From positions 1 through 64,000 of the forward strand of contig JALWLE010000060.1 in NCBI GenBank assembly GCA_026996605.1: a stretch of DNA of 64,000 nt, in the 5' to 3' direction. The translations under genes were made by a program, and so were the position numbers. Below the pieces are notes generated by a model. That model was given only the letters and a program-made list of their open reading frames with translations, was not told the DNA's origin and searched no databases. The first letter of the stretch is position 1. Every line of letters begins with the position of its first letter. Source of the stretch: Flavobacteriales bacterium (GTDB lineage Bacteria; Bacteroidota; Bacteroidia; Flavobacteriales; Flavobacteriaceae). This document shows positions 1-64,000 of this stretch, one piece after another.

Positions 1-202
1 ACCGAAGCGGATAAGATTCGGATGGTTTAATCAGCATTTCTTTTGAAAAGATATCTTTATAAAATCCGAAATCGGACGGACGGGCTTTTTCGATAAACAA
101 AACGGCATTGGCACCCAAGTAAAAAGCGGTTAGCATCACTACGGGTTTGACCAGTTTTTTTAAAAACCTGCCGATTTTGGCTAAATCTATAACTATTTTC
201 AT
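1..202 (-). CDS. Partial membrane-anchored protein, N-terminal 67 residues only
   Basis: The reading frame starts at the ATG on the minus strand at 202 and runs off the window edge, so only the first 67 residues are visible. They begin MKIVIDLAKIGRFLKK and contain one hydrophobic stretch around residues 19-36, consistent with a signal anchor; the sequence then continues into a soluble-looking part (SDFGFYKDIFSKEML). It starts 38 bases after the end of the upstream glycosyltransferase on the same strand, so the two are probably co-transcribed. An envelope or polysaccharide role is an inference from that neighbour only. I do not recognise the family from this fragment. Confidence 0.6.
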   Translation of the reverse strand, partial: MKIVIDLAKIGRFLKKLVKPVVMLTAFYLGANAVLFIEKARPSDFGFYKDIFSKEMLIKPSESYPLR

Positions 203-240
203 AAACTTGATATATTTTTCAAATGGAAAATTTATTCCAC

Positions 241-2094
241 TTATTTATTTTGTATCCTGTTTTTATAATGTTCTAATGATTTTTCAAACAATTTTTCGTT
301 CCAATAAGCGGCTCTTACATAAGGTGAAATCAGATAAAAGGTAAAAACACTCCAAAATATATTGGCAAAAAATGCCGAATAAGACGGATGTATGCCTTTG
401 TAAACCAACCATAAATTATACAGAATTCCGAAAAATGTCAAAATAAATATAGCCAAGTGCGGCCAGACATGTTTCAAGTTGGATTGACTGTATTTGACTT
501 TTTTGCTGGTTACATTAAATTTGACATTCTTTTTAATCAAAACTTTGTATAAAGCTTGCAATTTGTACCAAAATCCGGCTTGGTAAAACTGCTCGGGACG
601 TTTGGTCGATTTGCCCCAGTTACCAATGCTTGTAACGATAACATTAAGCATCAAAAAGGGAACAATTCTGATAAAAAAATCAAAGCTGAATGCTTTTAAA
701 GGCGGAATCAACGTAAAGAAAAATATAATGGGATACAACACAAAAATCAACAACCACAAGGGCGATAAATACGACCAAATGGTTTCGAGATATGCCAAAC
801 GTTGCCGTAAGCTCATGCCTTTTATCCAAACCGGATTGTTTTTACTAAAAGCAATGTCAATGGTGCCTTCGGCATAGCGTGAAAATTGCTTGATAAAAAT
901 ATCAAATGATTGTGGCGATAACATTTTACAAACTACATTGGGATGTTGATAAGATTGCCATTTTTTAGGGTCGGAATGTAATAATATAGAGGTAAAAATA
1001 TCTTCCGAAATATGATGTACAAAAGGGCGTAAAGGCACTTCCTTTTGTAAGCTTTGGCGCAATTTGTCCACATCCGTTACTTTGCCTTTCTTTTTTAACC
1101 TTTTTATTTTTTCGTCAATGGCTTCTTGTTGTTCTCTGATAGCTAATTCAGCCAAAGCTTTACGCCGTTGTACCGAACCGGCACCACAGCTAAAAGCGGC
1201 ATTTGACGCATTGCGACGTCGCAAAATCACATCATAAAACAGCTCGGGGTCTGTCCCGAAAACATTTTTACCGACCAAATATTTTTTTGAAAACGGGATG
1301 AGTTTTCCGGCAAGTTTTCCGACTAGACCATATTTGATATGCAAATAGTCATTGAGCGGGACGCCTTGCGGAATATCGTAAAACCATTGCGGAGTCTGTA
1401 TCCACCCCATTTTTTTGTTGCGAAAATAACCGGTAGTTTGTTCTAAAAAATCCGGAAAAATTCGGGTATCGGCATCGAGAATAACAATCAAATCGCCATC
1501 GGTTTGGTAAAAAGCATTGTTCATATTACCGGCTTTAAATCCGATATTATTGTCCCTTACATAATAATGTATACCGTATTTTTCAGCCAGTGCTTTAAAA
1601 TTTTCTTGTTCGGGGTCTGTACCGTCACGGTGACCGTCATCTAATAGGTGAATTTCTATTTTGACATCATCATAAGGATAAGTAACCCGTGTGGCATCGC
1701 GCACCGTATCTTCTACAATGGCTAATTCTTCATTATATGTGGCAATATATAAATCTATTTTGATAGGCCGGTCGGTTTCGCCATCTTCTAAGTCTTGAAT
1801 TTCAGATAAATACCGTACCGGTTTATCAATCGGTAAATCTTTATGGGTCCAATAATTAATAATGGTTAATAAAGAGCCGATAAATGCCATCACTTCGGCA
1901 AAATACAGGGGTAAAGAAATCCAAGTCGCATCCCAGTTGATAGAATGATGCCATCTCCAATACAAATAATCAACGCCTACAAAAATAAAAACAACCGCTA
2001 CTATTTGAAACAGCGAGTCTTTAAAAAGCGAAAATTTTGCCGGTTCGTAGGGGCGACGACTTTCAAATATTTGATAATATTTTTCAGATAACAT
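241..2094 (-). CDS. BcsA-like family 2 glycosyltransferase, processive type
   Basis: A 617-residue inner-membrane glycosyltransferase. Hydrophobic segments flank a cytoplasmic GT-A domain: two near residues 27-42 and 60-80, then several from about 430 to 590. The processive GT2 motifs are in order: DDG at 152-154, DAD at 207-209, TPQ at 234-236, SED at 363-365 and QFSRY at 403-407. These correspond to the cellulose-synthase D,D,TPQ,(T)ED,Q(Q/R)xRW set, so it probably polymerises a nucleotide sugar and passes the chain through the membrane. Two things differ: the final Trp is Tyr, and a charged, Lys-rich insertion lies at about 313-352 before the ED motif. No PilZ domain and no bcsB neighbour are visible, so the product need not be cellulose. 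Start chosen at MLSEKYY. Confidence 0.85.
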   Translation of the reverse strand: MLSEKYYQIFESRRPYEPAKFSLFKDSLFQIVAVVFIFVGVDYLYWRWHHSINWDATWISLPLYFAEVMAFIGSLLTIINYWTHKDLPIDKPVRYLSEIQDLEDGETDRPIKIDLYIATYNEELAIVEDTVRDATRVTYPYDDVKIEIHLLDDGHRDGTDPEQENFKALAEKYGIHYYVRDNNIGFKAGNMNNAFYQTDGDLIVILDADTRIFPDFLEQTTGYFRNKKMGWIQTPQWFYDIPQGVPLNDYLHIKYGLVGKLAGKLIPFSKKYLVGKNVFGTDPELFYDVILRRRNASNAAFSCGAGSVQRRKALAELAIREQQEAIDEKIKRLKKKGKVTDVDKLRQSLQKEVPLRPFVHHISEDIFTSILLHSDPKKWQSYQHPNVVCKMLSPQSFDIFIKQFSRYAEGTIDIAFSKNNPVWIKGMSLRQRLAYLETIWSYLSPLWLLIFVLYPIIFFFTLIPPLKAFSFDFFIRIVPFLMLNVIVTSIGNWGKSTKRPEQFYQAGFWYKLQALYKVLIKKNVKFNVTSKKVKYSQSNLKHVWPHLAIFILTFFGILYNLWLVYKGIHPSYSAFFANIFWSVFTFYLISPYVRAAYWNEKLFEKSLEHYKNRIQNK

Positions 2095-2461
2095 TGACTA
2101 AAAATAATGAAATAAGCTTGCAAATTTATGACAAGATTCTCATACTGAAAGAGATAAAAGTTACAATAGAAGTGTTTTGTCATTAAATTAATGTCGAATA
2201 TTAAACGAAAAAATGTCGATTGATGTGTAAAAATGATGGCTTGATGAAATTGTATTTAATGGTCGGAATTTGATGTCATTTAGATTGTAGAGAGAGATAC
2301 TTAAAAGACAAAGTAATATTTCTTAGGACAAACTTTAATACCGATGCCATCAAGAGTTGTAACTTCTTTTGGACTATTTTAAAATAAACATTGGTTTAAT
2401 TTATGTAAATTTGTATTTCAATAGCTTCAAATAAAGCACTTATAAATCAGATTATAAACTA
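2095..2461. other. Intergenic region of 367 bp between divergent genes
   Basis: No gene is seen. It separates the minus-strand glycosyltransferase from the plus-strand lipoprotein. A -7-like TAAATTTG lies at 2406-2413, 49 bases before the lipoprotein start. Bases 2256-2271 and 2302-2316 are also found, in the same order, at 60143-60158 and 60199-60213 (see findings). Confidence 0.6.
2406..2413 (+). promoter_or_regulatory. Promoter -7 element for the Ig-like lipoprotein
   Basis: TAAATTTG matches the Bacteroidota -7 consensus TAnnTTTG and lies 49 bases upstream of the ATG at 2462. No well-placed -33 TTG is obvious; one at 2391-2393 is too close. Confidence 0.5.
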
Positions 2462-4036
2462 ATGAGAAATCTACTATACATTATTCTTTTTTTATTTCTG
2501 TTGAATGCTTGTGCCAGAGTTGGCAGACCTACCGGTGGCGATAAAGATGTAACACCGCCAAAATTGCTTAAAAGTACACCGGCTAATGGAAAAGTCAATT
2601 TTAAGGGGCAAGAGATGATTTTGGAATTTGATGAATATGTGACCCTTAAAGATCCGAATAAAAATATTTTGATATCACCACCACTGAAAAATCAGCCGGT
2701 TATTTCACCTCTTGGTATCGGAACAAAACGTTTGAAAATAAAATTTCAAGATTCATTGAACCCTAATACAACCTATCAAATAAATTTTGGTGAAAGCATA
2801 GCCGATTTTAACGAAGGGAATAAACTGAATAATTTGCAATTGGTTTTTTCTACCGGTCCGGTAATTGATAGTTTGTCATTGAAAGGCAAGATAAAGGCTT
2901 TACATTTTGAAAAAAAACCTGAAAACATTTTGGTAGGCTTATATGAAGCTAAGGACTTCACCGATTCTATTGTTTACAAACAAAAACCTTATTATGTTAC
3001 TTTGGCTGACGCCGATGGATATTTTAAATTTAAACATCTGAAAGCCGGTAATTACCATATTATTGCATTGGCAGATGAAAACCGTGATTACAAATATCAG
3101 CAAGGTAAAGAAAGCATTGGTTTTATAGATAAAGATATTAGCATACCGCAGGATAGTTTGATAAATTTGAATTTATTTAAAGAATATCCGGTTTTTAGTG
3201 TTGAAGATATAGAGCAAAAATCACGATATCATGTTGTTGTTAAATTTAGAGGACATCCGGATAGTTTAAAAGTTACTGTCAAAAGTCCTATTAAGCGGCA
3301 GCAGCATTTTTTTGAGCAAGGGCAATGGCATTTGTGGTATCAATCAGATTCAGATAGTTTAGAATTATCTATTCCTTTGCCACATTATCGTCTTAAAACA
3401 TATTACCGTAAACGTAGTAATAAAAAGGATTCGTTACAAGTATTTTTTAAAGGCAAGGGACGTATTAGTCCGCTTGATTCGGTAATAATTGCAGCCAGTA
3501 TGCCTCTTGAACAAATTGACAGCAGCAAGGTTCGTTTGCAGAGAGACAGTATTTCGGTTGTATTTAGTTTAAAGCAATTACCCGAAGGTAAATTTGTAAT
3601 GAGTTTTGAAAAAGAATCGGGAAAATCCTATAGGCTATATCTATTACCTGAAGCCGTAACGGGATTTACCGGACAAGCCAATAAAGATACACTTACAAAC
3701 AATATTATTTTGCCAAAGATAGATGTATATGGTAAACTCATTTTAAGGCTAAATAATGTTCTGCAAAAACCATTGTTTATAGAATTGATAAAAAATAATA
3801 AAATTGTTAGAAAAACCCCTACCCAAACCGGAAGCAATTTTGTTTTACCTTTCTTATCACCGGATAAATATACTGTTAGAGTAGTTATAGATACTAATAA
3901 AAATAACCGTTGGGATACCGGTAATTATCTGCAACATATTCAACCGGAGCAAAGTATTGAGCCTGATAAGGTTATTGAAATTAGAGCTAATTGGGATGTA
4001 AATCAGTCGTTAATGTTAGATGAATTGAGCCAATGA
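2462..4036 (+). CDS. Lipoprotein with N-terminal bacterial Ig-like domain
   Basis: A 524-residue predicted lipoprotein: hydrophobic signal followed by the lipobox LLNAC, Cys17. Residues about 30-130 read like the SbsA/Big_5 Ig-like domain common in Bacteroidota envelope proteins (PPKLLKSTPANG, then LNPNTTYQINFG and FSTGP). A second beta-rich part from about 140 (ADADGYFKFKHLKAGNYHI) resembles a carboxypeptidase-regulatory fold. Near the C terminus, DTNKNNRWDTGNY is an Asp-rich loop that could bind calcium. Function is unknown; an outer-membrane or periplasmic structural role is likely. It is a single gene with its own promoter. Confidence 0.75.
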   Translation: MRNLLYIILFLFLLNACARVGRPTGGDKDVTPPKLLKSTPANGKVNFKGQEMILEFDEYVTLKDPNKNILISPPLKNQPVISPLGIGTKRLKIKFQDSLNPNTTYQINFGESIADFNEGNKLNNLQLVFSTGPVIDSLSLKGKIKALHFEKKPENILVGLYEAKDFTDSIVYKQKPYYVTLADADGYFKFKHLKAGNYHIIALADENRDYKYQQGKESIGFIDKDISIPQDSLINLNLFKEYPVFSVEDIEQKSRYHVVVKFRGHPDSLKVTVKSPIKRQQHFFEQGQWHLWYQSDSDSLELSIPLPHYRLKTYYRKRSNKKDSLQVFFKGKGRISPLDSVIIAASMPLEQIDSSKVRLQRDSISVVFSLKQLPEGKFVMSFEKESGKSYRLYLLPEAVTGFTGQANKDTLTNNIILPKIDVYGKLILRLNNVLQKPLFIELIKNNKIVRKTPTQTGSNFVLPFLSPDKYTVRVVIDTNKNNRWDTGNYLQHIQPEQSIEPDKVIEIRANWDVNQSLMLDELSQ

Positions 4037-4046
4037 GAACTTTATT

Positions 4047-4073
4047 GAACCACATAAGTCACATAAGTTTTTT
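4047..4073 (+). repeat. Single arm of the dispersed AACCACATAAG repeat
   Basis: GAACCACATAAGTCACATAAG followed by a T run. The same 20-base core occurs at 58427-58446, where it pairs with an inverted copy. It lies just after the lipoprotein stop codon. Confidence 0.55.
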
Positions 4074-4130
4074 GTTTTTATATGGTATTGATTGAGTGAG
4101 TAGGGGATAGAGATCATAGGTCATTGAGTG

Positions 4131-4167
4131 GTCCCGATGATAATCGGGATTGTATCGAAATGACCGG
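4131..4167 (+). repeat. Dispersed hairpin repeat with TCCCGAT/ATCGGGA arms
   Basis: Arms TCCCGAT (4132-4138) and ATCGGGA (4143-4149) form a 7-bp hairpin followed by TTGTATCGAAATGACCGG. Related copies lie in both orientations at 35795-35845 and 35897-35947. Confidence 0.6.
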
Positions 4168-4223
4168 TTTTTATTAAGGAATTATGGAGTTAGCCTTACG
4201 GTTTATTAAATATGTAAGTGGTA

Positions 4224-4448
4224 TTACAAATCAAAAACCGAAGGACGTTTTTGATAGAATAGGTCTTTGATTTTTAAAGCAAAAGCCATTAATAAATATA
4301 AAATAAATGAAGCTCCTAATGTTACGAAAGATGCATAAATAAAAAACAATCGTACATTATTAACCGGAATACCGGATTTGTCTGCTAAACGCGTAGAAAC
4401 ATTAAAACCATGACGCGCAAAAAAATACTTGATACTTTCAATATTCAT
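4224..4448 (-). CDS. PspC-domain small membrane protein
   Basis: A 74-residue protein fitting the PspC domain: an amphipathic start (KYFFARHGFNVSTRLADKSG), then one long membrane segment (about residues 32-60) and a short charged tail. Proteins with this domain act at the inner membrane in envelope-stress responses or as small regulators; its role here is inferred from the family only. It overlaps the end of the DUF2851 gene upstream by 11 bases on the same strand, so translation is probably coupled. Confidence 0.7.
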   Translation of the reverse strand: MNIESIKYFFARHGFNVSTRLADKSGIPVNNVRLFFIYASFVTLGASFILYLLMAFALKIKDLFYQKRPSVFDL

Positions 4449-5724
4449 TTTTTAAACCTTTTTTTAAAATAAAGTGACCGACATCACATGATAAACATTT
4501 AATTTTTGAACAGTATTCTTTATTGAGTTGTAATATTGCTTGACTATCTAATGCATTTCGAGCCGGTAAATTGATTTTATTAAAAATACTGACAATTTTA
4601 TTTTTTTCAGGAGGAATACTTTCTATTAAATCAATCAATTTTTCATTGTTATAAGTACCTAAATGTTGTTGATAAGCAAACTTTAAAGGAATAACTACAT
4701 TGATTAGTATCAAATTCATAAAATCCGTACCCGTAGTTTTTTTCTTATATTTGGTTTGTTTGTCAAAATTATAATGGGTATCCCAATAACCAGATGCAGA
4801 AGCACTTAAAATATCATAAGCCTGTTCTTTATCTGTTATATTAAGTAATTTTTCATACAAATGATCGGTTTGATAATATATGCGAGCAAACTGAGCTAAA
4901 CGAATGGTCGGAAAGTTCGACGGTCGCAACCTATGAAATTTAACCGCACCGGGAGGTAACTCATTTAAACCGTGTTTGTTTTTTAAAAACCGGTATTCAT
5001 TTTGAAGCAAACGATAATAAGCACCGGTTTTATCATCATTGAGCAAACCGGCAACCCCGAATAGTAAAGCTTCAAGTTTTAATAAGTTGTCTTTATATTT
5101 GATAAAAATCCGATATGGTAATAAGCGCCCCATTAGTTCAAAAGCTTCTTTATTAACAGAACCTCCAATATACTTCAAAAGTGTCTCATAAAAAATCTGA
5201 TGCCAATCGTTTTGTGTTTCTATCAATAATTTTTTTATAATCAAATATTTATTTTCAAGTCGCTCTGTAAATAAACGATATTTAAAGTTTATGAGTAACA
5301 TTTTATCTACTTTACCAAGGTCGTTTTGGCAAGGTAATAGCGCTTTATTTTTAATGAGTTTGTTGTAAGTTTTTAAAATGTTTTTATCAATATATTTTGA
5401 CAATTCTAGTGTGGGTATTTGGCTGTTATTTGAGTTATATATCGGCATATTATCCTCGTAAACAACATGTAGAATAACATTATCATAAGCCGGATCTTTT
5501 TCATGACCGTGAACATACCAATCAGACGAACGTTTATGTATCTCGATATGTCCTACCCATAAAATATTATCTATCAGTATTTGAGCGTTGGTAAAATCAG
5601 GTCCGGAATCGGTGTTTAAAATACCGGTTCGTTTAATAAATAAGCTATTCCCTTGATTTGTTTTCAAGTTTTGTTGATTGAAAAACTTGTTTTGCCAGAT
5701 GTAATGCAAGAAACTTTCTTTCAT
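4438..5724 (-). CDS. DUF2851 family protein
   Basis: A 428-residue protein that matches my memory of the DUF2851 family, frequent in Bacteroidota. The characteristic N terminus is present: ESFLHYIWQNKFF, then NTDSGPDFTNAQI (about 37-49), a WVGHIEIHKRSSDW block (about 55-70) and AYDNVILHVVYEDN. The SGPDF and EIH(K)xSSDW blocks are the most conserved parts. The C terminus contains Cys residues in KIKCLSCDVGH, possibly a metal site. No biochemical function is known to me. The pspC-like gene follows with an 11-base overlap. Confidence 0.8.
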   Translation of the reverse strand: MKESFLHYIWQNKFFNQQNLKTNQGNSLFIKRTGILNTDSGPDFTNAQILIDNILWVGHIEIHKRSSDWYVHGHEKDPAYDNVILHVVYEDNMPIYNSNNSQIPTLELSKYIDKNILKTYNKLIKNKALLPCQNDLGKVDKMLLINFKYRLFTERLENKYLIIKKLLIETQNDWHQIFYETLLKYIGGSVNKEAFELMGRLLPYRIFIKYKDNLLKLEALLFGVAGLLNDDKTGAYYRLLQNEYRFLKNKHGLNELPPGAVKFHRLRPSNFPTIRLAQFARIYYQTDHLYEKLLNITDKEQAYDILSASASGYWDTHYNFDKQTKYKKKTTGTDFMNLILINVVIPLKFAYQQHLGTYNNEKLIDLIESIPPEKNKIVSIFNKINLPARNALDSQAILQLNKEYCSKIKCLSCDVGHFILKKGLKNEY

Positions 5725-5792
5725 ATTTGCCGGTTATTCATGCTGTTCGAAACAAAATTTGTGTAAACGGTTAAAAAATTTAATATTTTCCG

Positions 5793-5800
5793 TATTTTTG
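5793..5800 (+). promoter_or_regulatory. Promoter -7 element for the small lipoprotein
   Basis: TATTTTTG fits TAnnTTTG and lies 35 bases before the ATG at 5836. Confidence 0.5.
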
Positions 5801-5835
5801 TGTGCTTGTTTCATTAATATCGGTTAGACAAAATT

Positions 5836-6363
5836 ATGAAAAAAATACTGATTTTTAGTTTTTTATTTATTTCATTAGTTGCTTGTGAAAAAATAGACAA
5901 AACCACCCAATTTAGCATTAGTACGGAAGTGACGTTTGAAGTGCCGGCAGATACGGCTACACAAACACCTATCGAATTGATTGCCACGCCTTTAGTCATT
6001 GACTCAAAAATATTTGAAGATTACAATACTTCTACAGATCTTATTGATAAAGCGACTATAAAAAATATTGAGTTACAAATTGTCAACCCTCAAAATGCCG
6101 ATTTTAATTTCATCACCGATATAGAACTGTATATTGAAGCCGATAATCTGCCTAAAATACGAATGGCTTGGAAAAATGATATGCAAAACAACCAACTGCA
6201 AAGTTTTAGTCCGGATTACCTGCCGGATAATTTGTCGGAATACTTAAAAAATGCCCACTTAAAAATGAGTGTTGTATTATCAACCGATGAAGTGCTGCAA
6301 CAACCGGTTCAGTTTAAGGTTAAAACGGCATTTTATATTGATGCCGAATTGATTGGGAAATAG
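5836..6363 (+). CDS. Hypothetical lipoprotein, beta-rich
   Basis: A 175-residue predicted lipoprotein with signal MKKILIFSFLFISLVAC and lipobox LVAC (Cys17). The rest is beta-strand-like with no Cys and alternating polar/hydrophobic segments. I do not recognise a family. It stands alone between a minus-strand operon and the peroxiredoxin gene and has its own -7 element. Confidence 0.65.
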   Translation: MKKILIFSFLFISLVACEKIDKTTQFSISTEVTFEVPADTATQTPIELIATPLVIDSKIFEDYNTSTDLIDKATIKNIELQIVNPQNADFNFITDIELYIEADNLPKIRMAWKNDMQNNQLQSFSPDYLPDNLSEYLKNAHLKMSVVLSTDEVLQQPVQFKVKTAFYIDAELIGK

Positions 6364-6547
6364 ACCGCGATATGTTTTTTTATTGAATTATAATTCACTG
6401 TTCAATTAGTGTAAATTATAATAATAAAAAATACCACCCAACTTTTTATCACCGTTATTTATGATATATTGAACTTATCATAAACTTTAATTATACCGCC
6501 ATAAAAAATTTTAAAGAAAAATACTTTACTTCGAACTTATTGCGTTG

Positions 6548-6555
6548 TAATTTTG
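6548..6555 (+). promoter_or_regulatory. Promoter -7 element for the peroxiredoxin gene
   Basis: TAATTTTG fits TAnnTTTG. It lies 38 bases before the ATG at 6594 and inside the longest possible open frame, so the longer start at 6540 is excluded. Confidence 0.6.
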
Positions 6556-6593
6556 TGTCGAATAAAAATCAAAAAACAAAAAACTATTATATT

Positions 6594-7244
6594 ATGGAAA
6601 ACATAACAAGAATGCCTTTATTAGGCGAAAAATTCCCTGAAGTAAAAGTACAAACCACGCATGGTCAAATGACTTTACCTAACGACTACGAAGGTAAATG
6701 GTTTGTATTGTTTAGTCATCCGGCTGATTTTACGCCGGTTTGTACTACAGAGTTTGTTGCATTTGCACAAAAAGCTGATGAGTTTAAAAAAATGGGTGTA
6801 GAACTAATCGGTTTGTCCGTTGATCAAGTTTTTTCTCACATTAAATGGGTAGAGTGGATTAAAGACAATTTAAATGTCGAAATTCCTTTCCCTGTGATTG
6901 CTGACAGTGCCGAAGGTGTTTCCAAAGCTTTGGGTATGATTCATCCGGGCAAATCGAGTAGCAACACAGTTCGTGCCGTATTTGTAGTGGACCCTAAAGG
7001 CAATTTACGTTTGATGATATATTACCCGCAAGAAATCGGTCGTAACGTTGATGAAGTGATTAGAGCGGTAAAAGCCTTACAAATGTCAGATAAGTTTGGG
7101 GTTGCTGCTCCGGAAAATTGGCCTAACAATGATTTGATCGGTGATCATGTTATTGTACCACCGGCAACCAATGTCGAAGAAGCCGACAAACGAAAAGGAC
7201 AAGACGGTTGCTTTGATTGGTGGTTCTGTCACAAAGAACTATAA
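6594..7244 (+). CDS. 1-Cys-type (Prx6/AhpC-TSA) peroxiredoxin
   Basis: A 216-residue cytosolic peroxidase that reduces hydrogen peroxide and alkyl peroxides. The active-site block [13 protein letters not shown] (about residues 41-53) carries the peroxidatic Cys in the PxxxTxxC motif. The Prx6-type C-terminal arm continues past 150 and ends in [14 protein letters not shown], whose two Cys residues may take part in resolution. Start placed at [14 protein letters not shown] rather than 18 codons upstream, because a -7 element lies between them and family members begin here. Single gene followed by a strong terminator. Confidence 0.92.
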
Positions 7245-7282
7245 AATGATTAAGACACAAACAAATAAACACAAACAAACAC

Positions 7283-7312
7283 AAAAAGAGAGCCGATTCG
7301 GCTCTCTTTTTT
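7283..7312 (+). terminator. Intrinsic terminator after the peroxiredoxin gene
   Basis: Stem GAGAGCCG (7288-7295) with CGGCTCTC (7299-7306), a 3-base loop, an upstream A run and a downstream run of six T. Confidence 0.85.
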
Positions 7313-7313
7313 G

Positions 7314-7346
7314 TTGCCGGCTATTTAAAAAAATGCCTTAAATTTG
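7314..7346 (+). promoter_or_regulatory. Promoter for trpS (-33 TTG, -7 TAAATTTG)
   Basis: TTG at 7314-7316 and TAAATTTG at 7339-7346 are separated by 22 bases, which fits Bacteroidota promoters. The trpS ATG follows 27 bases later. Confidence 0.65.
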
Positions 7347-7373
7347 TCCTTTCTTAAAAATCCGATTTAAAAC

Positions 7374-8348
7374 ATGAGAATATTAACAGGTATCCAAAGT
7401 ACAGGCACACCGCATTTGGGCAATATATTAGGCGCTATCATACCGGCTATTGAACAAGCTCAAAAACCCGAGAATGAATCGTTTTTGTTTATTGCCGATA
7501 TGCATTCTTTAACCCAAATTAAAGATGCAGAAACACTTAGCGAAAACACTTACAGTACGGCTGCTACTTGGTTGGCTTTTGGTTTGGATATCGATAAAAC
7601 CGTGTTTTACCGCCAATCGGATGTGCCACAAGTTACCGAACTTACTTGGTATTTGAGCACTTTTTTCCCTTATCAACGCTTGACTTTGGCACACTCGTTT
7701 AAAGACAAAGCTGACCGACTTTCCGACATCAATGCCGGGCTATTTACCTACCCAATGCTTATGGCTGCAGATATTTTGTTGTATGACGCCGATGTGGTTC
7801 CGGTAGGCAAAGACCAAAAACAACATTTGGAAATGACTCGTGATGTTGCCCAAAGGTTTAATCGCCAAATGGGTGAAACTTTTGTAATACCTGAAATTGC
7901 CCTGCAAGAACAAACCATGTATGTGCCCGGGACAGACGGTAATAAAATGAGTAAATCTCGTAACAATATCATCAATATCTTTTTGCCGGAAAAAAAATTG
8001 CGTAAGCAAATCATGAAAATAGTAACGGATAGTACCCCGCTTGAAGCGCCTAAAAATCCTGATACAGATAATGTTTTTGCATTATATAAATTACTGGCAA
8101 GCCACGAACAAACCGAAGCGCTTCGTCAAAAATATTTAGCGGGAAACTTTGGTTACGGACATGCCAAGCAAGCTTTATACGAATTGATTTTAGATAAATT
8201 TGCCGAGCCACGCAAGCGTTACGATTACTTTATGAACCATAAAGAAGAGATAGACCAAGCTTTGTTTCAAGGTGCCGAAAAAGCTAAAGTCGTTGCTAAT
8301 GAAGTTTTAAATCGTACACGTAAACAACTCGGTTTCAAATCGCTTTAA
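7374..8348 (+). CDS. trpS: Tryptophan--tRNA ligase
   Basis: A 324-residue class I aminoacyl-tRNA synthetase that charges tRNA-Trp. The N-terminal signature TGTPHLGN (the HIGH-type motif) lies at about residues 11-18 and the KMSKS loop at about 190 (GNKMSKSRN). Length is normal for bacterial TrpRS, which acts as a homodimer in the cytosol. A small ferredoxin gene starts 4 bases after its stop codon, so the two are probably co-translated. Confidence 0.95.
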   Translation: MRILTGIQSTGTPHLGNILGAIIPAIEQAQKPENESFLFIADMHSLTQIKDAETLSENTYSTAATWLAFGLDIDKTVFYRQSDVPQVTELTWYLSTFFPYQRLTLAHSFKDKADRLSDINAGLFTYPMLMAADILLYDADVVPVGKDQKQHLEMTRDVAQRFNRQMGETFVIPEIALQEQTMYVPGTDGNKMSKSRNNIINIFLPEKKLRKQIMKIVTDSTPLEAPKNPDTDNVFALYKLLASHEQTEALRQKYLAGNFGYGHAKQALYELILDKFAEPRKRYDYFMNHKEEIDQALFQGAEKAKVVANEVLNRTRKQLGFKSL

Positions 8349-8352
8349 CAGC

Positions 8353-8583
8353 ATGGTTATCATAACTTTACAGCGAAAAAAATGTATCGGTTGTAATTAT
8401 TGTGTCGAAGTGGCGCCACAACAGTTTCAAATGTCACAAAAAGACGGTAAAAGCATTTTGATTAAATCCTACGAGCGTAAAGGTTTTTTTACCCTGAAAG
8501 AATCGGACAATGCTGTATTTGAACAGGTGCAAAAAGCCGCTGATTTATGTCCTGCAAAAATCATTTCGGTTAAAATTAAGTAG
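8353..8583 (+). CDS. Small single-cluster ferredoxin
   Basis: A 76-residue cytosolic electron carrier. CIGCNYC gives Cys11, Cys14 and Cys17, and Cys66 lies in DLCPAKII, matching a single [4Fe-4S] (or [3Fe-4S]) ferredoxin of the Bacillus/Fer4_13 type. The second Cys motif of two-cluster ferredoxins is absent. It begins 4 bases after trpS. A functional link to TrpRS is not obvious; shared transcription is the simplest reading. Confidence 0.85.
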   Translation: MVIITLQRKKCIGCNYCVEVAPQQFQMSQKDGKSILIKSYERKGFFTLKESDNAVFEQVQKAADLCPAKIISVKIK

Positions 8584-8694
8584 TTTAGTTTGTTGAAATT
8601 TGAAAGTAAAATCGTTTAAAGTAAGCTATGAGTAACAACATATTAGTATAGCGCACAAAAAATAATGCTCAATATTTCAAGTAAATACGTTCCC

Positions 8695-9117
8695 TTAATT
8701 AGAAATCCGAAGCTTGTTTCCGCTTTGACTGACATGATAAGCTTTTAAACTGTATTTGCCATCGCCGGAACTTAGCTGTCCGGTGTGTAAACTGTAAGTA
8801 TTGTTTTCGCAATCACATTTGCAAGTAAATTGATTGGGTTGCATTGTAGAACAGGCGGACGGATAATGATTGGGGTCACTGGCTTCAAAGGCATTATAAC
8901 TGTTTCCCGTATTGAAAACAATCACGCCCTTGATACCGACATTGTGTACTAAAACAGAGTTATTGGCAAATTTTAAAGGGGCATATTCCGGTAAATCCAT
9001 ATTGATTTCTATAGAAAAACTAACATTTTCCAAATATGGATTGTTATAAGTTGTGTTTTTTTTGCAAGCACTGTTTAGTAACGAAAAAACGACTAATAAA
9101 ACAATTATTTTCTTCAT
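8695..9117 (-). CDS. Rieske-like lipoprotein lacking the cluster histidines
   Basis: A 140-residue predicted lipoprotein: MKKIIVLLVVFSLLNSAC, lipobox NSAC, Cys18. Residues 60-138 follow the pattern of Rieske-fold lipoproteins of Flavobacteriia: GVIVFNTGNSYNAFEA, then a Cys region, then YSLHTGQ and LKAYHVSQSGNKLRISN. The CxH and CxxH cluster ligands are not intact: Cys89, Cys99, Cys101 and Cys103 are present, but only His84 and His111 are nearby and neither sits in the motif. A [2Fe-2S] cluster is therefore doubtful. Start set at MKKII rather than 15 codons upstream because that places a proper signal peptide first. It begins 1 base after the gmk stop. Confidence 0.7.
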   Translation of the reverse strand: MKKIIVLLVVFSLLNSACKKNTTYNNPYLENVSFSIEINMDLPEYAPLKFANNSVLVHNVGIKGVIVFNTGNSYNAFEASDPNHYPSACSTMQPNQFTCKCDCENNTYSLHTGQLSSGDGKYSLKAYHVSQSGNKLRISN

Positions 9118-9118
9118 A

Positions 9119-9694
9119 TTAAGACTGTTCAATAAATGATTTGACGATTTTATAAGCGTCATTTTTAGCTTTTTCTAAATCATCATTGATAATAATAACA
9201 TCAAAATCTTTGGCATATTGCATTTCTTCATCAGCTTTTTCTATACGCATTTGTATTTTTTCGGGTGTTTCGGTTTGTCGTGATTGCAAGCGTTTTTTCA
9301 GTTCTGACACCGATGGCGGTTGTACAAATATAGCTAAACTATTGTTCGGATATTGTTTTTTAATATTTAAGCCTCCTTTAACATCTATATCAAAAATGAC
9401 ATTTTTTCCTTCGTTTAACAATCGTGCAACTTCAGATTTTAAAGTGCCGTAAAAATTATTTTTATAGACTTCTTCCCACTCGACAAATTCGTTGTTTTTG
9501 ATTTTTTGTTTAAAAGTTTCCGGAGAAATAAAATAATAATCTTTGCCATCAATTTCATTGTGGCGTTTATCTCTTGAAGCTGCCGATACCGAAAAAGCCA
9601 AATTCAACTCCGGATGTTGTAATAAATAATGTACCAAAGTTGTTTTACCACTACCTGAAGGAGCTGAAAAAATAATGAGTTTACCTTGTTTCAT
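9119..9694 (-). CDS. gmk: Guanylate kinase
   Basis: A 191-residue enzyme that phosphorylates GMP to GDP with ATP. The P-loop SAPSGSGKTTLV lies at residues 9-20. The GMP-binding region SAASRDKRHNEIDGKDYYFIS (about 38-58) and the GTLKSEV segment are as in the family. A canonical minus-strand -7 element (9714-9721) lies 19 bases upstream. The Rieske-like lipoprotein gene follows directly and probably shares the transcript. Confidence 0.95.
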   Translation of the reverse strand: MKQGKLIIFSAPSGSGKTTLVHYLLQHPELNLAFSVSAASRDKRHNEIDGKDYYFISPETFKQKIKNNEFVEWEEVYKNNFYGTLKSEVARLLNEGKNVIFDIDVKGGLNIKKQYPNNSLAIFVQPPSVSELKKRLQSRQTETPEKIQMRIEKADEEMQYAKDFDVIIINDDLEKAKNDAYKIVKSFIEQS

Positions 9695-9713
9695 TAAAAC
9701 AATAATTTGCTTT

Positions 9714-9721
9714 CAAAGATA
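9714..9721 (-). promoter_or_regulatory. Promoter -7 element for gmk
   Basis: Minus-strand TATCTTTG; a TTG lies 23 bases further upstream (9745-9747, minus strand). It sits back-to-back with the promoter of the divergent EEP gene. Confidence 0.65.
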
Positions 9722-9774
9722 ATGTATTTTTTTATTTTATCTTACAAATCATCTGACCTCGGGCAATTTATCAT

Positions 9775-9782
9775 TAAATTTG
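9775..9782 (+). promoter_or_regulatory. Promoter -7 element for the EEP-family gene
   Basis: TAAATTTG, 17 bases before the ATG at 9800. It lies inside the longest open frame and so excludes the upstream start at 9707. Confidence 0.65.
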
Positions 9783-9799
9783 CCGGACAATCATTTTAT

Positions 9800-10744
9800 A
9801 TGCAGCGAACAATTCAAAAAACGAGTATCGGCTTTTATAATCTTGAAAACTTTTTTGATACCTACGATGACCCCAACACAGCAGATGATGCCTTTACCCC
9901 GAAAGGGATTATGCATTGGATTAAAAAACGCTTTCAACGTAAGTCAAAAAAAATAGCACATGTTATTAAACATATTGGTTTAGAAGAAACGGATTTGCCA
10001 CCGGTTTTGTTGGGTTTGGCAGAAATTGAAAATAAGCGGGTCTTAAAAAATATTATTAAGCAAAAAAATTTAAAAGCTTTTCATTACGGCTATGTGCATT
10101 ACGAATCCGGTGACCGGCGCGGAATGGATGTGGCTTTGCTCTATCGAAAAGATTTGGTGCGTATTTTGGAGTCTAAAGCATATCCTTTAATGCTTTATAA
10201 TGATGCCGGCGAAGCTTACCGCTCACGAGATATATTATACGTCAAAGCAGCTGTTTTTAACGAAATCTGGCATATCTTTATCAACCATTGGCCAAGCAGA
10301 CGAGAAGGTGAGTTTGAATCGGATTTTAAGCGGTATGAAGCGGCAAAAATGTTATCAGAATTGATAGACTATGTCTATTACGAACAACCTGATGCCAAAT
10401 TTATCATCATGGGAGATTTTAATACAGACCCCGATGACCCACACCTAACCGATATTGTAAAAAAAAGACAATTATTACATCCAGCGTTTGATTTGTTTAA
10501 ACAGCACCAAGGCAGCTTAAACCACCAAGGAGATTGGCATTTGTTTGATCAAATTTTATTCAGCCGGAATTTTTTAAACAATAGTGGACTTCGATTTAAT
10601 GAGTTTAAAATTTTCAGACCGGACTACTTAAAAGTTTGGCGCGGTAAACACAAAAATCAACCTTTTAGAACATATAAAGGTAAAAAATATCAAAACGGAT
10701 ATAGTGACCATTTTCCGGTTTATGCCTTGCTAAAAAGAGCATAA
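9800..10744 (+). CDS. Endonuclease/exonuclease/phosphatase family hydrolase
   Basis: A 314-residue protein of the EEP (DNase I-like) superfamily. The motifs are in order: IGFYNLENFFD at the start (metal-binding Asn-Glu), LAEIENKRVL (catalytic Glu), DRRGMDVALLYRK, NHWPSRR, GDFNTDPDD and GYSDHFPVYALL at the C terminus (catalytic Asp-His). In Bacteroidota such proteins are usually annotated as endonucleases, but phosphodiesterase activity on other substrates is equally possible. No clear signal peptide follows the chosen start MQRTIQKTS, so it is probably cytosolic. Single gene. Confidence 0.85.
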   Translation: MQRTIQKTSIGFYNLENFFDTYDDPNTADDAFTPKGIMHWIKKRFQRKSKKIAHVIKHIGLEETDLPPVLLGLAEIENKRVLKNIIKQKNLKAFHYGYVHYESGDRRGMDVALLYRKDLVRILESKAYPLMLYNDAGEAYRSRDILYVKAAVFNEIWHIFINHWPSRREGEFESDFKRYEAAKMLSELIDYVYYEQPDAKFIIMGDFNTDPDDPHLTDIVKKRQLLHPAFDLFKQHQGSLNHQGDWHLFDQILFSRNFLNNSGLRFNEFKIFRPDYLKVWRGKHKNQPFRTYKGKKYQNGYSDHFPVYALLKRA

Positions 10745-10948
10745 ATATTGTCAAGAAAAAAAAGAACGCTTGCTTATTATCTCTACTTGCACTTGATACT
10801 TAATATTTCCTTAATTAATCAAATTGTATGCAGAATTAATATTTGAAGAAAAAAATACATCAATAAGCAACTCATAGTATGAAGTGCAAAAAGTTATCAA
10901 TTCATCATATAACCAATATCACCGGATAATCATATCAACAATAAATAC

Positions 10949-10956
10949 TAAATTTG
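10949..10956 (+). promoter_or_regulatory. Promoter -7 element for the sulfatase-family gene
   Basis: TAAATTTG, 18 bases before the ATG at 10975; it overlaps the alternative TTG start at 10954, which is therefore unlikely. Confidence 0.65.
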
Positions 10957-10974
10957 CCTAAGAATTTTATTATA

Positions 10975-12882
10975 ATGAAACTATTTTTAAAACGTCTCAA
11001 AACACTCTTACTGCGTCTGAGTATTTTGTTTGTAGTTTACCAATTTTTACGCTTGGTTTTCTTTTTATATAATCGACATCATTTTCAAGATGTTGATTTT
11101 TCGCACTATGTGACCATGGCAAAAGGTGGGTTACGATTTGACTTAACCGGTATTTTGTATTTGAACCTGTTATACATTGTTTTATATATGTTGCCGGTAA
11201 AGTTTGCCGAACGCACAAGGTATCGACAGATATTGTTTGGGTTGTTTATTATAACCAATGCTTTAGGTTTGGCTTTTGAGATTGGCGATATTTTCTATTT
11301 TGATTATGTTTTGAAGCGAAGTACCGTTGAAGTTTTTATGTTTGCCGGAGAAAATAATATAGGCTTATTGGCACTTCAGTTTTTTAAAGATTTTTGGTGG
11401 GGTTTTATATTGTTTGCCGTATTGATGTATGTGATTTATAAATGGTACAAATGTTTTTCTGATGTGGTGTCAGAACAATCCTATAGTTTTAAAACATATT
11501 TGTCCGGATTGGTGGTTTTATTGATAACACTGTATTTTTCCATAGTCAGTATCCGTGGCGGTTTTACACGTGACACACGCCCCATTAATATGAATAATGC
11601 CGGAGCCTACATCAAAAAACCCATTGAAATGGCGATTGTTTTAAACACGCCTTTTACTATTATCCGTACTTTAAAAAAACAAACTTTTAAACCGGTACAT
11701 TATTTTAGTGATGACGAAGTGGCAAAAATCTTTAATCCCGTTAAAGAATTTAAAGCCGACACAACGATGGCAAAAAAAAATGTTGTCATTATTATTATTG
11801 AAAGTTTTGCCCGTGAATACACCGGATTGCTCAACCGTGATATAAAAGGATATAAAGGTTATACACCTTTTTTAGATAGCCTGATGTTGCAGAGTCATAC
11901 GTTTACTAATGCTTATGCCAACGGACGAAAGTCTATTGATGCCATGCCTTCTATACTGACATCGGTACCATCGTTAGTACAACCCTATGTTTTATCGCCT
12001 TACGGCACAAACAAACTTTTAGGATTGGGAAAAATATTAAAGCAAAAAGGCTATAAAACGGCTTTTTTTCATGGAGCGCCCAATGGCTCTATGGGTTTTG
12101 ATGCTTTTATTAATTTAGCCGGTTTTGATGAATATTACGGTATGACTGAATACGGACACCCCGAAGATTTTGATGGTTATTGGGGCATTCCGGATAACAA
12201 ATTTTTGCAGTACATGGCTAAAACACTTGATACTTTTAAGCAACCTTTTGTCTCAACAGTTTTTACGTTATCATCACATCACCCGTTTAGATTACCTTCA
12301 GGATTTGAAGGTAAATTTAAAGGCGGACCATTACCCATTCACAAGGTTATTCAATATATGGATTATTCTATGAAACATTTTTTTAAGACGATGTCAAAAA
12401 TGTCTTGGTACCATAATACCATTTTTATTATTTCTGCAGACCATTGTAATCAAAGTTATTTACCGGAATATAATTCATCTGTAGGACGTCATGCGATTCC
12501 TATTATTTTTTATGAACCCGGTAATCCGCAAGAAATAAAATTAGACAGTACTTTGATGCAGCAAGTAGATATTATGCCACGTTTATTACGAAAATTAAAT
12601 TATTCCGGAAAGATTTTGAGTTTTGGTAATGACCCAAAAACCGAAAAGCATCCATTTGTGGTTAATTATAATGGTGGTACTTGGGAATATATGCAAGACG
12701 ATTATTTGTTGCGGTTCCGTAATGAGAAAGTAACCGGATTATTTAATTACAAAAAAGACCGATTGCTAAAACTAAATTTATTACATCAAGTACCTGTTGA
12801 TACGACTTATATGGTTCAAAGACTGAAAGCGTTTATTCAACAATACAAAAACCGTTTGATTTATAACAAATTAACGCCTTAA
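10975..12882 (+). CDS. LTA synthase/sulfatase-family membrane enzyme
   Basis: A 635-residue membrane enzyme with about five transmembrane segments in the first 220 residues and an extracytoplasmic alkaline-phosphatase-superfamily domain. Catalytic features are visible: NVVIIIIESFARE (metal-binding Glu), GRKSIDAMPSIL with the likely nucleophile Ser (Thr in LtaS), FFHGAPNGSMGFD, SSHHPFRLP and SADHCNQS (metal-binding Asp-His). Gram-negative relatives transfer phosphoglycerol or phosphoethanolamine onto envelope glycans or lipids; the substrate here is unknown. Start at MKLFLKRLKT is set by the -7 element just upstream. It is a single gene. Confidence 0.85.
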   Translation: MKLFLKRLKTLLLRLSILFVVYQFLRLVFFLYNRHHFQDVDFSHYVTMAKGGLRFDLTGILYLNLLYIVLYMLPVKFAERTRYRQILFGLFIITNALGLAFEIGDIFYFDYVLKRSTVEVFMFAGENNIGLLALQFFKDFWWGFILFAVLMYVIYKWYKCFSDVVSEQSYSFKTYLSGLVVLLITLYFSIVSIRGGFTRDTRPINMNNAGAYIKKPIEMAIVLNTPFTIIRTLKKQTFKPVHYFSDDEVAKIFNPVKEFKADTTMAKKNVVIIIIESFAREYTGLLNRDIKGYKGYTPFLDSLMLQSHTFTNAYANGRKSIDAMPSILTSVPSLVQPYVLSPYGTNKLLGLGKILKQKGYKTAFFHGAPNGSMGFDAFINLAGFDEYYGMTEYGHPEDFDGYWGIPDNKFLQYMAKTLDTFKQPFVSTVFTLSSHHPFRLPSGFEGKFKGGPLPIHKVIQYMDYSMKHFFKTMSKMSWYHNTIFIISADHCNQSYLPEYNSSVGRHAIPIIFYEPGNPQEIKLDSTLMQQVDIMPRLLRKLNYSGKILSFGNDPKTEKHPFVVNYNGGTWEYMQDDYLLRFRNEKVTGLFNYKKDRLLKLNLLHQVPVDTTYMVQRLKAFIQQYKNRLIYNKLTP

Positions 12883-13036
12883 TTCAAAGTTGAATAAATA
12901 GATACGGTTTATTAAAACAGTTTGTTGTTCATAATATTTAAAAATCATTATAGATAATCAAAATAATATAATTTTAATGAGTTAATGTAAACTCAAAAGG
13001 TTTTCTAAGGAGCTTTTCATTTTGATTAATATAATG

Positions 13037-13044
13037 TATCTTTG
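13037..13044 (+). promoter_or_regulatory. Promoter -7-like element immediately before holB
   Basis: TATCTTTG ends only 4 bases before the ATG at 13049. If used, the transcript would be essentially leaderless. Confidence 0.45.
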
Positions 13045-13048
13045 TTAT

Positions 13049-14182
13049 ATGAACTTTGATGCTATAATAGGACAAGATTTTTTAAAAACTTATTTTCAAA
13101 AAATCATCACTTCGGGTCGAATTCCACATACGCAATTGTTTGTAGGTGATGAAGGAACCGGGACTTTGCCTATGGCATTGGCTTTTGCTAATCAATTACT
13201 TTGTAAAAACGATTTAAATTGTCAAAATAAAGTTAGCAAACTGATTCACCCTGATTTATATTTTGTTTTTCCGACCGCATCAACCGGAAGCGCAAAAAAC
13301 ATCAATAGTGACCATTTTTTATCGCAATGGCGAGAATTTCTTGCACAAAAACCTTATGCCGGTTTATATGAGTGGATGCAATTTTTAAATGTTGCCAATA
13401 AACAAGGACAAATACGAGTGGCTGATGCCGAGCAAATTATCAAAAAAGTAGCGGTTAAACCCTATGAAGCGCAATACAAAGTTTTTATCATCTGGATGGT
13501 TGAAAAAATGAATAATGAAACGGCAAACAAATTGTTGAAAATTTTGGAAGAACCTCCGGAAGACACCAAATTTATATTGATAGCTGAAAAAACCGACAAT
13601 ATATTACCAACTATTATCAGTCGTTGTCAAGTACATCATTTTAACTTGATTGCGGTTGACACTATTAAAGCGGAATTGATAAAGCATTATGGTTTAAAAC
13701 CTGAACAAGCTTTGAAAATAGCGCATCAGGCAAATGGTAATTGGCATAAGGTATTACAATTGGTAAGTGCTGAAAATTCAGATGATGATTTTCAAAAGTT
13801 GTTTATTGAATGGGTAAGAGTTGCTTTTTCTGCCAAAAAAGACAAGCAAGCTATTCGTAAATTGATTGTATGGTCAGAAAAATTAGCAACTGAAAATCGT
13901 GAAACCCAAAAACAATTTTTAGAATTTGCACTTGAGACTTTTCGGCAAGCATTAATGATAAACTATCAAAATTCTTCATTGGCTTATTATGACTTCAGTG
14001 ATAATCGATTTGATTTGAGCAAATTAGCCCCTTATATTCACTCAAATAACATTCAAAACATTTACGAATCTGTTACGGATGCCCTGTATCATATTGAAAG
14101 GAATTCAAATGCAAAGTTAATATTTTTAAATCTATCGATTAATTTGACAAAATTTATACATAAAACCGAAAACTCCGTTTAG
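13049..14182 (+). CDS. holB: DNA polymerase III subunit delta'
   Basis: A 377-residue AAA+ clamp-loader subunit. It starts with the family signature MNFDAIIGQDFLKTYF, followed by the degenerate P-loop region FVGDEGTGTLPMALAFA; delta' does not need to bind ATP, so loss of a strict GxxxxGKT is expected. HPDLYFVFPT, NEIANKLLKILEEPPE-like NKLLKILEEPPEDT and the sensor-1 region TIISRCQVHHF follow. The zinc-module cysteines are mostly lost (only Cys at CKNDLNC). Start at MNFDAI is chosen by homology; the in-frame codons upstream would run through a -7 element. Confidence 0.9.
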   Translation: MNFDAIIGQDFLKTYFQKIITSGRIPHTQLFVGDEGTGTLPMALAFANQLLCKNDLNCQNKVSKLIHPDLYFVFPTASTGSAKNINSDHFLSQWREFLAQKPYAGLYEWMQFLNVANKQGQIRVADAEQIIKKVAVKPYEAQYKVFIIWMVEKMNNETANKLLKILEEPPEDTKFILIAEKTDNILPTIISRCQVHHFNLIAVDTIKAELIKHYGLKPEQALKIAHQANGNWHKVLQLVSAENSDDDFQKLFIEWVRVAFSAKKDKQAIRKLIVWSEKLATENRETQKQFLEFALETFRQALMINYQNSSLAYYDFSDNRFDLSKLAPYIHSNNIQNIYESVTDALYHIERNSNAKLIFLNLSINLTKFIHKTENSV

Positions 14183-14207
14183 TTTTAACAATTTTTTTAT
14201 TTATTTG

Positions 14208-14215
14208 TATATTTG
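14208..14215 (+). promoter_or_regulatory. Promoter -7 element for the small barrel gene
   Basis: TATATTTG, 22 bases before the ATG at 14238. Confidence 0.55.
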
Positions 14216-14237
14216 CAGAAGTGTATAAATTTTTATC

Positions 14238-14786
14238 ATGAAAAGAACGATTATATTTTTGTTATTGATGATTGGCTATCAATCATTTTCACAATTCGGA
14301 TATAAAAAATTCTATTTTTCTGTAGGGCTTACGGGACAATATATGACTGCTCCTAAATATACAGGCTATGATGCTAATTTAACGGCTATTCCACGTTATA
14401 ATTTTATAGAATTAAACCCTGAGGCAACTATTTCTATAGAAGCACGTCCACAAATAGGAGTAGGTTTTAGAAACTGGTATAAGTATCGAGAATATGATGA
14501 AATTTTTCCTTCAAGATTTAGTTATTCCATACCTGTTATTGTAAACTTTAATTGGGGATTGAACTCAGAAGATAATTCACTTTATCTTGTCGGATTATAT
14601 TTTGGTGGTGGTTATAATTACTCTAATGTTATTTCTAAGGAACCGCCTTACGATGCCGTACATGGTTTTGTTGTCGATGCTGGCATTCGTTTTGACGGTT
14701 CACCCATTCCGCAGATTGGCTTAATGTACACTATAGGTAATGACGGTAGCCGTATTTACGGTTTTGGTTTGTATTATGATTTTTAA
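14238..14786 (+). CDS. Secreted, probable outer-membrane beta-barrel protein
   Basis: A 182-residue protein with a signal peptide (MKRTIIFLLLMIGYQSFSQ, cleavage near residue 18). The mature part is rich in alternating aromatic/Gly strands (FYFSVGLTGQY, YLVGLYFGGGYNYS, PQIGLMYTIG) and ends in YGFGLYYDF with a C-terminal Phe, typical of outer-membrane barrels. I do not recognise a named family. It is convergent with the gamma-carbonic anhydrase gene, whose stop codon abuts it. Confidence 0.65.
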   Translation: MKRTIIFLLLMIGYQSFSQFGYKKFYFSVGLTGQYMTAPKYTGYDANLTAIPRYNFIELNPEATISIEARPQIGVGFRNWYKYREYDEIFPSRFSYSIPVIVNFNWGLNSEDNSLYLVGLYFGGGYNYSNVISKEPPYDAVHGFVVDAGIRFDGSPIPQIGLMYTIGNDGSRIYGFGLYYDF

Positions 14787-15311
14787 TTATTCATTGTTCG
14801 GTTGATACCACGACGCATATTTGATATAATTATCGGCAATACGTTTTATCTCTCCTTGTACTAATTCCGGACTTATATCTTTAATTTTTACAGCCGGAAT
14901 TCCGGCATATACACTACCGCTTTCAACAATAGTTCCTTTGGTGACTACTGATCCTGCCGCTATTATGGCATTAGACTCTATAACGGCATGATCTAAAATA
15001 ACGGCATTCATTCCAATTAAAACATGGTCTTTGATGGTACAGCCGTGAACAGTTGCATTATGCGCAATAGAAACATTGTTGCCAATATTAGTAGGCGCTT
15101 TTTTGTAGGTACCGTGTATGACTACTCCGTCTTGAATATTGACTTTATCGCCAATTTTGATATAGTTAACATCACCACGTATAACTGCACCAAACCAAAC
15201 ACTACAATAATCTCCGGTAACTACATCTCCTACAATTACGGCATTTTCTGCTATAAATGAATTTTTACCCAAACGGGGTTTTTTACCTAAAACTTCTTTT
15301 ATGATAGCCAT
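14787..15311 (-). CDS. Gamma-carbonic anhydrase family protein (left-handed beta helix)
   Basis: A 174-residue hexapeptide-repeat protein of the gamma-CA/YrdA/PaaY family, normally a trimer. Its repeats (e.g. GDYCSVWFGAVIRGD, VNIQDGVVIHGT) build the left-handed helix. The three zinc-ligand histidines of the family are present in VVIHGT and SIAHNATVHG. Carbonic anhydrase activity is plausible but unproven in many members. A minus-strand -7 element at 15359-15366 lies 47 bases upstream, so it is transcribed separately from rfbD. Confidence 0.85.
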   Translation of the reverse strand: MAIIKEVLGKKPRLGKNSFIAENAVIVGDVVTGDYCSVWFGAVIRGDVNYIKIGDKVNIQDGVVIHGTYKKAPTNIGNNVSIAHNATVHGCTIKDHVLIGMNAVILDHAVIESNAIIAAGSVVTKGTIVESGSVYAGIPAVKIKDISPELVQGEIKRIADNYIKYASWYQPNNE

Positions 15312-15358
15312 TTTTTATTATTTAAAGAATGATTATTTGCCTATAATAATTTTGCATC

Positions 15359-15366
15359 CAAATTTA
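15359..15366 (-). promoter_or_regulatory. Promoter -7 element for the gamma-CA gene
   Basis: Minus-strand TAAATTTG, 47 bases before the start codon. Confidence 0.5.
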
Positions 15367-15416
15367 TGAATTGGTAAAGTGTCAAGCAAAATAAAAAATA
15401 TCAATTACAAATTTGA

Positions 15417-16283
15417 TTATTTAAAAAAATCTTTTAATGCTTTGTCCCATTTTCGAGGTTTATAATCAAATAATTTTTTAATTTTCTTTTTGGACAAAAC
15501 TGAATATGTCGGACGTCTGACTCTTTTTTCAAAATGAGAACTGTCAATTGGTTTAATTTTTTTATTGATACCGGCATAGGATAAAATCTTTTTTCCAAAA
15601 TCATACCAACTTGCTTTACCCTGATTACTGAAATGATATGTGCCATAATAGTTTTTTTCAGGATTTTCACCTATGGTTTTAATCATAAATAATAAAAAGT
15701 GAATTAAATCGGGGGCATAAGTCGGGGTACCTATTTGATCATTTACCAGTTTGAGTTTTTTTTGCGTTTTAGAAAGTTCTAAAACAGTTTTGACAAAGTT
15801 ATTATTGTATCTTGAGTATAACCAAGAAGTACGTATAATCAAATATTTTGTTAAATATTGACGTATTATTTCTTCCCCCATTAATTTGGATGCACCATAA
15901 ATGTTTAACGGATTCGGTTTGTCATTTTCGAGATATGGCTTTTGTTTTTTTCCGTCAAATACATAATCTGTAGAGATATGTACTAAAGTGAAATCATATT
16001 TTTTAGCCGCTTTTGCTAAATTAGCTACACCTTTAACATTTACTTTAAAACATGACTTTTTATCTGTTTCTGCTTGGTTTACATTGGTATAAGCTGCAAA
16101 ATTTAAACAGTAATCATAGCTATTTTCTTTAAAAAAACGCTTTACGGCTTTTTTGTCGGTAATATTCAGTGTATATTTACTCTTAAATACTATATCAAAA
16201 TATGGTTGTGGTATCATTCTTAATGATTTTCCCAACTGGCTTTCAGCGCCTGTTACCAAAATTTTGATTTTTTTGTTTGTCAT
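15417..16283 (-). CDS. rfbD: dTDP-4-dehydrorhamnose reductase
   Basis: A 288-residue SDR-family enzyme that makes the last step to dTDP-L-rhamnose. It has the N-terminal NAD(P) loop LVTGAESQLGKSL (about 10-22), the catalytic HISTDYVFDG block (about 105-114) and YGASKLMGE (Tyr/Lys of YxxxK, about 130-138). It overlaps the rfbC stop by 4 bases (ATGA), indicating coupled translation. rfbA and rfbB, needed for the first two steps, are not in the window. Confidence 0.93.
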   Translation of the reverse strand: MTNKKIKILVTGAESQLGKSLRMIPQPYFDIVFKSKYTLNITDKKAVKRFFKENSYDYCLNFAAYTNVNQAETDKKSCFKVNVKGVANLAKAAKKYDFTLVHISTDYVFDGKKQKPYLENDKPNPLNIYGASKLMGEEIIRQYLTKYLIIRTSWLYSRYNNNFVKTVLELSKTQKKLKLVNDQIGTPTYAPDLIHFLLFMIKTIGENPEKNYYGTYHFSNQGKASWYDFGKKILSYAGINKKIKPIDSSHFEKRVRRPTYSVLSKKKIKKLFDYKPRKWDKALKDFFK

Positions 16284-16831
16284 AAATGATCTTTTAAGTC
16301 TTTTAAGTATGGTAATGTTTTATCTTTTTCAGATAAAATAATTTGTGATAGGTCGTATTGCCAGTCAATATTTAATTCGGGATCGTCAAAGCGAATGCCG
16401 GCTTCACTTTGTGGATGATAAATATTGTCGATTTTGTAAAAAAACAAGGTCTCATCTTCTAAACTTAAATAACCGTGAGCCATGCCACGTGGAATAAACA
16501 ATTGTTTTTTGTTTTCGGCACTTAATATAATTGAAAAATATTGTCCGAAAGTTTTTGATTTCTTTCGCAAATCAACAACAACATCTAAAACAGCGCCTTT
16601 AAGAACACTTACTAATTTTGCTTGTTCATAAGGATTTTTTTGAAAATGTAAACCTCTTAAAACGCCTTTTTGTGATCGGGCTAAATTATCTTGAATAAAA
16701 CGAATCTTTCGATTAGTTAAACGGTCGAATTCATACTGATTATAAAACTCATAAAAAAATCCTCTATTGTCACTAAAAATTTTTGGTTCTAAGATATATA
16801 GTTGCTCAATAAAAGTAGATTGTATGCTCAT
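16280..16831 (-). CDS. rfbC: dTDP-4-dehydrorhamnose 3,5-epimerase
   Basis: A 183-residue cupin-fold epimerase. The family blocks are clear: IFSDNRGFFYEFYN, VLRGLHFQKNPYEQAKLV (catalytic His), GAVLDVVVDLRKKSKTFG and IPRGMAHGYLSL. It acts just before RfbD in dTDP-L-rhamnose synthesis. It shares one base with the upstream Wzz-like gene and four with rfbD. Confidence 0.94.
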   Translation of the reverse strand: MSIQSTFIEQLYILEPKIFSDNRGFFYEFYNQYEFDRLTNRKIRFIQDNLARSQKGVLRGLHFQKNPYEQAKLVSVLKGAVLDVVVDLRKKSKTFGQYFSIILSAENKKQLFIPRGMAHGYLSLEDETLFFYKIDNIYHPQSEAGIRFDDPELNIDWQYDLSQIILSEKDKTLPYLKDLKDHL

Positions 16832-17892
16832 TATGATTTGTCGGCTTTTTGTTGTTGATATTTATTTAAATAAGCATTAAAATCTTTTAGTAGTAGGATA
16901 AGCAGTACAAATAGAAAACCTAATAAAGAAAATTTGATGTATTTATTTTTTATCAAAGAAGGTTTTTGGATACCATTTTTAGGAAAACTGTTTAAAAAAA
17001 TTATAGCATCATCATATTTATTAATTTGGTCGATTGTTTTTCTTAAGTTAATCAAAGCATTTTCTCTTTCAATAAATAAGTTATAAAGTTCTTCGGGTTT
17101 TTCTATTTTTTGATTGGCTATAACTATATTATTAGCGGCTGTTTCCGGTTTTCGTCCTGATTCCATCCATACGCGATTATAGACTGCTCGCATTGAATCA
17201 ATATCATTTAATGACTTTAGGTATTTTTGTTTTTGGATATCTAAATAAGTCAAGAGATTTTTTTTTCTTTTTTCTATATGGGCATCATTATTGAATAGAT
17301 TTTTGATTTTGTCATTTAAATTATTAAAAACTTTTGGAGAATCAGTCGTGATTTCTAATGACCAGATATGATTGAGATTATCATTTTTACTAATGTTTCT
17401 TTTAAAATCTTCAAAATTTAAGAATTTGTAAACTACAGTATCTTTAGTCTTTAAATATTCTTCAAAGTTGTCCATTATATAAATATCATTAATAATCGGC
17501 TTCAACTCAAAATATTTAAGGTGAATAGCTTCATCGGAAGATATATCCAGCAATTTCCCTAAACTAATAAAATCTCGTTTTTTTATCAAGTCATTAAATG
17601 CTTCTACTTTTTCTTGTAGTCCCAGTTGTGCATCAAAATTGGTTCTTAAAGTGGCTTGACCGTAATAGACATTAGATTTTTTATCGATAAAAAACGAAAC
17701 CAGTAAACCGAGTAACAGTCCCAAGCCTAAAATGATAGAGTGTTTTTTTACATAAAGTGTAGCATCAATAAATACAAAAAAGAGCCATTTAAACATATTA
17801 CCAATACCTCTAAAAAAACTTTTAAACATATTGCCAATGGCTGTAAAAAATTGTAAAACATCAATTTCTTCGGGTTGTATTTGTTGGTTCAT
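16831..17892 (-). CDS. Wzz-type polysaccharide chain-length determinant protein
   Basis: A 353-residue inner-membrane protein with the Wzz topology: a transmembrane segment near residues 55-70 (IILGLGLLLGLLVSFF), a large, mostly helical periplasmic part, and a C-terminal transmembrane segment near 325-340. An unusual amphipathic N-terminal part (about 1-45), with the near-repeat IGNMFKSFFRGIGNMFKWLFF, precedes it. Such proteins set the length of O-antigen or exopolysaccharide. The rhamnose genes downstream support a surface-glycan role. It starts 2 bases after the stop of the DUF6909-like gene. Confidence 0.8.
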   Translation of the reverse strand: MNQQIQPEEIDVLQFFTAIGNMFKSFFRGIGNMFKWLFFVFIDATLYVKKHSIILGLGLLLGLLVSFFIDKKSNVYYGQATLRTNFDAQLGLQEKVEAFNDLIKKRDFISLGKLLDISSDEAIHLKYFELKPIINDIYIMDNFEEYLKTKDTVVYKFLNFEDFKRNISKNDNLNHIWSLEITTDSPKVFNNLNDKIKNLFNNDAHIEKRKKNLLTYLDIQKQKYLKSLNDIDSMRAVYNRVWMESGRKPETAANNIVIANQKIEKPEELYNLFIERENALINLRKTIDQINKYDDAIIFLNSFPKNGIQKPSLIKNKYIKFSLLGFLFVLLILLLKDFNAYLNKYQQQKADKS

Positions 17893-17894
17893 GA

Positions 17895-19577
17895 TTATTT
17901 GGTTTTAAGGACTTGTTGTAATATTTTTTTTGTGATAATATAAGTGGGTTTGACTCCTTTTATACCTAATGGTCCTGATGCTAATGTGCTACCTGTTTGT
18001 AAAGGATTATCTGAGGCATAATAAGCATATCGTACTTTAACATCGGCATTAATGTTTCCTCTGATTTTAGAAGCGGACTGAATGGCTTTTTGATAATGAG
18101 CTCCTTCCATTTCCAAACCAATGGCTCTCCAAGTTGAGTTTTTAAAAAAACTTAAAATATCTTTGTTTTGTAATGATGTTCCTAAAACGGTTACCATAGT
18201 TCCTTCGTATACATCAATGTCTTCGTTTTCAAAATCTTTGATAGATAGCTCATTATCAATGGGATAATTATCTGCAGTTCCTTCAAACATATGTACTTTA
18301 GGTATCATGATATCACCTTTGTCACCTACCAAAATACCGGCTTTTCCCATAATGGATATAGATTGTACGTTTAGGTGTTCTTTTTTTTCGTTTTCTTCAA
18401 AAGGTTTTAAAAGTTCATCCATGACTTCAAAAGCTTGTTCACCGAAAGCATAATCCATAACGATAAGTACAGGCTTATTAGTATTATCTTGTTCATAAAA
18501 ATCATTTGGTAAATCAGCTTCTGTAAACTTTGAGGTGTCAAAAATTTGGACATCAATATTAGCACCTGAACGATCTTTAAGATAGATCATGCCATTTTTT
18601 TGAGCCAATTGGGTTACTTTATTCCGCATATTTTGATGTTGATCTTGACTCAATTCTTTATATAATATCATTTCATCTTTATCTGTTTTGATAGCTTTTT
18701 GAGCAAACAGCACATTTAGCACAGAATGCATATTAGAACTGATAATGTGTATGGGGCGTTGTAGCAAATCTTGTTTTTGCAAATACTTTTTAATGTTTGA
18801 TGCCCAGATTTCTCCATAAACATGGTGTCCAAGTCTTTCTCGAAGGCGTGGACTGAATTTAATGACACGTTTTTGTCCTAAATATGCTTCGTCTAAAGCC
18901 AACTTTCCCAGCCAATAAATCAACTGAAAAAACCGATTAGGATTATTCGTTTCTTTAAACTCCGCATATGCTTGTTTGGTTTCTTCAAAAGTTCTTCCCA
19001 ATAGGGTTGAAAGATAGGCTATAATACGTTCGGTCTCTGCTTTCTTGAGTTTTTTATGTTCTAAAACCACTTTTTCGAGAGCTTGCCATTCTCTCCCCGG
19101 GGTACCTTCCTTATCGATAACGGCTTTTTCTCTAATTTTATGAGATTCAATAAACAAAAAAGTCAGATGTGTTAAGATATCATAAACATCAGACCTGCCG
19201 CGCGTTAATTCCACATTCATTTGATCTTGATCAATACGGTAACAATGTCGTCGTCTTTTGGGTGGAATAATCGGTTTGAATTGTGAACTGCGATAGCCCT
19301 CATCATCAGTCATGTATATAACACGACATTCTTCAATGCCTTCGGGTAAACGGTCCATAACGTATTTAAGTCCGTTTAGCTCGGATTTATCCGTTGCAAT
19401 ATCACCGTAAATTTCAGGTCGTAAGGTCAATAAACCTTGCTTTAAGGTGTTCCCTGATACACCAAACGGTTTGTAAAAACCACGGTTGAGCAAATGTCGC
19501 ATGGTAATGTACAAGCGTTCAATGGCATTAGATGATTCTCTGGCTCTGGTACGCTTTCGTAATTCGGTTTTGGTCAT
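17895..19577 (-). CDS. DUF6909-like protein with nucleoside-phosphorylase-like C-terminal part
   Basis: A 560-residue protein with no signal peptide. It matches a conserved Bacteroidota family that I believe is DUF6909; the blocks LLTLRPEIYGDIATDK, IPPKRRRHCYRIDQDQM and ELTRGRSDVYDILTHLTFLF are highly family-like. From about residue 390 it resembles the nucleoside phosphorylase/AMP nucleosidase fold: IMGKAGILVGDKGDIMIP, then VTVLGTSLQN and GLEMEGAHYQKAI, where the Glu in EMEG would correspond to the ribose-binding Glu. That is inference from motifs. A minus-strand -7 element (19596-19603) fixes the start at MTKTELRKR rather than 7 codons earlier. The Wzz-like gene follows after 2 bases, so it heads the rhamnose/chain-length operon. 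Confidence 0.75.
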   Translation of the reverse strand: MTKTELRKRTRARESSNAIERLYITMRHLLNRGFYKPFGVSGNTLKQGLLTLRPEIYGDIATDKSELNGLKYVMDRLPEGIEECRVIYMTDDEGYRSSQFKPIIPPKRRRHCYRIDQDQMNVELTRGRSDVYDILTHLTFLFIESHKIREKAVIDKEGTPGREWQALEKVVLEHKKLKKAETERIIAYLSTLLGRTFEETKQAYAEFKETNNPNRFFQLIYWLGKLALDEAYLGQKRVIKFSPRLRERLGHHVYGEIWASNIKKYLQKQDLLQRPIHIISSNMHSVLNVLFAQKAIKTDKDEMILYKELSQDQHQNMRNKVTQLAQKNGMIYLKDRSGANIDVQIFDTSKFTEADLPNDFYEQDNTNKPVLIVMDYAFGEQAFEVMDELLKPFEENEKKEHLNVQSISIMGKAGILVGDKGDIMIPKVHMFEGTADNYPIDNELSIKDFENEDIDVYEGTMVTVLGTSLQNKDILSFFKNSTWRAIGLEMEGAHYQKAIQSASKIRGNINADVKVRYAYYASDNPLQTGSTLASGPLGIKGVKPTYIITKKILQQVLKTK

Positions 19578-19595
19578 AAATATACTATCTTTTCG

Positions 19596-19603
19596 CAAAG
19601 GTA
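19596..19603 (-). promoter_or_regulatory. Promoter -7 element for the DUF6909-wzz-rfbCD operon
   Basis: Minus-strand TACCTTTG, 18 bases before the chosen start at 19577; it overlaps the alternative start at 19598. Confidence 0.6.
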
Positions 19604-19630
19604 ATCAATATTAATGAATTGAATCAAAAG

Positions 19631-20800
19631 TTAATACTGCAAAAAATCAATAGCTCTTTTCATTGCTTTTTTAGCATCCGGATCTGTTTCAACTTTATAA
19701 CTTGCTTTTAAATCTTTGAGCGCATCGGTGTATTCGGTTTGAACAAGGAGGTTAGCAGCATGCGCACGAACTTTAGGATTCCTATCTCTTAAAAGTCCTT
19801 TATTCCACCGTACAGAAGGACGTGAATGCATAGCGTATAAACTATCCATTGCCGCTTTTTGTTTTGTAGGGTCAGATTCAAATAATTGCCAAAATAATTG
19901 TTTTTCTATTTTTTTTAATTCTTTGTCAAACAATATTGCATTATGGTTTTTGTCAGGATGTATCCATTTAATATCATAAGAGATGAGTTTGTTATTGGTT
20001 ACCCAACGTGCCATACGTGGAATCATAAACCGAATGCCGGGGGTTGATTCGGCATGTCCGCCAATGGCAAATATTTTACCTTTTCCGTAACTTTGATGAT
20101 ACATAAATAATTTTCCCGGAGTTAAACCTACCGGATATCCTTCATTGGGATGAATATCGGTTACGTAAACAGCTACCGGTTTAAAACTTTTTTCTTGGTT
20201 TAATGGTGCCATAATAGGTCCATCGTAATACTGGATAAACTGGGGTTGGTCTTTAAATTCGGGAAATATTTTCAGTCCTTCATCATTGAGTTTAAACTCT
20301 ATTAAACCGCGTCCGCGATTGTAGTGCGGTCGGTCGAGGTGTTTGACATCACCTATTTTTAAACTCGGATAGCCATCAGTTTGACACATCATATAAGCAC
20401 CGGCACAAATACCGATAGCTCCACCACCTTGTTTGATATAATTAATAACTTTTTGCTTACCTGTTTTACCCAAACTGTTTAATTGTTTGCTACCACTACC
20501 ACCGGGAAAAATAATCGCATCTGTTTCAGTCAATTTGCCTGTAATAATATCTGCCGGACTAAGAGGGTATGCGGTTATATCCGGATCAATTTTAAGCGCT
20601 TCAATAGTTTCAATGACACTAACTGCACCGGCTCCGTTACCGCTAAAAACACCCACTTTTATTTTAGGATTATTTCCTGTATTGTTAGCAATTGTGTTTT
20701 CGGTTTGTTTTTGAGGTTTGTATTTTTCTTTTTGAGCAGGATTATTACAAGCGGGAAAGACAAGAAAAATAATTAATGATATGTATGATAAATATTTCAT
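19631..20800 (-). CDS. BPL_N-type glutamine-amidotransferase-like lipoprotein with HEAT-like tail
   Basis: A 389-residue predicted lipoprotein (lipobox FPAC, Cys18). Residues about 48-255 form a class I glutamine-amidotransferase-like domain of the biotin-protein-ligase N-terminal (BPL_N) type: VGVFSGNGAGAV, IIFPGGSGSKQ and GGGAIGICAGAYMM with the nucleophile-elbow Cys132; GGHAES near 250 may supply a His. The last 70 residues look like HEAT repeats (RDRNPKVRAHAANLLVQ). Function of extracytoplasmic BPL_N proteins is unknown. Its start lies 6 bases after the C45 hydrolase stop, so the two are probably made together. Confidence 0.78.
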   Translation of the reverse strand: MKYLSYISLIIFLVFPACNNPAQKEKYKPQKQTENTIANNTGNNPKIKVGVFSGNGAGAVSVIETIEALKIDPDITAYPLSPADIITGKLTETDAIIFPGGSGSKQLNSLGKTGKQKVINYIKQGGGAIGICAGAYMMCQTDGYPSLKIGDVKHLDRPHYNRGRGLIEFKLNDEGLKIFPEFKDQPQFIQYYDGPIMAPLNQEKSFKPVAVYVTDIHPNEGYPVGLTPGKLFMYHQSYGKGKIFAIGGHAESTPGIRFMIPRMARWVTNNKLISYDIKWIHPDKNHNAILFDKELKKIEKQLFWQLFESDPTKQKAAMDSLYAMHSRPSVRWNKGLLRDRNPKVRAHAANLLVQTEYTDALKDLKASYKVETDPDAKKAMKRAIDFLQY

Positions 20801-20806
20801 CGCATA

Positions 20807-22045
20807 TTATAGTTTGAGATTAAATTCTTTGAGATAAGCTTCCTTAATATACTGATCGACCCATTTATAAAAAGTTTTCATTTGATTTTTATCTGTTTTG
20901 CCGTTTTTATACCATTCGGCAAGCATATCGTTGGTTTTACGATAAATGGTATTTTCATATTTTTTGGTCAGTTGTACAATACCGGTTTCTTTGTTATTAA
21001 CAAGCGCATTGATATTGACATATTGATGATCGACTTTTCCCCAGCGTATATTCATGATTTTATATTTTTTGAGACTTAATGCCGCATGACAAATGGGAGA
21101 ATCTTTTAATTCTTTGTCGTACACAACTACCTGAGGTAATGATACTTTACTTACCCATGCAGGCACTACCATTGATGCCATAGGAAACCCGACATTGGAC
21201 CACATGGTTGCTAAATCGGGGTTTTCACCTTTTTTAACACCTTGAACAACTACTGATGATGACGTACCCGAACGCGGAATAAAATCTCTAAAATGAATAT
21301 ATTTGATTGTACCGGGAGGAAAGTTGTAATATTTTTCAAGTGGGTTTTCTTTAATTAAAGCGTGCCACATGTTTTTGGCAACATTTTGTTGTATATATTG
21401 TGCTGAAATACCTTCATAGGTCGAAACAGCTTGATAGAATAAATCATTTGCAGAATTGTAACGGATGTAACCACTGCTTTCAAAGCCGTAGGGTCCGGTA
21501 TGTGAGTAATTGGTCCGAATGATATATCCGAATGGTGCAACGCTTGGATCATTGGCGTCAAATTTGGTGTATTTATAATTATTGATTTCGTAATCTGCGG
21601 CACCTCCTTGTGCATCAATCACTCCAAAGTTAGCTTCTAAACCTGTTGGTCTTGGTAAACTATCGAGTAAGGCTTCAAAGTCAGCTAAGGTTTTGCAAGT
21701 GGCTAAAGCTTGTTTAATAATCCGACCTTCAAATCCGGTTAATTTATCCTTATTGTCTAGGTTTAAATTATATGAGGCGGAATTCATAATGGCAAAGCCT
21801 TCAGAATTAACGCCTATCCAGACACTTTTTCCTTCTAAATCTTTGGAATTAACCAAACCAATATATGCGTATTTACCATCAGAAAAGTAACGCAATGAAT
21901 TTTTGACCGCCCATGTATCACGATTTTTCCACAATAAAGGTCTGCCGTCAACAGTATATTTACCTGATATAACAGCCGTTGTGCAAGCATTCAGGTTGTT
22001 AGAATAATTTAATAAAATAAAAATGATTAGTAAAGTTCGTTTCAT
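20807..22045 (-). CDS. C45-type Ntn-hydrolase (acylase-like), exported
   Basis: A 412-residue exported hydrolase of the C45/acyl-CoA:6-APA acyltransferase and choloylglycine-like Ntn group. After a signal peptide ending LNA, Cys21 begins CTTAVISGKYTVDGRPLLWKN, the classic N-terminal nucleophile and R/N-rich active-site block; VWIGVNSEGFAIMNSAS and FGVIDAQGGAADYEI follow. Cleavage after Ala20 would expose the nucleophile Cys; the same site also resembles a weak lipobox, so lipidation cannot be excluded. Start at MKRTLLI is set by a -7 element at 22070-22077 that overlaps the longer start. The amidotransferase-like gene follows after 6 bases. Confidence 0.8.
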   Translation of the reverse strand: MKRTLLIIFILLNYSNNLNACTTAVISGKYTVDGRPLLWKNRDTWAVKNSLRYFSDGKYAYIGLVNSKDLEGKSVWIGVNSEGFAIMNSASYNLNLDNKDKLTGFEGRIIKQALATCKTLADFEALLDSLPRPTGLEANFGVIDAQGGAADYEINNYKYTKFDANDPSVAPFGYIIRTNYSHTGPYGFESSGYIRYNSANDLFYQAVSTYEGISAQYIQQNVAKNMWHALIKENPLEKYYNFPPGTIKYIHFRDFIPRSGTSSSVVVQGVKKGENPDLATMWSNVGFPMASMVVPAWVSKVSLPQVVVYDKELKDSPICHAALSLKKYKIMNIRWGKVDHQYVNINALVNNKETGIVQLTKKYENTIYRKTNDMLAEWYKNGKTDKNQMKTFYKWVDQYIKEAYLKEFNLKL

Positions 22046-22069
22046 AGATTTGTTTTTAAGACAACCAAA

Positions 22070-22077
22070 CAAATATA
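22070..22077 (-). promoter_or_regulatory. Promoter -7 element for the C45 hydrolase operon
   Basis: Minus-strand TATATTTG, 24 bases before the ATG at 22045. Confidence 0.6.
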
Positions 22078-22120
22078 ATAATTTTTATGTTAGTTAGAAT
22101 TGTGTTATTACATTGAACAA

Positions 22121-22834
22121 TCACATTTTTAGATAAAAATCACGGGTTAGATTTATATATTCATTTGTGTATCGGTGTCTGGAATGTTCTATTAAAAGTT
22201 TTTCCTCTTTCAGAGCGGTTTCTATTCTTGAAATTTTTACCAATATTCTTTTAATTTTGGCATTTGCATGTCCTTGAACATAACATATTTTATTCAAGTA
22301 AAGTTGTTCTTGTTGATAAATTTGTTTTAAGTATTTTAATTTATCAGCAGGTAAAATTAATTGTATATTTCCGTTTGGTTTCAGTATTTTTTTTGCTCGA
22401 TTTATAAGTACTTCTAAAGAAAGATGATGATTGTGACGGGCTAAATCCCTTTGTTTATTCCGGTTTAATGTTTTTTCATCAAAATACGGAGGATTACTAA
22501 TAATAACATCATATTGTTTTTGCGGGGAAAACATTTTAAAGTCAATTTGAATGAGGTGCAACCGTTCTGACCAATTTGAATTTATAAAATTTTTGTAGGC
22601 TTGATGGGCAGCTGAAGGCTCTATTTCTATAGCATCTATTTTTGCCAAAGATTGTCTTTGAGCACACATCAGTGCAATAAGTCCGGTACCGGTACCAATA
22701 TCAAGAATGTTGTATGCCGTTTTTAAATCAGCCCAAGCTCCTAATAAAACCCCGTCAGTTCCGACTTTCATAGCGGTTTGTTCTTGAGCAATGGTAAATT
22801 GTTTAAATCTGAAAAAATCTTTATAAACGGACAT
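22121..22834 (-). CDS. trmN6: tRNA1(Val) (adenine(37)-N6)-methyltransferase
   Basis: A 237-residue class I SAM methyltransferase matching TrmN6/YfiC. The N terminus FRFKQFTIAQEQTAMKVGTDGVLLGAW is the family signature region (about 8-34). The SAM loop ILDIGTGTGLIALM (about 43-56) and the N6-adenine motif ISNPPYFDE (about 112-120) follow. It overlaps rimM by one base, so it sits in the ribosomal-protein operon where many bacteria have trmD. Confidence 0.88.
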   Translation of the reverse strand: MSVYKDFFRFKQFTIAQEQTAMKVGTDGVLLGAWADLKTAYNILDIGTGTGLIALMCAQRQSLAKIDAIEIEPSAAHQAYKNFINSNWSERLHLIQIDFKMFSPQKQYDVIISNPPYFDEKTLNRNKQRDLARHNHHLSLEVLINRAKKILKPNGNIQLILPADKLKYLKQIYQQEQLYLNKICYVQGHANAKIKRILVKISRIETALKEEKLLIEHSRHRYTNEYINLTRDFYLKM

Positions 22835-23367
22835 TATTTTGAACGGTAAATGTCAATCAACCCATCCGGTGTATTAAAAACTATCGTTTTGTTTTTTCGG
22901 TCAACTTTGTTGATAAACGGGTCAGAAACAGGAATGAGAATTTCATTGTTTTGTTGATCTTTAATGACAAAAAATGCTCGAGGGGCTTGATCGTTAACGG
23001 ATTGAATCGTTCCTAAGTGTCCCAATTTATTGTCTATGGCATCATAACCGATAACTTCATGAAAATAAAATTTATTACCTGTTAGTTCAGGTAAATCTTT
23101 TAAGGGTAAGTAAATAGATTTTCCTATGAGTGTTTCGGCGTCTTCAATATTGTTAATATCTTCAAAATCGAGCCGGAGTGTTGTGGCTTTGTGGAGTGAT
23201 GATTTGTTTAAAAAAAACGGAATCAGTTTTCCTTTAATTTCAAGGAAAACTGATTCCATTCCTTCATAAATTTCGGGTTCATCGGTATCAATTTTGGCTA
23301 AAAGCTCTCCTTTAATACCATATTTTTTTACAATTTTCCCTAAATAATAAGCTTCTTCTTTTTTCAT
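22834..23367 (-). CDS. rimM: Ribosome maturation factor RimM
   Basis: A 177-residue 30S assembly factor. The N-terminal RimM domain starts YYLGKIVKKYGIKGELLAK, and the C-terminal PRC barrel includes LPELTGNKFYFHEVIGYDA and ILIPVSDPFINKVD. It binds S19 during 30S maturation. It begins 15 bases after the rpsP stop and overlaps trmN6 by one base. Confidence 0.92.
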   Translation of the reverse strand: MKKEEAYYLGKIVKKYGIKGELLAKIDTDEPEIYEGMESVFLEIKGKLIPFFLNKSSLHKATTLRLDFEDINNIEDAETLIGKSIYLPLKDLPELTGNKFYFHEVIGYDAIDNKLGHLGTIQSVNDQAPRAFFVIKDQQNNEILIPVSDPFINKVDRKNKTIVFNTPDGLIDIYRSK

Positions 23368-23382
23368 TATCAGAAAACCGGC

Positions 23383-23982
23383 TTATTCTTCCGTTTTGTC
23401 TTCAGCTGTTGCCGTTCCGGCAGCTTCTTCAATGGTTTGCTCCGATTTTAAAGCTTCTTCAACTGCATCAACAGGCTCATTACCTGCGCCGGCAGTTTCA
23501 TTTTTTTCAGCTTCTGCAATAATTTCGGCATTAGCTGCTTTTTGTGCTTCTAATCTAGCTTGATTAACTGCTTTTTCTTTTTCTAATCTTTCGGCTTTGT
23601 CTTTAGCTCTTGCTGCATCAACTTCATCTTGATGAGCTTTAATTTTAGCTTCTTTTTCAACTAACCAAGCTTGAAATCTTTTTTCGGCTTCTTCTTCACT
23701 GAAAGCACCTTTCTTTACGCCAACCAATAAGTGTTTTTTGAGCATCGCACCTTTGTATTTTAAGATAGCGCGAGCTGTATTGGTTGGTTGCGCTCCATTG
23801 AATAACCATTCAACGGCACGGTCAATGTTTAATGTGATTTCTGCAGGCACTTTAGTCGGGTTATATGTACCGAGTTTTTCTAAGAATTTACCGTCTCTTT
23901 TTGCACGTGAGTCGGCGGCAACAATCCAATAAAAAGGTTTTCCTTTTTTTCCGTGTCTTTGTAATCTGATTTTTACAGGCAT
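23383..23982 (-). CDS. rpsP: Small ribosomal subunit protein bS16 with long acidic tail
   Basis: A 199-residue S16. The conserved core is residues 1-85 ([31 protein letters not shown] and the [17 protein letters not shown] block). The remaining ~110 residues are a Lys/Glu/Ala-rich helical tail ending in a low-complexity acidic stretch. Such long S16 tails are usual in Bacteroidota. It heads rpsP-rimM-trmN6. A -7 element lies at 24039-24046, and a small GGGGT/ACCCC hairpin sits just before the start. Confidence 0.94.
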
Positions 23983-23998
23983 AACTGTTTGATTTTGT

Positions 23999-24013
23999 GG
24001 GGTTCCCGACCCC
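23999..24013 (-). promoter_or_regulatory. Small GC hairpin in the rpsP leader
   Basis: GGGGT (23999-24003) pairs with ACCCC (24009-24013) around a 5-base loop, 16 bases upstream of the rpsP start in otherwise AT-rich DNA. It may affect translation; this is inference. Confidence 0.35.
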
Positions 24014-24038
24014 GGTTATTATTTTAAATTTTGAACGG

Positions 24039-24046
24039 CAAATTTA
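24039..24046 (-). promoter_or_regulatory. Promoter -7 element for rpsP-rimM-trmN6
   Basis: Minus-strand TAAATTTG, 56 bases before the rpsP start. Confidence 0.55.
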
Positions 24047-24133
24047 CGTCTTTTTTTGTTTATTTAAAAATAAATTTTTATAAATCTAGAAATGTGCCGT
24101 TACCTGTATATTTATACTCATAATTAGTGTCAC

Positions 24134-26461
24134 TTAAACAGAACAACCGCCACCTTCACAACTATCATAATCGTCAATATCAAGTTCTAATTTGGCAAAA
24201 TTAAAGACAGGTGTGGATTGTTCTTCACTAGCGAGTTTTATTTTTGCCAATTCGTTACCCGAATTGTCATTGATATTCATATAGTACAAAGTTTTTAAGC
24301 CGTATTTATAGGCAATACCGTCGTGACGAATTAAATCTTTAACAGGTACTTTGTTATTTTTATATTTTGAAATATCGTAGTATTGGTTGGTGCTGATACT
24401 TTGGTCAATAAACTTTTGAAATATTGCGATAAATTTTAAGTACTCTTCATTGTCTATATCCCATGCCAAAGTATAGTTTTCTTCATACTGACCAAATCCG
24501 GGTACTAATTGTTTAAGTGCACCGTATTTACTCATTTTAGCTATCAAGAGTTTGCGCACCGGATCAACTCCGGGAGTAGAATTGGATACTACACTGCTGC
24601 TTGCTGCCGGAGGAATGGCACTTAGAGCCGAATTACGTAAGCCGTATTTTTGAACGTCTTCACGCAAGCTGTCCCAGTCCATTACCAAATCATTTTCGAC
24701 TATTTCATCAACTGCTTTGGTATAGGTGTCAATAGGCATAATCCCATCGGCATATTTGGTGCGGTCAAAGAGTTCGCATGCACCTTTTTCTTTGGCGAGC
24801 AAATTAGATGCTTTAATTAAGCCGTATTGAAAACGTTCCATATATCGATGTATGGTTTTTCTACCTTCTTCCGTATCATAACGCAAGCCGTTTTTGGCTA
24901 AGAAATGAAAAACATCGGATACGCCGATACCTAAACTGCGTCGTGCTTTAGTCGATTTTTCTGCGGCAATAACCGGATAGTCTTGATAGTCGATTAATTC
25001 GTCAAGAAAACGCACCAAAAGTTCGGTTAGTTTATCGAGTTCTTTAATACTTTCAATTTTTCCTAGATTGATATTGCTCAAGATACACATAGCTATTTCA
25101 CCATCAGTTTTATTGACATCGGTAATTGGTGCTGTAGGTAAGGTAATCTCTTGACACAGATTAGACATATAAATATGATCTTTAAATGAGCTGTGTTCAT
25201 TGACACGGTCTGCATTTAATATATAAATACGACCGGTTTCGTAGCGTTCTTTGAGCATATCAAGATAGAACTGTCGTGCGTTGATGTGTTTTTTTCTAAT
25301 ACGATTATTAGCTTCATACATTTCATACAACATCTTGAATTTTTCATAATCACTGCCATAGAAAGCATCATACAAGTCACGCACTTCTTCTGATGAAAAC
25401 AAGGTAATATCTTCATTTTTTCGAACACGTTCGCGGAATAATTTGTTGACGGCTATGGAATAATCCATGCGTCGCACACGGTTTTCATCGTTACCTTTGT
25501 TGTTTTTCAATTGAATAAAAGTTTCGGCTTCCCAGTGAAAAAAGGGTAGAGTAGAAGTAGAACTGCCGCCACGAATGGCATTTTGTGTAAAACCTTTGGT
25601 TGTAGCTTCATACATTTTTAAGAATGGGACCAATCCGGTGTGAATGACCTCGCCGTTACGAATATTGGCACCCAATCCGCGAATACGTCCAAAGTTAAGA
25701 CCGATGCCGGCGCGGCTTGCAATATAATAACCGACTGCCGTATTGGATTGTAATATAGATTCGAGTGAATCACCGACATCAATCAAACAGCAAGAACTGA
25801 ACTGTCGTAAAGGCGTGCGAACGCCTGACATAATAGGTGTGGGCAAGCTAATTTTAAAGGTTGAAACCGCTTCGTACAAATCCAAGACGTATTTTTTGCG
25901 TTTTTGCCCTTTGTAGTTTTTAAACATAAACATCGCAATGAGCATAAATGCTTCTTGTGGTGTTTCATACAATTCAAAAGTATTACGGTCTTGCAACAAA
26001 TATTTATCTACCATTTGACGCAAGCCGGCATAGGTAAACAAATTATCGCGTTCGTGTTTGAGTTTTTTACCGAAATAGACCAGCTCGCTTTGACTATACG
26101 CCTCTAAAATAGATTTGTCGTAAACACCGCGATAGACATTGTTACGTACAAAAAATTCAAAAGGAATGGGTTTATCTTGTTTAAACACTTTTTTATACAA
26201 ATCGCTTAACAACAAACGGGCGGCAACAAACTGATAATCGGGGTTTTCCTCCGAAATTAAATCTGCCGCCGACTTAATCATGATTTTTTGTATCTCGGAG
26301 GTAGTAATACCATCGTAAAACTGAATTTTAGAATTAATTTCAATATCCGATACTGATACATTTTGATAGCCGTTACAAGCCCATTCGACCATATCGTGTA
26401 TCATCTTCAAATCTAAAGGCGCTGAAGTTCCGTCCCGTTTAATTACATTAATCGTTTGCAT
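24134..26461 (-). CDS. nrdA: Class I ribonucleoside-diphosphate reductase, alpha subunit
   Basis: A 775-residue large subunit that reduces ribonucleoside diphosphates. An N-terminal ATP-cone (residues about 1-90, VIKRDGTSAPLDLKMIHDMVEW) implies allosteric control of activity. Catalytic features: SSCCLIDVGDSLESI (about 222-236), NLCQEITLP (NLCxE motif with radical Cys and Glu, about 436-444) and CILSNINLG with the redox partner Cys. The C terminus DSCEGGGCSV carries the Cys pair that relays electrons from thioredoxin. The nrdB radical subunit is not adjacent on either side. A -7 element at 26512-26519 lies 50 bases upstream. Confidence 0.95.
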   Translation of the reverse strand: MQTINVIKRDGTSAPLDLKMIHDMVEWACNGYQNVSVSDIEINSKIQFYDGITTSEIQKIMIKSAADLISEENPDYQFVAARLLLSDLYKKVFKQDKPIPFEFFVRNNVYRGVYDKSILEAYSQSELVYFGKKLKHERDNLFTYAGLRQMVDKYLLQDRNTFELYETPQEAFMLIAMFMFKNYKGQKRKKYVLDLYEAVSTFKISLPTPIMSGVRTPLRQFSSCCLIDVGDSLESILQSNTAVGYYIASRAGIGLNFGRIRGLGANIRNGEVIHTGLVPFLKMYEATTKGFTQNAIRGGSSTSTLPFFHWEAETFIQLKNNKGNDENRVRRMDYSIAVNKLFRERVRKNEDITLFSSEEVRDLYDAFYGSDYEKFKMLYEMYEANNRIRKKHINARQFYLDMLKERYETGRIYILNADRVNEHSSFKDHIYMSNLCQEITLPTAPITDVNKTDGEIAMCILSNINLGKIESIKELDKLTELLVRFLDELIDYQDYPVIAAEKSTKARRSLGIGVSDVFHFLAKNGLRYDTEEGRKTIHRYMERFQYGLIKASNLLAKEKGACELFDRTKYADGIMPIDTYTKAVDEIVENDLVMDWDSLREDVQKYGLRNSALSAIPPAASSSVVSNSTPGVDPVRKLLIAKMSKYGALKQLVPGFGQYEENYTLAWDIDNEEYLKFIAIFQKFIDQSISTNQYYDISKYKNNKVPVKDLIRHDGIAYKYGLKTLYYMNINDNSGNELAKIKLASEEQSTPVFNFAKLELDIDDYDSCEGGGCSV

Positions 26462-26511
26462 AAATTTTGAGTTGTTTTAGGTTAATTGTTAAGTCGACAT
26501 TTAGCCAAGAA

Positions 26512-26519
26512 CAAAGTTA
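26512..26519 (-). promoter_or_regulatory. Promoter -7 element for nrdA
   Basis: Minus-strand TAACTTTG, 50 bases upstream of the nrdA start. Confidence 0.5.
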
Positions 26520-26881
26520 ATTGAAAGATTTGCAAATTTGATATAGTTGCAAAAAAGTTATTAACAAGTTATTAAATTTTTTAAAATATTGATAATTAGC
26601 ACTTTAATTATTATGATATTCGCAATATAATGTTAAATAATTGAAAATGAATTTTTTACTTAAAAATATAGTTTTTTTAGTAGGCGAGCTAAAATATGTA
26701 AGAAATGCTACATTTTATGTATGGTTATAAAACGTCAAATAAAGAAATTTTATTTCGAAAAAATGAATATTTTAAACATTAAGGCTTATCCACACAATTA
26801 TCATGAACTATAGTGTTAAAAGAAAAAAATAAATAGATGAAATGATATTCTGTAATTTTATGAATATTATAAACTTTATCG

Positions 26882-26889
26882 TAATTTTG
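26882..26889 (+). promoter_or_regulatory. Promoter -7 element for the MMPL exporter gene
   Basis: TAATTTTG, 16 bases before the ATG at 26906. Confidence 0.55.
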
Positions 26890-26905
26890 TATTAAATTTA
26901 AACAG

Positions 26906-29278
26906 ATGAATTTTTGGGATAAATTAGCACGGATCATTTTACGCAACAAACCGCTTTTTTTGTTTTTAATAATAGTCGTAAGCATATTTTTTGTAACACA
27001 ATGGCGCTACGTATCGGTATCTTATACACAAAAGAGTATTTTGCCTAAAGACGACCCTTATGCGCAAGAATATTCTCGCTTTAAAAAAGTTTTTAAAAGT
27101 GATAACAATTTGGTATTATTAGGCATAAAAGACTCCACTTTTTTTACCAAAGATAAACTTAATGCTTGGTTGGCTTTGTCCAAAAAAATACGAAGTTATC
27201 CTGAGGTTGAACAAGTTGTTTCTATTGAGAATTTAAAAGTTTTACAAAAAGATACTACCAATCAAAAATTTACATTAAAAAATTTTTTATCCGGTCCGGT
27301 TCAGAGTGATGCGCAAGCGCGTTTAGTCAAAAAACGTTTATTTGATTCATTGCCGTTTTTTGACGGATTGATTTATAATAAAAAATCCGGAGCAATTTTA
27401 ACTTTTGTGACTATTAAAAGTAGTATTATTACGTCTAATAAACGGGTGTCTTTTGTGTCTGAAACACTTAAACCATTAATTGAGAAGTTTGAGCAACAGA
27501 TGCATGCGGACATCAAAGTTTCCGGATTGGTTTATATCAAGTCATTGAATGCCAGAGTTTTAGAAAAAGAAATTCCGTTTTTTATTATTTTATCTTTATT
27601 GGTAACCGGTTTTATTATTTGGTTTTTCTTTCGTTCGGCATCGCCTATTTTTATCTCATTGTTGATAGTGGGTATAGGGGTGATGTGGTCCTTTGGTATA
27701 ATGGGGACTTTGGGTTATAAAATCAGTATTTTAACAGCTATTATTCCACCTTTGGTTATCGTTATCGGAGTGCCTAATGCGATATTTTTAATCAATAAAT
27801 ATCAACAAGAAATTATTTTACATGGCAATCAAGCCAAGTCATTGCAACGGGTTATCAGTAATACAGGTAATGCCATCTTAATGACGAATGTTACAACTGC
27901 AATTGGTTTTGCAACTTTTATAATAGTCAAAAACAATTTGTTGAGAGAGTTTGGGGTCGTAGCTTCCCTATCTATTTTATCTATTTTTGTCTTATCTATT
28001 TTATTAATTCCGATTATTTACAGCTATAAAAAACCGCCTAAAAACAAACATTTAAGACATCATAAAAAAGTTTGGTTAAACAAATTTGTCGAATGGCTGA
28101 TAAATACAGTGCGTCATAAACAAAAAGCGATTTTTGGTATAGCCATTTTGCTGTTGATTTTCAGTATTATAGGGGCAACTAAAATGAAAGTATCCGGCAG
28201 TATGCTTGCTGATTTTCCTAAAAATCGTACTTTTTATAAGGATATTAAGTTTTTTGAACGCGAATTCGGGGGTATTTTGCCTTTAGAATTTATGATTGAC
28301 ACCAAACGCAAAAAAGGCGCTTTACATTTATCCACCTTAAAAAGAATGGACAGGTTTCAAAATGAAATTGCCGATTTGCCCGAATTGTCCCGTCCGGTGT
28401 CGTTGGTCAATGTGGCAAAATATACCAAACAAGTATTTTATAACGGTGACCCGCAATATTATCAATTGCCGTCAACGCACGAGAAAAATTTTATTATGCC
28501 CTACTTAAAAAATAGTGGTCATAAAACCGGTTTGCTACAAAGTTATACGGACTCACTGCAACGTTATTTACGTATCACGACTTTTATGAAAGATATAGAA
28601 ACCGAGCAGATGGAACGGGTTGAAGATTATTTGGAAATGAAGGAGAAAAAATATTTTCCGGCTAAGAAATACCAAGTTTTAATGACCGGACAAGCTAAAT
28701 TGTATTTAAAAGGTACCCATTATTTGATTGATAATCTGATGGTATCTTTGGGGTTGGCTATTGTATTAATTTTTATTTTTATTGTGTGGATGTTTGGTGG
28801 CTCTTTAAAAATGGCGCTCATCTCGTTGATTCCCAACCTTTTACCATTGTTAATTACAGCAGGTATTATGGGTTTTGGTGGTATCCCGCTCAAGCCGTCC
28901 ACCATATTGATTTTTAGTATTGCTTTTGGTATTTCGGTTGATGACACCATTCATTATTTAGCCAAGTTGCGCCATGAACTCAAACTGCACAAGGGACATA
29001 TCAAACGCTCGGTTTATAAAGCGCTTAAAGAAACCGGTGTCAGTATGTTTTATACTTCCATTGTTTTGTTTTTTGGTTTTGCAACCTTTTTACTTTCTGA
29101 CTATGGCGGCACAAAGGCATTAGGTGGTTTGATTTCCTTGACTTTGCTGATGGCAATGTTTTCCAATTTACTGTTACTGCCGGCTTTGGTTATCTTTATG
29201 GATAATGTGTTTAAAAACAAGAAATCTTATAAAGATAATTTAGATATTTTCCCTGAAAACACTTCCGGTAATGACTGA
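26906..29278 (+). CDS. MMPL/RND-superfamily exporter
   Basis: A 790-residue inner-membrane protein with the internal duplication of RND permeases: TM1 near 15-33, a periplasmic domain, five TM segments at about 225-345, then TM near 405-425, a second periplasmic domain and five TM segments at about 620-770. The second half has AFGISVDDTIHYLAKLRHE, the Asp-containing proton-relay motif of MMPL proteins. In the first half the matching site reads VIGVPNAIFLINKY, without the Asp pair. Substrates of such predicted exporters may be lipids or hopanoids; this one is unknown. The downstream hupE-like gene overlaps its end by 8 bases. Confidence 0.85.
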   Translation: MNFWDKLARIILRNKPLFLFLIIVVSIFFVTQWRYVSVSYTQKSILPKDDPYAQEYSRFKKVFKSDNNLVLLGIKDSTFFTKDKLNAWLALSKKIRSYPEVEQVVSIENLKVLQKDTTNQKFTLKNFLSGPVQSDAQARLVKKRLFDSLPFFDGLIYNKKSGAILTFVTIKSSIITSNKRVSFVSETLKPLIEKFEQQMHADIKVSGLVYIKSLNARVLEKEIPFFIILSLLVTGFIIWFFFRSASPIFISLLIVGIGVMWSFGIMGTLGYKISILTAIIPPLVIVIGVPNAIFLINKYQQEIILHGNQAKSLQRVISNTGNAILMTNVTTAIGFATFIIVKNNLLREFGVVASLSILSIFVLSILLIPIIYSYKKPPKNKHLRHHKKVWLNKFVEWLINTVRHKQKAIFGIAILLLIFSIIGATKMKVSGSMLADFPKNRTFYKDIKFFEREFGGILPLEFMIDTKRKKGALHLSTLKRMDRFQNEIADLPELSRPVSLVNVAKYTKQVFYNGDPQYYQLPSTHEKNFIMPYLKNSGHKTGLLQSYTDSLQRYLRITTFMKDIETEQMERVEDYLEMKEKKYFPAKKYQVLMTGQAKLYLKGTHYLIDNLMVSLGLAIVLIFIFIVWMFGGSLKMALISLIPNLLPLLITAGIMGFGGIPLKPSTILIFSIAFGISVDDTIHYLAKLRHELKLHKGHIKRSVYKALKETGVSMFYTSIVLFFGFATFLLSDYGGTKALGGLISLTLLMAMFSNLLLLPALVIFMDNVFKNKKSYKDNLDIFPENTSGND

Positions 29279-29828
29279 TTTTGAACTCTATTTTAAACTG
29301 GGTTTAAACCATATTCTCAGTTGGTCGTCTATTGACCACATTTTGTTTTTACTGGCATTAATCATGGTTTTTAGTTTCAAGGACTGGCGTAAATTAGTCA
29401 CGCTGGTGTCTTTGTTTACGATAGCGCATACCACGAGTTTGTTTATGTCGGTTTTCGGAATGGTAAAAGTTGCCGAAAATCTGATAGAAACTTTGATTTT
29501 ATATACCATTTTGATTACGGCTTTGTCCAATATTATTTGGACGGATCATAAATTATTGACGCGTGTTCACTATTACTTTTCCTTCTTTTTCGGATTGATT
29601 CACGGTTTGGGTTTTGCTTCCGATTTTAAACTGATGATAGCCGGACAATCACATAAAATTTTACCTTTACTCGAATTTGCTTTAGGCATAGAAACCGCAC
29701 AAATCATATTGGGATTAATCATCTTAACCGGTTTGGCAATCTTACAAAAATTATGGTTGAAAAATGCCCGCGAATCCTATGTTTTAATTTCCGGAATTAT
29801 TGTGGGCTATGTTTTGGCGTTGTTGTAA
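29271..29828 (+). CDS. HupE/UreJ family membrane protein
   Basis: A 185-residue protein with about six transmembrane segments. It fits the HupE/UreJ_2 family: LNHILSWSSIDHILFLLALI near the start, FTIAHTTSLF in the middle and FGLIHGLGFASDF (about 104-116), with conserved His residues in the membrane that may bind nickel or another metal. No urease or hydrogenase genes are nearby, so metal uptake is unsupported here. It overlaps the exporter gene by 8 bases and is translationally coupled to it. Confidence 0.78.
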   Translation: MTDFELYFKLGLNHILSWSSIDHILFLLALIMVFSFKDWRKLVTLVSLFTIAHTTSLFMSVFGMVKVAENLIETLILYTILITALSNIIWTDHKLLTRVHYYFSFFFGLIHGLGFASDFKLMIAGQSHKILPLLEFALGIETAQIILGLIILTGLAILQKLWLKNARESYVLISGIIVGYVLALL

Positions 29829-29910
29829 AGGTTAAACCTCATCATCATGCTTTTTTACGAATAACCGTTGCACTTATTTGATTATGAAGCTTAGAAACAT
29901 GATTAAAAAA

Positions 29911-29939
29911 ACCTACTAGGTTTCAAAAACCTAGTAGGT
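29911..29939. repeat. AT-rich palindromic repeat, copy 1
   Basis: Arms ACCTACTAGGTTT (29911-29923) and AAACCTAGTAGGT (29927-29939) are perfect complements around a 3-base loop. It lies between the convergent hupE-like and rmuC genes and could end transcription in both directions. Confidence 0.75.
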
Positions 29940-29974
29940 CTGATAAATACAATAGTTTTTTCAAAAACAGTTCT

Positions 29975-31243
29975 TTAAATATCATCATCGTGTTTCGGCA
30001 ACTGTTTTTTAGCTTTGGCACCGAGTTTTTTTAATTTTTCAACGCGGCTGATTAGGTTCCCTTTACCGGTATGCAGTTTATTCATTGCCGACTCAAAACT
30101 TTGTTGTGCGCTCGACAATTTGTTTTCAACTTGTTCTAAATCAACAATTAAACCGTGAAATTTGTCGTATAAAGCACCGGCTTGTGTGGCAATTTCTATG
30201 GCATTTTTGCGTTGCTTTTCATTGCGCCACATATTATCGACTATTTTGAGTGTGGCTAACAAAGTTGAAGGAGTCACCATCACAATATTGTGCCGGAAAG
30301 CATAATTATACAATTCCGGTTCTTCTTTGAGTGCTAAAGAAAACGCCGGTTCAACTGCTATAAACATCAAGATAAATTCAGGCGATTCGCCCTGAAGAAG
30401 CGTGTCATAAGATTTTTTTGCCAAGCCGTTGATGTGCGCTTTTAAAGACGCCAAGTGCTGCTTGAGATAATTTTCTTGTTGTGCCGGATCATCTGTGTTG
30501 ATATAACGTTCGTATGCTGTTAAGGAAACCTTAGCATCAATTACCAGTTTTTTTCGGTCGGGTAATTGAATGATGACATCGGGTTGCACGCGTTGGCGGT
30601 CGGTATCATCAGCAGCTTTAAAACTTTGTTGCACAAAATATTCGCGGTTTTTTTCCAAGCCCGATTTTTCGAGCAGGCGATTTAAAATAGTTTCACCCCA
30701 AATACCTTGTGTTTTACTTTCGCCTTTGAGCGCTTTGGTTAAGTTCAATGCTTCTTGACTCAATTTATGATTGAGTTCTTGCAGATTTTTAAGTTGTTCT
30801 TGAAGCGCTTGATGTCGCCCGAAACTTTCTTTTTCATTTTGTTCTACTTTTTCTTTAAAAGTAGTCATAGCTTCTTGAAACGGGGTCAAGATTTGCTTCA
30901 TATTATCCTGATTGAGCGCTGTAAATTTTTGGGATTTTTCTTCTAAAATTTTCTGTGCTAATAGTTCAAATTCTTGGCGCATCACAACTTCTTTTCGCTT
31001 AAAATCTGCTTGAGCAGTGTTCCATTTATCTTCCCAATTTTGTAATTTTAATTGCAGTTTATCAACTTGTTTGCCTCTGTCATTTAATTGTGAAAGAAAG
31101 TTTTTTTCTTTTTGATGCCATTCATTCAAAGCTTTGTTAAATGATTTTTGGGTTTTTAACTTCACCCAAAGATAAGCGGTTATAAGCCCTAAAATAAAAG
31201 TGATTACCCCAAAAATTATAGTCTCGGAAATATTAAAGGTCAT
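29975..31243 (-). CDS. rmuC: DNA recombination protein RmuC
   Basis: A 422-residue protein of the RmuC family. It has an N-terminal membrane anchor (about 8-27), a long coiled coil (about 35-180), and a nuclease-like domain with TQGIWGETILNRLLEKSGL, VQPDVIIQLPDRKKLVIDAKVSLTAYERY and ATLKIVDNMWRNEKQ. RmuC limits inversions at short inverted repeats in E. coli, of interest here because the window is rich in palindromes. A minus-strand -7 element TACATTTG (31264-31271) lies 20 bases upstream. Confidence 0.9.
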   Translation of the reverse strand: MTFNISETIIFGVITFILGLITAYLWVKLKTQKSFNKALNEWHQKEKNFLSQLNDRGKQVDKLQLKLQNWEDKWNTAQADFKRKEVVMRQEFELLAQKILEEKSQKFTALNQDNMKQILTPFQEAMTTFKEKVEQNEKESFGRHQALQEQLKNLQELNHKLSQEALNLTKALKGESKTQGIWGETILNRLLEKSGLEKNREYFVQQSFKAADDTDRQRVQPDVIIQLPDRKKLVIDAKVSLTAYERYINTDDPAQQENYLKQHLASLKAHINGLAKKSYDTLLQGESPEFILMFIAVEPAFSLALKEEPELYNYAFRHNIVMVTPSTLLATLKIVDNMWRNEKQRKNAIEIATQAGALYDKFHGLIVDLEQVENKLSSAQQSFESAMNKLHTGKGNLISRVEKLKKLGAKAKKQLPKHDDDI

Positions 31244-31263
31244 ATCATAAAATTTGTTATATC

Positions 31264-31271
31264 AAATGTAT
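31264..31271 (-). promoter_or_regulatory. Promoter -7 element for rmuC
   Basis: Minus-strand TACATTTG, 20 bases before the start codon. Confidence 0.5.
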
Positions 31272-31389
31272 GAATTTTATGGTTATACGGATAAAAATTT
31301 AGAGTTAAAAATATGCTGAACATTTGATTACTGCTGTATCAATAGTAGTATTTGATATTGAATTTTTGAGAAATGAATTTTACATTAAT

Positions 31390-34002
31390 TTAGAAAGAAC
31401 TTTCAAACCCAATCAAAATATAGGAAGAACGTAAAGTATAGATACTTTGGTAAGTGTTGTAAGCATCACCGAATGATGTTGTATAAGCCGCAAGATTGGT
31501 TATGTTATTCCATTTGGCAAAAATTGACCATTTTTTTGATTTTGGCTTATATTGATACGATAAGTTTATAAAAAAATCATGGCGTTGCTCATTAGGTACT
31601 AAATATAAATCGGATGATAGATTGAATTGATGTTGTTTAAACGGGTAATAATAAATAGCAGGTTTGATATGATAATTTTCCAAATTGTTATTTTGATTCG
31701 TAAAAAAGTAATTATCTACTTCAAAATCCGTATAAAATGATATTTTTTTATGAATGGGGATTCTTACGGACGATAATAAATGTAAGGTTTGGTAAGTTTT
31801 ATGCAATAATTTTTCGTTGAGAATCAACGGGTGTTCCGTCCATTGAAACATCATATTAAATTTGGTTGAAATTTTGCTTTTAAAAAAATATTTGTTAAAC
31901 TTTAAAATCACCCGTTTGTCTTTGGTATGATTGGAACGTTCGATGGCTTCGAGTTCGGAAGCACCATTGTTAAAATATTGATATTTATAAAGAATGTTCT
32001 TAAGATTGTCGGTGTATGACAAGACAAGCGACGCGTGAATACCGTTTAAAATATCTTTAAAGCGTAAAATACTACTAAATTCGGTTTTAATAGTTTTTTG
32101 AATGGGGGTGCGGTAGCGTTCCAATTGATTATATGCTTTTAAAATATAATTGAAATGATTTTGAAACAAATCATTAAAGCCGGTTTTTCTGCTATGCGTT
32201 CCAATGATAGACCATTTATTAATGGTGTGTTTTATAATCAAATCATAATCTTGAAAAAAGCCATTTATATTTTTGGTTTGCCGCCTTGTGTGTTCTGTTA
32301 TGTCTAAATAAATATACCTTAAGGGCAATTCCAAGCCTAAATGCCAAGTATTATTTTGAAAACTCATCCTGAACAAGTTTTTGATAGTTGTTTGGTCGAG
32401 TTTGGTATGATTGGAATAATCATCTGCTAAAAAGTTTGAATAAGCGCTCGGAAAAATATTATTTTTGAGAAAGTGTCTGTCTTTTTGAAAATAGATATAG
32501 TTTTCAAAAGTCCAATTTTTAACTTTTTTCATCAAGCCGGTGTTAAGGTTAAAATGCCATTTTTGCGTTTGCAGAGATTGTTGCAGATTATCAAAATTTT
32601 GTCCATTATTAAAAATTTGCGCAAAGGGACCGGGTTTTATCTCAAAATTTTCATCGGTTATCCGGTATGAAAAAAAGGCATTGATACTAAAAATATTTTT
32701 TTTAACCGGAAACATCCAATTTATTTGATCGGTTAAATGATAAACCGGACGGCGTCTTTCTTGGTTTAAATCCTTATTGGAGACATAATTAAAATCAGAT
32801 TGTCCGGAATATTTTAAATGAAAATTGTTTTTGAGATATCGTTTTTTTGAATTTTGTTCAAAAATCAGATTCCAAACCGCTTGCCGCATATCTTGAGTAT
32901 GTTGCTGTTGTTCTAGTGTGGTTATTTGTTGATTTTCCAATAAAATTTGTTGTCGGGTAACTGCTGTTTCTATGATATTTTCGGGTAAATACGACAAATT
33001 GGTTTTAAGTCGTGCTGTTTTATTGAGTTTGAATAAAAAATTGAGTGAGCCCAAATAAGATTGGTTATCTAACCATTTGTCTTCATCAAAGGGTGGCGAA
33101 AGCACATTGGAAATATGTGTCCACTCTTGTGTTTGTTGTAGCGTTTCTAAATCTGGAGTATTACTTTGATAAAAATTTTGAAGTTGGTTGTGTAAGCTTT
33201 GTCCGGCGTTGTTAGTTTGCAATAATGACAACATTTGTACTTTTTTTCTAAACATCATCGGGACCAATTTCCCTTGCCAAATAACCGGCTGATAACCGGC
33301 AGCTAATTCATAAGGTAGGGCATACGAAAAATTCTTTTTTAAACGAATGTTCAAAGCGGCATTTTCAGAATACACCAAACTGTCCAAGAGTTTTATGGGC
33401 TGATGATTTTCATAAACCTGCACCGATACGATTTGATCAACCGGCAGATTGTTACTAGCCAGATTGTACCGCCCTTCGAGCATATCCATATTTTCAATAT
33501 AAAACTTGTTGATGGGCTTACCTTGATACAAAATCTTGCCGTTAGTCATGACATCTACACCCGGAATGCGTTTAATAACGTCTATCAATACTTTGTCGTC
33601 TGCTTGTTTTAAAGCTGTTACCCTGTAATTAATGGTGTCGCCCCGTTGTTTTACCGATTGGTTTTTAATGACAACTTCTTTGAGTTTTTGGTGAGATTCT
33701 TGTAATATAAAATCCAGTTTTTGAGAATGATTGGCAATAAGGACCTTTTTGGTTTTATATCCCAAAAATGACACACTTAACAATAAACTGTCTGTAGCTT
33801 CATTAACTAAAATTCGATAATACCCTTGACTTCCGGTTATGGCGTAGGTGATTATCCGATGTGTTTTGGGATACATTATCAAAACATTGGCACCTGTTAA
33901 GCTGTTTCCTTTTTGATTTTGAACGCTTCCTTTTATTTCGGTTTGCCCGTGAACCGTTAAATTTAGCAATAATAGTAAAGCCCCAAACAGGTTTTTAATC
34001 AT
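31390..34002 (-). CDS. Outer-membrane beta-barrel protein with carboxypeptidase-regulatory-like domain
   Basis: An 870-residue outer-membrane protein built like a TonB-dependent receptor. It has a signal peptide (to about residue 19), a CarboxypepD_reg-like domain (TEIKGSVQNQKGNSLTGANV to about 105), a plug-like region (DVIKRIPGVDVMTNGKILYQG, about 136-156) and a long barrel ending with the aromatic residue of GFESSF. No TonB box is evident, so energy coupling is uncertain. Its start overlaps the end of the GLPGLI gene by 8 bases. This GLPGLI-barrel pairing recurs in Bacteroidota; the cargo is unknown. Confidence 0.82.
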   Translation of the reverse strand: MIKNLFGALLLLLNLTVHGQTEIKGSVQNQKGNSLTGANVLIMYPKTHRIITYAITGSQGYYRILVNEATDSLLLSVSFLGYKTKKVLIANHSQKLDFILQESHQKLKEVVIKNQSVKQRGDTINYRVTALKQADDKVLIDVIKRIPGVDVMTNGKILYQGKPINKFYIENMDMLEGRYNLASNNLPVDQIVSVQVYENHQPIKLLDSLVYSENAALNIRLKKNFSYALPYELAAGYQPVIWQGKLVPMMFRKKVQMLSLLQTNNAGQSLHNQLQNFYQSNTPDLETLQQTQEWTHISNVLSPPFDEDKWLDNQSYLGSLNFLFKLNKTARLKTNLSYLPENIIETAVTRQQILLENQQITTLEQQQHTQDMRQAVWNLIFEQNSKKRYLKNNFHLKYSGQSDFNYVSNKDLNQERRRPVYHLTDQINWMFPVKKNIFSINAFFSYRITDENFEIKPGPFAQIFNNGQNFDNLQQSLQTQKWHFNLNTGLMKKVKNWTFENYIYFQKDRHFLKNNIFPSAYSNFLADDYSNHTKLDQTTIKNLFRMSFQNNTWHLGLELPLRYIYLDITEHTRRQTKNINGFFQDYDLIIKHTINKWSIIGTHSRKTGFNDLFQNHFNYILKAYNQLERYRTPIQKTIKTEFSSILRFKDILNGIHASLVLSYTDNLKNILYKYQYFNNGASELEAIERSNHTKDKRVILKFNKYFFKSKISTKFNMMFQWTEHPLILNEKLLHKTYQTLHLLSSVRIPIHKKISFYTDFEVDNYFFTNQNNNLENYHIKPAIYYYPFKQHQFNLSSDLYLVPNEQRHDFFINLSYQYKPKSKKWSIFAKWNNITNLAAYTTSFGDAYNTYQSIYTLRSSYILIGFESSF

Positions 34003-34855
34003 CTTTCAATTCAATCGGATTATTATACTTGCTTTTTATTTTTTGCACTCTTTCTTCTTTCATTTCTTCAGTATTCTTTCCAATATAAGCCGTTGTGCCT
34101 AACACATTATCAGGATTAAAAGTTTTATCAAAATCTTTTTGAAAGTTTTTTTCGGTGGTTTGAATAACTGGCATTAAAGTAGAACCCTTGGCAAAATATT
34201 TTTTTGGAAATTCTATCTTTTCCGGAAATTCTATGCCGGTTGCTGTAAAATGGTAGTCATCTTTGTTGTCATATATTTCTAGAATTAAGCCGGGTAGTCC
34301 CCAAAATTTAAAAGGTCCGTCACTAATAGCAATAGCCGGTGCATACCAAGCCGTATAATGTCGTCCTTTATAGTTTAAAGTAGCTTTATGAACCGTATAA
34401 TCCAATATTGTCTTGATTGAATCTTGTAACTGCCAATTTAATTTTGGCAATTTAGCTTGGTATTGTAAAACTGACATAAAAGCATATTGCTGATATTTAT
34501 ATTTCTGCGATTTAAAATCTTTTTCAATAGTAACTTTATATTTGTTTTCATATTTGTTAGCTTCTATTATTTCTGGGTCAGAAGCAGAGGTAATAATTTT
34601 GTGAGAACTTCTCGCCATTTGAAGTTTCTTGTCATAGTATTTTTTTAAAATTTTTCTGGCAATCAATTTGTTTTTTGAAATAAATAAACTTTTGTTATTT
34701 TTATTTATTAACAATAAGAAAGGTTCGGTAAATGCCGGACGGTTCAAACTTTGTTTGGATTTGACTTTGTATTCTATTTTTATGTTTTGGGCAATAACGG
34801 GTTGTAATAACCCCATTATTACCCCAAACATTAAAATTTGTAATTTTATTTTCAT
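33995..34855 (-). CDS. GLPGLI family secreted protein
   Basis: A 286-residue exported protein with a signal peptide (about 1-22, ending QPVIAQ). It carries the name-giving motif in FWGLPGLILEIYD (about 182-194), preceded by the aromatic block HYTAWYAPAIAISDGP. The family is periplasmic or surface-located and of unknown function. The downstream outer-membrane barrel overlaps by 8 bases and a small secreted protein gene precedes it by 33 bases, so three genes probably form one operon. Confidence 0.9.
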   Translation of the reverse strand: MKIKLQILMFGVIMGLLQPVIAQNIKIEYKVKSKQSLNRPAFTEPFLLLINKNNKSLFISKNKLIARKILKKYYDKKLQMARSSHKIITSASDPEIIEANKYENKYKVTIEKDFKSQKYKYQQYAFMSVLQYQAKLPKLNWQLQDSIKTILDYTVHKATLNYKGRHYTAWYAPAIAISDGPFKFWGLPGLILEIYDNKDDYHFTATGIEFPEKIEFPKKYFAKGSTLMPVIQTTEKNFQKDFDKTFNPDNVLGTTAYIGKNTEEMKEERVQKIKSKYNNPIELKDD

Positions 34856-34888
34856 ATTTAAGTAATGAGTAGCGCTACTCTTTTTTAG

Positions 34889-35152
34889 TTACCCACAATA
34901 ATATTCATTCATTGCCGCTCCCCAAGCTAGATAATCTTCCAGACTTACAGGTTCGTAAGAATAACTCACAGCAGTTACCCCACAAGAAGTCAGGTATGTG
35001 TATCGCATTGGTTTAATAAAATTATCACTTTTTTCCGGTAATTCACTTACTACTTTATCGTTGATAATAAACTTGTTAGACACAACATCTGACTTCGCAA
35101 AGTTATTAAAAGAAAATAACAACAATGCTAAAATTAAAGCTACTTTTTTCAT
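34889..35152 (-). CDS. Small secreted protein upstream of GLPGLI gene
   Basis: An 87-residue protein with a clear signal peptide (MKKVALILALLLFSFNNFA, cleavage near 19). The mature 68 residues end in a short, aromatic-rich segment with two Cys (LTSCGVTAV and EYYCG at the C terminus), which could form one disulfide. I do not recognise a family. The position at the head of the GLPGLI/outer-membrane-barrel operon suggests it is a cargo, ligand or accessory of that pair; this is inference. No -7 element is clear upstream; instead there is a near-palindrome (35188-35212) and an (AAT)8 tract (35219-35242). Confidence 0.6.
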   Translation of the reverse strand: MKKVALILALLLFSFNNFAKSDVVSNKFIINDKVVSELPEKSDNFIKPMRYTYLTSCGVTAVSYSYEPVSLEDYLAWGAAMNEYYCG

Positions 35153-35187
35153 AGGTTTAAGTTTTTAAAAATTAATACTCAGTTAGG

Positions 35188-35212
35188 TCATTTATGTTGG
35201 CCAACTAAATGA
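35188..35212 (-). promoter_or_regulatory. Near-palindrome in the leader of the small secreted protein gene
   Basis: TCATTTATGTTGG (35188-35200) and CCAACTAAATGA (35201-35212) are complementary apart from one bulged base, with TTGGCCAA at the centre. It could be an operator or an RNA hairpin; which one is not shown by the sequence. Confidence 0.45.
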
Positions 35213-35218
35213 TCAAGC

Positions 35219-35242
35219 AATAATAATAATAATAATAATAAT
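35219..35242. repeat. Trinucleotide microsatellite (AAT)8
   Basis: Eight perfect AAT units, 67-90 bases upstream of the small secreted protein gene. Confidence 0.95.
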
Positions 35243-35312
35243 AGATTTTAATTTTAACATGACTTTAACATAATTATTGTGATAACTATCCGGTTTAAAG
35301 TTTATAATTTTC

Positions 35313-35344
35313 TTGACAAACCACACATATTTAATGTAAATTTG
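35313..35344 (+). promoter_or_regulatory. Promoter of the YkoF-like gene
   Basis: TTG at 35313-35315 and TAAATTTG at 35337-35344, 21 bases apart; the ATG follows after 15 bases. Confidence 0.6.
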
Positions 35345-35359
35345 TAAAAAATTACCACT

Positions 35360-35623
35360 ATGAAAGCTTCATTTGATTTAAGTATTTACCCATTACATCA
35401 AGATTTTGAGCAACCAATAAAAGATTTTATCCGGCAATTGCGTAAAAGCAAATTTGAGTTGATAGAAACCCCTTTGAGCACACAGATTTACGGCGAATTT
35501 AACGAAGTCATGGCTTGGTTAACCAATCATTTGGACGAAACGTTTCAAAATCAAGAACATTGTGTTGTTACTTTAAAAATCCTCAACGGAGACCGCAGTT
35601 CTTATAGACCTTTTAAAGATTGA
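35360..35623 (+). CDS. YkoF-type (thiamine-binding-like) small protein
   Basis: An 87-residue cytosolic protein resembling one YKOF ferredoxin-like repeat. The matching blocks are FDLSIYPLHQDFEQPI at the start, TPLSTQIYGEFNEVMAWL (about 36-53) and VVTLKILNGDRSSYRP at the end. YkoF-type domains bind thiamine-like ligands or occur in small homologues of unknown role; no thiamine genes or TPP riboswitch are visible here. Single gene followed by a palindrome with a T run. Confidence 0.7.
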   Translation: MKASFDLSIYPLHQDFEQPIKDFIRQLRKSKFELIETPLSTQIYGEFNEVMAWLTNHLDETFQNQEHCVVTLKILNGDRSSYRPFKD

Positions 35624-35649
35624 TTTTAACGACGATTAAATTTTTTATG

Positions 35650-35688
35650 AGACCTGTTAGGTTTTCAAAACCTGATAGGTCTTTTTTC
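35650..35688 (+). terminator. AT-rich palindromic repeat, copy 2, acting as terminator of the YkoF-like gene
   Basis: Arms AGACCTGTTAGGTTTT (35650-35665) and AAAACCTGATAGGTCT (35667-35682) pair at 14 of 16 positions and are followed by a run of T. Confidence 0.65.
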
Positions 35689-35794
35689 ATGTTAAATAAA
35701 AAAGATTTAAAAAAATAACTAAAAAATTAGTTTAAACGAAATATTTAGTTTATCTTTGCGTTATTGTTTTATAATTGAAAAATTGTGCAATCAA

Positions 35795-35947
35795 AAACCG
35801 GTCATTTCGGCACAATCCCTATTGAAAATCGGGATCACTTAATGACCTAACCTAGCGGAGTAAAAGCTAACAAAGTGTCCTGACACAAAGGTGACTGAGT
35901 GTCCCGACTTTAGTCGGGATGTACCGAAGTTACCGAAGCGCCGGTCA
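35795..35947. repeat. Inverted pair of hairpin repeats related to 4131-4167
   Basis: The left copy contains ACCGGTCATTTCGGCACAAT and the right copy GTCCCGACTTTAGTCGGGA then TTACCGAAGCGCCGGTCAT in opposite orientation. Together they make an imperfect inverted repeat about 150 bp long. Confidence 0.55.
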
Positions 35948-35987
35948 TCAAATAACCAAATAACCGATTAACCAAATAACCAAAAAA

Positions 35988-36347
35988 ATGAAAAACCTAA
36001 CCAAAGCCGAAGAACAAATCATTCAAATCTTATGGCAGCTCGACAAAGCGAGTGTCAAAGATGTGTTGTCCCACTTACCCGAACCTAAACCGGCAATTAC
36101 TACGGTTTCCACGATTATCCGTATTTTGGAAAGCAAAGGATTTGTCGGACACGAACAAGTAGGGCGGGGATTTGTGTATTTTCCGCTTGTAAAAAAGGAA
36201 GATTACACCAAGTTTAGCATGCGTAAAATGATTAACAATTATTTTGACGGATCATTTAAAAATCTGGTCTCGTTTTTTGCCAAAAATGAAGACATAGATG
36301 TCAATGAATTAGAAGATATTTTAAAAGAACTAAAAAAAGACAACTAA
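35988..36347 (+). CDS. BlaI/MecI/CopY family transcriptional repressor
   Basis: A 119-residue winged-helix repressor. It starts LTKAEEQIIQILWQLDKASV, typical of the Penicillinase_R family, with the recognition helix in ITTVSTIIRILESKGFVGH and a wing (GRGFVYFPLV). The C-terminal third is the dimerisation helix. Its gene overlaps the M56 sensor gene by one base (TAATG), the usual BlaI-BlaR1-type pairing, in which proteolysis relieves repression. The target promoter is unknown; no beta-lactamase is near. Confidence 0.88.
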   Translation: MKNLTKAEEQIIQILWQLDKASVKDVLSHLPEPKPAITTVSTIIRILESKGFVGHEQVGRGFVYFPLVKKEDYTKFSMRKMINNYFDGSFKNLVSFFAKNEDIDVNELEDILKELKKDN

Positions 36348-37693
36348 TGTTATTTTATGTTTTACAAGTCATATTGATACAAGCGGTTTTTCTCTTGTTT
36401 TACGATCGGTTTTTACGCCGCGAAAGTCTCTTTAATTGGAACCGGTGGTATTTGTTGGCAACCGGACTGTTGTCATTTCTGTTGCCATTAGTTAAAATCC
36501 ATTGGTTTGAAAAACCGGTTTTTACCGAAACGCTCAAACCGGTTATCATCGGTAGCCGGTCCGTCCAAACTCAATTGAGCAGGCAAATTACATCTGGTTA
36601 CGGCGACTTATTATTATATGTATATGTTGCCGGTGTTTTGGTTATGAGCTATTGGTTTGTGTATAAACTTTATCAAATATTTCGCTTGACCAAAACAAAT
36701 GAAATAATTGATTATCAACATGATATTAAAATTGTTTTATTACAGCAACATCGTGAAGCCTTTACGTTTGTCAATTATATTTTTATAGATAAGGACTTAT
36801 ATCAAAATCAAAATCTGCCGGTCTTGCAGCACGAATTGGTACATTATCGTGAAAAACATTGGTTAGATTTACTAGTGTTTGAAATCTTAAAAGTCCTGTT
36901 TTGGTTCAATCCCTTTATTTGGTTCTATCAAAAACGCCTTAGTGCCGTTCATGAATTCATAGCGGACAAGCAAATCTTAAAACAACATAATTTTGCTGAC
37001 TATTTTCAACGCTTGCTACAAGAGCATTTTGCTAGCCGGCAAGTTTCATTTATCAATCAATTTTATAAACCCTCACTCTTAAAAACCCGTATCATGATAC
37101 AAAAAAAGAACACCACCAAACAACAAACCATACTTAAATATTTGAGTTTCGCTTTAATTTTATCCGGCTTGATTTTAGTCGTTAATGCTTGTAATTCGAA
37201 AACATCAAACCAGCAAGCCGAATCCGGTATTGAACAAATAGATCACGATACGGTTATACAATTGAAAAACGGCAAGGAAATACAAATTAAAGTTGTTGAT
37301 GACAAAGATGTTTTGGCCGATGATGACGATGAAGAAGTCGCTTTTCAATTTATGAAAAATCCGCCGGTTTATCCGGGTTGCGAAGGTAAAATCGGACAAG
37401 AACTTAAAGATTGCATGAGTAAAAAAATACAAAAATTTGTAGCGCGTCACTTCAATACGGAAGTGGCAAAAACTTTGGGATTAAATGGTGAAAAAGTCAA
37501 AATTATAACCATGTTTACTATTGGCAAAGACGGCAAAGTCACGAAAGTTAAAGCCCGTTCAAAATATAGAACTCTTGAAAAAGAAGCCAAACGCGTGATT
37601 GCCGCCATACCGGTAATGCAACCCGGCACGCAAAACGGCAAAGCGGTAGAAGTGGTCTATACTTTGCCTATTATTTTTAAAGTGGAAGACTAA
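36347..37693 (+). CDS. M56 (BlaR1-type) membrane metallopeptidase with TonB-like C terminus
   Basis: A 448-residue membrane protein. The N-terminal 300 residues form the M56 domain with TM segments at about 3-20, 35-50, 88-108 and 265-283, and the zinc motif HELVH at 162-166 with EFIADK downstream. The C-terminal periplasmic part resembles a TonB_C domain (KVIITM-like VKIITMFTIGKDGKVTKV, then VIAAIPVMQPG and VVYTLPIIFKV), preceded by the VYPGCEG region typical of Bacteroidota BlaR1-TonB fusions. With the BlaI-like repressor it forms a signal-responsive pair; the signal is unknown. Confidence 0.87.
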   Translation: MLFYVLQVILIQAVFLLFYDRFLRRESLFNWNRWYLLATGLLSFLLPLVKIHWFEKPVFTETLKPVIIGSRSVQTQLSRQITSGYGDLLLYVYVAGVLVMSYWFVYKLYQIFRLTKTNEIIDYQHDIKIVLLQQHREAFTFVNYIFIDKDLYQNQNLPVLQHELVHYREKHWLDLLVFEILKVLFWFNPFIWFYQKRLSAVHEFIADKQILKQHNFADYFQRLLQEHFASRQVSFINQFYKPSLLKTRIMIQKKNTTKQQTILKYLSFALILSGLILVVNACNSKTSNQQAESGIEQIDHDTVIQLKNGKEIQIKVVDDKDVLADDDDEEVAFQFMKNPPVYPGCEGKIGQELKDCMSKKIQKFVARHFNTEVAKTLGLNGEKVKIITMFTIGKDGKVTKVKARSKYRTLEKEAKRVIAAIPVMQPGTQNGKAVEVVYTLPIIFKVED

Positions 37694-37722
37694 GACCTGT
37701 TAGGTTTTCAAAACCTGATAGG
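37693..37722. repeat. AT-rich palindromic repeat, copy 3
   Basis: AGACCTGTTAGGTTTT followed by AAAACCTGATAGG; overlaps the last base of the M56 stop codon. Confidence 0.65.
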
Positions 37723-37760
37723 GTTGAAATAAACCAAGTTATTATAAATCACATTCTTAA

Positions 37761-37792
37761 AGACCTAGCAGGTCTGTAAGACCTACTAGGTC
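37761..37792. repeat. AT-rich palindromic repeat, copy 4 (tandem short palindromes)
   Basis: AGACCTAGCAGGTCT and AGACCTACTAGGTC, each self-complementary, separated by GTA. A partial copy GGTAGGTCTG follows at 37811-37820. Confidence 0.65.
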
Positions 37793-37833
37793 GGTTAAAT
37801 GAAAAAATCCGGTAGGTCTGAAAAAAGAAATTG

Positions 37834-39030
37834 ATGAAAAAAACACTTTTGCTTATAATTCTTTTTAAACTCTTGATTCTTAACGCCCAAGGGAGTTATT
37901 TGGAAGTTATCAACCGCTTGCAAAGTCAACCGGATAGTTTTGAAAAATTTCAAAGATTGGGCAAAATTTACGATGACACCGGTTTTGACCGGAAAGCCAT
38001 TCAATTTTATCAAAAAGCTTTGGTGTTAAAGCCGGATATATTCACCATGAACCGTTTGGCAAAAGTTTATGCCCGCTACGGTAAACCCGGGGCAGCCCTT
38101 AAAGTCAGGTTAAAGATAGCTGCATTGGACAGCACCAATTACCGCAACCGGTATGATTTGGCTAGCTTATATGCACAAGCCGGTCGCAAGGATACGGCAA
38201 TCGTTATACTACAAAAACTTTTCGAAATTGACCCGCACAATCCGAATTATCCTTATAAAATAGGTTTGTACAGCAACAATATGAACCAAAAGCTCGATGC
38301 TTTTCTCGAAGCTTATCACCGCGACCCGCAACACAAAAAAACACTAATGATGCTGGTTAAAAATTACAAACGCATCAAATTTTTAGATTCTGCCGATTAT
38401 TATTTGCAAAAGGGTTTACTATTATACCCTAACGATACCAAATTTTTACGACAAAAGGTTATTGCGACTTATCGTAAAAAGCAATATCAAACTATGCTCA
38501 AAACTTTGCAAAAACTGGATAGTTTACGTTATAGCGACGATTTATTTGTCAAGAAAAATACCGGTTTGAGCTACTTGATGTTAAAGCAATATGACAAAGC
38601 AGAAAAATATATTACAGAAGCGCTTAGTGTTGATGGGCGAGATGCGATTCTGCATTATTATTTAGGCAAAATTTACCAAGCAAAAGGACAATTAAAAAAA
38701 GCCAAATGGCGTTTTTTGATGGCAATTCGTTTAAAGAAACCGGACCTTGATAAAGAATATTTCGAACTGGGCATGATTGCCAAAGCGCGTAAACAATACC
38801 GAACGGCTTTTAATTATTTTAAAAAGGCATATCAAAACAATCATAGAAATGCTGATGCTTTATTTCAAATGGCAATCTTATCGGAAGAAGTTTTAAAACA
38901 ACCCGATAAAGCCTTGCAATATTATGAAACTTATCTTTCGGAATTTTCTTCAAAAAATAAAGCTAATTTGGCTTTTGTCAAATCTAGAATTAAAACTTTA
39001 AAACAGCAGTTGTTTTTGAATAAAAAATAA
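37834..39030 (+). CDS. Exported tetratricopeptide-repeat protein
   Basis: A 398-residue protein with a signal peptide (MKKTLLLIILFKLLILNAQG) and about ten TPR-like helical pairs from residue 30 to the end (e.g. AIQFYQKALVLKPDIFTMNRLA, AEKYITEALSVDGRDAILHY, ALQYYETYLSEF). It is probably a periplasmic scaffold or assembly protein; the partner is unknown. The ATG at 37834 is preferred over the TTG three bases earlier. It follows the BlaI/M56 pair after 140 bases containing two palindromes, so co-regulation is uncertain. Confidence 0.8.
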   Translation: MKKTLLLIILFKLLILNAQGSYLEVINRLQSQPDSFEKFQRLGKIYDDTGFDRKAIQFYQKALVLKPDIFTMNRLAKVYARYGKPGAALKVRLKIAALDSTNYRNRYDLASLYAQAGRKDTAIVILQKLFEIDPHNPNYPYKIGLYSNNMNQKLDAFLEAYHRDPQHKKTLMMLVKNYKRIKFLDSADYYLQKGLLLYPNDTKFLRQKVIATYRKKQYQTMLKTLQKLDSLRYSDDLFVKKNTGLSYLMLKQYDKAEKYITEALSVDGRDAILHYYLGKIYQAKGQLKKAKWRFLMAIRLKKPDLDKEYFELGMIAKARKQYRTAFNYFKKAYQNNHRNADALFQMAILSEEVLKQPDKALQYYETYLSEFSSKNKANLAFVKSRIKTLKQQLFLNKK

Positions 39031-39091
39031 TGAGCCCGGTCTAAAAACAAAAAAATCCCCTATAATAGAAGTAACAGGCAATTCGCCATTT

Positions 39092-39130
39092 CATCAAATA
39101 ACCAAATAACCATATAACCAAATCATCAAT
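39092..39130. repeat. ATAACCAA-type short tandem repeat
   Basis: Units such as CAAATAACCAAATAACCAT between the TPR gene and the convergent tadA; the same motif precedes the blaI-like and yebC genes. Confidence 0.5.
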
Positions 39131-39132
39131 AA

Positions 39133-39576
39133 CTACCTACGCATTTGTGCAAAAAACGTTTTGAGCAAAGCTTCACTTTCGGTTGCTAATATGCCACCGG
39201 TTACTTCCGTCTTGGGATGCACCCGGCAATGCCAATGCTGGTAGCCGCGTTGGTCATCGCTTGCACCGAAAACAATTTTTCCTATTTGTGACCAAAAAGC
39301 AGCACCGGCACACATTTGACAAGGTTCCAGTGTAACATAGAGCGTACAATCTTTTAAATATTTACTACCCAAAAAATTGGTTGCTGCCGTAAAAGCCAAC
39401 ATTTCGGCATGTGCCGTCGGGTCATTTAAAGTTTCAACTTGATTGTGTCCTTTAGCAATGATTTGTCCGTTGCAAACGATTACCGCACCAACCGGCACTT
39501 CACCTTTGGCGAGTGCCAACTCGGCTTCTTGCAATGCTTTGCGCATAAAATATGTGTCGTCAAAAGGATTGAGCAT
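39133..39576 (-). CDS. tadA: tRNA-specific adenosine deaminase
   Basis: A 147-residue zinc deaminase that converts A34 of tRNA-Arg(ACG) to inosine. The zinc site is intact: HAEMLAF (His and proton-shuttle Glu) and PCQMC. The N-terminal DDTYFMRKALQEAELALAKGEVPVGAVIV is typical. Its start shares one base with the gpsA stop, so the two are co-transcribed. Confidence 0.93.
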   Translation of the reverse strand: MLNPFDDTYFMRKALQEAELALAKGEVPVGAVIVCNGQIIAKGHNQVETLNDPTAHAEMLAFTAATNFLGSKYLKDCTLYVTLEPCQMCAGAAFWSQIGKIVFGASDDQRGYQHWHCRVHPKTEVTGGILATESEALLKTFFAQMRR

Positions 39577-40586
39577 TAGTTGAGTTTTTCTGATAGTTTT
39601 ATAAATTCTGTTTTTGGCAAGGCGCCTTGATACAAAATCCGGTAAACGGCATCAATAATCGGGGTTTTGGCTTTATTTTCACTGCGTTCTTGATTAATTT
39701 GATAAGCAGATTTAACCGCATAATAACCTTCGGCAACCATACGCATTTCTGCCATGGCACTACGAACGGTATATCCTTTTCCAATCATGCTACCAAAAGT
39801 CCGGTTACGACTAAAAATGGAATAAGCCGTCACTAACAAATCACCCAAATAAGCTGAATTGTCTATATTACGCTTTCGTTTATCGACGTTCTTTTTGATA
39901 AATTTTTTCATTTCCCTTATAGAATTTGAAATCAATACCGCTTGAAAGTTATCGCCATACCCCAAACCGTGAGCAATCCCGGACGCTATGGCATACACAT
40001 TTTTTAAAACGGCAGCCCATTCAATTCCGAATACATCTTTGGAGTAAGTTGTTTTGATAAACCATGAATTTAAAAATCCGGACATTTGTTTGGCTACGGA
40101 TTTACGCTTGGCAGCAATCGTCAAATATGATAAACGTTCCATAGCCACTTCTTCGGCATGACAAGGTCCGGCAATAACCCCTAGATTTTTTTCGGGAATA
40201 CGATGGTATTTTTTAAGATGTTCGCCAAGAATCAACAAAGTTTCGGGGATAATACCTTTAACGGCTGAAAACACGATTTTATCTTTTAAATCAACGGTTA
40301 TTTTATCTAATTCCGCTTTGACAAATGCCGATGGGATGGCAATAATAATCGTATCGGCATACGCAACCACTTCATTGATATCGTTACTGATTTTAATCTG
40401 TTCGGGATTAAACAATACTTGTTGCAAATATTTAGGATTGTGTCGATGCAGTTTAAAATGTTCCAAAGTATAAGCGCTTCGGACATACCAAGCTACTTCA
40501 TCAAGATTTTCGGTTAGCATTTTGACTATAGCCGTAGCCCAACTACCACTACCCAAAACCGCTACTTTATGTTTGTTTGTTGTCAT
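39576..40586 (-). CDS. gpsA: NAD(P)-dependent glycerol-3-phosphate dehydrogenase
   Basis: A 336-residue enzyme making sn-glycerol 3-phosphate for phospholipids. The N-terminal nucleotide loop VAVLGSGSWATAIVKML (residues about 8-24), the GVIAGPCHAEEVA block (about 138-150) and the catalytic Lys in EWAAVLKNVYAIASGIAHGLGYGDN (about 192-216) are present. A -7 element lies at 40609-40616. Confidence 0.94.
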   Translation of the reverse strand: MTTNKHKVAVLGSGSWATAIVKMLTENLDEVAWYVRSAYTLEHFKLHRHNPKYLQQVLFNPEQIKISNDINEVVAYADTIIIAIPSAFVKAELDKITVDLKDKIVFSAVKGIIPETLLILGEHLKKYHRIPEKNLGVIAGPCHAEEVAMERLSYLTIAAKRKSVAKQMSGFLNSWFIKTTYSKDVFGIEWAAVLKNVYAIASGIAHGLGYGDNFQAVLISNSIREMKKFIKKNVDKRKRNIDNSAYLGDLLVTAYSIFSRNRTFGSMIGKGYTVRSAMAEMRMVAEGYYAVKSAYQINQERSENKAKTPIIDAVYRILYQGALPKTEFIKLSEKLN

Positions 40587-40608
40587 ACTAAAATTATTTT
40601 GGCTTCTA

Positions 40609-40616
40609 CAAATATA
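40609..40616 (-). promoter_or_regulatory. Promoter -7 element for gpsA-tadA
   Basis: Minus-strand TATATTTG, 22 bases before the start codon. Confidence 0.55.
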
Positions 40617-40688
40617 TAAATTTAATAGTTGAAAGATAAAAGATAAATAATTAATTCAAAATTGTAACTTTTAAGTTATCTTTACGTT

Positions 40689-41000
40689 GTGGAAAAAGTA
40701 AGAGAAGTTATTGCTTATAAGGATTACTTTATAAATTTTCTTAAAAATCAACCTGAAAAGGTTCAAAATAAGATTTATAAAGTGATTGAAATAATTGAAA
40801 CTTTTGAACGTGTCCCTGAAACATATTTAAGGCAAATTAAGGGAACAAAAGGATTATATGAAGCTCGAATTAGAATAGGAAAAAATATTTGGCGAGTTTT
40901 TTGCTTCTTTGATAAAGGTCGATTAGTTATATTATTAACCGGATTTCAAAAGAAAACTCAAAAAACCCCAAAAAGGAGATTAAAAAAGCTGAAAAATTAA
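40689..41000 (+). pseudogene. RelE/HigB (gp49-like) toxin with probable frameshift near the C terminus
   Basis: The frame starts with GTG and encodes 103 residues of the phage-gp49-like RelE/ParE superfamily, predicted mRNA interferases: YLRQIKGTKGLYEARIRIGKNIWRVF and LVILLTGFQKKTQKTPK are family hallmarks. After KTPK the zero frame ends in RRLKKLKN. If one A is added to the A5 run at 40970-40974, the frame reads KKEIKKAEKLMQEYFNEKN and ends at 41041, giving 117 residues. That form would overlap the antitoxin start by 8 bases, the usual arrangement. The gene is therefore either slightly truncated by a one-base loss or read with a -1 slip. The core is intact, so toxicity may remain. Confidence 0.75.
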
Positions 41001-41033
41001 TGCAAGAATATTTTAACGAAAAAAACAAAAATT

Positions 41034-41330
41034 ATGAGTAATAATATCAAAACTTGGAAAGAAATTAAAAATGAAGTCTATGGAAAAAAAGGCACCAAAA
41101 GACGTGACGAATTGGAACGTGATTTTGAAACCTTTAAGATTGGTATGTTACTACGCAATGCGAGAGAAAAAAAGAATTTGACACAAGAACAATTAGGACA
41201 AATCGTAAATAAAAAAAGAACTTATATTTCAAGAGTTGAAAATTACGGAAGTAATATCACGCTAAAAACGCTGTTTGATATTGTGGAAAAAGGACTAGGC
41301 GGAAAAGTGCAAATCTCAATCGAAATATAA
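41034..41330 (+). CDS. XRE-family antitoxin (HigA-like)
   Basis: A 98-residue DNA-binding protein with a central helix-turn-helix: LLRNAREKKNLTQEQLGQIV (about 38-57), then NKKRTYISRVENYGSNITL. It is the expected partner of the RelE-type toxin encoded just upstream, neutralising it and repressing the shared promoter. The toxin-first order is typical of HigBA-like pairs. The N-terminal 35 residues (TWKEIKNEVYGKKGTKRRDELERDFE) match this antitoxin subfamily. Confidence 0.88.
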   Translation: MSNNIKTWKEIKNEVYGKKGTKRRDELERDFETFKIGMLLRNAREKKNLTQEQLGQIVNKKRTYISRVENYGSNITLKTLFDIVEKGLGGKVQISIEI

Positions 41331-41405
41331 AAAACACGAGCCACAACAATATATATATAGGCATAGCGGATTCTTTGCTTACTTCAATGTTTTGACGTAT
41401 TTGTA

Positions 41406-41436
41406 TAGGAAAATTCTATGAATTTTCCTATATTTG
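41406..41436 (+). promoter_or_regulatory. Perfect inverted repeat abutting a -7 element
   Basis: Arms TAGGAAAATTC (41406-41416) and GAATTTTCCTA (41420-41430) form a perfect 11-bp palindrome with a 3-base spacer. It overlaps TATATTTG (41429-41436), a good -7 element; a TTG at 41401-41403 is the only -33 candidate. The layout suits a repressor operator upstream of the lipoprotein gene, or a terminator of the toxin-antitoxin transcript. Confidence 0.5.
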
Positions 41437-41529
41437 TTGCATAAGTTGAAGTTAGCGAACTTTTAAATCTCCTACGACGTCATATATTAACCGATAACTG
41501 CAACAATCCTACTGAAAATTGAATTCAAA

Positions 41530-42030
41530 ATGAATAATAAAAAATGGTTAATTATTGCAATAACGTTATTACTTATTATTAGTTGTAATCTTTTGCCTTG
41601 TGGTTGGGATTACGATTTGTATAAAATTCATAATGAACCCACATCTGAATTTATAATTGGAAAGTACAAACTTGATGAAAGAACTTTGAATTATATTCCG
41701 GAATATGAAAGCGCCAAAAATACTGAATTGATTTTAGAAGAAAACGGAACATTAATACTAAAAAACATACCGATTGGAACATTTGATTTTATGGATTATT
41801 ATAATGAAACAGAACAAAATGTGAACGCAATTGGAAATTGGAAGGTAAGAAGTGGAAAATATACTGCTAATTTAGATGTTGATATAAATTTTGAAAAAGA
41901 GTATTCCAAATTGGATACGACGACATCTTGGAAAATATATGAGAAGGAAAGAAAGCCCGTAATCTTTATTATTATAGGTGACCCTGATTCTTGTACCGTT
42001 GCAAGATTTATTAAAACAAACAATCAATAG
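41530..42030 (+). CDS. Hypothetical lipoprotein
   Basis: A 166-residue predicted lipoprotein (MNNKKWLIIAITLLLIISC, lipobox IISC, Cys19). The mature part is beta-rich: FIIGKYKLDERTL, ELILEENGTLILKNIP, GNWKVRSGKYTANLDVD and a C-terminal FIIIGDPDSCTVARF. This layout resembles small orphan lipoproteins common in flavobacterial accessory regions, but I cannot name a family. It follows the toxin-antitoxin pair and has its own -7 element about 90 bases upstream. Confidence 0.65.
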   Translation: MNNKKWLIIAITLLLIISCNLLPCGWDYDLYKIHNEPTSEFIIGKYKLDERTLNYIPEYESAKNTELILEENGTLILKNIPIGTFDFMDYYNETEQNVNAIGNWKVRSGKYTANLDVDINFEKEYSKLDTTTSWKIYEKERKPVIFIIIGDPDSCTVARFIKTNNQ

Positions 42031-42060
42031 TATCACATCATCAAATAACTATAAAATCCT

Positions 42061-42068
42061 TATCTTTG
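42061..42068 (+). promoter_or_regulatory. Promoter -7 element for pyrH
   Basis: TATCTTTG, 58 bases before the ATG at 42127. Confidence 0.5.
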
Positions 42069-42126
42069 TTCAAAATGTTTTGCCGGATATGTTTTTTAGA
42101 ATCGGCATTTATCAAAAAGTTTACAG

Positions 42127-42831
42127 ATGAAATATCACAGAATATTACTCAAGCTCAGTGGTGAGTCACTGATGGGGGATAAATCATATGGGATTGACCC
42201 CGATAAAGTCGATGAATTTGTGCAAGAGATCAAAAGTATTTATGAACAAGGGGTTGAGATTGGTTTGGTTATCGGTGGTGGCAATATTTTTCGCGGTCTG
42301 TCGGAAGCCGGCAAGCAGATGAACCGGACACAAGGCGATTTTATGGGTATGCTCGCTACCGTTATTAACGGTATGGCATTGCAAAGCGTGTTGTTGCAAA
42401 ATGGGATTGATACCGAACTGTTAAGCGGTTTAAAAATAGATAAAGTGGCAGATGAAGTACATCCGCTTAAAGCCAAGCAGGCACTTTCCAATGGGAAGAT
42501 TGTTATTTTTTCGGGTGGAACCGGTAACCCGTTTTTTACAACCGACACCGGAGCGGTTTTACGTGCCTTAGAGATTGATGCCGATGTGATTTTAAAAGGT
42601 ACACGCGTGGACGGGATTTATGATAAAGACCCCGAGAAATATAAAGATGCCATAAAATATGACCGGATTACTTATGATGAAGCTTTGCAAAAAGAACTTA
42701 AAATTATGGATAGTACGGCTTTTGCTCTCGCCAAAGATAACCGGTTGCCGATTTTGGTATTTGATATGAATACTAAAGGCAATTTATCAAAAGTGGTCAA
42801 TGGCAAAAAAATAGGCACTTTAGTTCATTAA
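42127..42831 (+). CDS. pyrH: Uridylate kinase
   Basis: A 234-residue hexameric enzyme that phosphorylates UMP to UDP. The amino-acid-kinase motifs are clear: RILLKLSGESLMG at the start, GLVIGGGNIFRG (about 46-57), SGGTGNPFFTTDTGAVLRALEI (about 130-151) and KGTRVDGIYDKDP. Length is normal. Two AT-rich palindromes follow it. Confidence 0.95.
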   Translation: MKYHRILLKLSGESLMGDKSYGIDPDKVDEFVQEIKSIYEQGVEIGLVIGGGNIFRGLSEAGKQMNRTQGDFMGMLATVINGMALQSVLLQNGIDTELLSGLKIDKVADEVHPLKAKQALSNGKIVIFSGGTGNPFFTTDTGAVLRALEIDADVILKGTRVDGIYDKDPEKYKDAIKYDRITYDEALQKELKIMDSTAFALAKDNRLPILVFDMNTKGNLSKVVNGKKIGTLVH

Positions 42832-42841
42832 CATCCTTGCT

Positions 42842-42873
42842 GACCTGTTAGGTTTCCAAAACCTGATAGGTCT
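42842..42873. repeat. AT-rich palindromic repeat, copy 5
   Basis: GACCTGTTAGGTTT and AAACCTGATAGGTC arms just after pyrH. Confidence 0.7.
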
Positions 42874-42910
42874 AGGAAAAACTGCGACTTACTAGATTAA
42901 AAAAACTTAC

Positions 42911-42943
42911 AGACCTACTAGGTTTTAAAAACCTAGTAGGTCT
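42911..42943. repeat. AT-rich palindromic repeat, copy 6 (perfect)
   Basis: Arms AGACCTACTAGGTTTT (42911-42926) and AAAACCTAGTAGGTCT (42928-42943) are perfectly complementary around one base. Confidence 0.8.
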
Positions 42944-43016
42944 ATCAGAAATTATAAAAAAGATTTTGGCTATTAGCCGGCAAAATAGTAAGTTTGTTCA
43001 ACTAAAATAATCAACT

Positions 43017-44270
43017 ATGAATAGCATAAAATTTAAACTAACAATACTTAACTTTTTAGAATTTTTTGTTTTTGGTGCGTGGCTGCTTTCCTTTGGTAAA
43101 TATATGTTTGCTACTTTACATTTTAGCGGCACACAGATTGGGGCAGTCTTTATGACCTTAGGTTTAGCATCTCTGATTATGCCCGGTATTATGGGTATTA
43201 TAGCTGACAAGTGGCTGGGACCAAACAAACTCTTTGCGCTACTTCATATTTTGGGTGGGGTACTTTTGTATTTTTTAGCTCAACAAACCGATTTTAATGG
43301 TGTTTATCTCTATACTTTACTTTATCTAATGTTGTATATGCCGACCATAGCTTTGGACAATACTATTTCATATTGTATTTTGGAACGCAATAAATATGAT
43401 GTAGTTAAAACTTTTCCGCCGATTAGAGTCTGGGGGACTATCGGTTTTATTTTAGCAACTTGGATAACTGATTATTACGGTTGGGGTATTAATGCCAATC
43501 AATTTTATTTTGCCGCTGCTGCTTCTATTTTATTGGGCTTATACACATTTACGCTGCCTGATTGTCCACCTGAAAAAGATGCCGGTCAAAAAACATTGAC
43601 GCAAGCATTGGGATTAGATGCTTTTGTCCTGTTTAAAGATAAAAAAATGGCGATTTTCTTTATCTTTTCCATGTTATTGGGTGCCGCTTTACAGATAACT
43701 AATATGTGGGGTGAAGCTTTTTTACACGATTTTGGCAATAATCCGTTGTTTAAAGATAGCATCATTGTCAAATATAATGGTTTTGTGATGTCATTATCAC
43801 AGATATCGGAAACCATATTTATCTTAACCATACCATTCTTTTTAAAACGATATGGTATTAAAAAAGTTATGATTATGAGTATGTTGGCGTGGTTTTTACG
43901 TTTTGGTTTGTTTGGCGTTGGTAGTCCGGTTGGAATAGGTGCAGTTGCCATAATTTTATCTATGATTGTCTATGGAATGGCATTCGACTTTTTTAATATT
44001 TCCGGATCTTTATTTGTTGAACAAGAAACAAATCCTAAAATCAGAGCTTCAGCACAAGGTTTGTTTATGATTATGACTAATGGACTAGGGGCTATGTTAG
44101 GCGCTTACGGTAGTGGGGTTATTATAGATTATTTTACAAAAGATGGCGCTAGAGATTGGCAAAGTATTTGGTTCGTTTTTGCATTATATGCTTTAGTGAT
44201 TGCCGTATTATTTGCCATTTTATTCAAATATAAACATGAACCGGAGAAGTTAGGAGAGATAAAACATTAG
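43017..44270 (+). CDS. Nucleoside:H+ symporter family MFS transporter
   Basis: A 417-residue inner-membrane protein with about 12 transmembrane segments, fitting the NupG/XapB nucleoside-symporter branch of the MFS: FLEFFVFGAWLLSFGKYMF (TM1), MPTIALDNTISYCIL, FPPIRVWGTIGFILATWI, and GMAFDFFNISGSLFVEQE near 320. Family members import purine and pyrimidine nucleosides with protons. Its place after pyrH fits nucleotide metabolism, though the intervening palindromes suggest separate transcripts. Confidence 0.85.
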   Translation: MNSIKFKLTILNFLEFFVFGAWLLSFGKYMFATLHFSGTQIGAVFMTLGLASLIMPGIMGIIADKWLGPNKLFALLHILGGVLLYFLAQQTDFNGVYLYTLLYLMLYMPTIALDNTISYCILERNKYDVVKTFPPIRVWGTIGFILATWITDYYGWGINANQFYFAAAASILLGLYTFTLPDCPPEKDAGQKTLTQALGLDAFVLFKDKKMAIFFIFSMLLGAALQITNMWGEAFLHDFGNNPLFKDSIIVKYNGFVMSLSQISETIFILTIPFFLKRYGIKKVMIMSMLAWFLRFGLFGVGSPVGIGAVAIILSMIVYGMAFDFFNISGSLFVEQETNPKIRASAQGLFMIMTNGLGAMLGAYGSGVIIDYFTKDGARDWQSIWFVFALYALVIAVLFAILFKYKHEPEKLGEIKH

Positions 44271-44274
44271 ATAT

Positions 44275-44458
44275 TAGTACTTAGTGGAAAGCGAAAAAGT
44301 ACCAAGTGCGTTTTAGTAACGAATAGAGATGTATAACATTTCGGATGAATTGAAAATTGAGAATGGATAATTAGAAATGTTAAATAATCATAAAAAAACG
44401 AAGTGTTCTATGAAAATAAAATCCGCACTTGGCACTTTACACTAAACACTAGGCACTA
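44275..44458. repeat. Long imperfect inverted repeat (44275-44310 with 44424-44458)
   Basis: TAGTACTTAGTG...AAGTACCAAGTGCG on the left matches the complement of CGCACTTGGCACTTT...CACTAGGCACTA on the right, separated by about 110 bases. A related AGTGCCAAGT string lies at 60026 after rsmI. Confidence 0.5.
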
Positions 44459-44490
44459 TATAACCAATTAACCAGATAACCAATAAGAAT
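44458..44490 (+). repeat. ATAACCAA-type leader repeat before yebC
   Basis: TATAACCAATTAACCAGATAACCAAT-like units run up to the yebC ATG at 44491; similar units precede the blaI-like gene. Confidence 0.5.
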
Positions 44491-45216
44491 ATGGGAAGAG
44501 CATTTGAATTTAGAAAAGCAAGAAAATTTAAACGGTGGGCGACTATGGCAAAGACCTTTACCAAAATAGGTCGTGAGATATCAATGGCGGTAAAAGAAGG
44601 TGGTCCCAATCCTGAAACCAATGCACGTTTACGTGCAGCCATCCAAAATGCCAAGGCGGCTAATATGCCCAAAGACAATGTGGAACGTGCCATCAAAAAG
44701 GCATCTGATAAAGATACTGCCGGATATAAAACTGTTTTGTATGAAGGTTATGCGCCACATGGTATTGCGGTATTGGTTGAAACAGCTACAGATAACAACA
44801 ATCGTACGGTTGCCAATGTTCGTAGTTATTTTAATAAATTAAACGGCACGCTTGGTACATCGGGTTCGGTTATTTTTATGTTTGACCATGTGTGCAATTT
44901 TCGTATTAACAAAGAAAATTTACCAATGGATTTGGAAGAACTCGAACTGGAACTCATTGACTTTAATGTAGAAGAGATATTTGAAGATGAAGACGGTATT
45001 TTGATATATGCCCCCTTTGAAGAATATGGAAATATTCAAAAATATTTGGAAGAAAATAAAATGGAAATCTTATCTTCCGGCTTTGAATATATACCTCAAG
45101 TTACCAAAAAATTATCTCCCGAACATCAAGCTGATGTAGAGAAGCTTTTAGAAAAGATAGAAGAAGACGAAGATGTCCAAAATGTTTATCACACAATGGA
45201 TACTTCAGAATCTTAA
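44491..45216 (+). CDS. YebC/PmpR-family protein
   Basis: A 241-residue protein of the YebC family, DNA-binding regulators or translation factors that relieve ribosome pausing. Signature blocks: WATMAKTFTKIGREISMAVKEGG (about 16-38), NARLRAAIQNAKAANMPKDNVERAIKKA, YEGYAPHGIAVLVE and NVRSYFNKLNGTLGTSGSVIFMF. Length and start (MGRAFEFRKARKFKRW) are typical. Confidence 0.93.
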   Translation: MGRAFEFRKARKFKRWATMAKTFTKIGREISMAVKEGGPNPETNARLRAAIQNAKAANMPKDNVERAIKKASDKDTAGYKTVLYEGYAPHGIAVLVETATDNNNRTVANVRSYFNKLNGTLGTSGSVIFMFDHVCNFRINKENLPMDLEELELELIDFNVEEIFEDEDGILIYAPFEEYGNIQKYLEENKMEILSSGFEYIPQVTKKLSPEHQADVEKLLEKIEEDEDVQNVYHTMDTSES

Positions 45217-45222
45217 GGTTTC

Positions 45223-46548
45223 CTATTTTACTCTGATTTTTTGTCCAACTTTGATATAGTTACCTTTCAAATGGTTGAGTTTACGTAACTTACTGATAGG
45301 TACTTTATAGTTTACGTGGATACGGTATAAAGTTTCTCCCGGTTTGACTATATGATAAACAACATTGTCTGAGTCTGTATCCGGATTCTTTTTAACTTGT
45401 TGTTCCTTGTTTATTTTGTTTGTAACAGTCGATTTTGGTTGTTCAGTGCTTTGGGGTATTTTAATCACTTTTCCTACGGCAATACCGTTATCAGTTAAAT
45501 TATTTATTTGTTTTAAATATTCTAAATCAACTTTATACATTTTACTGATAGAGAATAGGGTTTCGCCTTCTTTAACAACATGCAGCGTTAAATCTTTATC
45601 ATTACTATTATCGGTATTTTGAACGTTTATGTTTTTATCTTTAATTTGTTTTTTCGGAGTCGTTTCAGGTTGTGTGATTATTGTATTTTCTGCAGAAACT
45701 TCAGGCTTTGGTGTTACTTTCGATTGTTCTATCGACTGATCGGAATTGTCGCTTTCGGTAAGTACTAAAATTTGTCCTTTATAAATATCAAAATCATTCA
45801 AGTTATTGATGCGTTGAATATCTTTAACCGGTACGTTAAATTTTCTTGAGATGGTAAATAAGGTTTCCCCCTCTTGAACTTCGTAAATAAACTTTTTCTT
45901 TTTATTTTGATGTTCTTCATCTGTTTCATCTACTTTAACACTCATTTGTGCAAGTACATCTTTATCAAGTTTATTCAAATGGTATTTTTCAATAAGGTAA
46001 ATCAACTTGTCCGGATAACTCGGATCTGTTGCGTAACCGGCTTTTTTTAAACCTCTTGCCCAAGCTTCATAATCTGTAATAGGTAAACGAAACAAAAAAG
46101 CATAACGTTTACGTCCTGCTAAAAATTGAGAGTGGTCTTTAAATGACTCTTCCGGATTATTGTATTTTCTAAAACATTCTTGAGCTTCATTATCATCATG
46201 TAAGATTTTATCACCATGCCAATTTTTATGACATTTGATACCAAAATGATTATTGCCTTCAACTGCCAATCTACTTTTTCCGGATTGTGACTCTAAAATA
46301 CCTTGAGCTAATGTTATACTTGCCGGAACGCCATATTCTTTCATTTCTTTTTTAGCTATATTTTCATACTTTGCTATATAGCGTAAGGTAGAAAAATCCA
46401 AATTTTGTGAGGTTTTATCAGTTTTATCAATCTTTGGTGTATTTGTTTTTTTTGGTTTTGATATTGTTTTTTCTGAAACAGTTTTTTTTGAACTTCCACA
46501 ACTGTTTAAAATCAATAAAAATACGGTTAAATACAATAATTTTTTCAT
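45223..46548 (-). CDS. Lipoprotein glucosaminidase with three LysM domains
   Basis: A 441-residue predicted lipoprotein (LILNSC, Cys17) that should cut or bind peptidoglycan. A Lys/Thr-rich linker is followed by a glucosaminidase (FlgJ/Mannosyl_glyco) domain at about residues 60-200: YGVPASITLAQGILESQSGKS with the catalytic Glu, EGNNHFGIKCHKNWHG, and FRKYNNPEESFKDHSQFL. Three LysM domains follow (YEVQEGETLFTISRKFNVP, HVVKEGETLFSISKMYKVD, HIVKPGETLYRIHVNYKVP). A -7 element at 46586-46593 lies so close to the longest start that the ATG at 46548 is chosen. Confidence 0.9.
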   Translation of the reverse strand: MKKLLYLTVFLLILNSCGSSKKTVSEKTISKPKKTNTPKIDKTDKTSQNLDFSTLRYIAKYENIAKKEMKEYGVPASITLAQGILESQSGKSRLAVEGNNHFGIKCHKNWHGDKILHDDNEAQECFRKYNNPEESFKDHSQFLAGRKRYAFLFRLPITDYEAWARGLKKAGYATDPSYPDKLIYLIEKYHLNKLDKDVLAQMSVKVDETDEEHQNKKKKFIYEVQEGETLFTISRKFNVPVKDIQRINNLNDFDIYKGQILVLTESDNSDQSIEQSKVTPKPEVSAENTIITQPETTPKKQIKDKNINVQNTDNSNDKDLTLHVVKEGETLFSISKMYKVDLEYLKQINNLTDNGIAVGKVIKIPQSTEQPKSTVTNKINKEQQVKKNPDTDSDNVVYHIVKPGETLYRIHVNYKVPISKLRKLNHLKGNYIKVGQKIRVK

Positions 46549-46585
46549 AAAAATAATTTTGAAATCGAATGAATATTCCATTATA

Positions 46586-46593
46586 CAAAGTTA
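46586..46593 (-). promoter_or_regulatory. Promoter -7 element for the LysM-glucosaminidase gene
   Basis: Minus-strand TAACTTTG, 37 bases before the start codon. Confidence 0.55.
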
Positions 46594-46671
46594 ATAAATT
46601 TAAGTTAGAATTTACAAGGACATTTTTGTATGTAATTTTTGAGTTTTTTCAAATATTTACCTTTGAACAAG

Positions 46672-47553
46672 TTAAGTTAAATTATTTTGAATAAGCATGA
46701 CTGCAAAAACACCAACAGCTATTAATATTTTGACTAAAATATAAAAATATTGTAGTGCTGCGGGTTTAAAATAAAACCAAACAAAACCTATTGCATACAA
46801 TACAATAGCTATATAAAAATAATATTGCATGTTTCCTATGTAATTGTATTGGAGTAATATGATTATAGGTATAAATGTTAAAACGCTGATTAACAATATG
46901 ATATTTTTTGTTTTTTGTTCACCGTAAGCGATAGGGAGCGTTTGCTTATTTTCGACAATATCTCCTTTGATATTAATATAGTCTTTTAACATATTTTTGA
47001 TAAATAAAATTAAGAAAAGGAAACTTGCATGCCACAGGATGAAACTATTGATTTTTTTAAAATACAAAAAAATACCAAAAAAAGGAAATATACTTAATAT
47101 GGTTAGCCATAAATTATTGATAAAAATTATATTTTGAATTTTATGAGAATAAAACCAAATTAAAAAAATATATACACTAAAAAATAAGGCGGCACGCCAA
47201 GAAATAAAAGAGGCTATAATAACGGCTAACAGATTTAAACCAAAATACAGATATAAGCGTTTGGTTTGTGATAATTGTTGTTCGAGTATAGTTTTTTCGG
47301 GACGGTTTATCATATCTTTTTTTAGATCGTAAAAACCGTTGATGATATAGCCTGAAGCAATACTGATAGTTGTTGCCAGCAATAGTGCTATAAATTTATG
47401 ATCATTTAATAGTTGCCAAAAACTATCTTGGGGAGCAAAAAAGTATTTGCTCGTTAAAAAAAAGGCGATACTTAACAGAATGATATTCTGCACCCTTACC
47501 AAGGCAAAGAACGAAAATATCTGTGCCGTAAGATTTTGTTGGGGGCGCATCAT
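46672..47553 (-). CDS. UbiA-family prenyltransferase
   Basis: A 293-residue integral membrane prenyltransferase with about eight TM segments. The first Asp-rich motif is NGFYDLKKDMINRP (about 71-84) and the second is KDYINIKGDIVENKQTLP (about 190-207). Bacteroidota copies are often annotated as geranylgeranylglycerol-phosphate geranylgeranyltransferase; the acceptor here is not shown by the sequence. It starts 9 bases after the mevalonate kinase stop, which supplies a logical link to isoprenoid synthesis. Confidence 0.85.
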   Translation of the reverse strand: MMRPQQNLTAQIFSFFALVRVQNIILLSIAFFLTSKYFFAPQDSFWQLLNDHKFIALLLATTISIASGYIINGFYDLKKDMINRPEKTILEQQLSQTKRLYLYFGLNLLAVIIASFISWRAALFFSVYIFLIWFYSHKIQNIIFINNLWLTILSIFPFFGIFLYFKKINSFILWHASFLFLILFIKNMLKDYINIKGDIVENKQTLPIAYGEQKTKNIILLISVLTFIPIIILLQYNYIGNMQYYFYIAIVLYAIGFVWFYFKPAALQYFYILVKILIAVGVFAVMLIQNNLT

Positions 47554-47562
47554 TTATATATT

Positions 47563-48501
47563 TTAAAATCGGTAAACAACCTGAAGTTTATAATCCTTGA
47601 GTTGTGATTTGGTTTTTTCAAAATCTTCAGTAAACCCCAAGATATAACCGCCACCACCGGATCCACAGAGTTTTAGGTAGTAATCATCATTTTCGATACC
47701 TTTTTTCCAAATATCTAACATGTGGGTTGGAATCATCGGTTTAAAATTGTGATAAACAGTTGATGATAAGTGCTTTAAATTGCCAAATAAAGATTTGACG
47801 TTCCCTTGCAAGAAATCATTGACACAAGCATCGGTATATTTGATAAATTCGGTTTTTAAAGTTTTACGAAAACCTTCATGTTTCATTTTTTCCATAAAAA
47901 TGCTAACCATATCACCGGTTTCGCCTATTTGTTCGGAATCTATTAGAAATATAGCTCCTTTGCCTTCATTTTGTGCCGGAATACCCGTCGGTTGAATATT
48001 TTGTTTTGACTGAATTAGAATAGGAATACTCAGGTAACTGTTAAGTGGGTCCAACCCGGAACTTTTGCCGTGGAAATGACTTTCCATTAAGCCGAATATT
48101 TCTTTGAGTTTAAGTAGTTTTTCTCGTGTTAAATTTTCTAAAACCGTTATTTTATTTCGAGCATAACGTTCATAGACCGCAGCAACAACGGCACCGGAAC
48201 TACCTACGCCGTATCCTTCCGGTATATTGGATTTAAAGTATAAACCGTTTTCTAGATCTGATTTAAATTGTACTAAATCCAAATTCAAGATATCGGGATG
48301 TGCCGCTTGAGTTTTTTGTAGGTATTGGTAAAATTCCTTTAATTTAGCATTGGAGTTTTTATCGGCTGTTTGTTTTAAATCACCAATAAATAAACCACCT
48401 TGATATTGATTGTAAGGTATGGCTAAGGCTTTGGAATCTTTTATAATACCGTATTCGCCAAACAATAAAATTTTGGCGTAAAAAAGCGGTCCTTTTTTCA
48501 T
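47563..48501 (-). CDS. Mevalonate kinase (GHMP kinase family)
   Basis: A 312-residue GHMP kinase. The ATP motif NIPEGYGVGSSGAVVAAVY (about 93-111) has the P-x-x-x-G-L/V-G-S-S form, SHFHGKSSGLDPLNSYLS supplies the catalytic Asp, and LCGSGGGGYILGF closes the C terminus. Flavobacteriia make isoprenoids by the mevalonate pathway, and this gene with the UbiA gene fits that cluster; a diphosphomevalonate decarboxylase is not adjacent. A -7 element lies at 48524-48531. Confidence 0.85.
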   Translation of the reverse strand: MKKGPLFYAKILLFGEYGIIKDSKALAIPYNQYQGGLFIGDLKQTADKNSNAKLKEFYQYLQKTQAAHPDILNLDLVQFKSDLENGLYFKSNIPEGYGVGSSGAVVAAVYERYARNKITVLENLTREKLLKLKEIFGLMESHFHGKSSGLDPLNSYLSIPILIQSKQNIQPTGIPAQNEGKGAIFLIDSEQIGETGDMVSIFMEKMKHEGFRKTLKTEFIKYTDACVNDFLQGNVKSLFGNLKHLSSTVYHNFKPMIPTHMLDIWKKGIENDDYYLKLCGSGGGGYILGFTEDFEKTKSQLKDYKLQVVYRF

Positions 48502-48523
48502 CGGTTTTCAAATTTAATATATG

Positions 48524-48531
48524 CAAAGTTA
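48524..48531 (-). promoter_or_regulatory. Promoter -7 element for the mevalonate kinase-UbiA operon
   Basis: Minus-strand TAACTTTG, 22 bases before the start codon. Confidence 0.55.
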
Positions 48532-48552
48532 AAACTTTTTTTAATTGATTAT

Positions 48553-48590
48553 AAAAAAAACCTGCTGGAAACATATCCGGCAGGTTTTTT
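48553..48590 (-). terminator. Intrinsic terminator after the FG-GAP gene
   Basis: CCTGCTGG (48561-48568) pairs with CCGGCAGG (48577-48584), flanked by A and T runs on both sides, so it can act in either direction. Confidence 0.75.
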
Positions 48591-48614
48591 AATAAATATT
48601 TATCGATAAAAAAG

Positions 48615-50024
48615 TTATTTGATGATTAATTTCTTTACAAAGCTGTCTTTATGGTTAGAAATTTTCACCAAATACATACCTGTAGGCAAATTGGAAACAT
48701 TTATATGAATATTACCTTCACCGTTTTGATTCAAAATACTTTTTCCGGTTAAATCGGTTATTTGAACCTTGTAATCAAATTGTTCTTGGTTGTCAATATT
48801 TAACACATCATGAGCCGGATTGGGGTAAATAGTGAAATTTTTAGCAAGTTCTTCTTTTATAGAATTCGGATGTTCGTTATGATATAATTTTCCAACACCA
48901 AAAAAATTGGCATCTGTACCGGTTAAAAATAAGTCAATTTTTCCATCGTTGTCGTAGTCAGCAGCATCAGCATCACCATACTGAACGGCAGCAAAACTTT
49001 CATTTGTGTTTTCAACAAAAATTCCCGATCCATTATTTTCATATAATTTAGCGATCAAATCTTCATTACTACCGGAAACATTAACTCCTGTAATAAAGAC
49101 ATCTAATGAACCATTAATATCAAAGTCAACTAATTCGATATTTGCTACACGATGTGCTGCCGTTATATTGAAATGAGGATCGTCAGTAAATGTATTATTG
49201 TTATTAAGCATTAGGTGAGCTTCACTATCCTGATTTGAGGTTCCTGTAATAACAAAATCCAAGTCGCCATCACCATCAACATCGCCCCACTCAAAATCAC
49301 CGAGCCACAATTGCGGAAAGCCAAGATTTAATTCGGTAAAATTTTGTGAACCGTCATTTTGCCATACTTTGGTGTATGGATTATTTGTTGTATCGTTCCA
49401 ACCGGCTAAAGTAATATCCATATCATTATCATTGTCAAAATCAATAAACTTTATTTTGCCATAATTCATTGGTGGTAGATTCAAACTGGATTCAGTATAA
49501 TTACCATTGCCGTCATTTACATAAACTTTGGAAAAGAAAGTCCAATTGGTTGTTTCCACACCGGTCAAGGCTATATCCAAATCACCATCATTATCATAAT
49601 CACCAAAAACCACATCACCCATATAAGAATCGAGTAAACCGGTGTTAGAAGCAGAAAAAGTACCGTTCCCGTTATTGATATAAACATCTGTTACCCCTAC
49701 ACTGTTGTCATAGCCCATTATAACCAAATCCATATCACCATCACCATCAACATCACCCCAGTCTGCAGCTCCTGTGTTTAGTATTGGCAAGCCCGAATTG
49801 GTAACTAATGAAAAAGTCCCGTTAAAATTAAGATATAAACCACCACCGTTACTGTTAGCATTGAGTTGCCCGGTATAGTAGAGGTCCAAATCGCCATCAC
49901 CGTCATAATCACCAAAAGCACTAAACCCGAAAGTCAGTTGTGGTAAACTACCGGTAACATCGACAAAATTTTGACCAAAAGCCCAAAATCCGGTCAATAA
50001 AAATAAAAATGTCATTTTTTTCAT
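48615..50024 (-). CDS. Secreted FG-GAP/VCBS repeat protein with type IX sorting domain
   Basis: A 469-residue secreted protein. A signal peptide (MKKMTFLFLLTGFWAFGQ) is followed by about seven FG-GAP/VCBS repeats, each with a calcium-binding DYDGDGDLD-type loop (e.g. FGDYDGDGDLDLYYTG, WGDVDGDGDMDLVIMG). The last 75 residues are a type A T9SS C-terminal sorting domain: NFTIYPNPAHDVLNID, then LTGKSIL and LPTGMYLVKIS ending VKKLIIK. It should be exported by SPI and the type IX system and attached or released at the surface. A -7 element lies at 50070-50077. Confidence 0.9.
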   Translation of the reverse strand: MKKMTFLFLLTGFWAFGQNFVDVTGSLPQLTFGFSAFGDYDGDGDLDLYYTGQLNANSNGGGLYLNFNGTFSLVTNSGLPILNTGAADWGDVDGDGDMDLVIMGYDNSVGVTDVYINNGNGTFSASNTGLLDSYMGDVVFGDYDNDGDLDIALTGVETTNWTFFSKVYVNDGNGNYTESSLNLPPMNYGKIKFIDFDNDNDMDITLAGWNDTTNNPYTKVWQNDGSQNFTELNLGFPQLWLGDFEWGDVDGDGDLDFVITGTSNQDSEAHLMLNNNNTFTDDPHFNITAAHRVANIELVDFDINGSLDVFITGVNVSGSNEDLIAKLYENNGSGIFVENTNESFAAVQYGDADAADYDNDGKIDLFLTGTDANFFGVGKLYHNEHPNSIKEELAKNFTIYPNPAHDVLNIDNQEQFDYKVQITDLTGKSILNQNGEGNIHINVSNLPTGMYLVKISNHKDSFVKKLIIK

Positions 50025-50069
50025 AAGCTTAATTTTTAATAATATAAAGTTTGTTTTAAATTCTTATTA

Positions 50070-50077
50070 CAAATTTA
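50070..50077 (-). promoter_or_regulatory. Promoter -7 element for the FG-GAP protein gene
   Basis: Minus-strand TAAATTTG, 45 bases before the start codon. Confidence 0.5.
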
Positions 50078-50181
50078 CTAAAAAAGATTGAAAGTCTTTA
50101 AGAGCTTATAAAATACTGATATTTTTAATTTAAATTCGATATTTTTTCGGCTACCGTACGATTGTATTGTGTGGTAATATA

Positions 50182-50217
50182 CCCGCCCGCTCCTTCGGGG
50201 CCTCCTGCCCCCGACGG
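50182..50217. repeat. Left 36-bp GC-rich inverted repeat of RAYT element 1
   Basis: It begins CCCGCCCGCTCC and ends CCCCCGACGG, and matches the complement of 50901-50936 at all but three positions. A short tandem copy (CCGACGGCAT twice) follows at 50211-50231. The GC content stands out sharply from the surroundings. Confidence 0.85.
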
Positions 50218-50237
50218 CATCCCGACGGCATTATATC

Positions 50238-50837
50238 TTAATAATTTTCACGCTTCATCACATTACTAACATTGTGCACATTTACAACCGGATTACTTGC
50301 AAGATGCACATTGACTAAACCTTTACCATTTATATAATTTTGTGCACTCGAATACGTATAATGAGATGCCTTTTCTACAATTCCTGCCCGTACGGGATTT
50401 AAATGTATATAATCCAATTTAGACCAAAGAAACCGTTCTGAATATACTTCTTCCGGATGATTGTTTAACTGCCAAAATTGAAACTTTTTATTGCGTTGAT
50501 GGGTTTCGGTAGCTTTTTTAAAACGTTCTAACATCCACTCTTTACGACTTTCGTTTTCTGCTTGAATTTGGTCTAAAACTGTTTTTGCCGTAAACTTCTT
50601 AAAATCTCTAATCAATTCCGACAACTTTTCATCTTCTGATTGTATAATCATGTGTATATGATTTGACATAATCACATAGCCATACAAAATCATTCCTTTG
50701 TTCTTAATGCAATAGTTAAAACTATTTACCACAATATCACGATATATTTTCCGGCTAAAAACATCTATCCAATCAACCACCGTCATGGTAATGAAATGCG
50801 CCTTAGCTTGGTCTCTTATGATATATCCTTCTTTCAC
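50238..50837 (-). CDS. REP-associated tyrosine transposase (RAYT, IS200/IS605-like)
   Basis: A 199-residue Y1-type HUH endonuclease. The HUH motif is in YVIMSNHIHMIIQ (His60 and His62), and the catalytic Tyr is probably Tyr142 in KLDYIHLNPVRAGIV. The block SRKEWMLERFKKA and KKFQFWQLNNHPEEVYS are typical of RAYTs. RAYTs recognise and mobilise REP hairpins rather than themselves in most genomes. A -7 element (50858-50865) lies 20 bases upstream, so it is probably expressed. The C-terminal 30 residues (two VNVH units) are an extension I do not recognise. Confidence 0.88.
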   Translation of the reverse strand: MKEGYIIRDQAKAHFITMTVVDWIDVFSRKIYRDIVVNSFNYCIKNKGMILYGYVIMSNHIHMIIQSEDEKLSELIRDFKKFTAKTVLDQIQAENESRKEWMLERFKKATETHQRNKKFQFWQLNNHPEEVYSERFLWSKLDYIHLNPVRAGIVEKASHYTYSSAQNYINGKGLVNVHLASNPVVNVHNVSNVMKRENY

Positions 50838-50857
50838 AATTTGCTGTTTAACTATTA

Positions 50858-50865
50858 CAAATATA
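50858..50865 (-). promoter_or_regulatory. Promoter -7 element for the RAYT gene
   Basis: Minus-strand TATATTTG, 20 bases before the start codon and inside the right REP-like end. Confidence 0.5.
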
Positions 50866-50900
50866 CGATTTCATTCATAATTACAGCTTTTTAAAAATTT

Positions 50901-50936
50901 CCGTCGGGGGCGGGAGACCCCGACGGAGCGGGCGGG
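50901..50936. repeat. Right 36-bp GC-rich inverted repeat of RAYT element 1
   Basis: It contains a perfect 9-bp hairpin (50901-50909 with 50918-50926) followed by GAGCGGGCGGG. Confidence 0.85.
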
Positions 50937-50957
50937 AGCAAGTAATCAAGGTTAAAA

Positions 50958-51317
50958 TCAATCATATTCCGTACCGGAAAATTTCTCAACAACCAACAAA
51001 TTCTTATCATATTGAATAAAAAAGAAATGCCAATATTCGAAAATAAAAAATAAATCGCTTTTTTGTTTTGAATAACTTGCTTCAAATTTTGCATTTTGGG
51101 TGTCATCAAGTACTTCATTTTCACGAAAGAAAAAAGGTTTCCCTAAAATTGAATCAACTTCTTTTTTTGTCATGCCGACTTTAATTTTTTCAAATTTTTC
51201 TTTAGTAAATTTTTCAGAATAACTTGTAAACAAGTTTGGAAAAAAGAATTCAATATTTCTTAGAAACAGAATTGATATTAAAAAAATTAATAAAATAGAA
51301 ATGAGTAGCTTTTTCAT
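50958..51317 (-). CDS. Small membrane-anchored protein with SmpA/BamE-like motif
   Basis: A 119-residue protein with an N-terminal hydrophobic segment (MKKLLISILLIFLISILFL) and no lipobox Cys. FEKIKVGMTKKEVDSILGKPFFF (about 43-65) is the motif of the SmpA/OmlA (BamE-like) fold: the KIxxGMTxxEVxxxLGxP pattern. It lies directly downstream of the RHS remnant on the same strand, so it may have been that toxin's immunity protein; small BamE-like proteins often occur in such spots. This role is inference. Confidence 0.6.
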   Translation of the reverse strand: MKKLLISILLIFLISILFLRNIEFFFPNLFTSYSEKFTKEKFEKIKVGMTKKEVDSILGKPFFFRENEVLDDTQNAKFEASYSKQKSDLFFIFEYWHFFFIQYDKNLLVVEKFSGTEYD

Positions 51318-51334
51318 GGTTAAAAATATTTTTT

Positions 51335-51969
51335 AAAAGGGTTTTTATTTTGAAAAGGATGTATAAATGGTGCAGTATTGGGAACAAATCCTACAACATA
51401 TTCATTGCCATGTATTTTTGCTGCTAATGCATAAATATGATTCTTATATCCTTGTATATGGTAATATCCGTTTGGTTATTTTGTTATTATTACCATGCCA
51501 CTATCAGACACTTTATACCAATAAGCTTTGGCGCAATTTTTAAATGATTAGGATCATAATAAAAGCCGTCTCCTCTGTAAATTACATTGTTTTTTGGTAT
51601 AATTAACCTTCCATCCTTTTCAGGTATAATGGGAAAATGTTTTAAATCATCTTCAGATAAATTTTTAAAAATCATTTTTCCTGTTCTTTCCCAATGTGCT
51701 CCAATTTTATCATATACACTATGCGCCGCATGATTTACCCCTGCACTAATCAGTCCGTTTCTTGCGCCATCCCAAAAGTCGCCACCGGCTAACACATTAC
51801 CGACACCACCGGAAAGCCTACCTGCGCCAATCATAGCAGTGCCTTGTGTAAATTTACTTGCTCCCTTGAATATACCACCAACTGCGGCACTTGCCATAGA
51901 GCCAAAAGCACCTGTTAACATACCGGCACCTACATCGCCACCTGAAAAGCCGGGGTAGTAAACTAATTT
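51335..51969 (-). pseudogene. RHS-core/polymorphic-toxin remnant
   Basis: A minus-strand frame opens after a stop at 51970-51972 with VYYPGFSGGDVGAGML, then Ala/Gly-rich TGAFGSMASAAVGGIF and LAGGDFWDGARNGLISAGVNHAAH, the segment that joins RHS cores to toxin tips. It reads to about 51530 (FYYDPNHLKIAPK). There the zero frame ends as LIGIKCLIVAW at 51490. In the next frame sensible sequence goes on (AYWYKVSDSGMVIIT), meets a TAA, then continues PNGYYHIQGYKNHIYALAAK to about 51335. So it carries at least one frameshift and one stop and lacks its N-terminal RHS repeats. A shorter intact protein from the ATG at 51921 cannot be excluded. Confidence 0.6.
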
Positions 51970-52352
51970 CTAATAACTATTGTTCTACCTAAAACATATT
52001 CTTCCTCAAATTCACATTGATTAAATAAAAAAGATAATTTGACGGTGTCTCCTTCTATAAATTTTAAACGATATCCTTCAATAAGGATTACATTTTTATT
52101 TCTATGGATATTGGTTTTTATTTCTTTGTTGTTTTGTATAAAACTGTATAATTGAAAGGTGTCATTTTCTGAAAGTATAATGTGAACATTATCAGAAGAT
52201 GAAAGCCCCTTTTTAAAATATAGTTTTAATTGCTTTTCACCACAAGCCAACGTATCATATTGATTATTATTATACAGAACCATTCTTGGTGGGTCGCAAG
52301 AAAGAATAGTACTAATAAAAATTATAATAATTACCAAATGCCTTTTGTTCAT
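51963..52352 (-). CDS. Hypothetical lipoprotein, possible immunity protein
   Basis: A 129-residue predicted lipoprotein (MNKRHLVIIIIFISTILSC, lipobox ILSC, Cys19; then DPPRMVLYNNNQYDTLACGEKQLKLYF). The body is beta-rich. Its start codon lies within the end of the upstream HELHH-containing frame, overlapping by 41 bases, the kind of overlap seen between toxin tips and immunity genes. An immunity role is inference. I chose MNKRH over two longer starts because it gives a regular lipoprotein signal. Confidence 0.6.
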   Translation of the reverse strand: MNKRHLVIIIIFISTILSCDPPRMVLYNNNQYDTLACGEKQLKLYFKKGLSSSDNVHIILSENDTFQLYSFIQNNKEIKTNIHRNKNVILIEGYRLKFIEGDTVKLSFLFNQCEFEEEYVLGRTIVIRN

Positions 52353-52531
52353 AATAGTTGTTCTCATAAGAAAATCCATTTAATATAAATTGTAAACCAT
52401 AATTTAACAAGAATGTGTTACCTAAAGCTCTTGAATCCCAAAGATGATGTAGTTCGTGACCAATCAAATTGGGGTCATAATAAATTCCATTGGAAAACCG
52501 TTGTCTCGAATCATAAATAATTGAATGAGCT
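52312..52531 (-). pseudogene. Toxin-tip fragment with HELHH metallopeptidase-like motif
   Basis: About 73 residues in an open frame ending at 52312: RGAHSIIYDSRQRFSNG, YYDPNLIGHELHHLWDSRALG, LNYGLQFILNGFSYENN, and FGNYYNFY. HELHH is a candidate HExxH zinc motif. The frame runs on upstream into the RAYT remnant, which is a different gene, so this toxin part has lost its own start and its delivery domains. It resembles C-terminal toxin modules of RHS proteins. An intact 101-residue fusion from the ATG at 52617 is possible but looks accidental. Confidence 0.5.
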
Positions 52532-52564
52532 CCCCTCGCTACCGCTAACTTGTAGTTAGTGGTA
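52532..52564. repeat. REP-like palindrome at the left end of RAYT element 2
   Basis: CTAACTTGTAGTTAG is nearly self-complementary, preceded by CCCCTCGCTACCG. It matches the complement of 53211-53234. Confidence 0.55.
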
Positions 52565-52581
52565 CGTAAAGATTTACCTCC

Positions 52582-53155
52582 CTTCTTCTTTGCTGCTCTT
52601 TCAAACATCCACAGCATCTATTCCTTTCTGCTTCTTGCTCATTTTCTTTGATGGTTTGTATCATTTTTTAGATGTTAACGTTTTGTAATCTCGTAATAAT
52701 CCTGTAGGATCTTCATTAGTAGAACGAAATATAAAATGAACATGACTAGGCATAAAGCAATATGCAAACAATTCCATTCCTTTATGTTTTCTACAATAAA
52801 CGACACTTTCAGTTAATATATTGTAATAAACCTGTCTTGTAAATAGAACTTCCTCAAAAGCTCAGAAGTGCATTGATTTTGTAATTTTTGAAGTGTAGAT
52901 GTATATAAATACTTCAAACTGAAAAAGTTGCAAAAGCAGTGTGCTTCTGAGCAACAAAAAGCTTCTCATTACGATGTCATAAATGCAAGGAAATATGGAA
53001 TTTTATTAAATAAAGTCGCATTTAAGAACACCATTTTTAATATTCATCACTTTGAGTGTTTTTGAGGAAGCCCTAAATACATCAATCCGATTTACTGTAG
53101 CAAAAGAAACAAAGTAAGCCGCAGAAGGATTATGAAACTTATAATTTCTACTCAT
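52582..53155 (-). pseudogene. RAYT pseudogene
   Basis: Removing 52846-53073 and one copy of the 6-bp duplication gives an in-frame start MSRNYKFHNPSAAYFVSFA, then IDVFTRQVYYN, and the HUH block AYCFMPSHVHFIF. It then breaks: six A at 52661-52666 where seven are needed (giving stop TGA), a missing base in the ENEQESRKE region, and TAG for the Trp of KEWMLWMFERAAKKK. The gene stops at AAKKK at the REP-like end, without the catalytic Tyr region. It is therefore dead in four ways. Confidence 0.75.
52846..53073. mobile_element. 228-bp MITE-like insertion
   Basis: Terminal inverted repeats: GAACTTCCTCAAAAGC at the left and, read inward on the other strand, GGGCTTCCTCAAAAAC at the right, with further matching to AAGTG. 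It is flanked by the direct repeat TAAATA at 52840-52845 and 53074-53079. It holds no gene. It splits the RAYT pseudogene between IDVF and TRQVYY. Confidence 0.75.
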
Positions 53156-53210
53156 ACAACAAATGTATTAAAAAAAGATGATATGTCATTTTTCTTACTC
53201 TTACATGCCT

Positions 53211-53234
53211 CTAGCTACAAGCTGGCGGGAGTAG
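53211..53234. repeat. REP-like palindrome at the right end of RAYT element 2
   Basis: CTAGCTACAAGCTGGCGGGA, partly self-complementary and inverted relative to 52532-52564. Confidence 0.5.
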
Positions 53235-53307
53235 TGTGAAATGTATCAAAAATTAATATTTAAGCATTTCTATAAAATACCTATCTTTATGCTTCAAAAA
53301 AAATATT

Positions 53308-54075
53308 ATGTCAAAACCACTAATTTTTGTTACCAATGATGACGGTATCACTGCACCGGGCATTAGAGCCTTGATTGAGATGATGAACGAATTAGGCGAA
53401 GTAGTTGTCGTGGCACCCGACCGGGTGCATTCGGGCAAAGGGCATGCCGTAACCATACACCAACCTTTGCATTTAGACCCGATAACGATTGATGACGGAC
53501 CGCAAAAAGAATTTAAAACCAACGGGATGCCGGTTGATGCCGTTAAACTCGGTCTGGCACATGCGGTTGACCGTCAACCGGATTTGCTGGTATCCGGACT
53601 TAACCACGGTGTAAACAATTCGGTCAATGTTTTATACAGTGGCACTATGGGGGCAGCTATTGAAGGGGCAATCGAAGGGATTCCATCTATCGGTTTTTCA
53701 TTAGACAATTATGATTGGCATGCCGACCTAGAACCGGCAAAACACTATATGAAAAAAATTGCCTCACAAGTACTTCAAAATGGGTTACCTAAAGGTATTG
53801 CACTTAATGTCAATATCCCGAATTTACCTTTAGATGACATCAAAGGTATTAAGGTTGCCCGTCAAGCCATGGACAAATGGAACGAAACCTATGACAAACG
53901 TACCAATCCCTTCGGACGCGACTATTATTGGCTCAACGGTAATTTTACTTATGAAGACAAAGGACAAGATACTGATGTTTATGCCATCAAAAACGGTTTT
54001 GTGTCGATTGTGCCGGTACAATTTGACCTCACGGCGCACAGGGTGATTAATGATTTAAAAAATCTGGAAGAATAA
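53308..54075 (+). CDS. surE: 5'/3'-nucleotidase SurE
   Basis: A 255-residue stationary-phase survival nucleotidase. The metal-binding N terminus IFVTNDDGITAPGI has the double Asp, and the family blocks VVVAPDRVHSGKGHAVTIHQP (about 32-52), DLLVSGLNHGVNNSVNVLYSGTMGAAIEG (about 94-122) are complete. It dephosphorylates nucleoside monophosphates. It is followed by a hairpin and then by the HIT and dnaG genes. Confidence 0.95.
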   Translation: MSKPLIFVTNDDGITAPGIRALIEMMNELGEVVVVAPDRVHSGKGHAVTIHQPLHLDPITIDDGPQKEFKTNGMPVDAVKLGLAHAVDRQPDLLVSGLNHGVNNSVNVLYSGTMGAAIEGAIEGIPSIGFSLDNYDWHADLEPAKHYMKKIASQVLQNGLPKGIALNVNIPNLPLDDIKGIKVARQAMDKWNETYDKRTNPFGRDYYWLNGNFTYEDKGQDTDVYAIKNGFVSIVPVQFDLTAHRVINDLKNLEE

Positions 54076-54077
54076 GG

Positions 54078-54102
54078 AGAGCCGTTTTGCCGAAACGGCT
54101 CT
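54078..54102 (+). terminator. Hairpin after surE
   Basis: AGAGCCGTTT (54078-54087) pairs with AAACGGCTCT (54093-54102). It is followed by A, not T, on the plus strand, so termination strength is uncertain. Confidence 0.55.
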
Positions 54103-54129
54103 AAAAAATTATCATGTAGAGATAATTCG

Positions 54130-54137
54130 TAAATTTG
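54130..54137 (+). promoter_or_regulatory. Promoter -7 element for HIT-dnaG
   Basis: TAAATTTG, 17 bases before the HIT start at 54155. Confidence 0.55.
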
Positions 54138-54154
54138 TAAAAAACCAAAAGATT

Positions 54155-54559
54155 ATGAGTTCTATTTTTACCAAAATTATCAATCGGGAAATTCCGGCTT
54201 ATATTGTAGCCGAAGATGACAAGTATATTGCTTTTCTCGACATTTTTCCCAATGCCAAAGGACATACTTTGGTAGTCCCGAAACAAGAAGTAGATAAGAT
54301 TTTTGATTTGTCCGAACAGGCTTATCTTGACTTGATGCAATTTGCCCGCAAAGTAGCCAAAGCTCAAGAGCAAGTGTTTACCGGTGCCAAACGCATCGGA
54401 ATGGCGGTGGTCGGGTTAGAAGTGCCACACGTTCATGTACATCTGATTCCGCTCAACGATATGAGCGATATGGATTTTGGCAAAAAAGTAGAATTGACAG
54501 AAGCCGATTTTAAAGATATGCAAAAACGCATGCAAGAAGCTTTTCAACAAGTGAAATAA
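54155..54559 (+). CDS. HIT family nucleotide hydrolase
   Basis: A 134-residue HIT protein. IFTKIINREIPAYIVAEDDKY at the start and the histidine triad VPHVHVHLIPL (about 89-99) mark the Hint/HINT-like branch, which hydrolyses aminoacyl- or lysyl-adenylates and related nucleotides. dnaG begins 6 bases after its stop, so the two are co-transcribed. Confidence 0.92.
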   Translation: MSSIFTKIINREIPAYIVAEDDKYIAFLDIFPNAKGHTLVVPKQEVDKIFDLSEQAYLDLMQFARKVAKAQEQVFTGAKRIGMAVVGLEVPHVHVHLIPLNDMSDMDFGKKVELTEADFKDMQKRMQEAFQQVK

Positions 54560-54565
54560 CCGGTA

Positions 54566-56542
54566 ATGATTAAACGCGAAACCATAGAAAAAATATTTGA
54601 TACGGCAAGGGTCGAAGAAGTCATCGGCGACTTTGTCAATCTGAAACGTGCCGGAAGCAACTTGAAGGGTTACAGCCCGTTCAACGACGAAAAAACACCG
54701 TCGTTTATGGTTTCGCCATCCAAGCAAATTTGGAAAGATTTCAGTTCGGGCAAAGGTGGCAATGTCATTTCATTTTTGATGGAACAAGAACGGATGACCT
54801 ATCCCGAAGCGCTACGTTGGTTAGCAAAACGCTATAATATAGAAATTGAAGAAGAAGAACAAAGTGCCGAAGACAAACAAAAACAAACCGAACGCGAAGC
54901 CATGTTTCTGGTTTTGGAATTTGCTAAAAATTGGTTTAAAAGCCAGTTGTTTGACACCGATACGGGAAAATCTGTCGGATTGGGGTATTTTAAAAGTCGC
55001 GGTTTCCGTCAAGAGACTTTAGAATTGTTTGAAACAGGTTTTTCACCCGACCGTCATGATGCTTTTACCCAAGCGGCGCTAAACAAAGGCTTTAAAAAAG
55101 AATTTTTAATTAAAACCGGTTTGACGCTTGAGCGCAACGACCGGCTTATCGATAGGTTTCGCGGACGGATTATGTTTCCTATTCACAGTTTGAGCGGACG
55201 AGTCTTGGGTTTTGGCGGGCGTATTTTGGACAGCAGTAAAAAAACGGCAAAGTATATCAATTCGCCTGAAAATGAGATATACCACAAAAGCAAAATCCTG
55301 TATGGCATTTACCAAGCCAAACAACAGATTGTCAAAGACGATCAATGTATTTTGGTAGAAGGTTATACCGATGTCATGGCGTTTCACCAAGCCGGTATCA
55401 AAAATACGGTAGCTTCATCGGGTACGGCACTGACCGTTGAGCAAATACAGCTTATCAAGCGGCTGACCAAAAATATTTTAGTCATTTTTGATGGCGACCG
55501 CGCCGGTATCAGTGCGGCACTGCGCGGTATAGATATGATTTTGGAACAAGGACTCAATGTCAAAGTTTTACTCTTACCGGACGGTGAAGACCCTGATAGT
55601 TTTAGTAAAAAGGTCAGCACGGACGAACTTATCTTATATATTGCTGATAATACGCAGGATTTTATCAATTTTAAAGCGGCGCTGTTACAAAAGGAAGCCC
55701 AGAATGATCCGGTTAAAAAAGGGGAACTGATTAGAAGTATTATTGAGAGTATTGCCAAAATACCCAATGCTATTCAACAGGAAATATATATCAAAGAGGT
55801 GGCACGTATTATGGATATTTCCGAGAACGCTTTATTTAGAGAACTGGCTTTGGCATTAAAAGGAATAGCTCGTCGGGTTGAAAAAGACGCTTTGCGTCAG
55901 AAGCAGAAAGAAACCTTAAAGCCGGTTACTAAAAACAAACCGGAAGTTCCCGCTTTGAATAAGCGTGATATTTTGGAGCGAGAAATTATTAAATTGTTGC
56001 TGTTATACGGCACCAAAGAAATAGAAGTGGAAGATTGGGATATTAAAGAAATACCGGAAGACAATTCCGAACCTGTTATCGAAAAATTTATGCGGACTAC
56101 CGTTGTTGCCGATGAAATTTATAAGCAACTGCAAGAAGATGAAATGCAATTCAGCAATCCGGTTTTTAAAAAGTTGTATCAATTGATTATCCCCAAAAGT
56201 TTGGAACGACAAGAAATTGATGTCGCACAACTGATGCCGGAATTGTCTGAAGAAGAATCCCGCATGGTTTCGGATATTTTGATGGATGAAGAAAAATATG
56301 AGCTTGCAAACTGGGCGGACCGGCAAATTGAAGTTAAATCCAAAGAAGCGACTTTGGGTTGGCATGTGATGGATGTGTTACTGAATTTACGCCGGTTGTT
56401 GATTCAAGATTTGATCAACGAACAAAAAGAAACTTTAAAAGACATCGATTCCGAAAGAAAGCGAATTGATATTTTTAACGAAATCAAAGATTATTTATTT
56501 TTATTCCGTTTGGTTTCCACTAAACTTTTTCGATTGGCGTAG
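54566..56542 (+). CDS. dnaG: DNA primase DnaG with ligand-less zinc-finger domain
   Basis: A 658-residue primase. The N-terminal domain has the usual frame (NLKGYSPFNDEKTPSFMVSP, about 32-51, and SGKGGNVISFLM) but the zinc ligands are replaced: positions expected to be Cys, His, Cys and Cys are Ser37, Asn40, Asp58 and Ser61. Some Flavobacteriia primases share this, as I recall. The catalytic core is intact: GGRILDSSKKTAKYINSPE (about 215-233) and the TOPRIM motifs LVEGYTDVMAFHQAG and VIFDGDRAGISAAL. The C-terminal helicase-binding part is present. It follows the HIT gene by 6 bases. Confidence 0.93.
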   Translation: MIKRETIEKIFDTARVEEVIGDFVNLKRAGSNLKGYSPFNDEKTPSFMVSPSKQIWKDFSSGKGGNVISFLMEQERMTYPEALRWLAKRYNIEIEEEEQSAEDKQKQTEREAMFLVLEFAKNWFKSQLFDTDTGKSVGLGYFKSRGFRQETLELFETGFSPDRHDAFTQAALNKGFKKEFLIKTGLTLERNDRLIDRFRGRIMFPIHSLSGRVLGFGGRILDSSKKTAKYINSPENEIYHKSKILYGIYQAKQQIVKDDQCILVEGYTDVMAFHQAGIKNTVASSGTALTVEQIQLIKRLTKNILVIFDGDRAGISAALRGIDMILEQGLNVKVLLLPDGEDPDSFSKKVSTDELILYIADNTQDFINFKAALLQKEAQNDPVKKGELIRSIIESIAKIPNAIQQEIYIKEVARIMDISENALFRELALALKGIARRVEKDALRQKQKETLKPVTKNKPEVPALNKRDILEREIIKLLLLYGTKEIEVEDWDIKEIPEDNSEPVIEKFMRTTVVADEIYKQLQEDEMQFSNPVFKKLYQLIIPKSLERQEIDVAQLMPELSEEESRMVSDILMDEEKYELANWADRQIEVKSKEATLGWHVMDVLLNLRRLLIQDLINEQKETLKDIDSERKRIDIFNEIKDYLFLFRLVSTKLFRLA

Positions 56543-56612
56543 CCCTCATAGAATTTCTAGTTTATTTCCCCAATACGACATAAAAAGGATAATTGTTTAT
56601 AAAAATTTTACC

Positions 56613-56644
56613 AGACCTAGCAGGTTAGCAAAACCTACTAGGTC
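56613..56644. repeat. AT-rich palindromic repeat, copy 7
   Basis: AGACCTAGCAGGTT and AACCTACTAGGTC arms between convergent dnaG and alr; a partial copy (GCTAGGTCTG) lies at 56662-56671. Confidence 0.65.
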
Positions 56645-56698
56645 AAATGGTACAACAATTTGCTAGGTCTGTAAAAAAGCCGAATAGATATTTCAGCA

Positions 56699-57790
56699 TC
56701 AAACCATTTTTCTAGGTAAACGCCGGCTTAATCGGGCAATGATTTCATAAGGAATCGTATCGAGTTGATGGGCTAGTTCATAAACACTTTCGTAGTCAAA
56801 AACAATGACTTCATCCCCTTGCTCACAGGGTGTTCCGGTCAAGTCAATACTCATGGTATCCATACTGACAGTACCAACCACCGGCACTTTATATCTGCGA
56901 CATTTGACATAAAAATTATGATACCCCAAGCGCCTGTCAATCCCATCGGCATAGCCCAAGGGCAAAAGCCCTATCCGACTGTTTTGCGGTGCTTTAAACC
57001 GGCGATTATAACCGACCGTACTACCGGTTGGCAGGTTTTTAACTTGATTGATTTTGGTTATCAAACGGGCTAAGGGCAATAAGTCGTCCTTGTGTTGACT
57101 AACTAGATTATAACCAAACAATCCCAAGCCCGGGCGTACCATATCGTATTGTGCTTCCGGAAACCGAAAAATACCGGCGGTATTGAGCAAATGCCTGAAA
57201 AAAGTATCAGAGATGTTTTTTGATAATTGCCGGCTCATCATATCAAAAGTCTGTATTTGGGACCGTGTAAATGGATCTTCAGCCGGGTCTTCGGCAGCTG
57301 CCAAATGCGAAAAGACACTTTTAATTGAAACACTGTTAGTTTGCTGCAATATTTGAATTAGATCACTTAATTCTTCCGGCATGATGCCTGCACGATGCAT
57401 ACCCGTGTCGAGTTTAAGATGAATCGGGAATCCGGTTATTTGATGTTGATTTAAATAGGCGATTAATTGGTTGAGATAAGCCAACGAGCTGATTTCCGGT
57501 TCGAGACGGTAGTTTATCAAGGCATCAAAATGTTCAAAAGACGGATTAAAAACCAATAGATTGGTTTGAATCCCTTTTTGGCGTAGCGCTACGGCTTCGT
57601 TGATATAGGCAACAGAAAAATAATCAATGGCTTGTTTTTCTAAATATTTGCCTATTTCATAAGCGCCCAAACCATATGCATTGGCTTTAAGATTAGCCAA
57701 AATTTTAGTATCCGGTTGCAAATGACTTTTTATCGTTTTCAGATTGTGTTTCAGTCGTTTCCGGTCAATTTCGATATGGCTTTCGCGCAT
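56699..57790 (-). CDS. alr: Alanine racemase
   Basis: A 363-residue PLP enzyme that supplies D-alanine for peptidoglycan. The PLP Lys is in KILANLKANAYGLGAYE (about residues 29-45), and SMDTMSIDLTGTPCEQGDEVIVF is the C-terminal domain block. The start MRESHIEIDRKRL at 57790 is chosen over an upstream one at 57844 because the family begins here and the gene then starts 4 bases after the tdk stop. Pairing with tdk looks like an operon of convenience. Confidence 0.92.
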   Translation of the reverse strand: MRESHIEIDRKRLKHNLKTIKSHLQPDTKILANLKANAYGLGAYEIGKYLEKQAIDYFSVAYINEAVALRQKGIQTNLLVFNPSFEHFDALINYRLEPEISSLAYLNQLIAYLNQHQITGFPIHLKLDTGMHRAGIMPEELSDLIQILQQTNSVSIKSVFSHLAAAEDPAEDPFTRSQIQTFDMMSRQLSKNISDTFFRHLLNTAGIFRFPEAQYDMVRPGLGLFGYNLVSQHKDDLLPLARLITKINQVKNLPTGSTVGYNRRFKAPQNSRIGLLPLGYADGIDRRLGYHNFYVKCRRYKVPVVGTVSMDTMSIDLTGTPCEQGDEVIVFDYESVYELAHQLDTIPYEIIARLSRRLPRKMV

Positions 57791-57794
57791 TGGT

Positions 57795-58391
57795 TTAAGT
57801 TTTCTTTTGTTGTCGTTCTGCCATGGCTTTGACGTATGCGGCACGGCTTAAAGGTTCATATTCTTGGGTTTCGCCCAGTAAAACCAGTTTGTCGTCATCC
57901 GTCAATCGGTAACTATAATGTGCCAAATTGCCGGTACGCGTACAGACGGCATGTACTTTGGTTACATATTCGGCAATTGCCATAAGATAGGGCATAGGAC
58001 CGAAGGGTTTGCCCATAAAATCCATATCCAGTCCGGCAACTACTACTCTGACACCTTTATTTGCCAGTGCATTGCACACATCGACGATTTCGTCAGAGAA
58101 AAATTGTGCTTCATCAATACCGACTACTTCTACATCTTCCGACAGTAAAAGAATTTCTTGCGGCGAAGAAACAGCGGTAGAAGGTATCTCGTTTTTATCA
58201 TGTGATACAATATTCGTTTCGTGATAACGGGTATCGATTTTAGGTTTAAAAATTTCGACTTTTTGTTTGGCAAATTGTGCGCGCTTTAACCGGCGGATGA
58301 GTTCTTCGGTTTTGCCGGAAAACATACTGCCGGTAATGACTTCTATCCAGCCGAGATTGTCTTTATGGTTTACAGGTATTTCTAAAAACAT
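57795..58391 (-). CDS. tdk: Thymidine kinase
   Basis: A 198-residue type II thymidine kinase. The Walker [19 protein letters not shown] lies at about 21-38, Walker B/lasso entry [10 protein letters not shown] at about 90-99, and [31 protein letters not shown] at about 119-149 is family-specific; only part of the usual zinc-Cys set is present (VCTRTG). It salvages thymidine to dTMP. alr follows directly. Confidence 0.93.
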
Positions 58392-58426
58392 ATTAAGTGC
58401 TTATGGTTAATTTCTTTTTTATTTTG

Positions 58427-58493
58427 AACCACATAAGTCACATAAGTTCATATAAGTTTTTTCCTTTTGTGTTCTTATGTGTCTTATGTGGTT
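58427..58493. repeat. Inverted repeat with AACCACATAAGTCACATAAG arms
   Basis: The left arm (58427-58446) pairs with 58474-58493, with one mismatch. A single arm occurs also at 4047-4073. Confidence 0.7.
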
Positions 58494-58518
58494 AAATTTT
58501 ATGTTTTTAATTTTTTTG

Positions 58519-58582
58519 AACCATAAAAGTATTAAAAGGTCATAATTTTTTTCTTTTAATTTCTTTTATGTCTTTTATGGTT
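58519..58582. repeat. Related inverted repeat with AACCATAAAAG arms
   Basis: AACCATAAAAG (58519-58529) pairs perfectly with CTTTTATGGTT (58572-58582); the arms extend to 20 bases with three mismatches and resemble the neighbouring repeat. Confidence 0.6.
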
Positions 58583-58593
58583 TATTTTTTGAT

Positions 58594-58601
58594 TAAATTT
58601 G
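58594..58601 (+). promoter_or_regulatory. Promoter -7 element for the conserved gene upstream of rsmI
   Basis: TAAATTTG, 118 bases before the ATG at 58720. Confidence 0.45.
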
Positions 58602-58719
58602 TAACAACGAAATTAATTTATTTTTTGGCAAATTTTAACACGACAACCGGTTTTTTATTAACAATTTTCAACTCATATTTTTTAAGATTGATAGTCAATA
58701 TTTTATAAAAACTTTCATT

Positions 58720-59334
58720 ATGGATAAAAACAATGAACTTGTAAACATTTTAAGGGCGGAATTGACTTTGCTGACAAAAGATATCTTGCAAAATATTCAT
58801 CAAAAAGATTTGAAAGCACTGTATAAAGCCACACGGCAACTGCAAGAAAAAATGGCAGCCATAATGGTTTTAAAAGATCAATTGGAGATGACTGAATTGA
58901 TGGAAATATTAAAAATGAAACAATCGGAAAGTTCTGTTGAAAAACAACCGGAACAAATATCGGAAAAAGTTGAACCGGATATAACCGAAATAAAGAAAGA
59001 GAAAAGCATAGATAATCCGTACAAAAACATCAATAAAATGTCTTTTGTGCCAAAAGATGAAGCACATAAGAGCAGTAAGCAATCGACAAATCTCACTACG
59101 CATCATAAAAAAATCAATATCGGTTTAAACGACCGGATTTCATTTATCAAACATTTGTTTAATGGCGATCATGAAGCTTATACTAGTTTCATAGAACAAC
59201 TCAATGCTTTTGATAACTATGAAGGTGCATTGCGATATATTAACCAAGAGGTGAAGCCGAAATATCAGAATTGGGAAGCTAAAGACGAATATGAATTTCG
59301 TTTATTGCAGTTACTCGAATTAAAATTTGCTTAA
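58720..59334 (+). CDS. Conserved hypothetical protein upstream of rsmI
   Basis: A 204-residue cytosolic protein with a helical N-terminal part (residues 1-70, NELVNILRAELTLLTKDILQN), a low-complexity charged linker (about 70-125) and a conserved C-terminal domain (LNDRISFIKHLFNGDHEAYTSFIEQLN then YINQEVKPKYQNWEAKDEYEFRLLQLLELKF). The C-terminal pattern recurs in Flavobacteriia next to rsmI, to my memory, without an assigned function. It ends 13 bases before the rsmI start and is co-transcribed with it. Confidence 0.7.
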   Translation: MDKNNELVNILRAELTLLTKDILQNIHQKDLKALYKATRQLQEKMAAIMVLKDQLEMTELMEILKMKQSESSVEKQPEQISEKVEPDITEIKKEKSIDNPYKNINKMSFVPKDEAHKSSKQSTNLTTHHKKINIGLNDRISFIKHLFNGDHEAYTSFIEQLNAFDNYEGALRYINQEVKPKYQNWEAKDEYEFRLLQLLELKFA

Positions 59335-59347
59335 TAAAGGTTTAGGT

Positions 59348-60025
59348 ATGGAAGGGAAATTATTTGTCGTACCGACGCCCATCGGGAATCTGAAAGATAT
59401 GAGCTTTCGGGCTATTGAAGTGTTAAAAGATGTCGATTTAATCTTATCGGAAGACACGCGTACTTCCGGCAAATTGTTAAAGCATTTTGAGATTGTGACC
59501 CCGCAACGTTCTTATCATAAATTTAACGAACATAAAATTGTAGATGATTTGGTATCACAGTTGGAGCAGGGGAGGCGGTTCGCTTTGATTTCCGATGCCG
59601 GCACTCCGGCGATTTCCGACCCCGGGTATTTGATTGTACATAAGGCGATTGAAAAGAATATTCCAATTGAAACTTTACCCGGTGCTACGGCATTTGTACC
59701 GGCTTTGGTCAATTCGGGGCTACCGGCAGAGCGTTTTGTATTTGAAGGCTTTTTGCCGGTCAAAAAAGGCAGACAAACACGACTTAAATCACTGCAAGAT
59801 GAAACACGTACCATGATATTTTATGAATCACCACATAAATTGCTTAAAACTTTAAAAGATTTTGAAAATTATTTCGGAGAGGATAGAACCGTTTCCGTTT
59901 CACGTGAAATCAGTAAATTGTATGAGGAAACTATTAGAGGAAGTTTATCCGAAGTAAAGAAAAAACTCGAAGATAAACCGACAATCAAAGGGGAATTTGT
60001 GATTGTTTTAAAAGGGAAGGGTTAG
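59348..60025 (+). CDS. rsmI: 16S rRNA (cytidine(1402)-2'-O)-methyltransferase
   Basis: A 225-residue tetrapyrrole-methylase-fold enzyme that methylates C1402 of 16S rRNA. Family blocks: LFVVPTPIGNLKDMSFRAIEVLK (about 4-26), DVDLILSEDTRTSGKLL, LISDAGTPAISDPGYLIV (about 78-95), and FEGFLPVKKGRQTRL. The ATG at 59348 is chosen because GTPs of the family begin MEGKLFVVPTPIG; the upstream TTG would overlap the previous gene. Confidence 0.94.
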   Translation: MEGKLFVVPTPIGNLKDMSFRAIEVLKDVDLILSEDTRTSGKLLKHFEIVTPQRSYHKFNEHKIVDDLVSQLEQGRRFALISDAGTPAISDPGYLIVHKAIEKNIPIETLPGATAFVPALVNSGLPAERFVFEGFLPVKKGRQTRLKSLQDETRTMIFYESPHKLLKTLKDFENYFGEDRTVSVSREISKLYEETIRGSLSEVKKKLEDKPTIKGEFVIVLKGKG

Positions 60026-60342
60026 TGCCAAGTATCAAGTGGTCCGTGGAAAGTAATGAAGTTAAAACAGCTATTGAGAAGTATGATGTTAGTTTTGGCT
60101 ATTTCAAAAGATTTTCTTATTAGTTCTTTTGGATTTAAAATCTTAATGGTCGGAATTTCTTAATGTTTGATATTTAACCATATTAAAACTAGAGAAAATA
60201 AAAGACAAAGCAAGTATGAATTCATGTTTTTATATGATTTAATAAAATCTGAAATTGCAAATTTGACATCTGAAATGAATAAAACAGCCTCGTTTTTTCA
60301 AATAATCATATCATCAAATAATCAATATCATCAAAAATAAAT
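60026..60342. other. Intergenic region of 317 bp
   Basis: No gene is seen. Bases 60143-60158 and 60199-60213 match parts of the 2095-2461 gap. AGTGCCAAGT at 60026 resembles the 44275-44458 inverted repeat. CATCAAATAATCA-like units (60299-60342) precede the next start. Confidence 0.55.
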
Positions 60343-61065
60343 ATGAGTACATTCCATAATTTAAAAGTTGTAGATAAAAAAACATTAACACCCGAAAGCG
60401 TTTCGGTTGTTTTAGATGTTCCTGAATCATTAAGAAAAGCGTACAATTTTAAACCGGGTCAGTTTGTTATTGTTCAAAAAGACATAAATGGTCAGAATTT
60501 AAAACGTTATTATTCTATTTATAACAGACCCGAAGAAAATCAACTCAAATTAGGAATTAAATTTAAAGGCAAAGACGGTTTTGCTGATTATGTCATGCAT
60601 GATTTACAGCTTGGTGATATTTGGCAAGTATCCGAACCCATGAATGATGTGCCTTTTGATTTATCTGAACGCCCCCAAAAGATATTAGTAATTACGATTG
60701 GGAGTGGTATTACACCATTTTACAGTTATATCCAATATATGCTTCATAAGCAACCGCATAATAAGTTGGTTTTGATATACGGAAATGAAAGTCCTGATAA
60801 AACGATGTTTAATAAAGAATTACAAAATCTGGAGAAGGGACATCCGGACCAACTTAAAATATACAATGTGTATTCTAAAGACCTATCCGGAAACTATTAT
60901 GGACGCATCAATATTGAAGTACTGCAAGATATATTGCAAAAAGAAGGAACAGATTTTGATGCGGTTTATATGATAGGTCCCGACGATTTGAAGAAAACGG
61001 CAGCAAAAGTGTTAACAACTGCGGGTATTAAACAAGATAAATTGCACTACAGAGTTTACTCTTAA
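60343..61065 (+). CDS. Ferredoxin/flavodoxin-NADP reductase-like flavoprotein
   Basis: A 240-residue FNR-fold oxidoreductase. The FAD motif is in LKRYYSIYNRP (RxYS type, about 51-61), with FKPGQFVIVQ before it; the NAD(P) half has ITIGSGITPFYSYIQYML (about 124-141) and IYGNESPDKTMF. It matches PaaE-type reductases but ends at VYMIGPDDLKKTAAKVLTTAGI...HYRVYS and lacks the C-terminal [2Fe-2S] domain. The electron partner is unknown; the small ferredoxin at 8353 is one candidate in the window. Confidence 0.85.
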   Translation: MSTFHNLKVVDKKTLTPESVSVVLDVPESLRKAYNFKPGQFVIVQKDINGQNLKRYYSIYNRPEENQLKLGIKFKGKDGFADYVMHDLQLGDIWQVSEPMNDVPFDLSERPQKILVITIGSGITPFYSYIQYMLHKQPHNKLVLIYGNESPDKTMFNKELQNLEKGHPDQLKIYNVYSKDLSGNYYGRINIEVLQDILQKEGTDFDAVYMIGPDDLKKTAAKVLTTAGIKQDKLHYRVYS

Positions 61066-61590
61066 TCAGTTTAAGGATTCATAGACAGATAGATATTTTT
61101 CTACGGTTTCATTCAAGAGTCCTATCTCATCCAGATATTTTTCTACAAATTCTCTAAATACACCACCGCCACCGTGTTTTGTTAAGATATGTGGAACTTC
61201 TTTTTTGACGTAGTAGGGAGCTTGGGCGGGTACCGCAGCATAACCAACCTTTTTTAGCAATGGTAAATCGTGAATATCATTTCCTATATATGCAGTTTCA
61301 TCCCATGTTACATTGTATTTTTTTATGATGTCTTCTGCTGCTTTTATCTTATTAATCACTCCGAGTTGATAATCTGTTATTTTTAATTTTTTGAGGCGTA
61401 CTTTTATTATTTCATTGTGGTCTTCAGTTAAGACAACTACAGGAATGTTATTAAGATATAAAAGCATAACACCGATACCGTCATTTAAGTTAAAGCATTT
61501 GGTTTCATTCCCATTTATATCATAATATACACGGTTGTTAGTCCAGACGCCGTTGATATCAGTTATAAATAATTTAATGTTGTTTTTCAT
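61066..61590 (-). CDS. KdsC-like HAD phosphatase with altered nucleophile motif
   Basis: A 174-residue HAD-superfamily protein of the KDO-8-phosphate phosphatase (KdsC) type. The fold signature is clear: FNLNDGIGVMLLYLNNIPVVVLTED, KAAEDIIKKYNVTWDETAYIGNDIHDLPLLKKVGYAAVPAQA and GGGGVFREFVEKYL. The first motif reads LFITDINGVWTNN, so Asp11 is present but the second Asp (general acid/base, DxD) is Asn13. Catalysis may be weak or altered. A -7 element (61604-61611) leaves a very short leader. It is not beside kds genes. Confidence 0.8.
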   Translation of the reverse strand: MKNNIKLFITDINGVWTNNRVYYDINGNETKCFNLNDGIGVMLLYLNNIPVVVLTEDHNEIIKVRLKKLKITDYQLGVINKIKAAEDIIKKYNVTWDETAYIGNDIHDLPLLKKVGYAAVPAQAPYYVKKEVPHILTKHGGGGVFREFVEKYLDEIGLLNETVEKYLSVYESLN

Positions 61591-61603
61591 TGGTGTTTTT
61601 TTG

Positions 61604-61611
61604 CAAATTTA
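61604..61611 (-). promoter_or_regulatory. Promoter -7 element for the KdsC-like gene
   Basis: Minus-strand TAAATTTG, 13 bases before the start codon, so the leader would be only a few bases long. Confidence 0.45.
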
Positions 61612-61925
61612 GCAATATTTATACCAAAACTATTAAAAAAATAACTAATTTAAATCAAATTAACAAATATGTATTTTTTTGCATATAAATTTATCGATTA
61701 TATGAAAAAGTTGTTTGTTTGTTTTAAACAATCTTGTATTAGATGTTAGAATTTGCTCTATCCGATGTTTATTTATCCCATACTATGTTTATATGTTATT
61801 TGCAAGGACAAATAATATTAAATTATAATGCCATTAAATATTTTGAATTTTTTTAAAATTACCACTATCGAACTTTCTTTTATGGTATTAAACATATCAG
61901 ATTTAACAAACCCTTAAAAATACAT

Positions 61926-61950
61926 CAACCCCTACCAAAAGCAGGGGTTG
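61926..61950 (-). terminator. Hairpin downstream of the 600-residue protein gene
   Basis: CAACCCCT (61926-61933) pairs perfectly with AGGGGTTG (61943-61950). On the minus strand the tail is T-rich but interrupted (ATGTATTTTTAAG), 94 bases after the stop codon. Confidence 0.5.
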
Positions 61951-62043
61951 AAATTATTCTTTGAGCTGTTTAAATATTGTATCGCTTTGTTTTTTTAAGA
62001 TATATTGTGGTTACTTAGATTAAAAATTTTAGTCTCTTGTATT

Positions 62044-63846
62044 TTAATCAATTGATAATTCTTGAATTTCTTCCAATAACGCTGCTACTCGTTGTCTTGA
62101 ATAATGGAGCTCTTTTAAAACATTATCTTTTGTTTTTGACATAAGACTTTTGTTTTCAGAAAATAATTTTTGATAATACACAATACCGGCGTTCAAATTT
62201 TCTGTAAATTTTTTAAAATACTTGTTTTTTTTCTTGTCAATAGGCGTTTTAAGTCCTTCAATTTCATTTTTTAAGTAGTCTATGTAGAGATTTAATTCTT
62301 TGACAAACATATGAGGACGATAGTTTTTTTTAAGGAGATTTATTTTACCGTAAATATGTCCAACCATATTTTTTAATGAAACAATTTTGTTAAAATAAGC
62401 CATGTTCGGACCGGGACAAACCGTAACACCGTTATCTTTAATTTTATAATCAATTTGGTGTGTGATAATAGCCGGTTCGGATAAGCCGACACAAAGACAT
62501 TCGGGGGCTATAATCTTGTCAAATTCTTTTTTATATAATATTTCAGGCAGATTCTTTTCATCAAGCTCTTTGAGTTTTAAGTATTGGTATTGTCTTGAGG
62601 CAGTACAAATGGGTTTGTCTGTATATTCCGTATTGGACACTAAATACGCTTTCGGACAACTGCTACCGGCACGTCCCTTTTTGGCTTTTTCTATTTTTTT
62701 TGTAGTGGCTGAAGCAGTGCGTAAACTATTAAACGGTACACCTAGGGGTGAAATGTTGCTTAAATACAAGTCTTTTTCTTCTGCATTTGATAAGTCTTGC
62801 ATAGTTTCCCCATCAACCGTAGTAGCTTCCGGAACTAGTAGGAACGGACTTCCCCAACCAACGCTATCTACTTGGTAATAGTCCAATAAAAACTGGTGTT
62901 CTTCGTGCGTACCGACGCCACCTTGAGCTGTTATGCGCATAGGTAAAGCTTTTTGCGGAATTGGTTTGTTCTTTAGTTCTAAAGCTTTAATTAGTATGTT
63001 GTGAACATCTTCAATTAACACTGCACGATTCTTTTTAAATTCTTCTAAAATAGGTCCCATTAAGTAACCTTCAGTAGCAAAGGCGTGTCCGCCACAATTC
63101 AAGCCTGATTCAATACGATATTCGCTAACCCAAAGTCCTTTTTTAGCCAAAAATTTTCCTTGTATCAGTGCGGAACGGTAATCACTGACTTTTAGGATAA
63201 TTTTTTTCTTTATATAACCGTTCTCATCGGGGTAAAAATCCTTAAAATTTTCGATATAACTATATAAACGCGGACTCATACCCGCCGATAACACCAATGA
63301 CGATTCCAAATTACTATTGGCATATCCGCGGAGCGCTGCATGGGCATCGTTATATTCTTGTGGAAGGGCTTCTCCGTTTTTGTCATAGTTTGTTTTATCG
63401 ACTTTCGTCATGATATTAACATCGATACTGCCCATGACCATGTTTTGGTGTAGCCATTCTTTGATATCCGTGACATTTTTCTTAATAACTTCTTTAAAGC
63501 TCTGTTTTAATGATGAAGAGTCCGGGAGCAAATCAAAATAATCAATTAATTCCGTTTTTTTGTCTTCATAATTATTCTTAAAACTTTCAAATTTTTCAGT
63601 TGTTAGTTGGTTGATCATATCGAGATAAGCGGTAATGCGTTTACTCATATAATCTTCGGCTTTTTGTGAAATTTCTTTGTAGGGTAAGTTAAATTTTTCA
63701 CTATACTTTGCCCGCAATTTTTCCAGTAAAACATTATCTACAAGTGAAATAACGGAATCGATACCAAACGGTGCGACTTTTAAAGGCGTGTCAATAGTAT
63801 AAGCAACCCCCATAACAGGGATATGAAAATTGTGTGGTGATGTCAT
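62044..63846 (-). CDS. 600-residue protein resembling a nitronate-monooxygenase-like TIM barrel
   Basis: A cytosolic protein with no signal peptide. Several segments suggest an FMN-binding TIM barrel of the nitronate monooxygenase/FabK type: PVMGVAYTIDTPLKVAPFGI at residues 10-29, YRIESGLNCGGHAFATEGYL (compare the EAGGH motif), and MRITAQGGVGTHEEHQFLL followed by GWGSPFLLVPEATTVD (compare the GGI and FLxTxE region). A Cys-rich part follows (GSSCPKAYL, PICTASRQYQY, PECLCVGL, TVCPGPN), which could hold a metal or disulfides, and the C-terminal 120 residues look coiled-coil. I recall homologues only as uncharacterised Bacteroidota proteins. The barrel assignment is inference. A -7 element lies at 63879-63886. 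Confidence 0.65.
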   Translation of the reverse strand: MTSPHNFHIPVMGVAYTIDTPLKVAPFGIDSVISLVDNVLLEKLRAKYSEKFNLPYKEISQKAEDYMSKRITAYLDMINQLTTEKFESFKNNYEDKKTELIDYFDLLPDSSSLKQSFKEVIKKNVTDIKEWLHQNMVMGSIDVNIMTKVDKTNYDKNGEALPQEYNDAHAALRGYANSNLESSLVLSAGMSPRLYSYIENFKDFYPDENGYIKKKIILKVSDYRSALIQGKFLAKKGLWVSEYRIESGLNCGGHAFATEGYLMGPILEEFKKNRAVLIEDVHNILIKALELKNKPIPQKALPMRITAQGGVGTHEEHQFLLDYYQVDSVGWGSPFLLVPEATTVDGETMQDLSNAEEKDLYLSNISPLGVPFNSLRTASATTKKIEKAKKGRAGSSCPKAYLVSNTEYTDKPICTASRQYQYLKLKELDEKNLPEILYKKEFDKIIAPECLCVGLSEPAIITHQIDYKIKDNGVTVCPGPNMAYFNKIVSLKNMVGHIYGKINLLKKNYRPHMFVKELNLYIDYLKNEIEGLKTPIDKKKNKYFKKFTENLNAGIVYYQKLFSENKSLMSKTKDNVLKELHYSRQRVAALLEEIQELSID

Positions 63847-63878
63847 TTTGTTAGCTGTTTGTTGTTTTGATTAAATAA

Positions 63879-63886
63879 CAAAGATA
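63879..63886 (-). promoter_or_regulatory. Promoter -7 element for the 600-residue protein gene
   Basis: Minus-strand TATCTTTG, 32 bases before the start codon. Confidence 0.55.
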
Positions 63887-63954
63887 AGTTTTTATTGTTT
63901 GATGTTTGTGTTAATTAACATAATATTTACGTATTATTTGTGTAAAATTTAATA

Positions 63955-63987
63955 AAAAAAAACCGCCAAATTTGGCGGTTTTTTTAT
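63955..63987. terminator. Bidirectional intrinsic terminator
   Basis: AACCGCCAAA (63961-63970) pairs with TTTGGCGGTT (63971-63980), with an A run before and a T run after. It probably ends a gene that lies beyond the window on the minus strand. Confidence 0.75.
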
Positions 63988-64000
63988 TAAAAAATATGAA

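Follow-up and report, generated by a model that had tools for sequence, protein, structure and literature searches.

The window, the whole stretch of 64,000 nucleotides of Flavobacteriales DNA that was analysed, encodes a DUF6909 protein that is probably a second, deeply diverged, non-orthologous AMP nucleosidase. In Bacteroidota, DUF6909 stands in for the AMN-like AMP nucleosidase (TIGR01721): a genome has one or the other, almost never both. The analysis shows an open reading frame with a predicted fold and invariant residues, two families that exclude each other, and a gene tree that implies transfer from order to order.

The DUF6909 gene and protein

The gene and the two parts of its product are located as follows.

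17895..19577, minus strand: DUF6909 protein, predicted AMP-nucleosidase-like N-glycosidase, 560 residues (open reading frame, Pfam, predicted model)
18828..19577, minus strand: N-terminal domain, residues 1–250, mostly helical in the full-length model
17898..18821, minus strand: predicted C-terminal NP-I catalytic domain, residues 253–560 (VIA-align 2 and Foldseek on the predicted model)

The reading frame starts with the ATG at 19577 and stops at 17895–17897; an alternative TTG start, 21 nt upstream of the ATG, would give 567 residues. Pfam PF21850 (DUF6909), with a cut-off of 27 bits, matches the protein at 224.9 bits and an E value of 2e-66, and at least 583 homologous stretches are found in GTDB contigs. 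Therefore, the reading frame is not due to chance. An earlier, sequence-only reading had described a 560-residue DUF6909-like protein; the coordinates and the Pfam match bear this out, and the two motifs it quoted, GLEMEGAHYQKAI and VTVLGTSLQN, are both present. No NCBIfam model matched the window protein, and a PMC literature search found no paper on DUF6909 or PF21850.

DUF6909 and the AMN-like enzyme replace each other

The strongest evidence in this analysis is that DUF6909 and the AMN-like enzyme replace each other. AMN-like matches were taken as strong at a TIGR01721 E value <1e-30; 11 weak matches (above 1e-10), seven in DUF6909 genomes of the window's own family (f1; E 1e-4 to 1e-7) and four elsewhere (1e-4 to 1e-9), were not counted. 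Across the phylum samples, 56 of 395 genomes have DUF6909 and 166 of 390 match TIGR01721 (155 strongly, 11 weakly), and no genome has DUF6909 together with a strong TIGR01721 match. The order sample of 196 genomes contains 72 with DUF6909, 32 with the AMN-like enzyme, none with both, and 92 with neither.

The same pattern is seen within families. Among 88 genomes of family f60, 11 have DUF6909, 61 the AMN-like enzyme, none both, and 16 neither; the corresponding numbers for the 196 genomes of family f8 are 95, 88, 1, and 14, where 42.7 genomes with both would be expected. The P values (4e-7 for f60; 2e-39, hypergeometric, for f8) assume independence and are too small, since the genomes share ancestry, and the argument is not made from them alone. 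The sole f8 genome with both, G661, is a draft (82% complete, 5% contaminated) with a partial DUF6909 match (E 3e-12). Even a single genus (g268) has DUF6909 in three genomes and the AMN-like enzyme in one. DUF6909 seems to be present in every sampled f1 genome; its presence in all f1 and f2 genomes is read from the order of a list that gives only 20 non-matching genomes.

Since families f5, f8, and f60 all contain genomes of both kinds, at least one switch is required in each of them, provided that the GTDB families are monophyletic. In a tree of 96 DUF6909 sequences, a sample of those available, five f60 proteins (L215–L219) group with f8 proteins with a support of 1.0, apart from the f1 and f2 proteins, although f1, f2, and f60 belong to the same order. 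The nesting of f60 proteins among those of f8, a family of another order, indicates horizontal transfer between orders, and in f60 the transferred DUF6909 goes with absence of the AMN-like enzyme. Repeated exchange that nearly always leaves one of the two is expected of enzymes with the same job. The guess of the sequence-only reading that DUF6909 is an AMP nucleosidase is thus strengthened by its complementary distribution with TIGR01721, a family whose substrate in Bacteroidota, AMP, comes from annotation.

Two further observations concern the other Amn proteins of the phylum. The AMN-like gene of f8 (L204, L230, L234–L239) has a conserved neighborhood of its own (clusters 2–11), unlike that of DUF6909. 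Fourteen two-domain Amn proteins of ~395 residues, 37–44% identical to E. coli Amn, were taken from other classes (L187–L200). Despite these proteins, canonical E. coli Amn was rejected as the enzyme of the phylum, as its N-domain model PF10423 matched in 0 of 148 genomes.

Predicted fold of the C-terminal domain

An AlphaFold2 model of the full-length protein was built with the 73 aligned sequences of alignment A1, which takes in 72 of 80 contig loci (L035, L061, L066, L083, L093, L099, L101, and L106 are omitted). The model has a mean pLDDT of 81.9 and a pTM of 0.65. The top Foldseek match is AMP nucleosidase from Salmonella (2guw_B, E 2.7e-7), and the best 50 matches listed are all NP-I enzymes, comprising AMP nucleosidase, MTAN, futalosine hydrolase, PNP, MTA phosphorylase, and uridine phosphorylase. 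VIA-align 2 places residues 256–558 onto purine nucleoside phosphorylase (1xe3_E) with a Z score of 19.0 and an rmsd of 2.7 over 213 residues. The best 50 VIA-align 2 matches listed have Z scores of 18.0–19.0 and are ties, with PNP, MTAN, futalosine hydrolase, and uridine phosphorylase among them; Amn is not among these 50.

The predicted model thus supports an alpha/beta nucleoside phosphorylase/nucleosidase (NP-I) fold for the C-terminal part of DUF6909. The sequence-only reading had suggested a fold of this kind for that part and had proposed structure prediction and a fold search as the check; run on the predicted model, both Foldseek and VIA-align 2 agree with it. The NP-I fold by itself does not pick the substrate.

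Active-site residues

Three segments of the NP-I domain have putative counterparts in known AMP nucleosidases.

18264..18347, minus strand: GKAGIL...GD...EGTADNY stretch, residues 411–438, aligns with GKCGGL...GD...GEGTSNDY of AMN-like enzymes
18102..18113, minus strand: E489-M490-E491-G492, counterpart by alignment of the sugar-binding M404-E405 of E. coli Amn
18000..18014, minus strand: S522-D523-N524-P525-L526, counterpart by alignment of D428 (SDKPL) of E. coli Amn

A study of Klebsiella Amn (PMC9584410) gives N205, R381, W383, M404, E405, D428, and K436, together with H188 and Y189 of the other chain, and confines the conservation between Amn and more distant homologues to M404, E405, and D428. 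In the MAFFT alignment, M490, E491, and D523 of DUF6909 align with exactly these three residues. The Met-Glu (490–491) and Ser-Asp (522–523) pairs are invariant in 155 of 155 DUF6909 relatives; locus L214 (f62), from which no DUF6909 reading frame was obtained, is absent from this count and from the neighborhood counts below.

R381, W383, and K436 of Amn have no counterpart in DUF6909 in the same alignment, where TVLGTSLQN faces TTDDRNWE/TTNRRVWE of Amn and AMN-like enzymes. By eye, N282, where the first strand of the model ends, and H251-H252 before it are candidates for N205 and H188-Y189, respectively; MAFFT leaves them unaligned with their putative counterparts. Other invariant residues (T467, S468, Q470, N471, K412, H252, and H284) are candidates for lining the pocket.

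Comparison with NP-I and Amn families

AMN-like enzymes, a relative of which has been solved (PDB 1ybf), resemble DUF6909 in the NP-I fold (predicted for DUF6909), in the sequence in which the motifs GKxG, EGT[AS]..Y, DME/EME, and SD-x-P follow one another, and in occupying the same genomic place in a mutually exclusive manner. They differ in being ~256 residues long with one domain, whereas DUF6909 has ~250 extra N-terminal residues, and in keeping the R and W of TTNRRVWE; the profile match between the two families is not significant. Amn from E. coli, Salmonella, and Klebsiella (TIGR01717; 1t8r, 2guw, and 7uwq) shares with DUF6909 a two-part layout with a C-terminal NP-I domain, the counterparts of M404-E405 and D428, and the top Foldseek match. 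Unlike Amn, DUF6909 lacks PF10423 and the residues R381, W383, and K436, and the two have no BLASTP similarity (E 0.36 between the window protein and E. coli Amn). MTAN, DeoD, and uridine phosphorylases (PF01048) share the fold (Z 18–19), but DUF6909 members reach PF01048 below threshold or not at all. The window protein has no match to this model (cut-off 25.1 bits), and three of the seven members scanned score 12.4, 11.4, and 13.7 bits (E 0.043–0.22), in the same region as the GKAGIL...EGTADNY stretch.

Searches by sequence or profile do not reveal the fold by themselves. Neither phmmer nor hmmsearch against PDB chains matched anything relevant to DUF6909, and hhalign of A1 with four E. coli NP-I enzymes was insignificant. 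A larger hhalign comparison, of 136 DUF6909 sequences with 14 AMN-like proteins, 14 two-domain Amn proteins (including that of E. coli), and three other E. coli enzymes, was insignificant throughout. The P value to the AMN-like profile is 0.025, for 81 columns at the GKAGIL stretch with 31% identity, and that to the E. coli Mtn/DeoD/Udp profile is 0.006, no worse than to AMN-like. PF10423 matched none of the DUF6909 members scanned, and one of the 15 members in the mixed set scanned. The TIGR01717/TIGR01721 models match nine of the 15 members of set A3, equal to the number of its Amn proteins, and do not match P0001, the window DUF6909 protein. Homology searches on sequence neither favor nor rule out the Amn assignment, and the sequence evidence for an AMP nucleosidase is at most suggestive. 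Because the TIGR01717/TIGR01721 models do not match and R381 and W383 are missing, DUF6909 is not placed within the Amn families.

These differences leave room for DUF6909 being an NP-I nucleosidase that acts on another purine, either MTA/SAH or another or modified nucleotide; the mutual exclusion would then stem from a function that overlaps that of the AMN-like enzyme without being the same. The three Amn residues are not kept, and the distinct invariant residues named above may form a different pocket; PNP, MTAN, and the other enzymes named above tie in VIA-align 2. The genome to which the window belongs has no TIGR01721 or PF10423 match and only two PF01048 proteins, which read from their sequences as a PunA-type PNP and a relative of uridine phosphorylase, so that no MTAN was recognised among them and a role of DUF6909 on MTA/SAH is conceivable. 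However, DUF6909 replaces the AMN-like enzyme one-for-one across 196 and 88 genomes, and has an AMN-like-type GKxG...EGT[AS][DN][ND]Y stretch as well as the SD-x-P[LM] motif. Therefore, we consider another purine substrate unlikely.

The N-terminal domain

The N-terminal domain is rich in invariant Arg and Lys residues (R27, R32, K36, R76, R108, R114, and R195). Modelled alone from the single sequence, without an alignment, it reaches a pLDDT of 40. Foldseek aligned 2guw_B to the full model across 514 columns, but with an rmsd of 20, which is no more than a hint as to the fold of this domain. A regulatory role for the domain is possible.

Neighborhood of the DUF6909 gene

The DUF6909 gene is followed by three closely spaced genes and preceded by a promoter-like sequence.

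16831..17892, minus strand: two-TM protein (TM segments by eye), weakly Wzz-like, 353 residues, 2 bases after DUF6909; conserved at +1 within the own family alone
16280..16831, minus strand: rfbC/rmlC, overlaps the two-TM gene by 1 base
15417..16283, minus strand: rfbD/rmlD, overlaps rfbC by 4 bases
19596..19628, minus strand: promoter-like TTTG-N21-TAnnTTTG, 26–51 nt before the DUF6909 ATG

The sequence-only reading had proposed that DUF6909 leads a surface-glycan operon with a Wzz-like protein. The promoter-like match, which has the form of Bacteroidota promoters, fits DUF6909 as the leader of the transcript. The Wzz-like label is weak: the two-TM protein of the window has no Pfam Wzz match, and two of three relatives match the model with scores under the cut-off (E 0.0018 and 0.012).

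Directly upstream of DUF6909, the window contains a gene for a 389-residue likely lipoprotein (19631–20800) with BPL_N (amidotransferase-like) and HEAT_2 matches, adjoined by one for a 421-residue C45/AAT-family acyltransferase-like protein (20807–22072; Pfam E 1.6e-5). A 199-residue protein encoded at 50238–50837 resembles, by eye, a REP-associated Y1 transposase.

Of 40 own-family genomes, 31 have the Wzz-like gene at +1. Genes for GH3 (35/40) and an M23 peptidase (34/40), as well as rfbC (17/40), lie within five genes of DUF6909. Outside the own family, neither Wzz nor rml genes are near DUF6909 in any of 34 loci from eight families, and GH3 and M23 are near it only in the one locus each of f57 and f63. 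A count of 74 of 80 contig loci with Wzz at +1 is biased, as these loci are the closest relatives. The contrast between 31 of 40 and 0 of 34 marks the Wzz/rml neighborhood as lineage-specific synteny, and the presence of DUF6909 is independent of glycan genes. The neighborhood survey that the sequence-only reading had called for thus finds the arrangement frequent in the own family and absent from all 34 outside loci.

It is very unlikely, then, that DUF6909 is a nucleotide-cleaving or nucleotide-sensing enzyme for polysaccharide length control or dTDP-sugar supply, as that reading had proposed. The spacing in the window and the Wzz-like gene at +1 in the own family would suit such a function, but the link vanishes outside the family, and within it GH3 and M23 are equally frequent neighbors. 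As a general rule, a surface-glycan function was rejected.

In Flavobacteriaceae, the genes run pgk, SLT/LysM, DUF4837, M23 peptidase, GH3, DUF6909, Wzz-like, and rml; this long run is seen at L042:49-12801 and in most of 135 other loci. In the genome of the window, an M23–GH3 pair without DUF6909 is on a different contig (L248:6936-9332), and a second GH3 gene is at L247:8392-9855. GH3 enzymes, bacterial relatives of plant auxin-amido synthetases, form acyl-AMP and release AMP. A pairing of GH3 with an AMP nucleosidase would, speculatively, make sense for this reason.

Discussion

In the mechanism that we infer, which covers catalysis, AMP as the substrate, and regulation by the N-terminal domain, AMP and water would be converted to adenine and ribose 5-phosphate. 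M490-E491 of the NP-I domain would hold the ribose, D523 would protonate the leaving purine, and water would attack the anomeric carbon. The phosphate would be held by residues other than counterparts of R381 and K436; the candidates are the invariant pocket residues K412, H252, H284, T467, S468, Q470, and N471, and the likewise invariant T531. For E. coli Amn, MgATP is an activator and phosphate an inhibitor. The extra ~250-residue N-terminal domain of DUF6909, missing from AMN-like enzymes, probably regulates the enzyme.

The divergent pocket and the large N-terminal domain with its many invariant residues might suggest that DUF6909 has lost catalysis and uses its NP-I fold to sense nucleotides. 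This is highly improbable, as E491 and D523 are invariant in all 155 relatives and DUF6909 replaces an enzyme family.

A more far-reaching version of the AMP nucleosidase assignment is offered tentatively, as a proposal that is doubtful in its entirety. DUF6909 may be an allosteric purine-nucleotide N-glycosidase whose Arg/Lys-rich N-domain senses ATP, phosphate, or an alarmone, which is wired in Flavobacteriaceae to the AMP-producing GH3 acyl-amino-acid ligase, and which has repeatedly displaced the single-domain AMP nucleosidase, including between orders.

DUF6909 would act like an AMP nucleosidase but sits outside the Amn family models. If it is one, a protein known only as a DUF, and present in nearly every flavobacterium sampled, gains a function: it would control how much AMP and adenine is present in organisms for which no other AMP nucleosidase is apparent. 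The either/or pattern would then show cleanly how one form of an enzyme has replaced another on several occasions, and the family would offer a natural comparison between a possibly regulated two-domain AMP nucleosidase and a plain one.

Follow-up and report, generated by a model that had tools for sequence, protein, structure and literature searches.

The window analysed here is a stretch of 64,000 nucleotides from a flavobacterial draft genome of 2.38 Mb that is 97% complete. It contains, on the minus strand, the remnant of a RAYT gene, which codes for a protein with a Y1_Tnp domain. The remnant is split in two. Its N-terminal part is located at 53074-53155 and the rest at 52661-52845, where the reading stops after the residues TSKK. 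A second RAYT gene, coding for 199 amino acids and also carrying Y1_Tnp, lies about 1.8 kb away on the same strand (50238-50837). Compared with this protein, the remnant of 86 amino acids has lost the C-terminal half. Also on the minus strand is the gene for a 469 amino acid protein (48615-50024) with repeated GDYDGDGDLD-type motifs, which are FG-GAP/VCBS-like. Its C-terminal end resembles, by eye, a type IX secretion sorting signal.

The two parts of the remnant are separated by a segment of 228 bp (52846-53073) with the sequence TAAATA on either side, at 52840-52845 and at 53074-53079. The left terminal repeat, GAACTTCCTCAAAA (52846-52859, plus strand), and the right terminal repeat, which reads GGGCTTCCTCAAAA on the minus strand (53060-53073), match at 12 of 14 positions. 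Two of the first three bases differ between them, the left tip being mutated from GGGC. No open reading frame of 80 or more amino acids lies inside the segment. The inverted ends, the bordering TAAATA and the lack of room for a gene are all as the original prediction had described them. A different placement of the borders, which would count the flanking TA as part of the element and shrink the duplication to 2-3 bp, is disfavoured. At one related copy, L080, the duplication is TACAGTC; the element therefore starts after the C, not after TA.

If the segment and one TAAATA are excised, a continuous RAYT reading of 86 amino acids results on the minus strand. This reading passes the Pfam cut-off of Y1_Tnp (PF01797), and 85 of its amino acids form a gap-free alignment with the second RAYT, at 39% identity. 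It had been claimed that deletion restores the frame, and the continuous reading is indeed obtained. The frame is no proof of an insertion, however, since the segment plus its duplication measures 234 bp, or 78 codons, and its presence leaves the frame unchanged. The real evidence is that the insert introduces in-frame stops and that homology is gapless across the empty site. RAYT homologues that natively contain the segment would be at odds with an insertion, and no such segment is present in the window's second RAYT.

Related copies exist both in the host genome and elsewhere. The host carries three relatives of about 270 bp, all intergenic, with about 80% identity in the half of the element that forms a hairpin. 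In the sister species G202, the copies L070 and L074 have the same ends as the window element and align with it over the full length at 88.6% and 89.0% identity. Each has its own 6-bp target duplication, and their flanks differ from those of the window copy. Both read GGGCTTCCTCAAAA with the tip GGGC kept, and in L070 the two ends match at 14 of 14 positions. The search for other copies that had been proposed as a check thus gave a positive answer. Together with the borders and the continuity of the empty site, the sister copies bear out a 228-bp MITE with a 6-bp duplication inside a RAYT gene.

The wider family was traced with a covariance model of the hairpin. Among 199 relatives searched, it identifies 38 places, which are confined to four of the genus's 13 genomes (the host, G202, G207 and G210), and the hairpin was not found outside such elements. 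At least 17 distinct copies are flanked by perfect direct repeats, which are 6 or 7 bp long and nearly all have the form TAN2-3TA, similar to the TAAATA of the window. The family falls into three subfamilies by end sequence: GGGCTTCCTCAAAA in the window and G202, GGGTCTGCTGAAAA in the host genome, G207 and one copy of G202, and GGGCTTGCTGAAAA in G210. The five copies of G210 that are 97.5-99.6% identical among themselves point to recent activity in that genome. A pattern search of named genomes added L132, a single copy from a MAG labelled Bacteroidales; the remaining carriers were uncultured Flavobacteriales MAGs.

Several searches returned nothing. A first family-wide search included few genomes of this genus and so gave nothing convincing beyond the host genome; the search of relatives then gave the copies described above. 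Plasmid and phage collections searched by DNA with the element contained no match, and viral contigs searched with a 26-base family pattern contained none. No published description of the MITE family was found in the open-access literature, with ISfinder not covered, and a literature search with the end sequences returned unrelated papers only. The family is likely, if not provably, undescribed.

Some copies show further variation. L069 (G207:C112, locus positions 1499-1742), a MITE of the same family with the 7-bp duplication TAACATA (locus strand), interrupts a gene that looks like a Fic-domain gene. L076 and L079 of G207 have a longer left end, with about 26 bp of extra sequence after the inverted repeat. 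This sequence partly replaces the outer arm of the hairpin, giving a further structural variant. Finally, a 24-bp REP-like palindrome with a consensus of about ACTTCGACARGCTCAGCACATCGC is found inside the hairpin of L002, L003 and L004 from the host and of L062, L073, L076 and L079 from G207. It is absent from the window element and from the copies of G202 and G210. On its own, a comparable motif occurs beside tRNA genes in G049 (L067) and in G206 (L066). The palindrome may be a REP that was inserted into the MITE.

The element consists of two unlike halves. The left half is a long hairpin (52860-52954, plus strand) with the outer arms GCTCAGAAG and CTTCTGAGC, and it is conserved in all subfamilies. 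Its pairing is preserved by compensatory changes: 97% of the alignment cells are paired, both partners have changed in ten of the pairs, and the covariation score exceeds that of all 500 shuffles and of all slid controls. The predicted RNA fold of the window copy is -45.3 kcal/mol on the plus strand compared with -22.5 kcal/mol on the minus strand, and in nearly every copy the plus strand is likewise far more stable. The plus strand owes this advantage to a main stem with G-U pairs in every subfamily and few A-C. Over the lineage consensuses these amount to about 11 distinct columns with G-U against 4 with A-C, a count that is suggestive only. Among copies that are related to one another, this pattern suggests selection on one strand of the hairpin. 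The hairpin may act on read-through transcripts. A more specific proposal is an RNA hairpin selected on one strand and carried along while the ends shifted between GCTG and CCTC, so that it could use transposases of two different IS5 clades; we regard this as doubtful. An Rfam search with the hairpin returned only sub-threshold matches to microRNA precursors, none above the gathering threshold. These matches were dismissed as what any long stem would produce. Prokaryotic MITEs in general form stable stem-loops (PMC10969869).

The parent insertion sequence had not been recognised in the original prediction. A full-length IS sharing the ends was proposed as a check, and such an IS exists within the genus. 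In G209, an end-pattern search identified a pair of ends that face each other across 1.47 kb. They delimit an intact IS of 1,469 bp (G209:C175, L107:616-2084) with the ends GGGCTTCCTCAAA, the 6-bp duplication TAATTA and an open, intact transposase of 450 amino acids. The transposase matches the NCBIfam model NF033578, transpos_IS5_1, with 354 bits (cut-off 275), and the Pfam families DDE_Tnp_1_2 and DUF772. This places the missing partner in the transpos_IS5_1 group of the IS5 family, and parentage is supported. A relative of 1,683 bp with the ends GGGTCTGCTGA is found in G205. Further relatives occur in other Bacteroidota and in Cyanobacteria, including plasmids of Microcystis (annotated ISMae6), Persicobacter and Gloeothece; they have GGGYYTSCTS ends and mostly duplications of 6-7 bp. 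Two ISs, L120 and L143, have no 6-bp direct repeat. In the transposase tree, ISs with CCTC ends are separated from those with GCTG ends by one branch (support 98/95), and by its ends the window element belongs with the CCTC side.

The distribution of IS and MITE counts against this parentage. The sole IS with these exact ends is in G209, a genome that is 68% complete and has no detected MITE copy. Conversely, neither an IS of the NF033578 group nor a match to the G209 transposase was found in the host draft, and the draft assemblies of the MITE-bearing G202 and G210 likewise yielded no IS of the group. In G207 a transposase of the group is present as broken fragments only. Draft assemblies easily lose multi-copy ISs. 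We infer that the G209 IS or a close relative of it supplied the transposase.

The right half of the element (52955-53059, minus strand) resembles the left end of such an IS, that is, its leader or promoter region, and is colinear with it from the inverted repeat onward. The MITE-family profile matches IS left ends in reverse, and in four ISs the match reaches the boundary exactly. When the ends are left out, the right-half profile still outscores every one of 200 shuffles in 5 of 11 IS leaders. The match lies at a nearly equal distance from the end; in L107, profile positions 12-101 fall on leader positions 13-100. What they share is a palindrome, TGCAAGG..CCTTGCA, after which both L107 and the window element have CCTTGCATTTATG. 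In the window these 13 bases lie at 52978-52990 on the minus strand, and in the G209 IS they contain the start codon of the transposase. The likeness is weak in score, short and AT-rich. The palindrome matches in the opposite orientation too, so the orientation rests on the colinear spacing. On these statistics we infer that the right half of the MITE descends from an IS left end. In the leaders of L107, L143-L149 and L120 a palindrome of this kind stands just before the transposase start, where it could serve as an operator or as a leader hairpin.

The origin of the hairpin half was also sought in the IS. Placement of the hairpin in the leader, ahead of the transposase promoter, was rejected, the left end of the IS matching the right half of the MITE instead. 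Derivation from the 3' end is unsupported, since only 8-33 bp remain past the stop codon and contain no such stem. None of the ISs examined has a counterpart of the hairpin half.

With a probability of roughly 94%, the 228-bp segment is a MITE, descended as a non-autonomous element from an insertion sequence of the IS5 family. The inverted ends and the direct repeat might instead have come together by chance in AT-rich DNA. Dinucleotide shuffling of the window yields an equally good pair of ends with a 6-bp repeat in 15 of 200 cases, and the structure by itself is evidence of moderate strength only. The reality of the element is settled by homologous copies elsewhere, full-length and with the same ends in different flanks, and the RAYT homology is gapless across the empty site; coincidence can be set aside almost entirely. 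Another possibility is a palindrome of the REP/BIME type, mobilised by its own or the second RAYT through single-stranded DNA and Y1 chemistry and not by a DDE transposase. Location inside a RAYT gene would suit such an origin, as would the long hairpin with an RNA fold far more stable on one strand. REP/BIME units, however, are short palindromes that move as single-stranded DNA and leave no target-site duplication, a description that does not fit the element. Its inverted ends are identical to those of a DDE IS, and perfect duplications of 6-7 bp accompany at least 17 copies. Copies are spread throughout several genomes, and the hairpin is confined to such elements. Y1 transposition is not known to make duplications. 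This explanation is very improbable.

A less remote alternative concerns the interior alone. In a type II MITE, foreign hairpin DNA would have been captured between IS5-type ends, and the interior would be unrelated to the IS. The hairpin half, without counterpart in any examined IS, is what such a capture would leave, and the right-half likeness to the IS leader is short. Capture of the whole interior is nevertheless unlikely, given that the right-half profile beats every shuffle for several IS leaders with equal spacing from the end, and that CCTTGCATTTATG is shared at the start codon of L107.

On the preferred reading, a MITE derived from an IS5-type element, an IS5-type transposase recognising GGGCTTCCTCAAAA ends would act on the MITE in trans. 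The MITE would insert at an AT-rich TAN2-3TA site within the RAYT gene, duplicating the 6 bp TAAATA. The window copy has since lost the left GGG tip and, compared with its sisters, shows a gap of about 14 bp. Because of these losses, and because the host draft has no transposase of the group, it is probably now an immobile relic.

This kind of element is ordinary and well known, and the insertion, as matters stand, is ordinary too. What is added is a MITE family whose IS5-type partner is identified, in a little-studied flavobacterial genus represented here by draft genomes only. The three MITE end types on one core form a natural series for the co-change of ends and transposase, to which the two IS end types, split by a single branch of the transposase tree, also belong. 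If the strand-biased hairpin is truly a selected RNA, it would show what an element without genes gains from its interior.

The closest known systems are the transpos_IS5_1 (NF033578) insertion sequences, such as ISMae6 on a Microcystis plasmid. They have in common with the window element the ends GGGYYTSCTSAAA and the leader palindrome TGCAAGG..CCTTGCA. The AT-rich 6-bp duplication is TAATTA in both ISMae6-type and G209 ISs, and that of the window element is likewise AT-rich and 6 bp long. These ISs measure about 1.5-1.7 kb and encode a transposase, whereas the window element has 228 bp and no transposase gene. Within the Bacteroidota, BrickBuilt, MITE293 and MITE700 of Porphyromonas gingivalis have ends that match full-length IS5-family elements (PMC4596501). 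Their end sequences differ from the present ones (e.g. CCGAAAGGTCTC), and BrickBuilt, unlike the window element, has 23-nt tandem repeats and a duplication of variable length. Another example is QMITE2 of Coxiella, with direct repeats of 7-9 bp (PMC10969869). Such prokaryotic hairpin MITEs are AT-rich, mostly intergenic and predicted to form stable stem-loops in transcripts, like the present family. They differ in sequence and in parent IS, and in the present family the long hairpin lies off-centre, beside one end.
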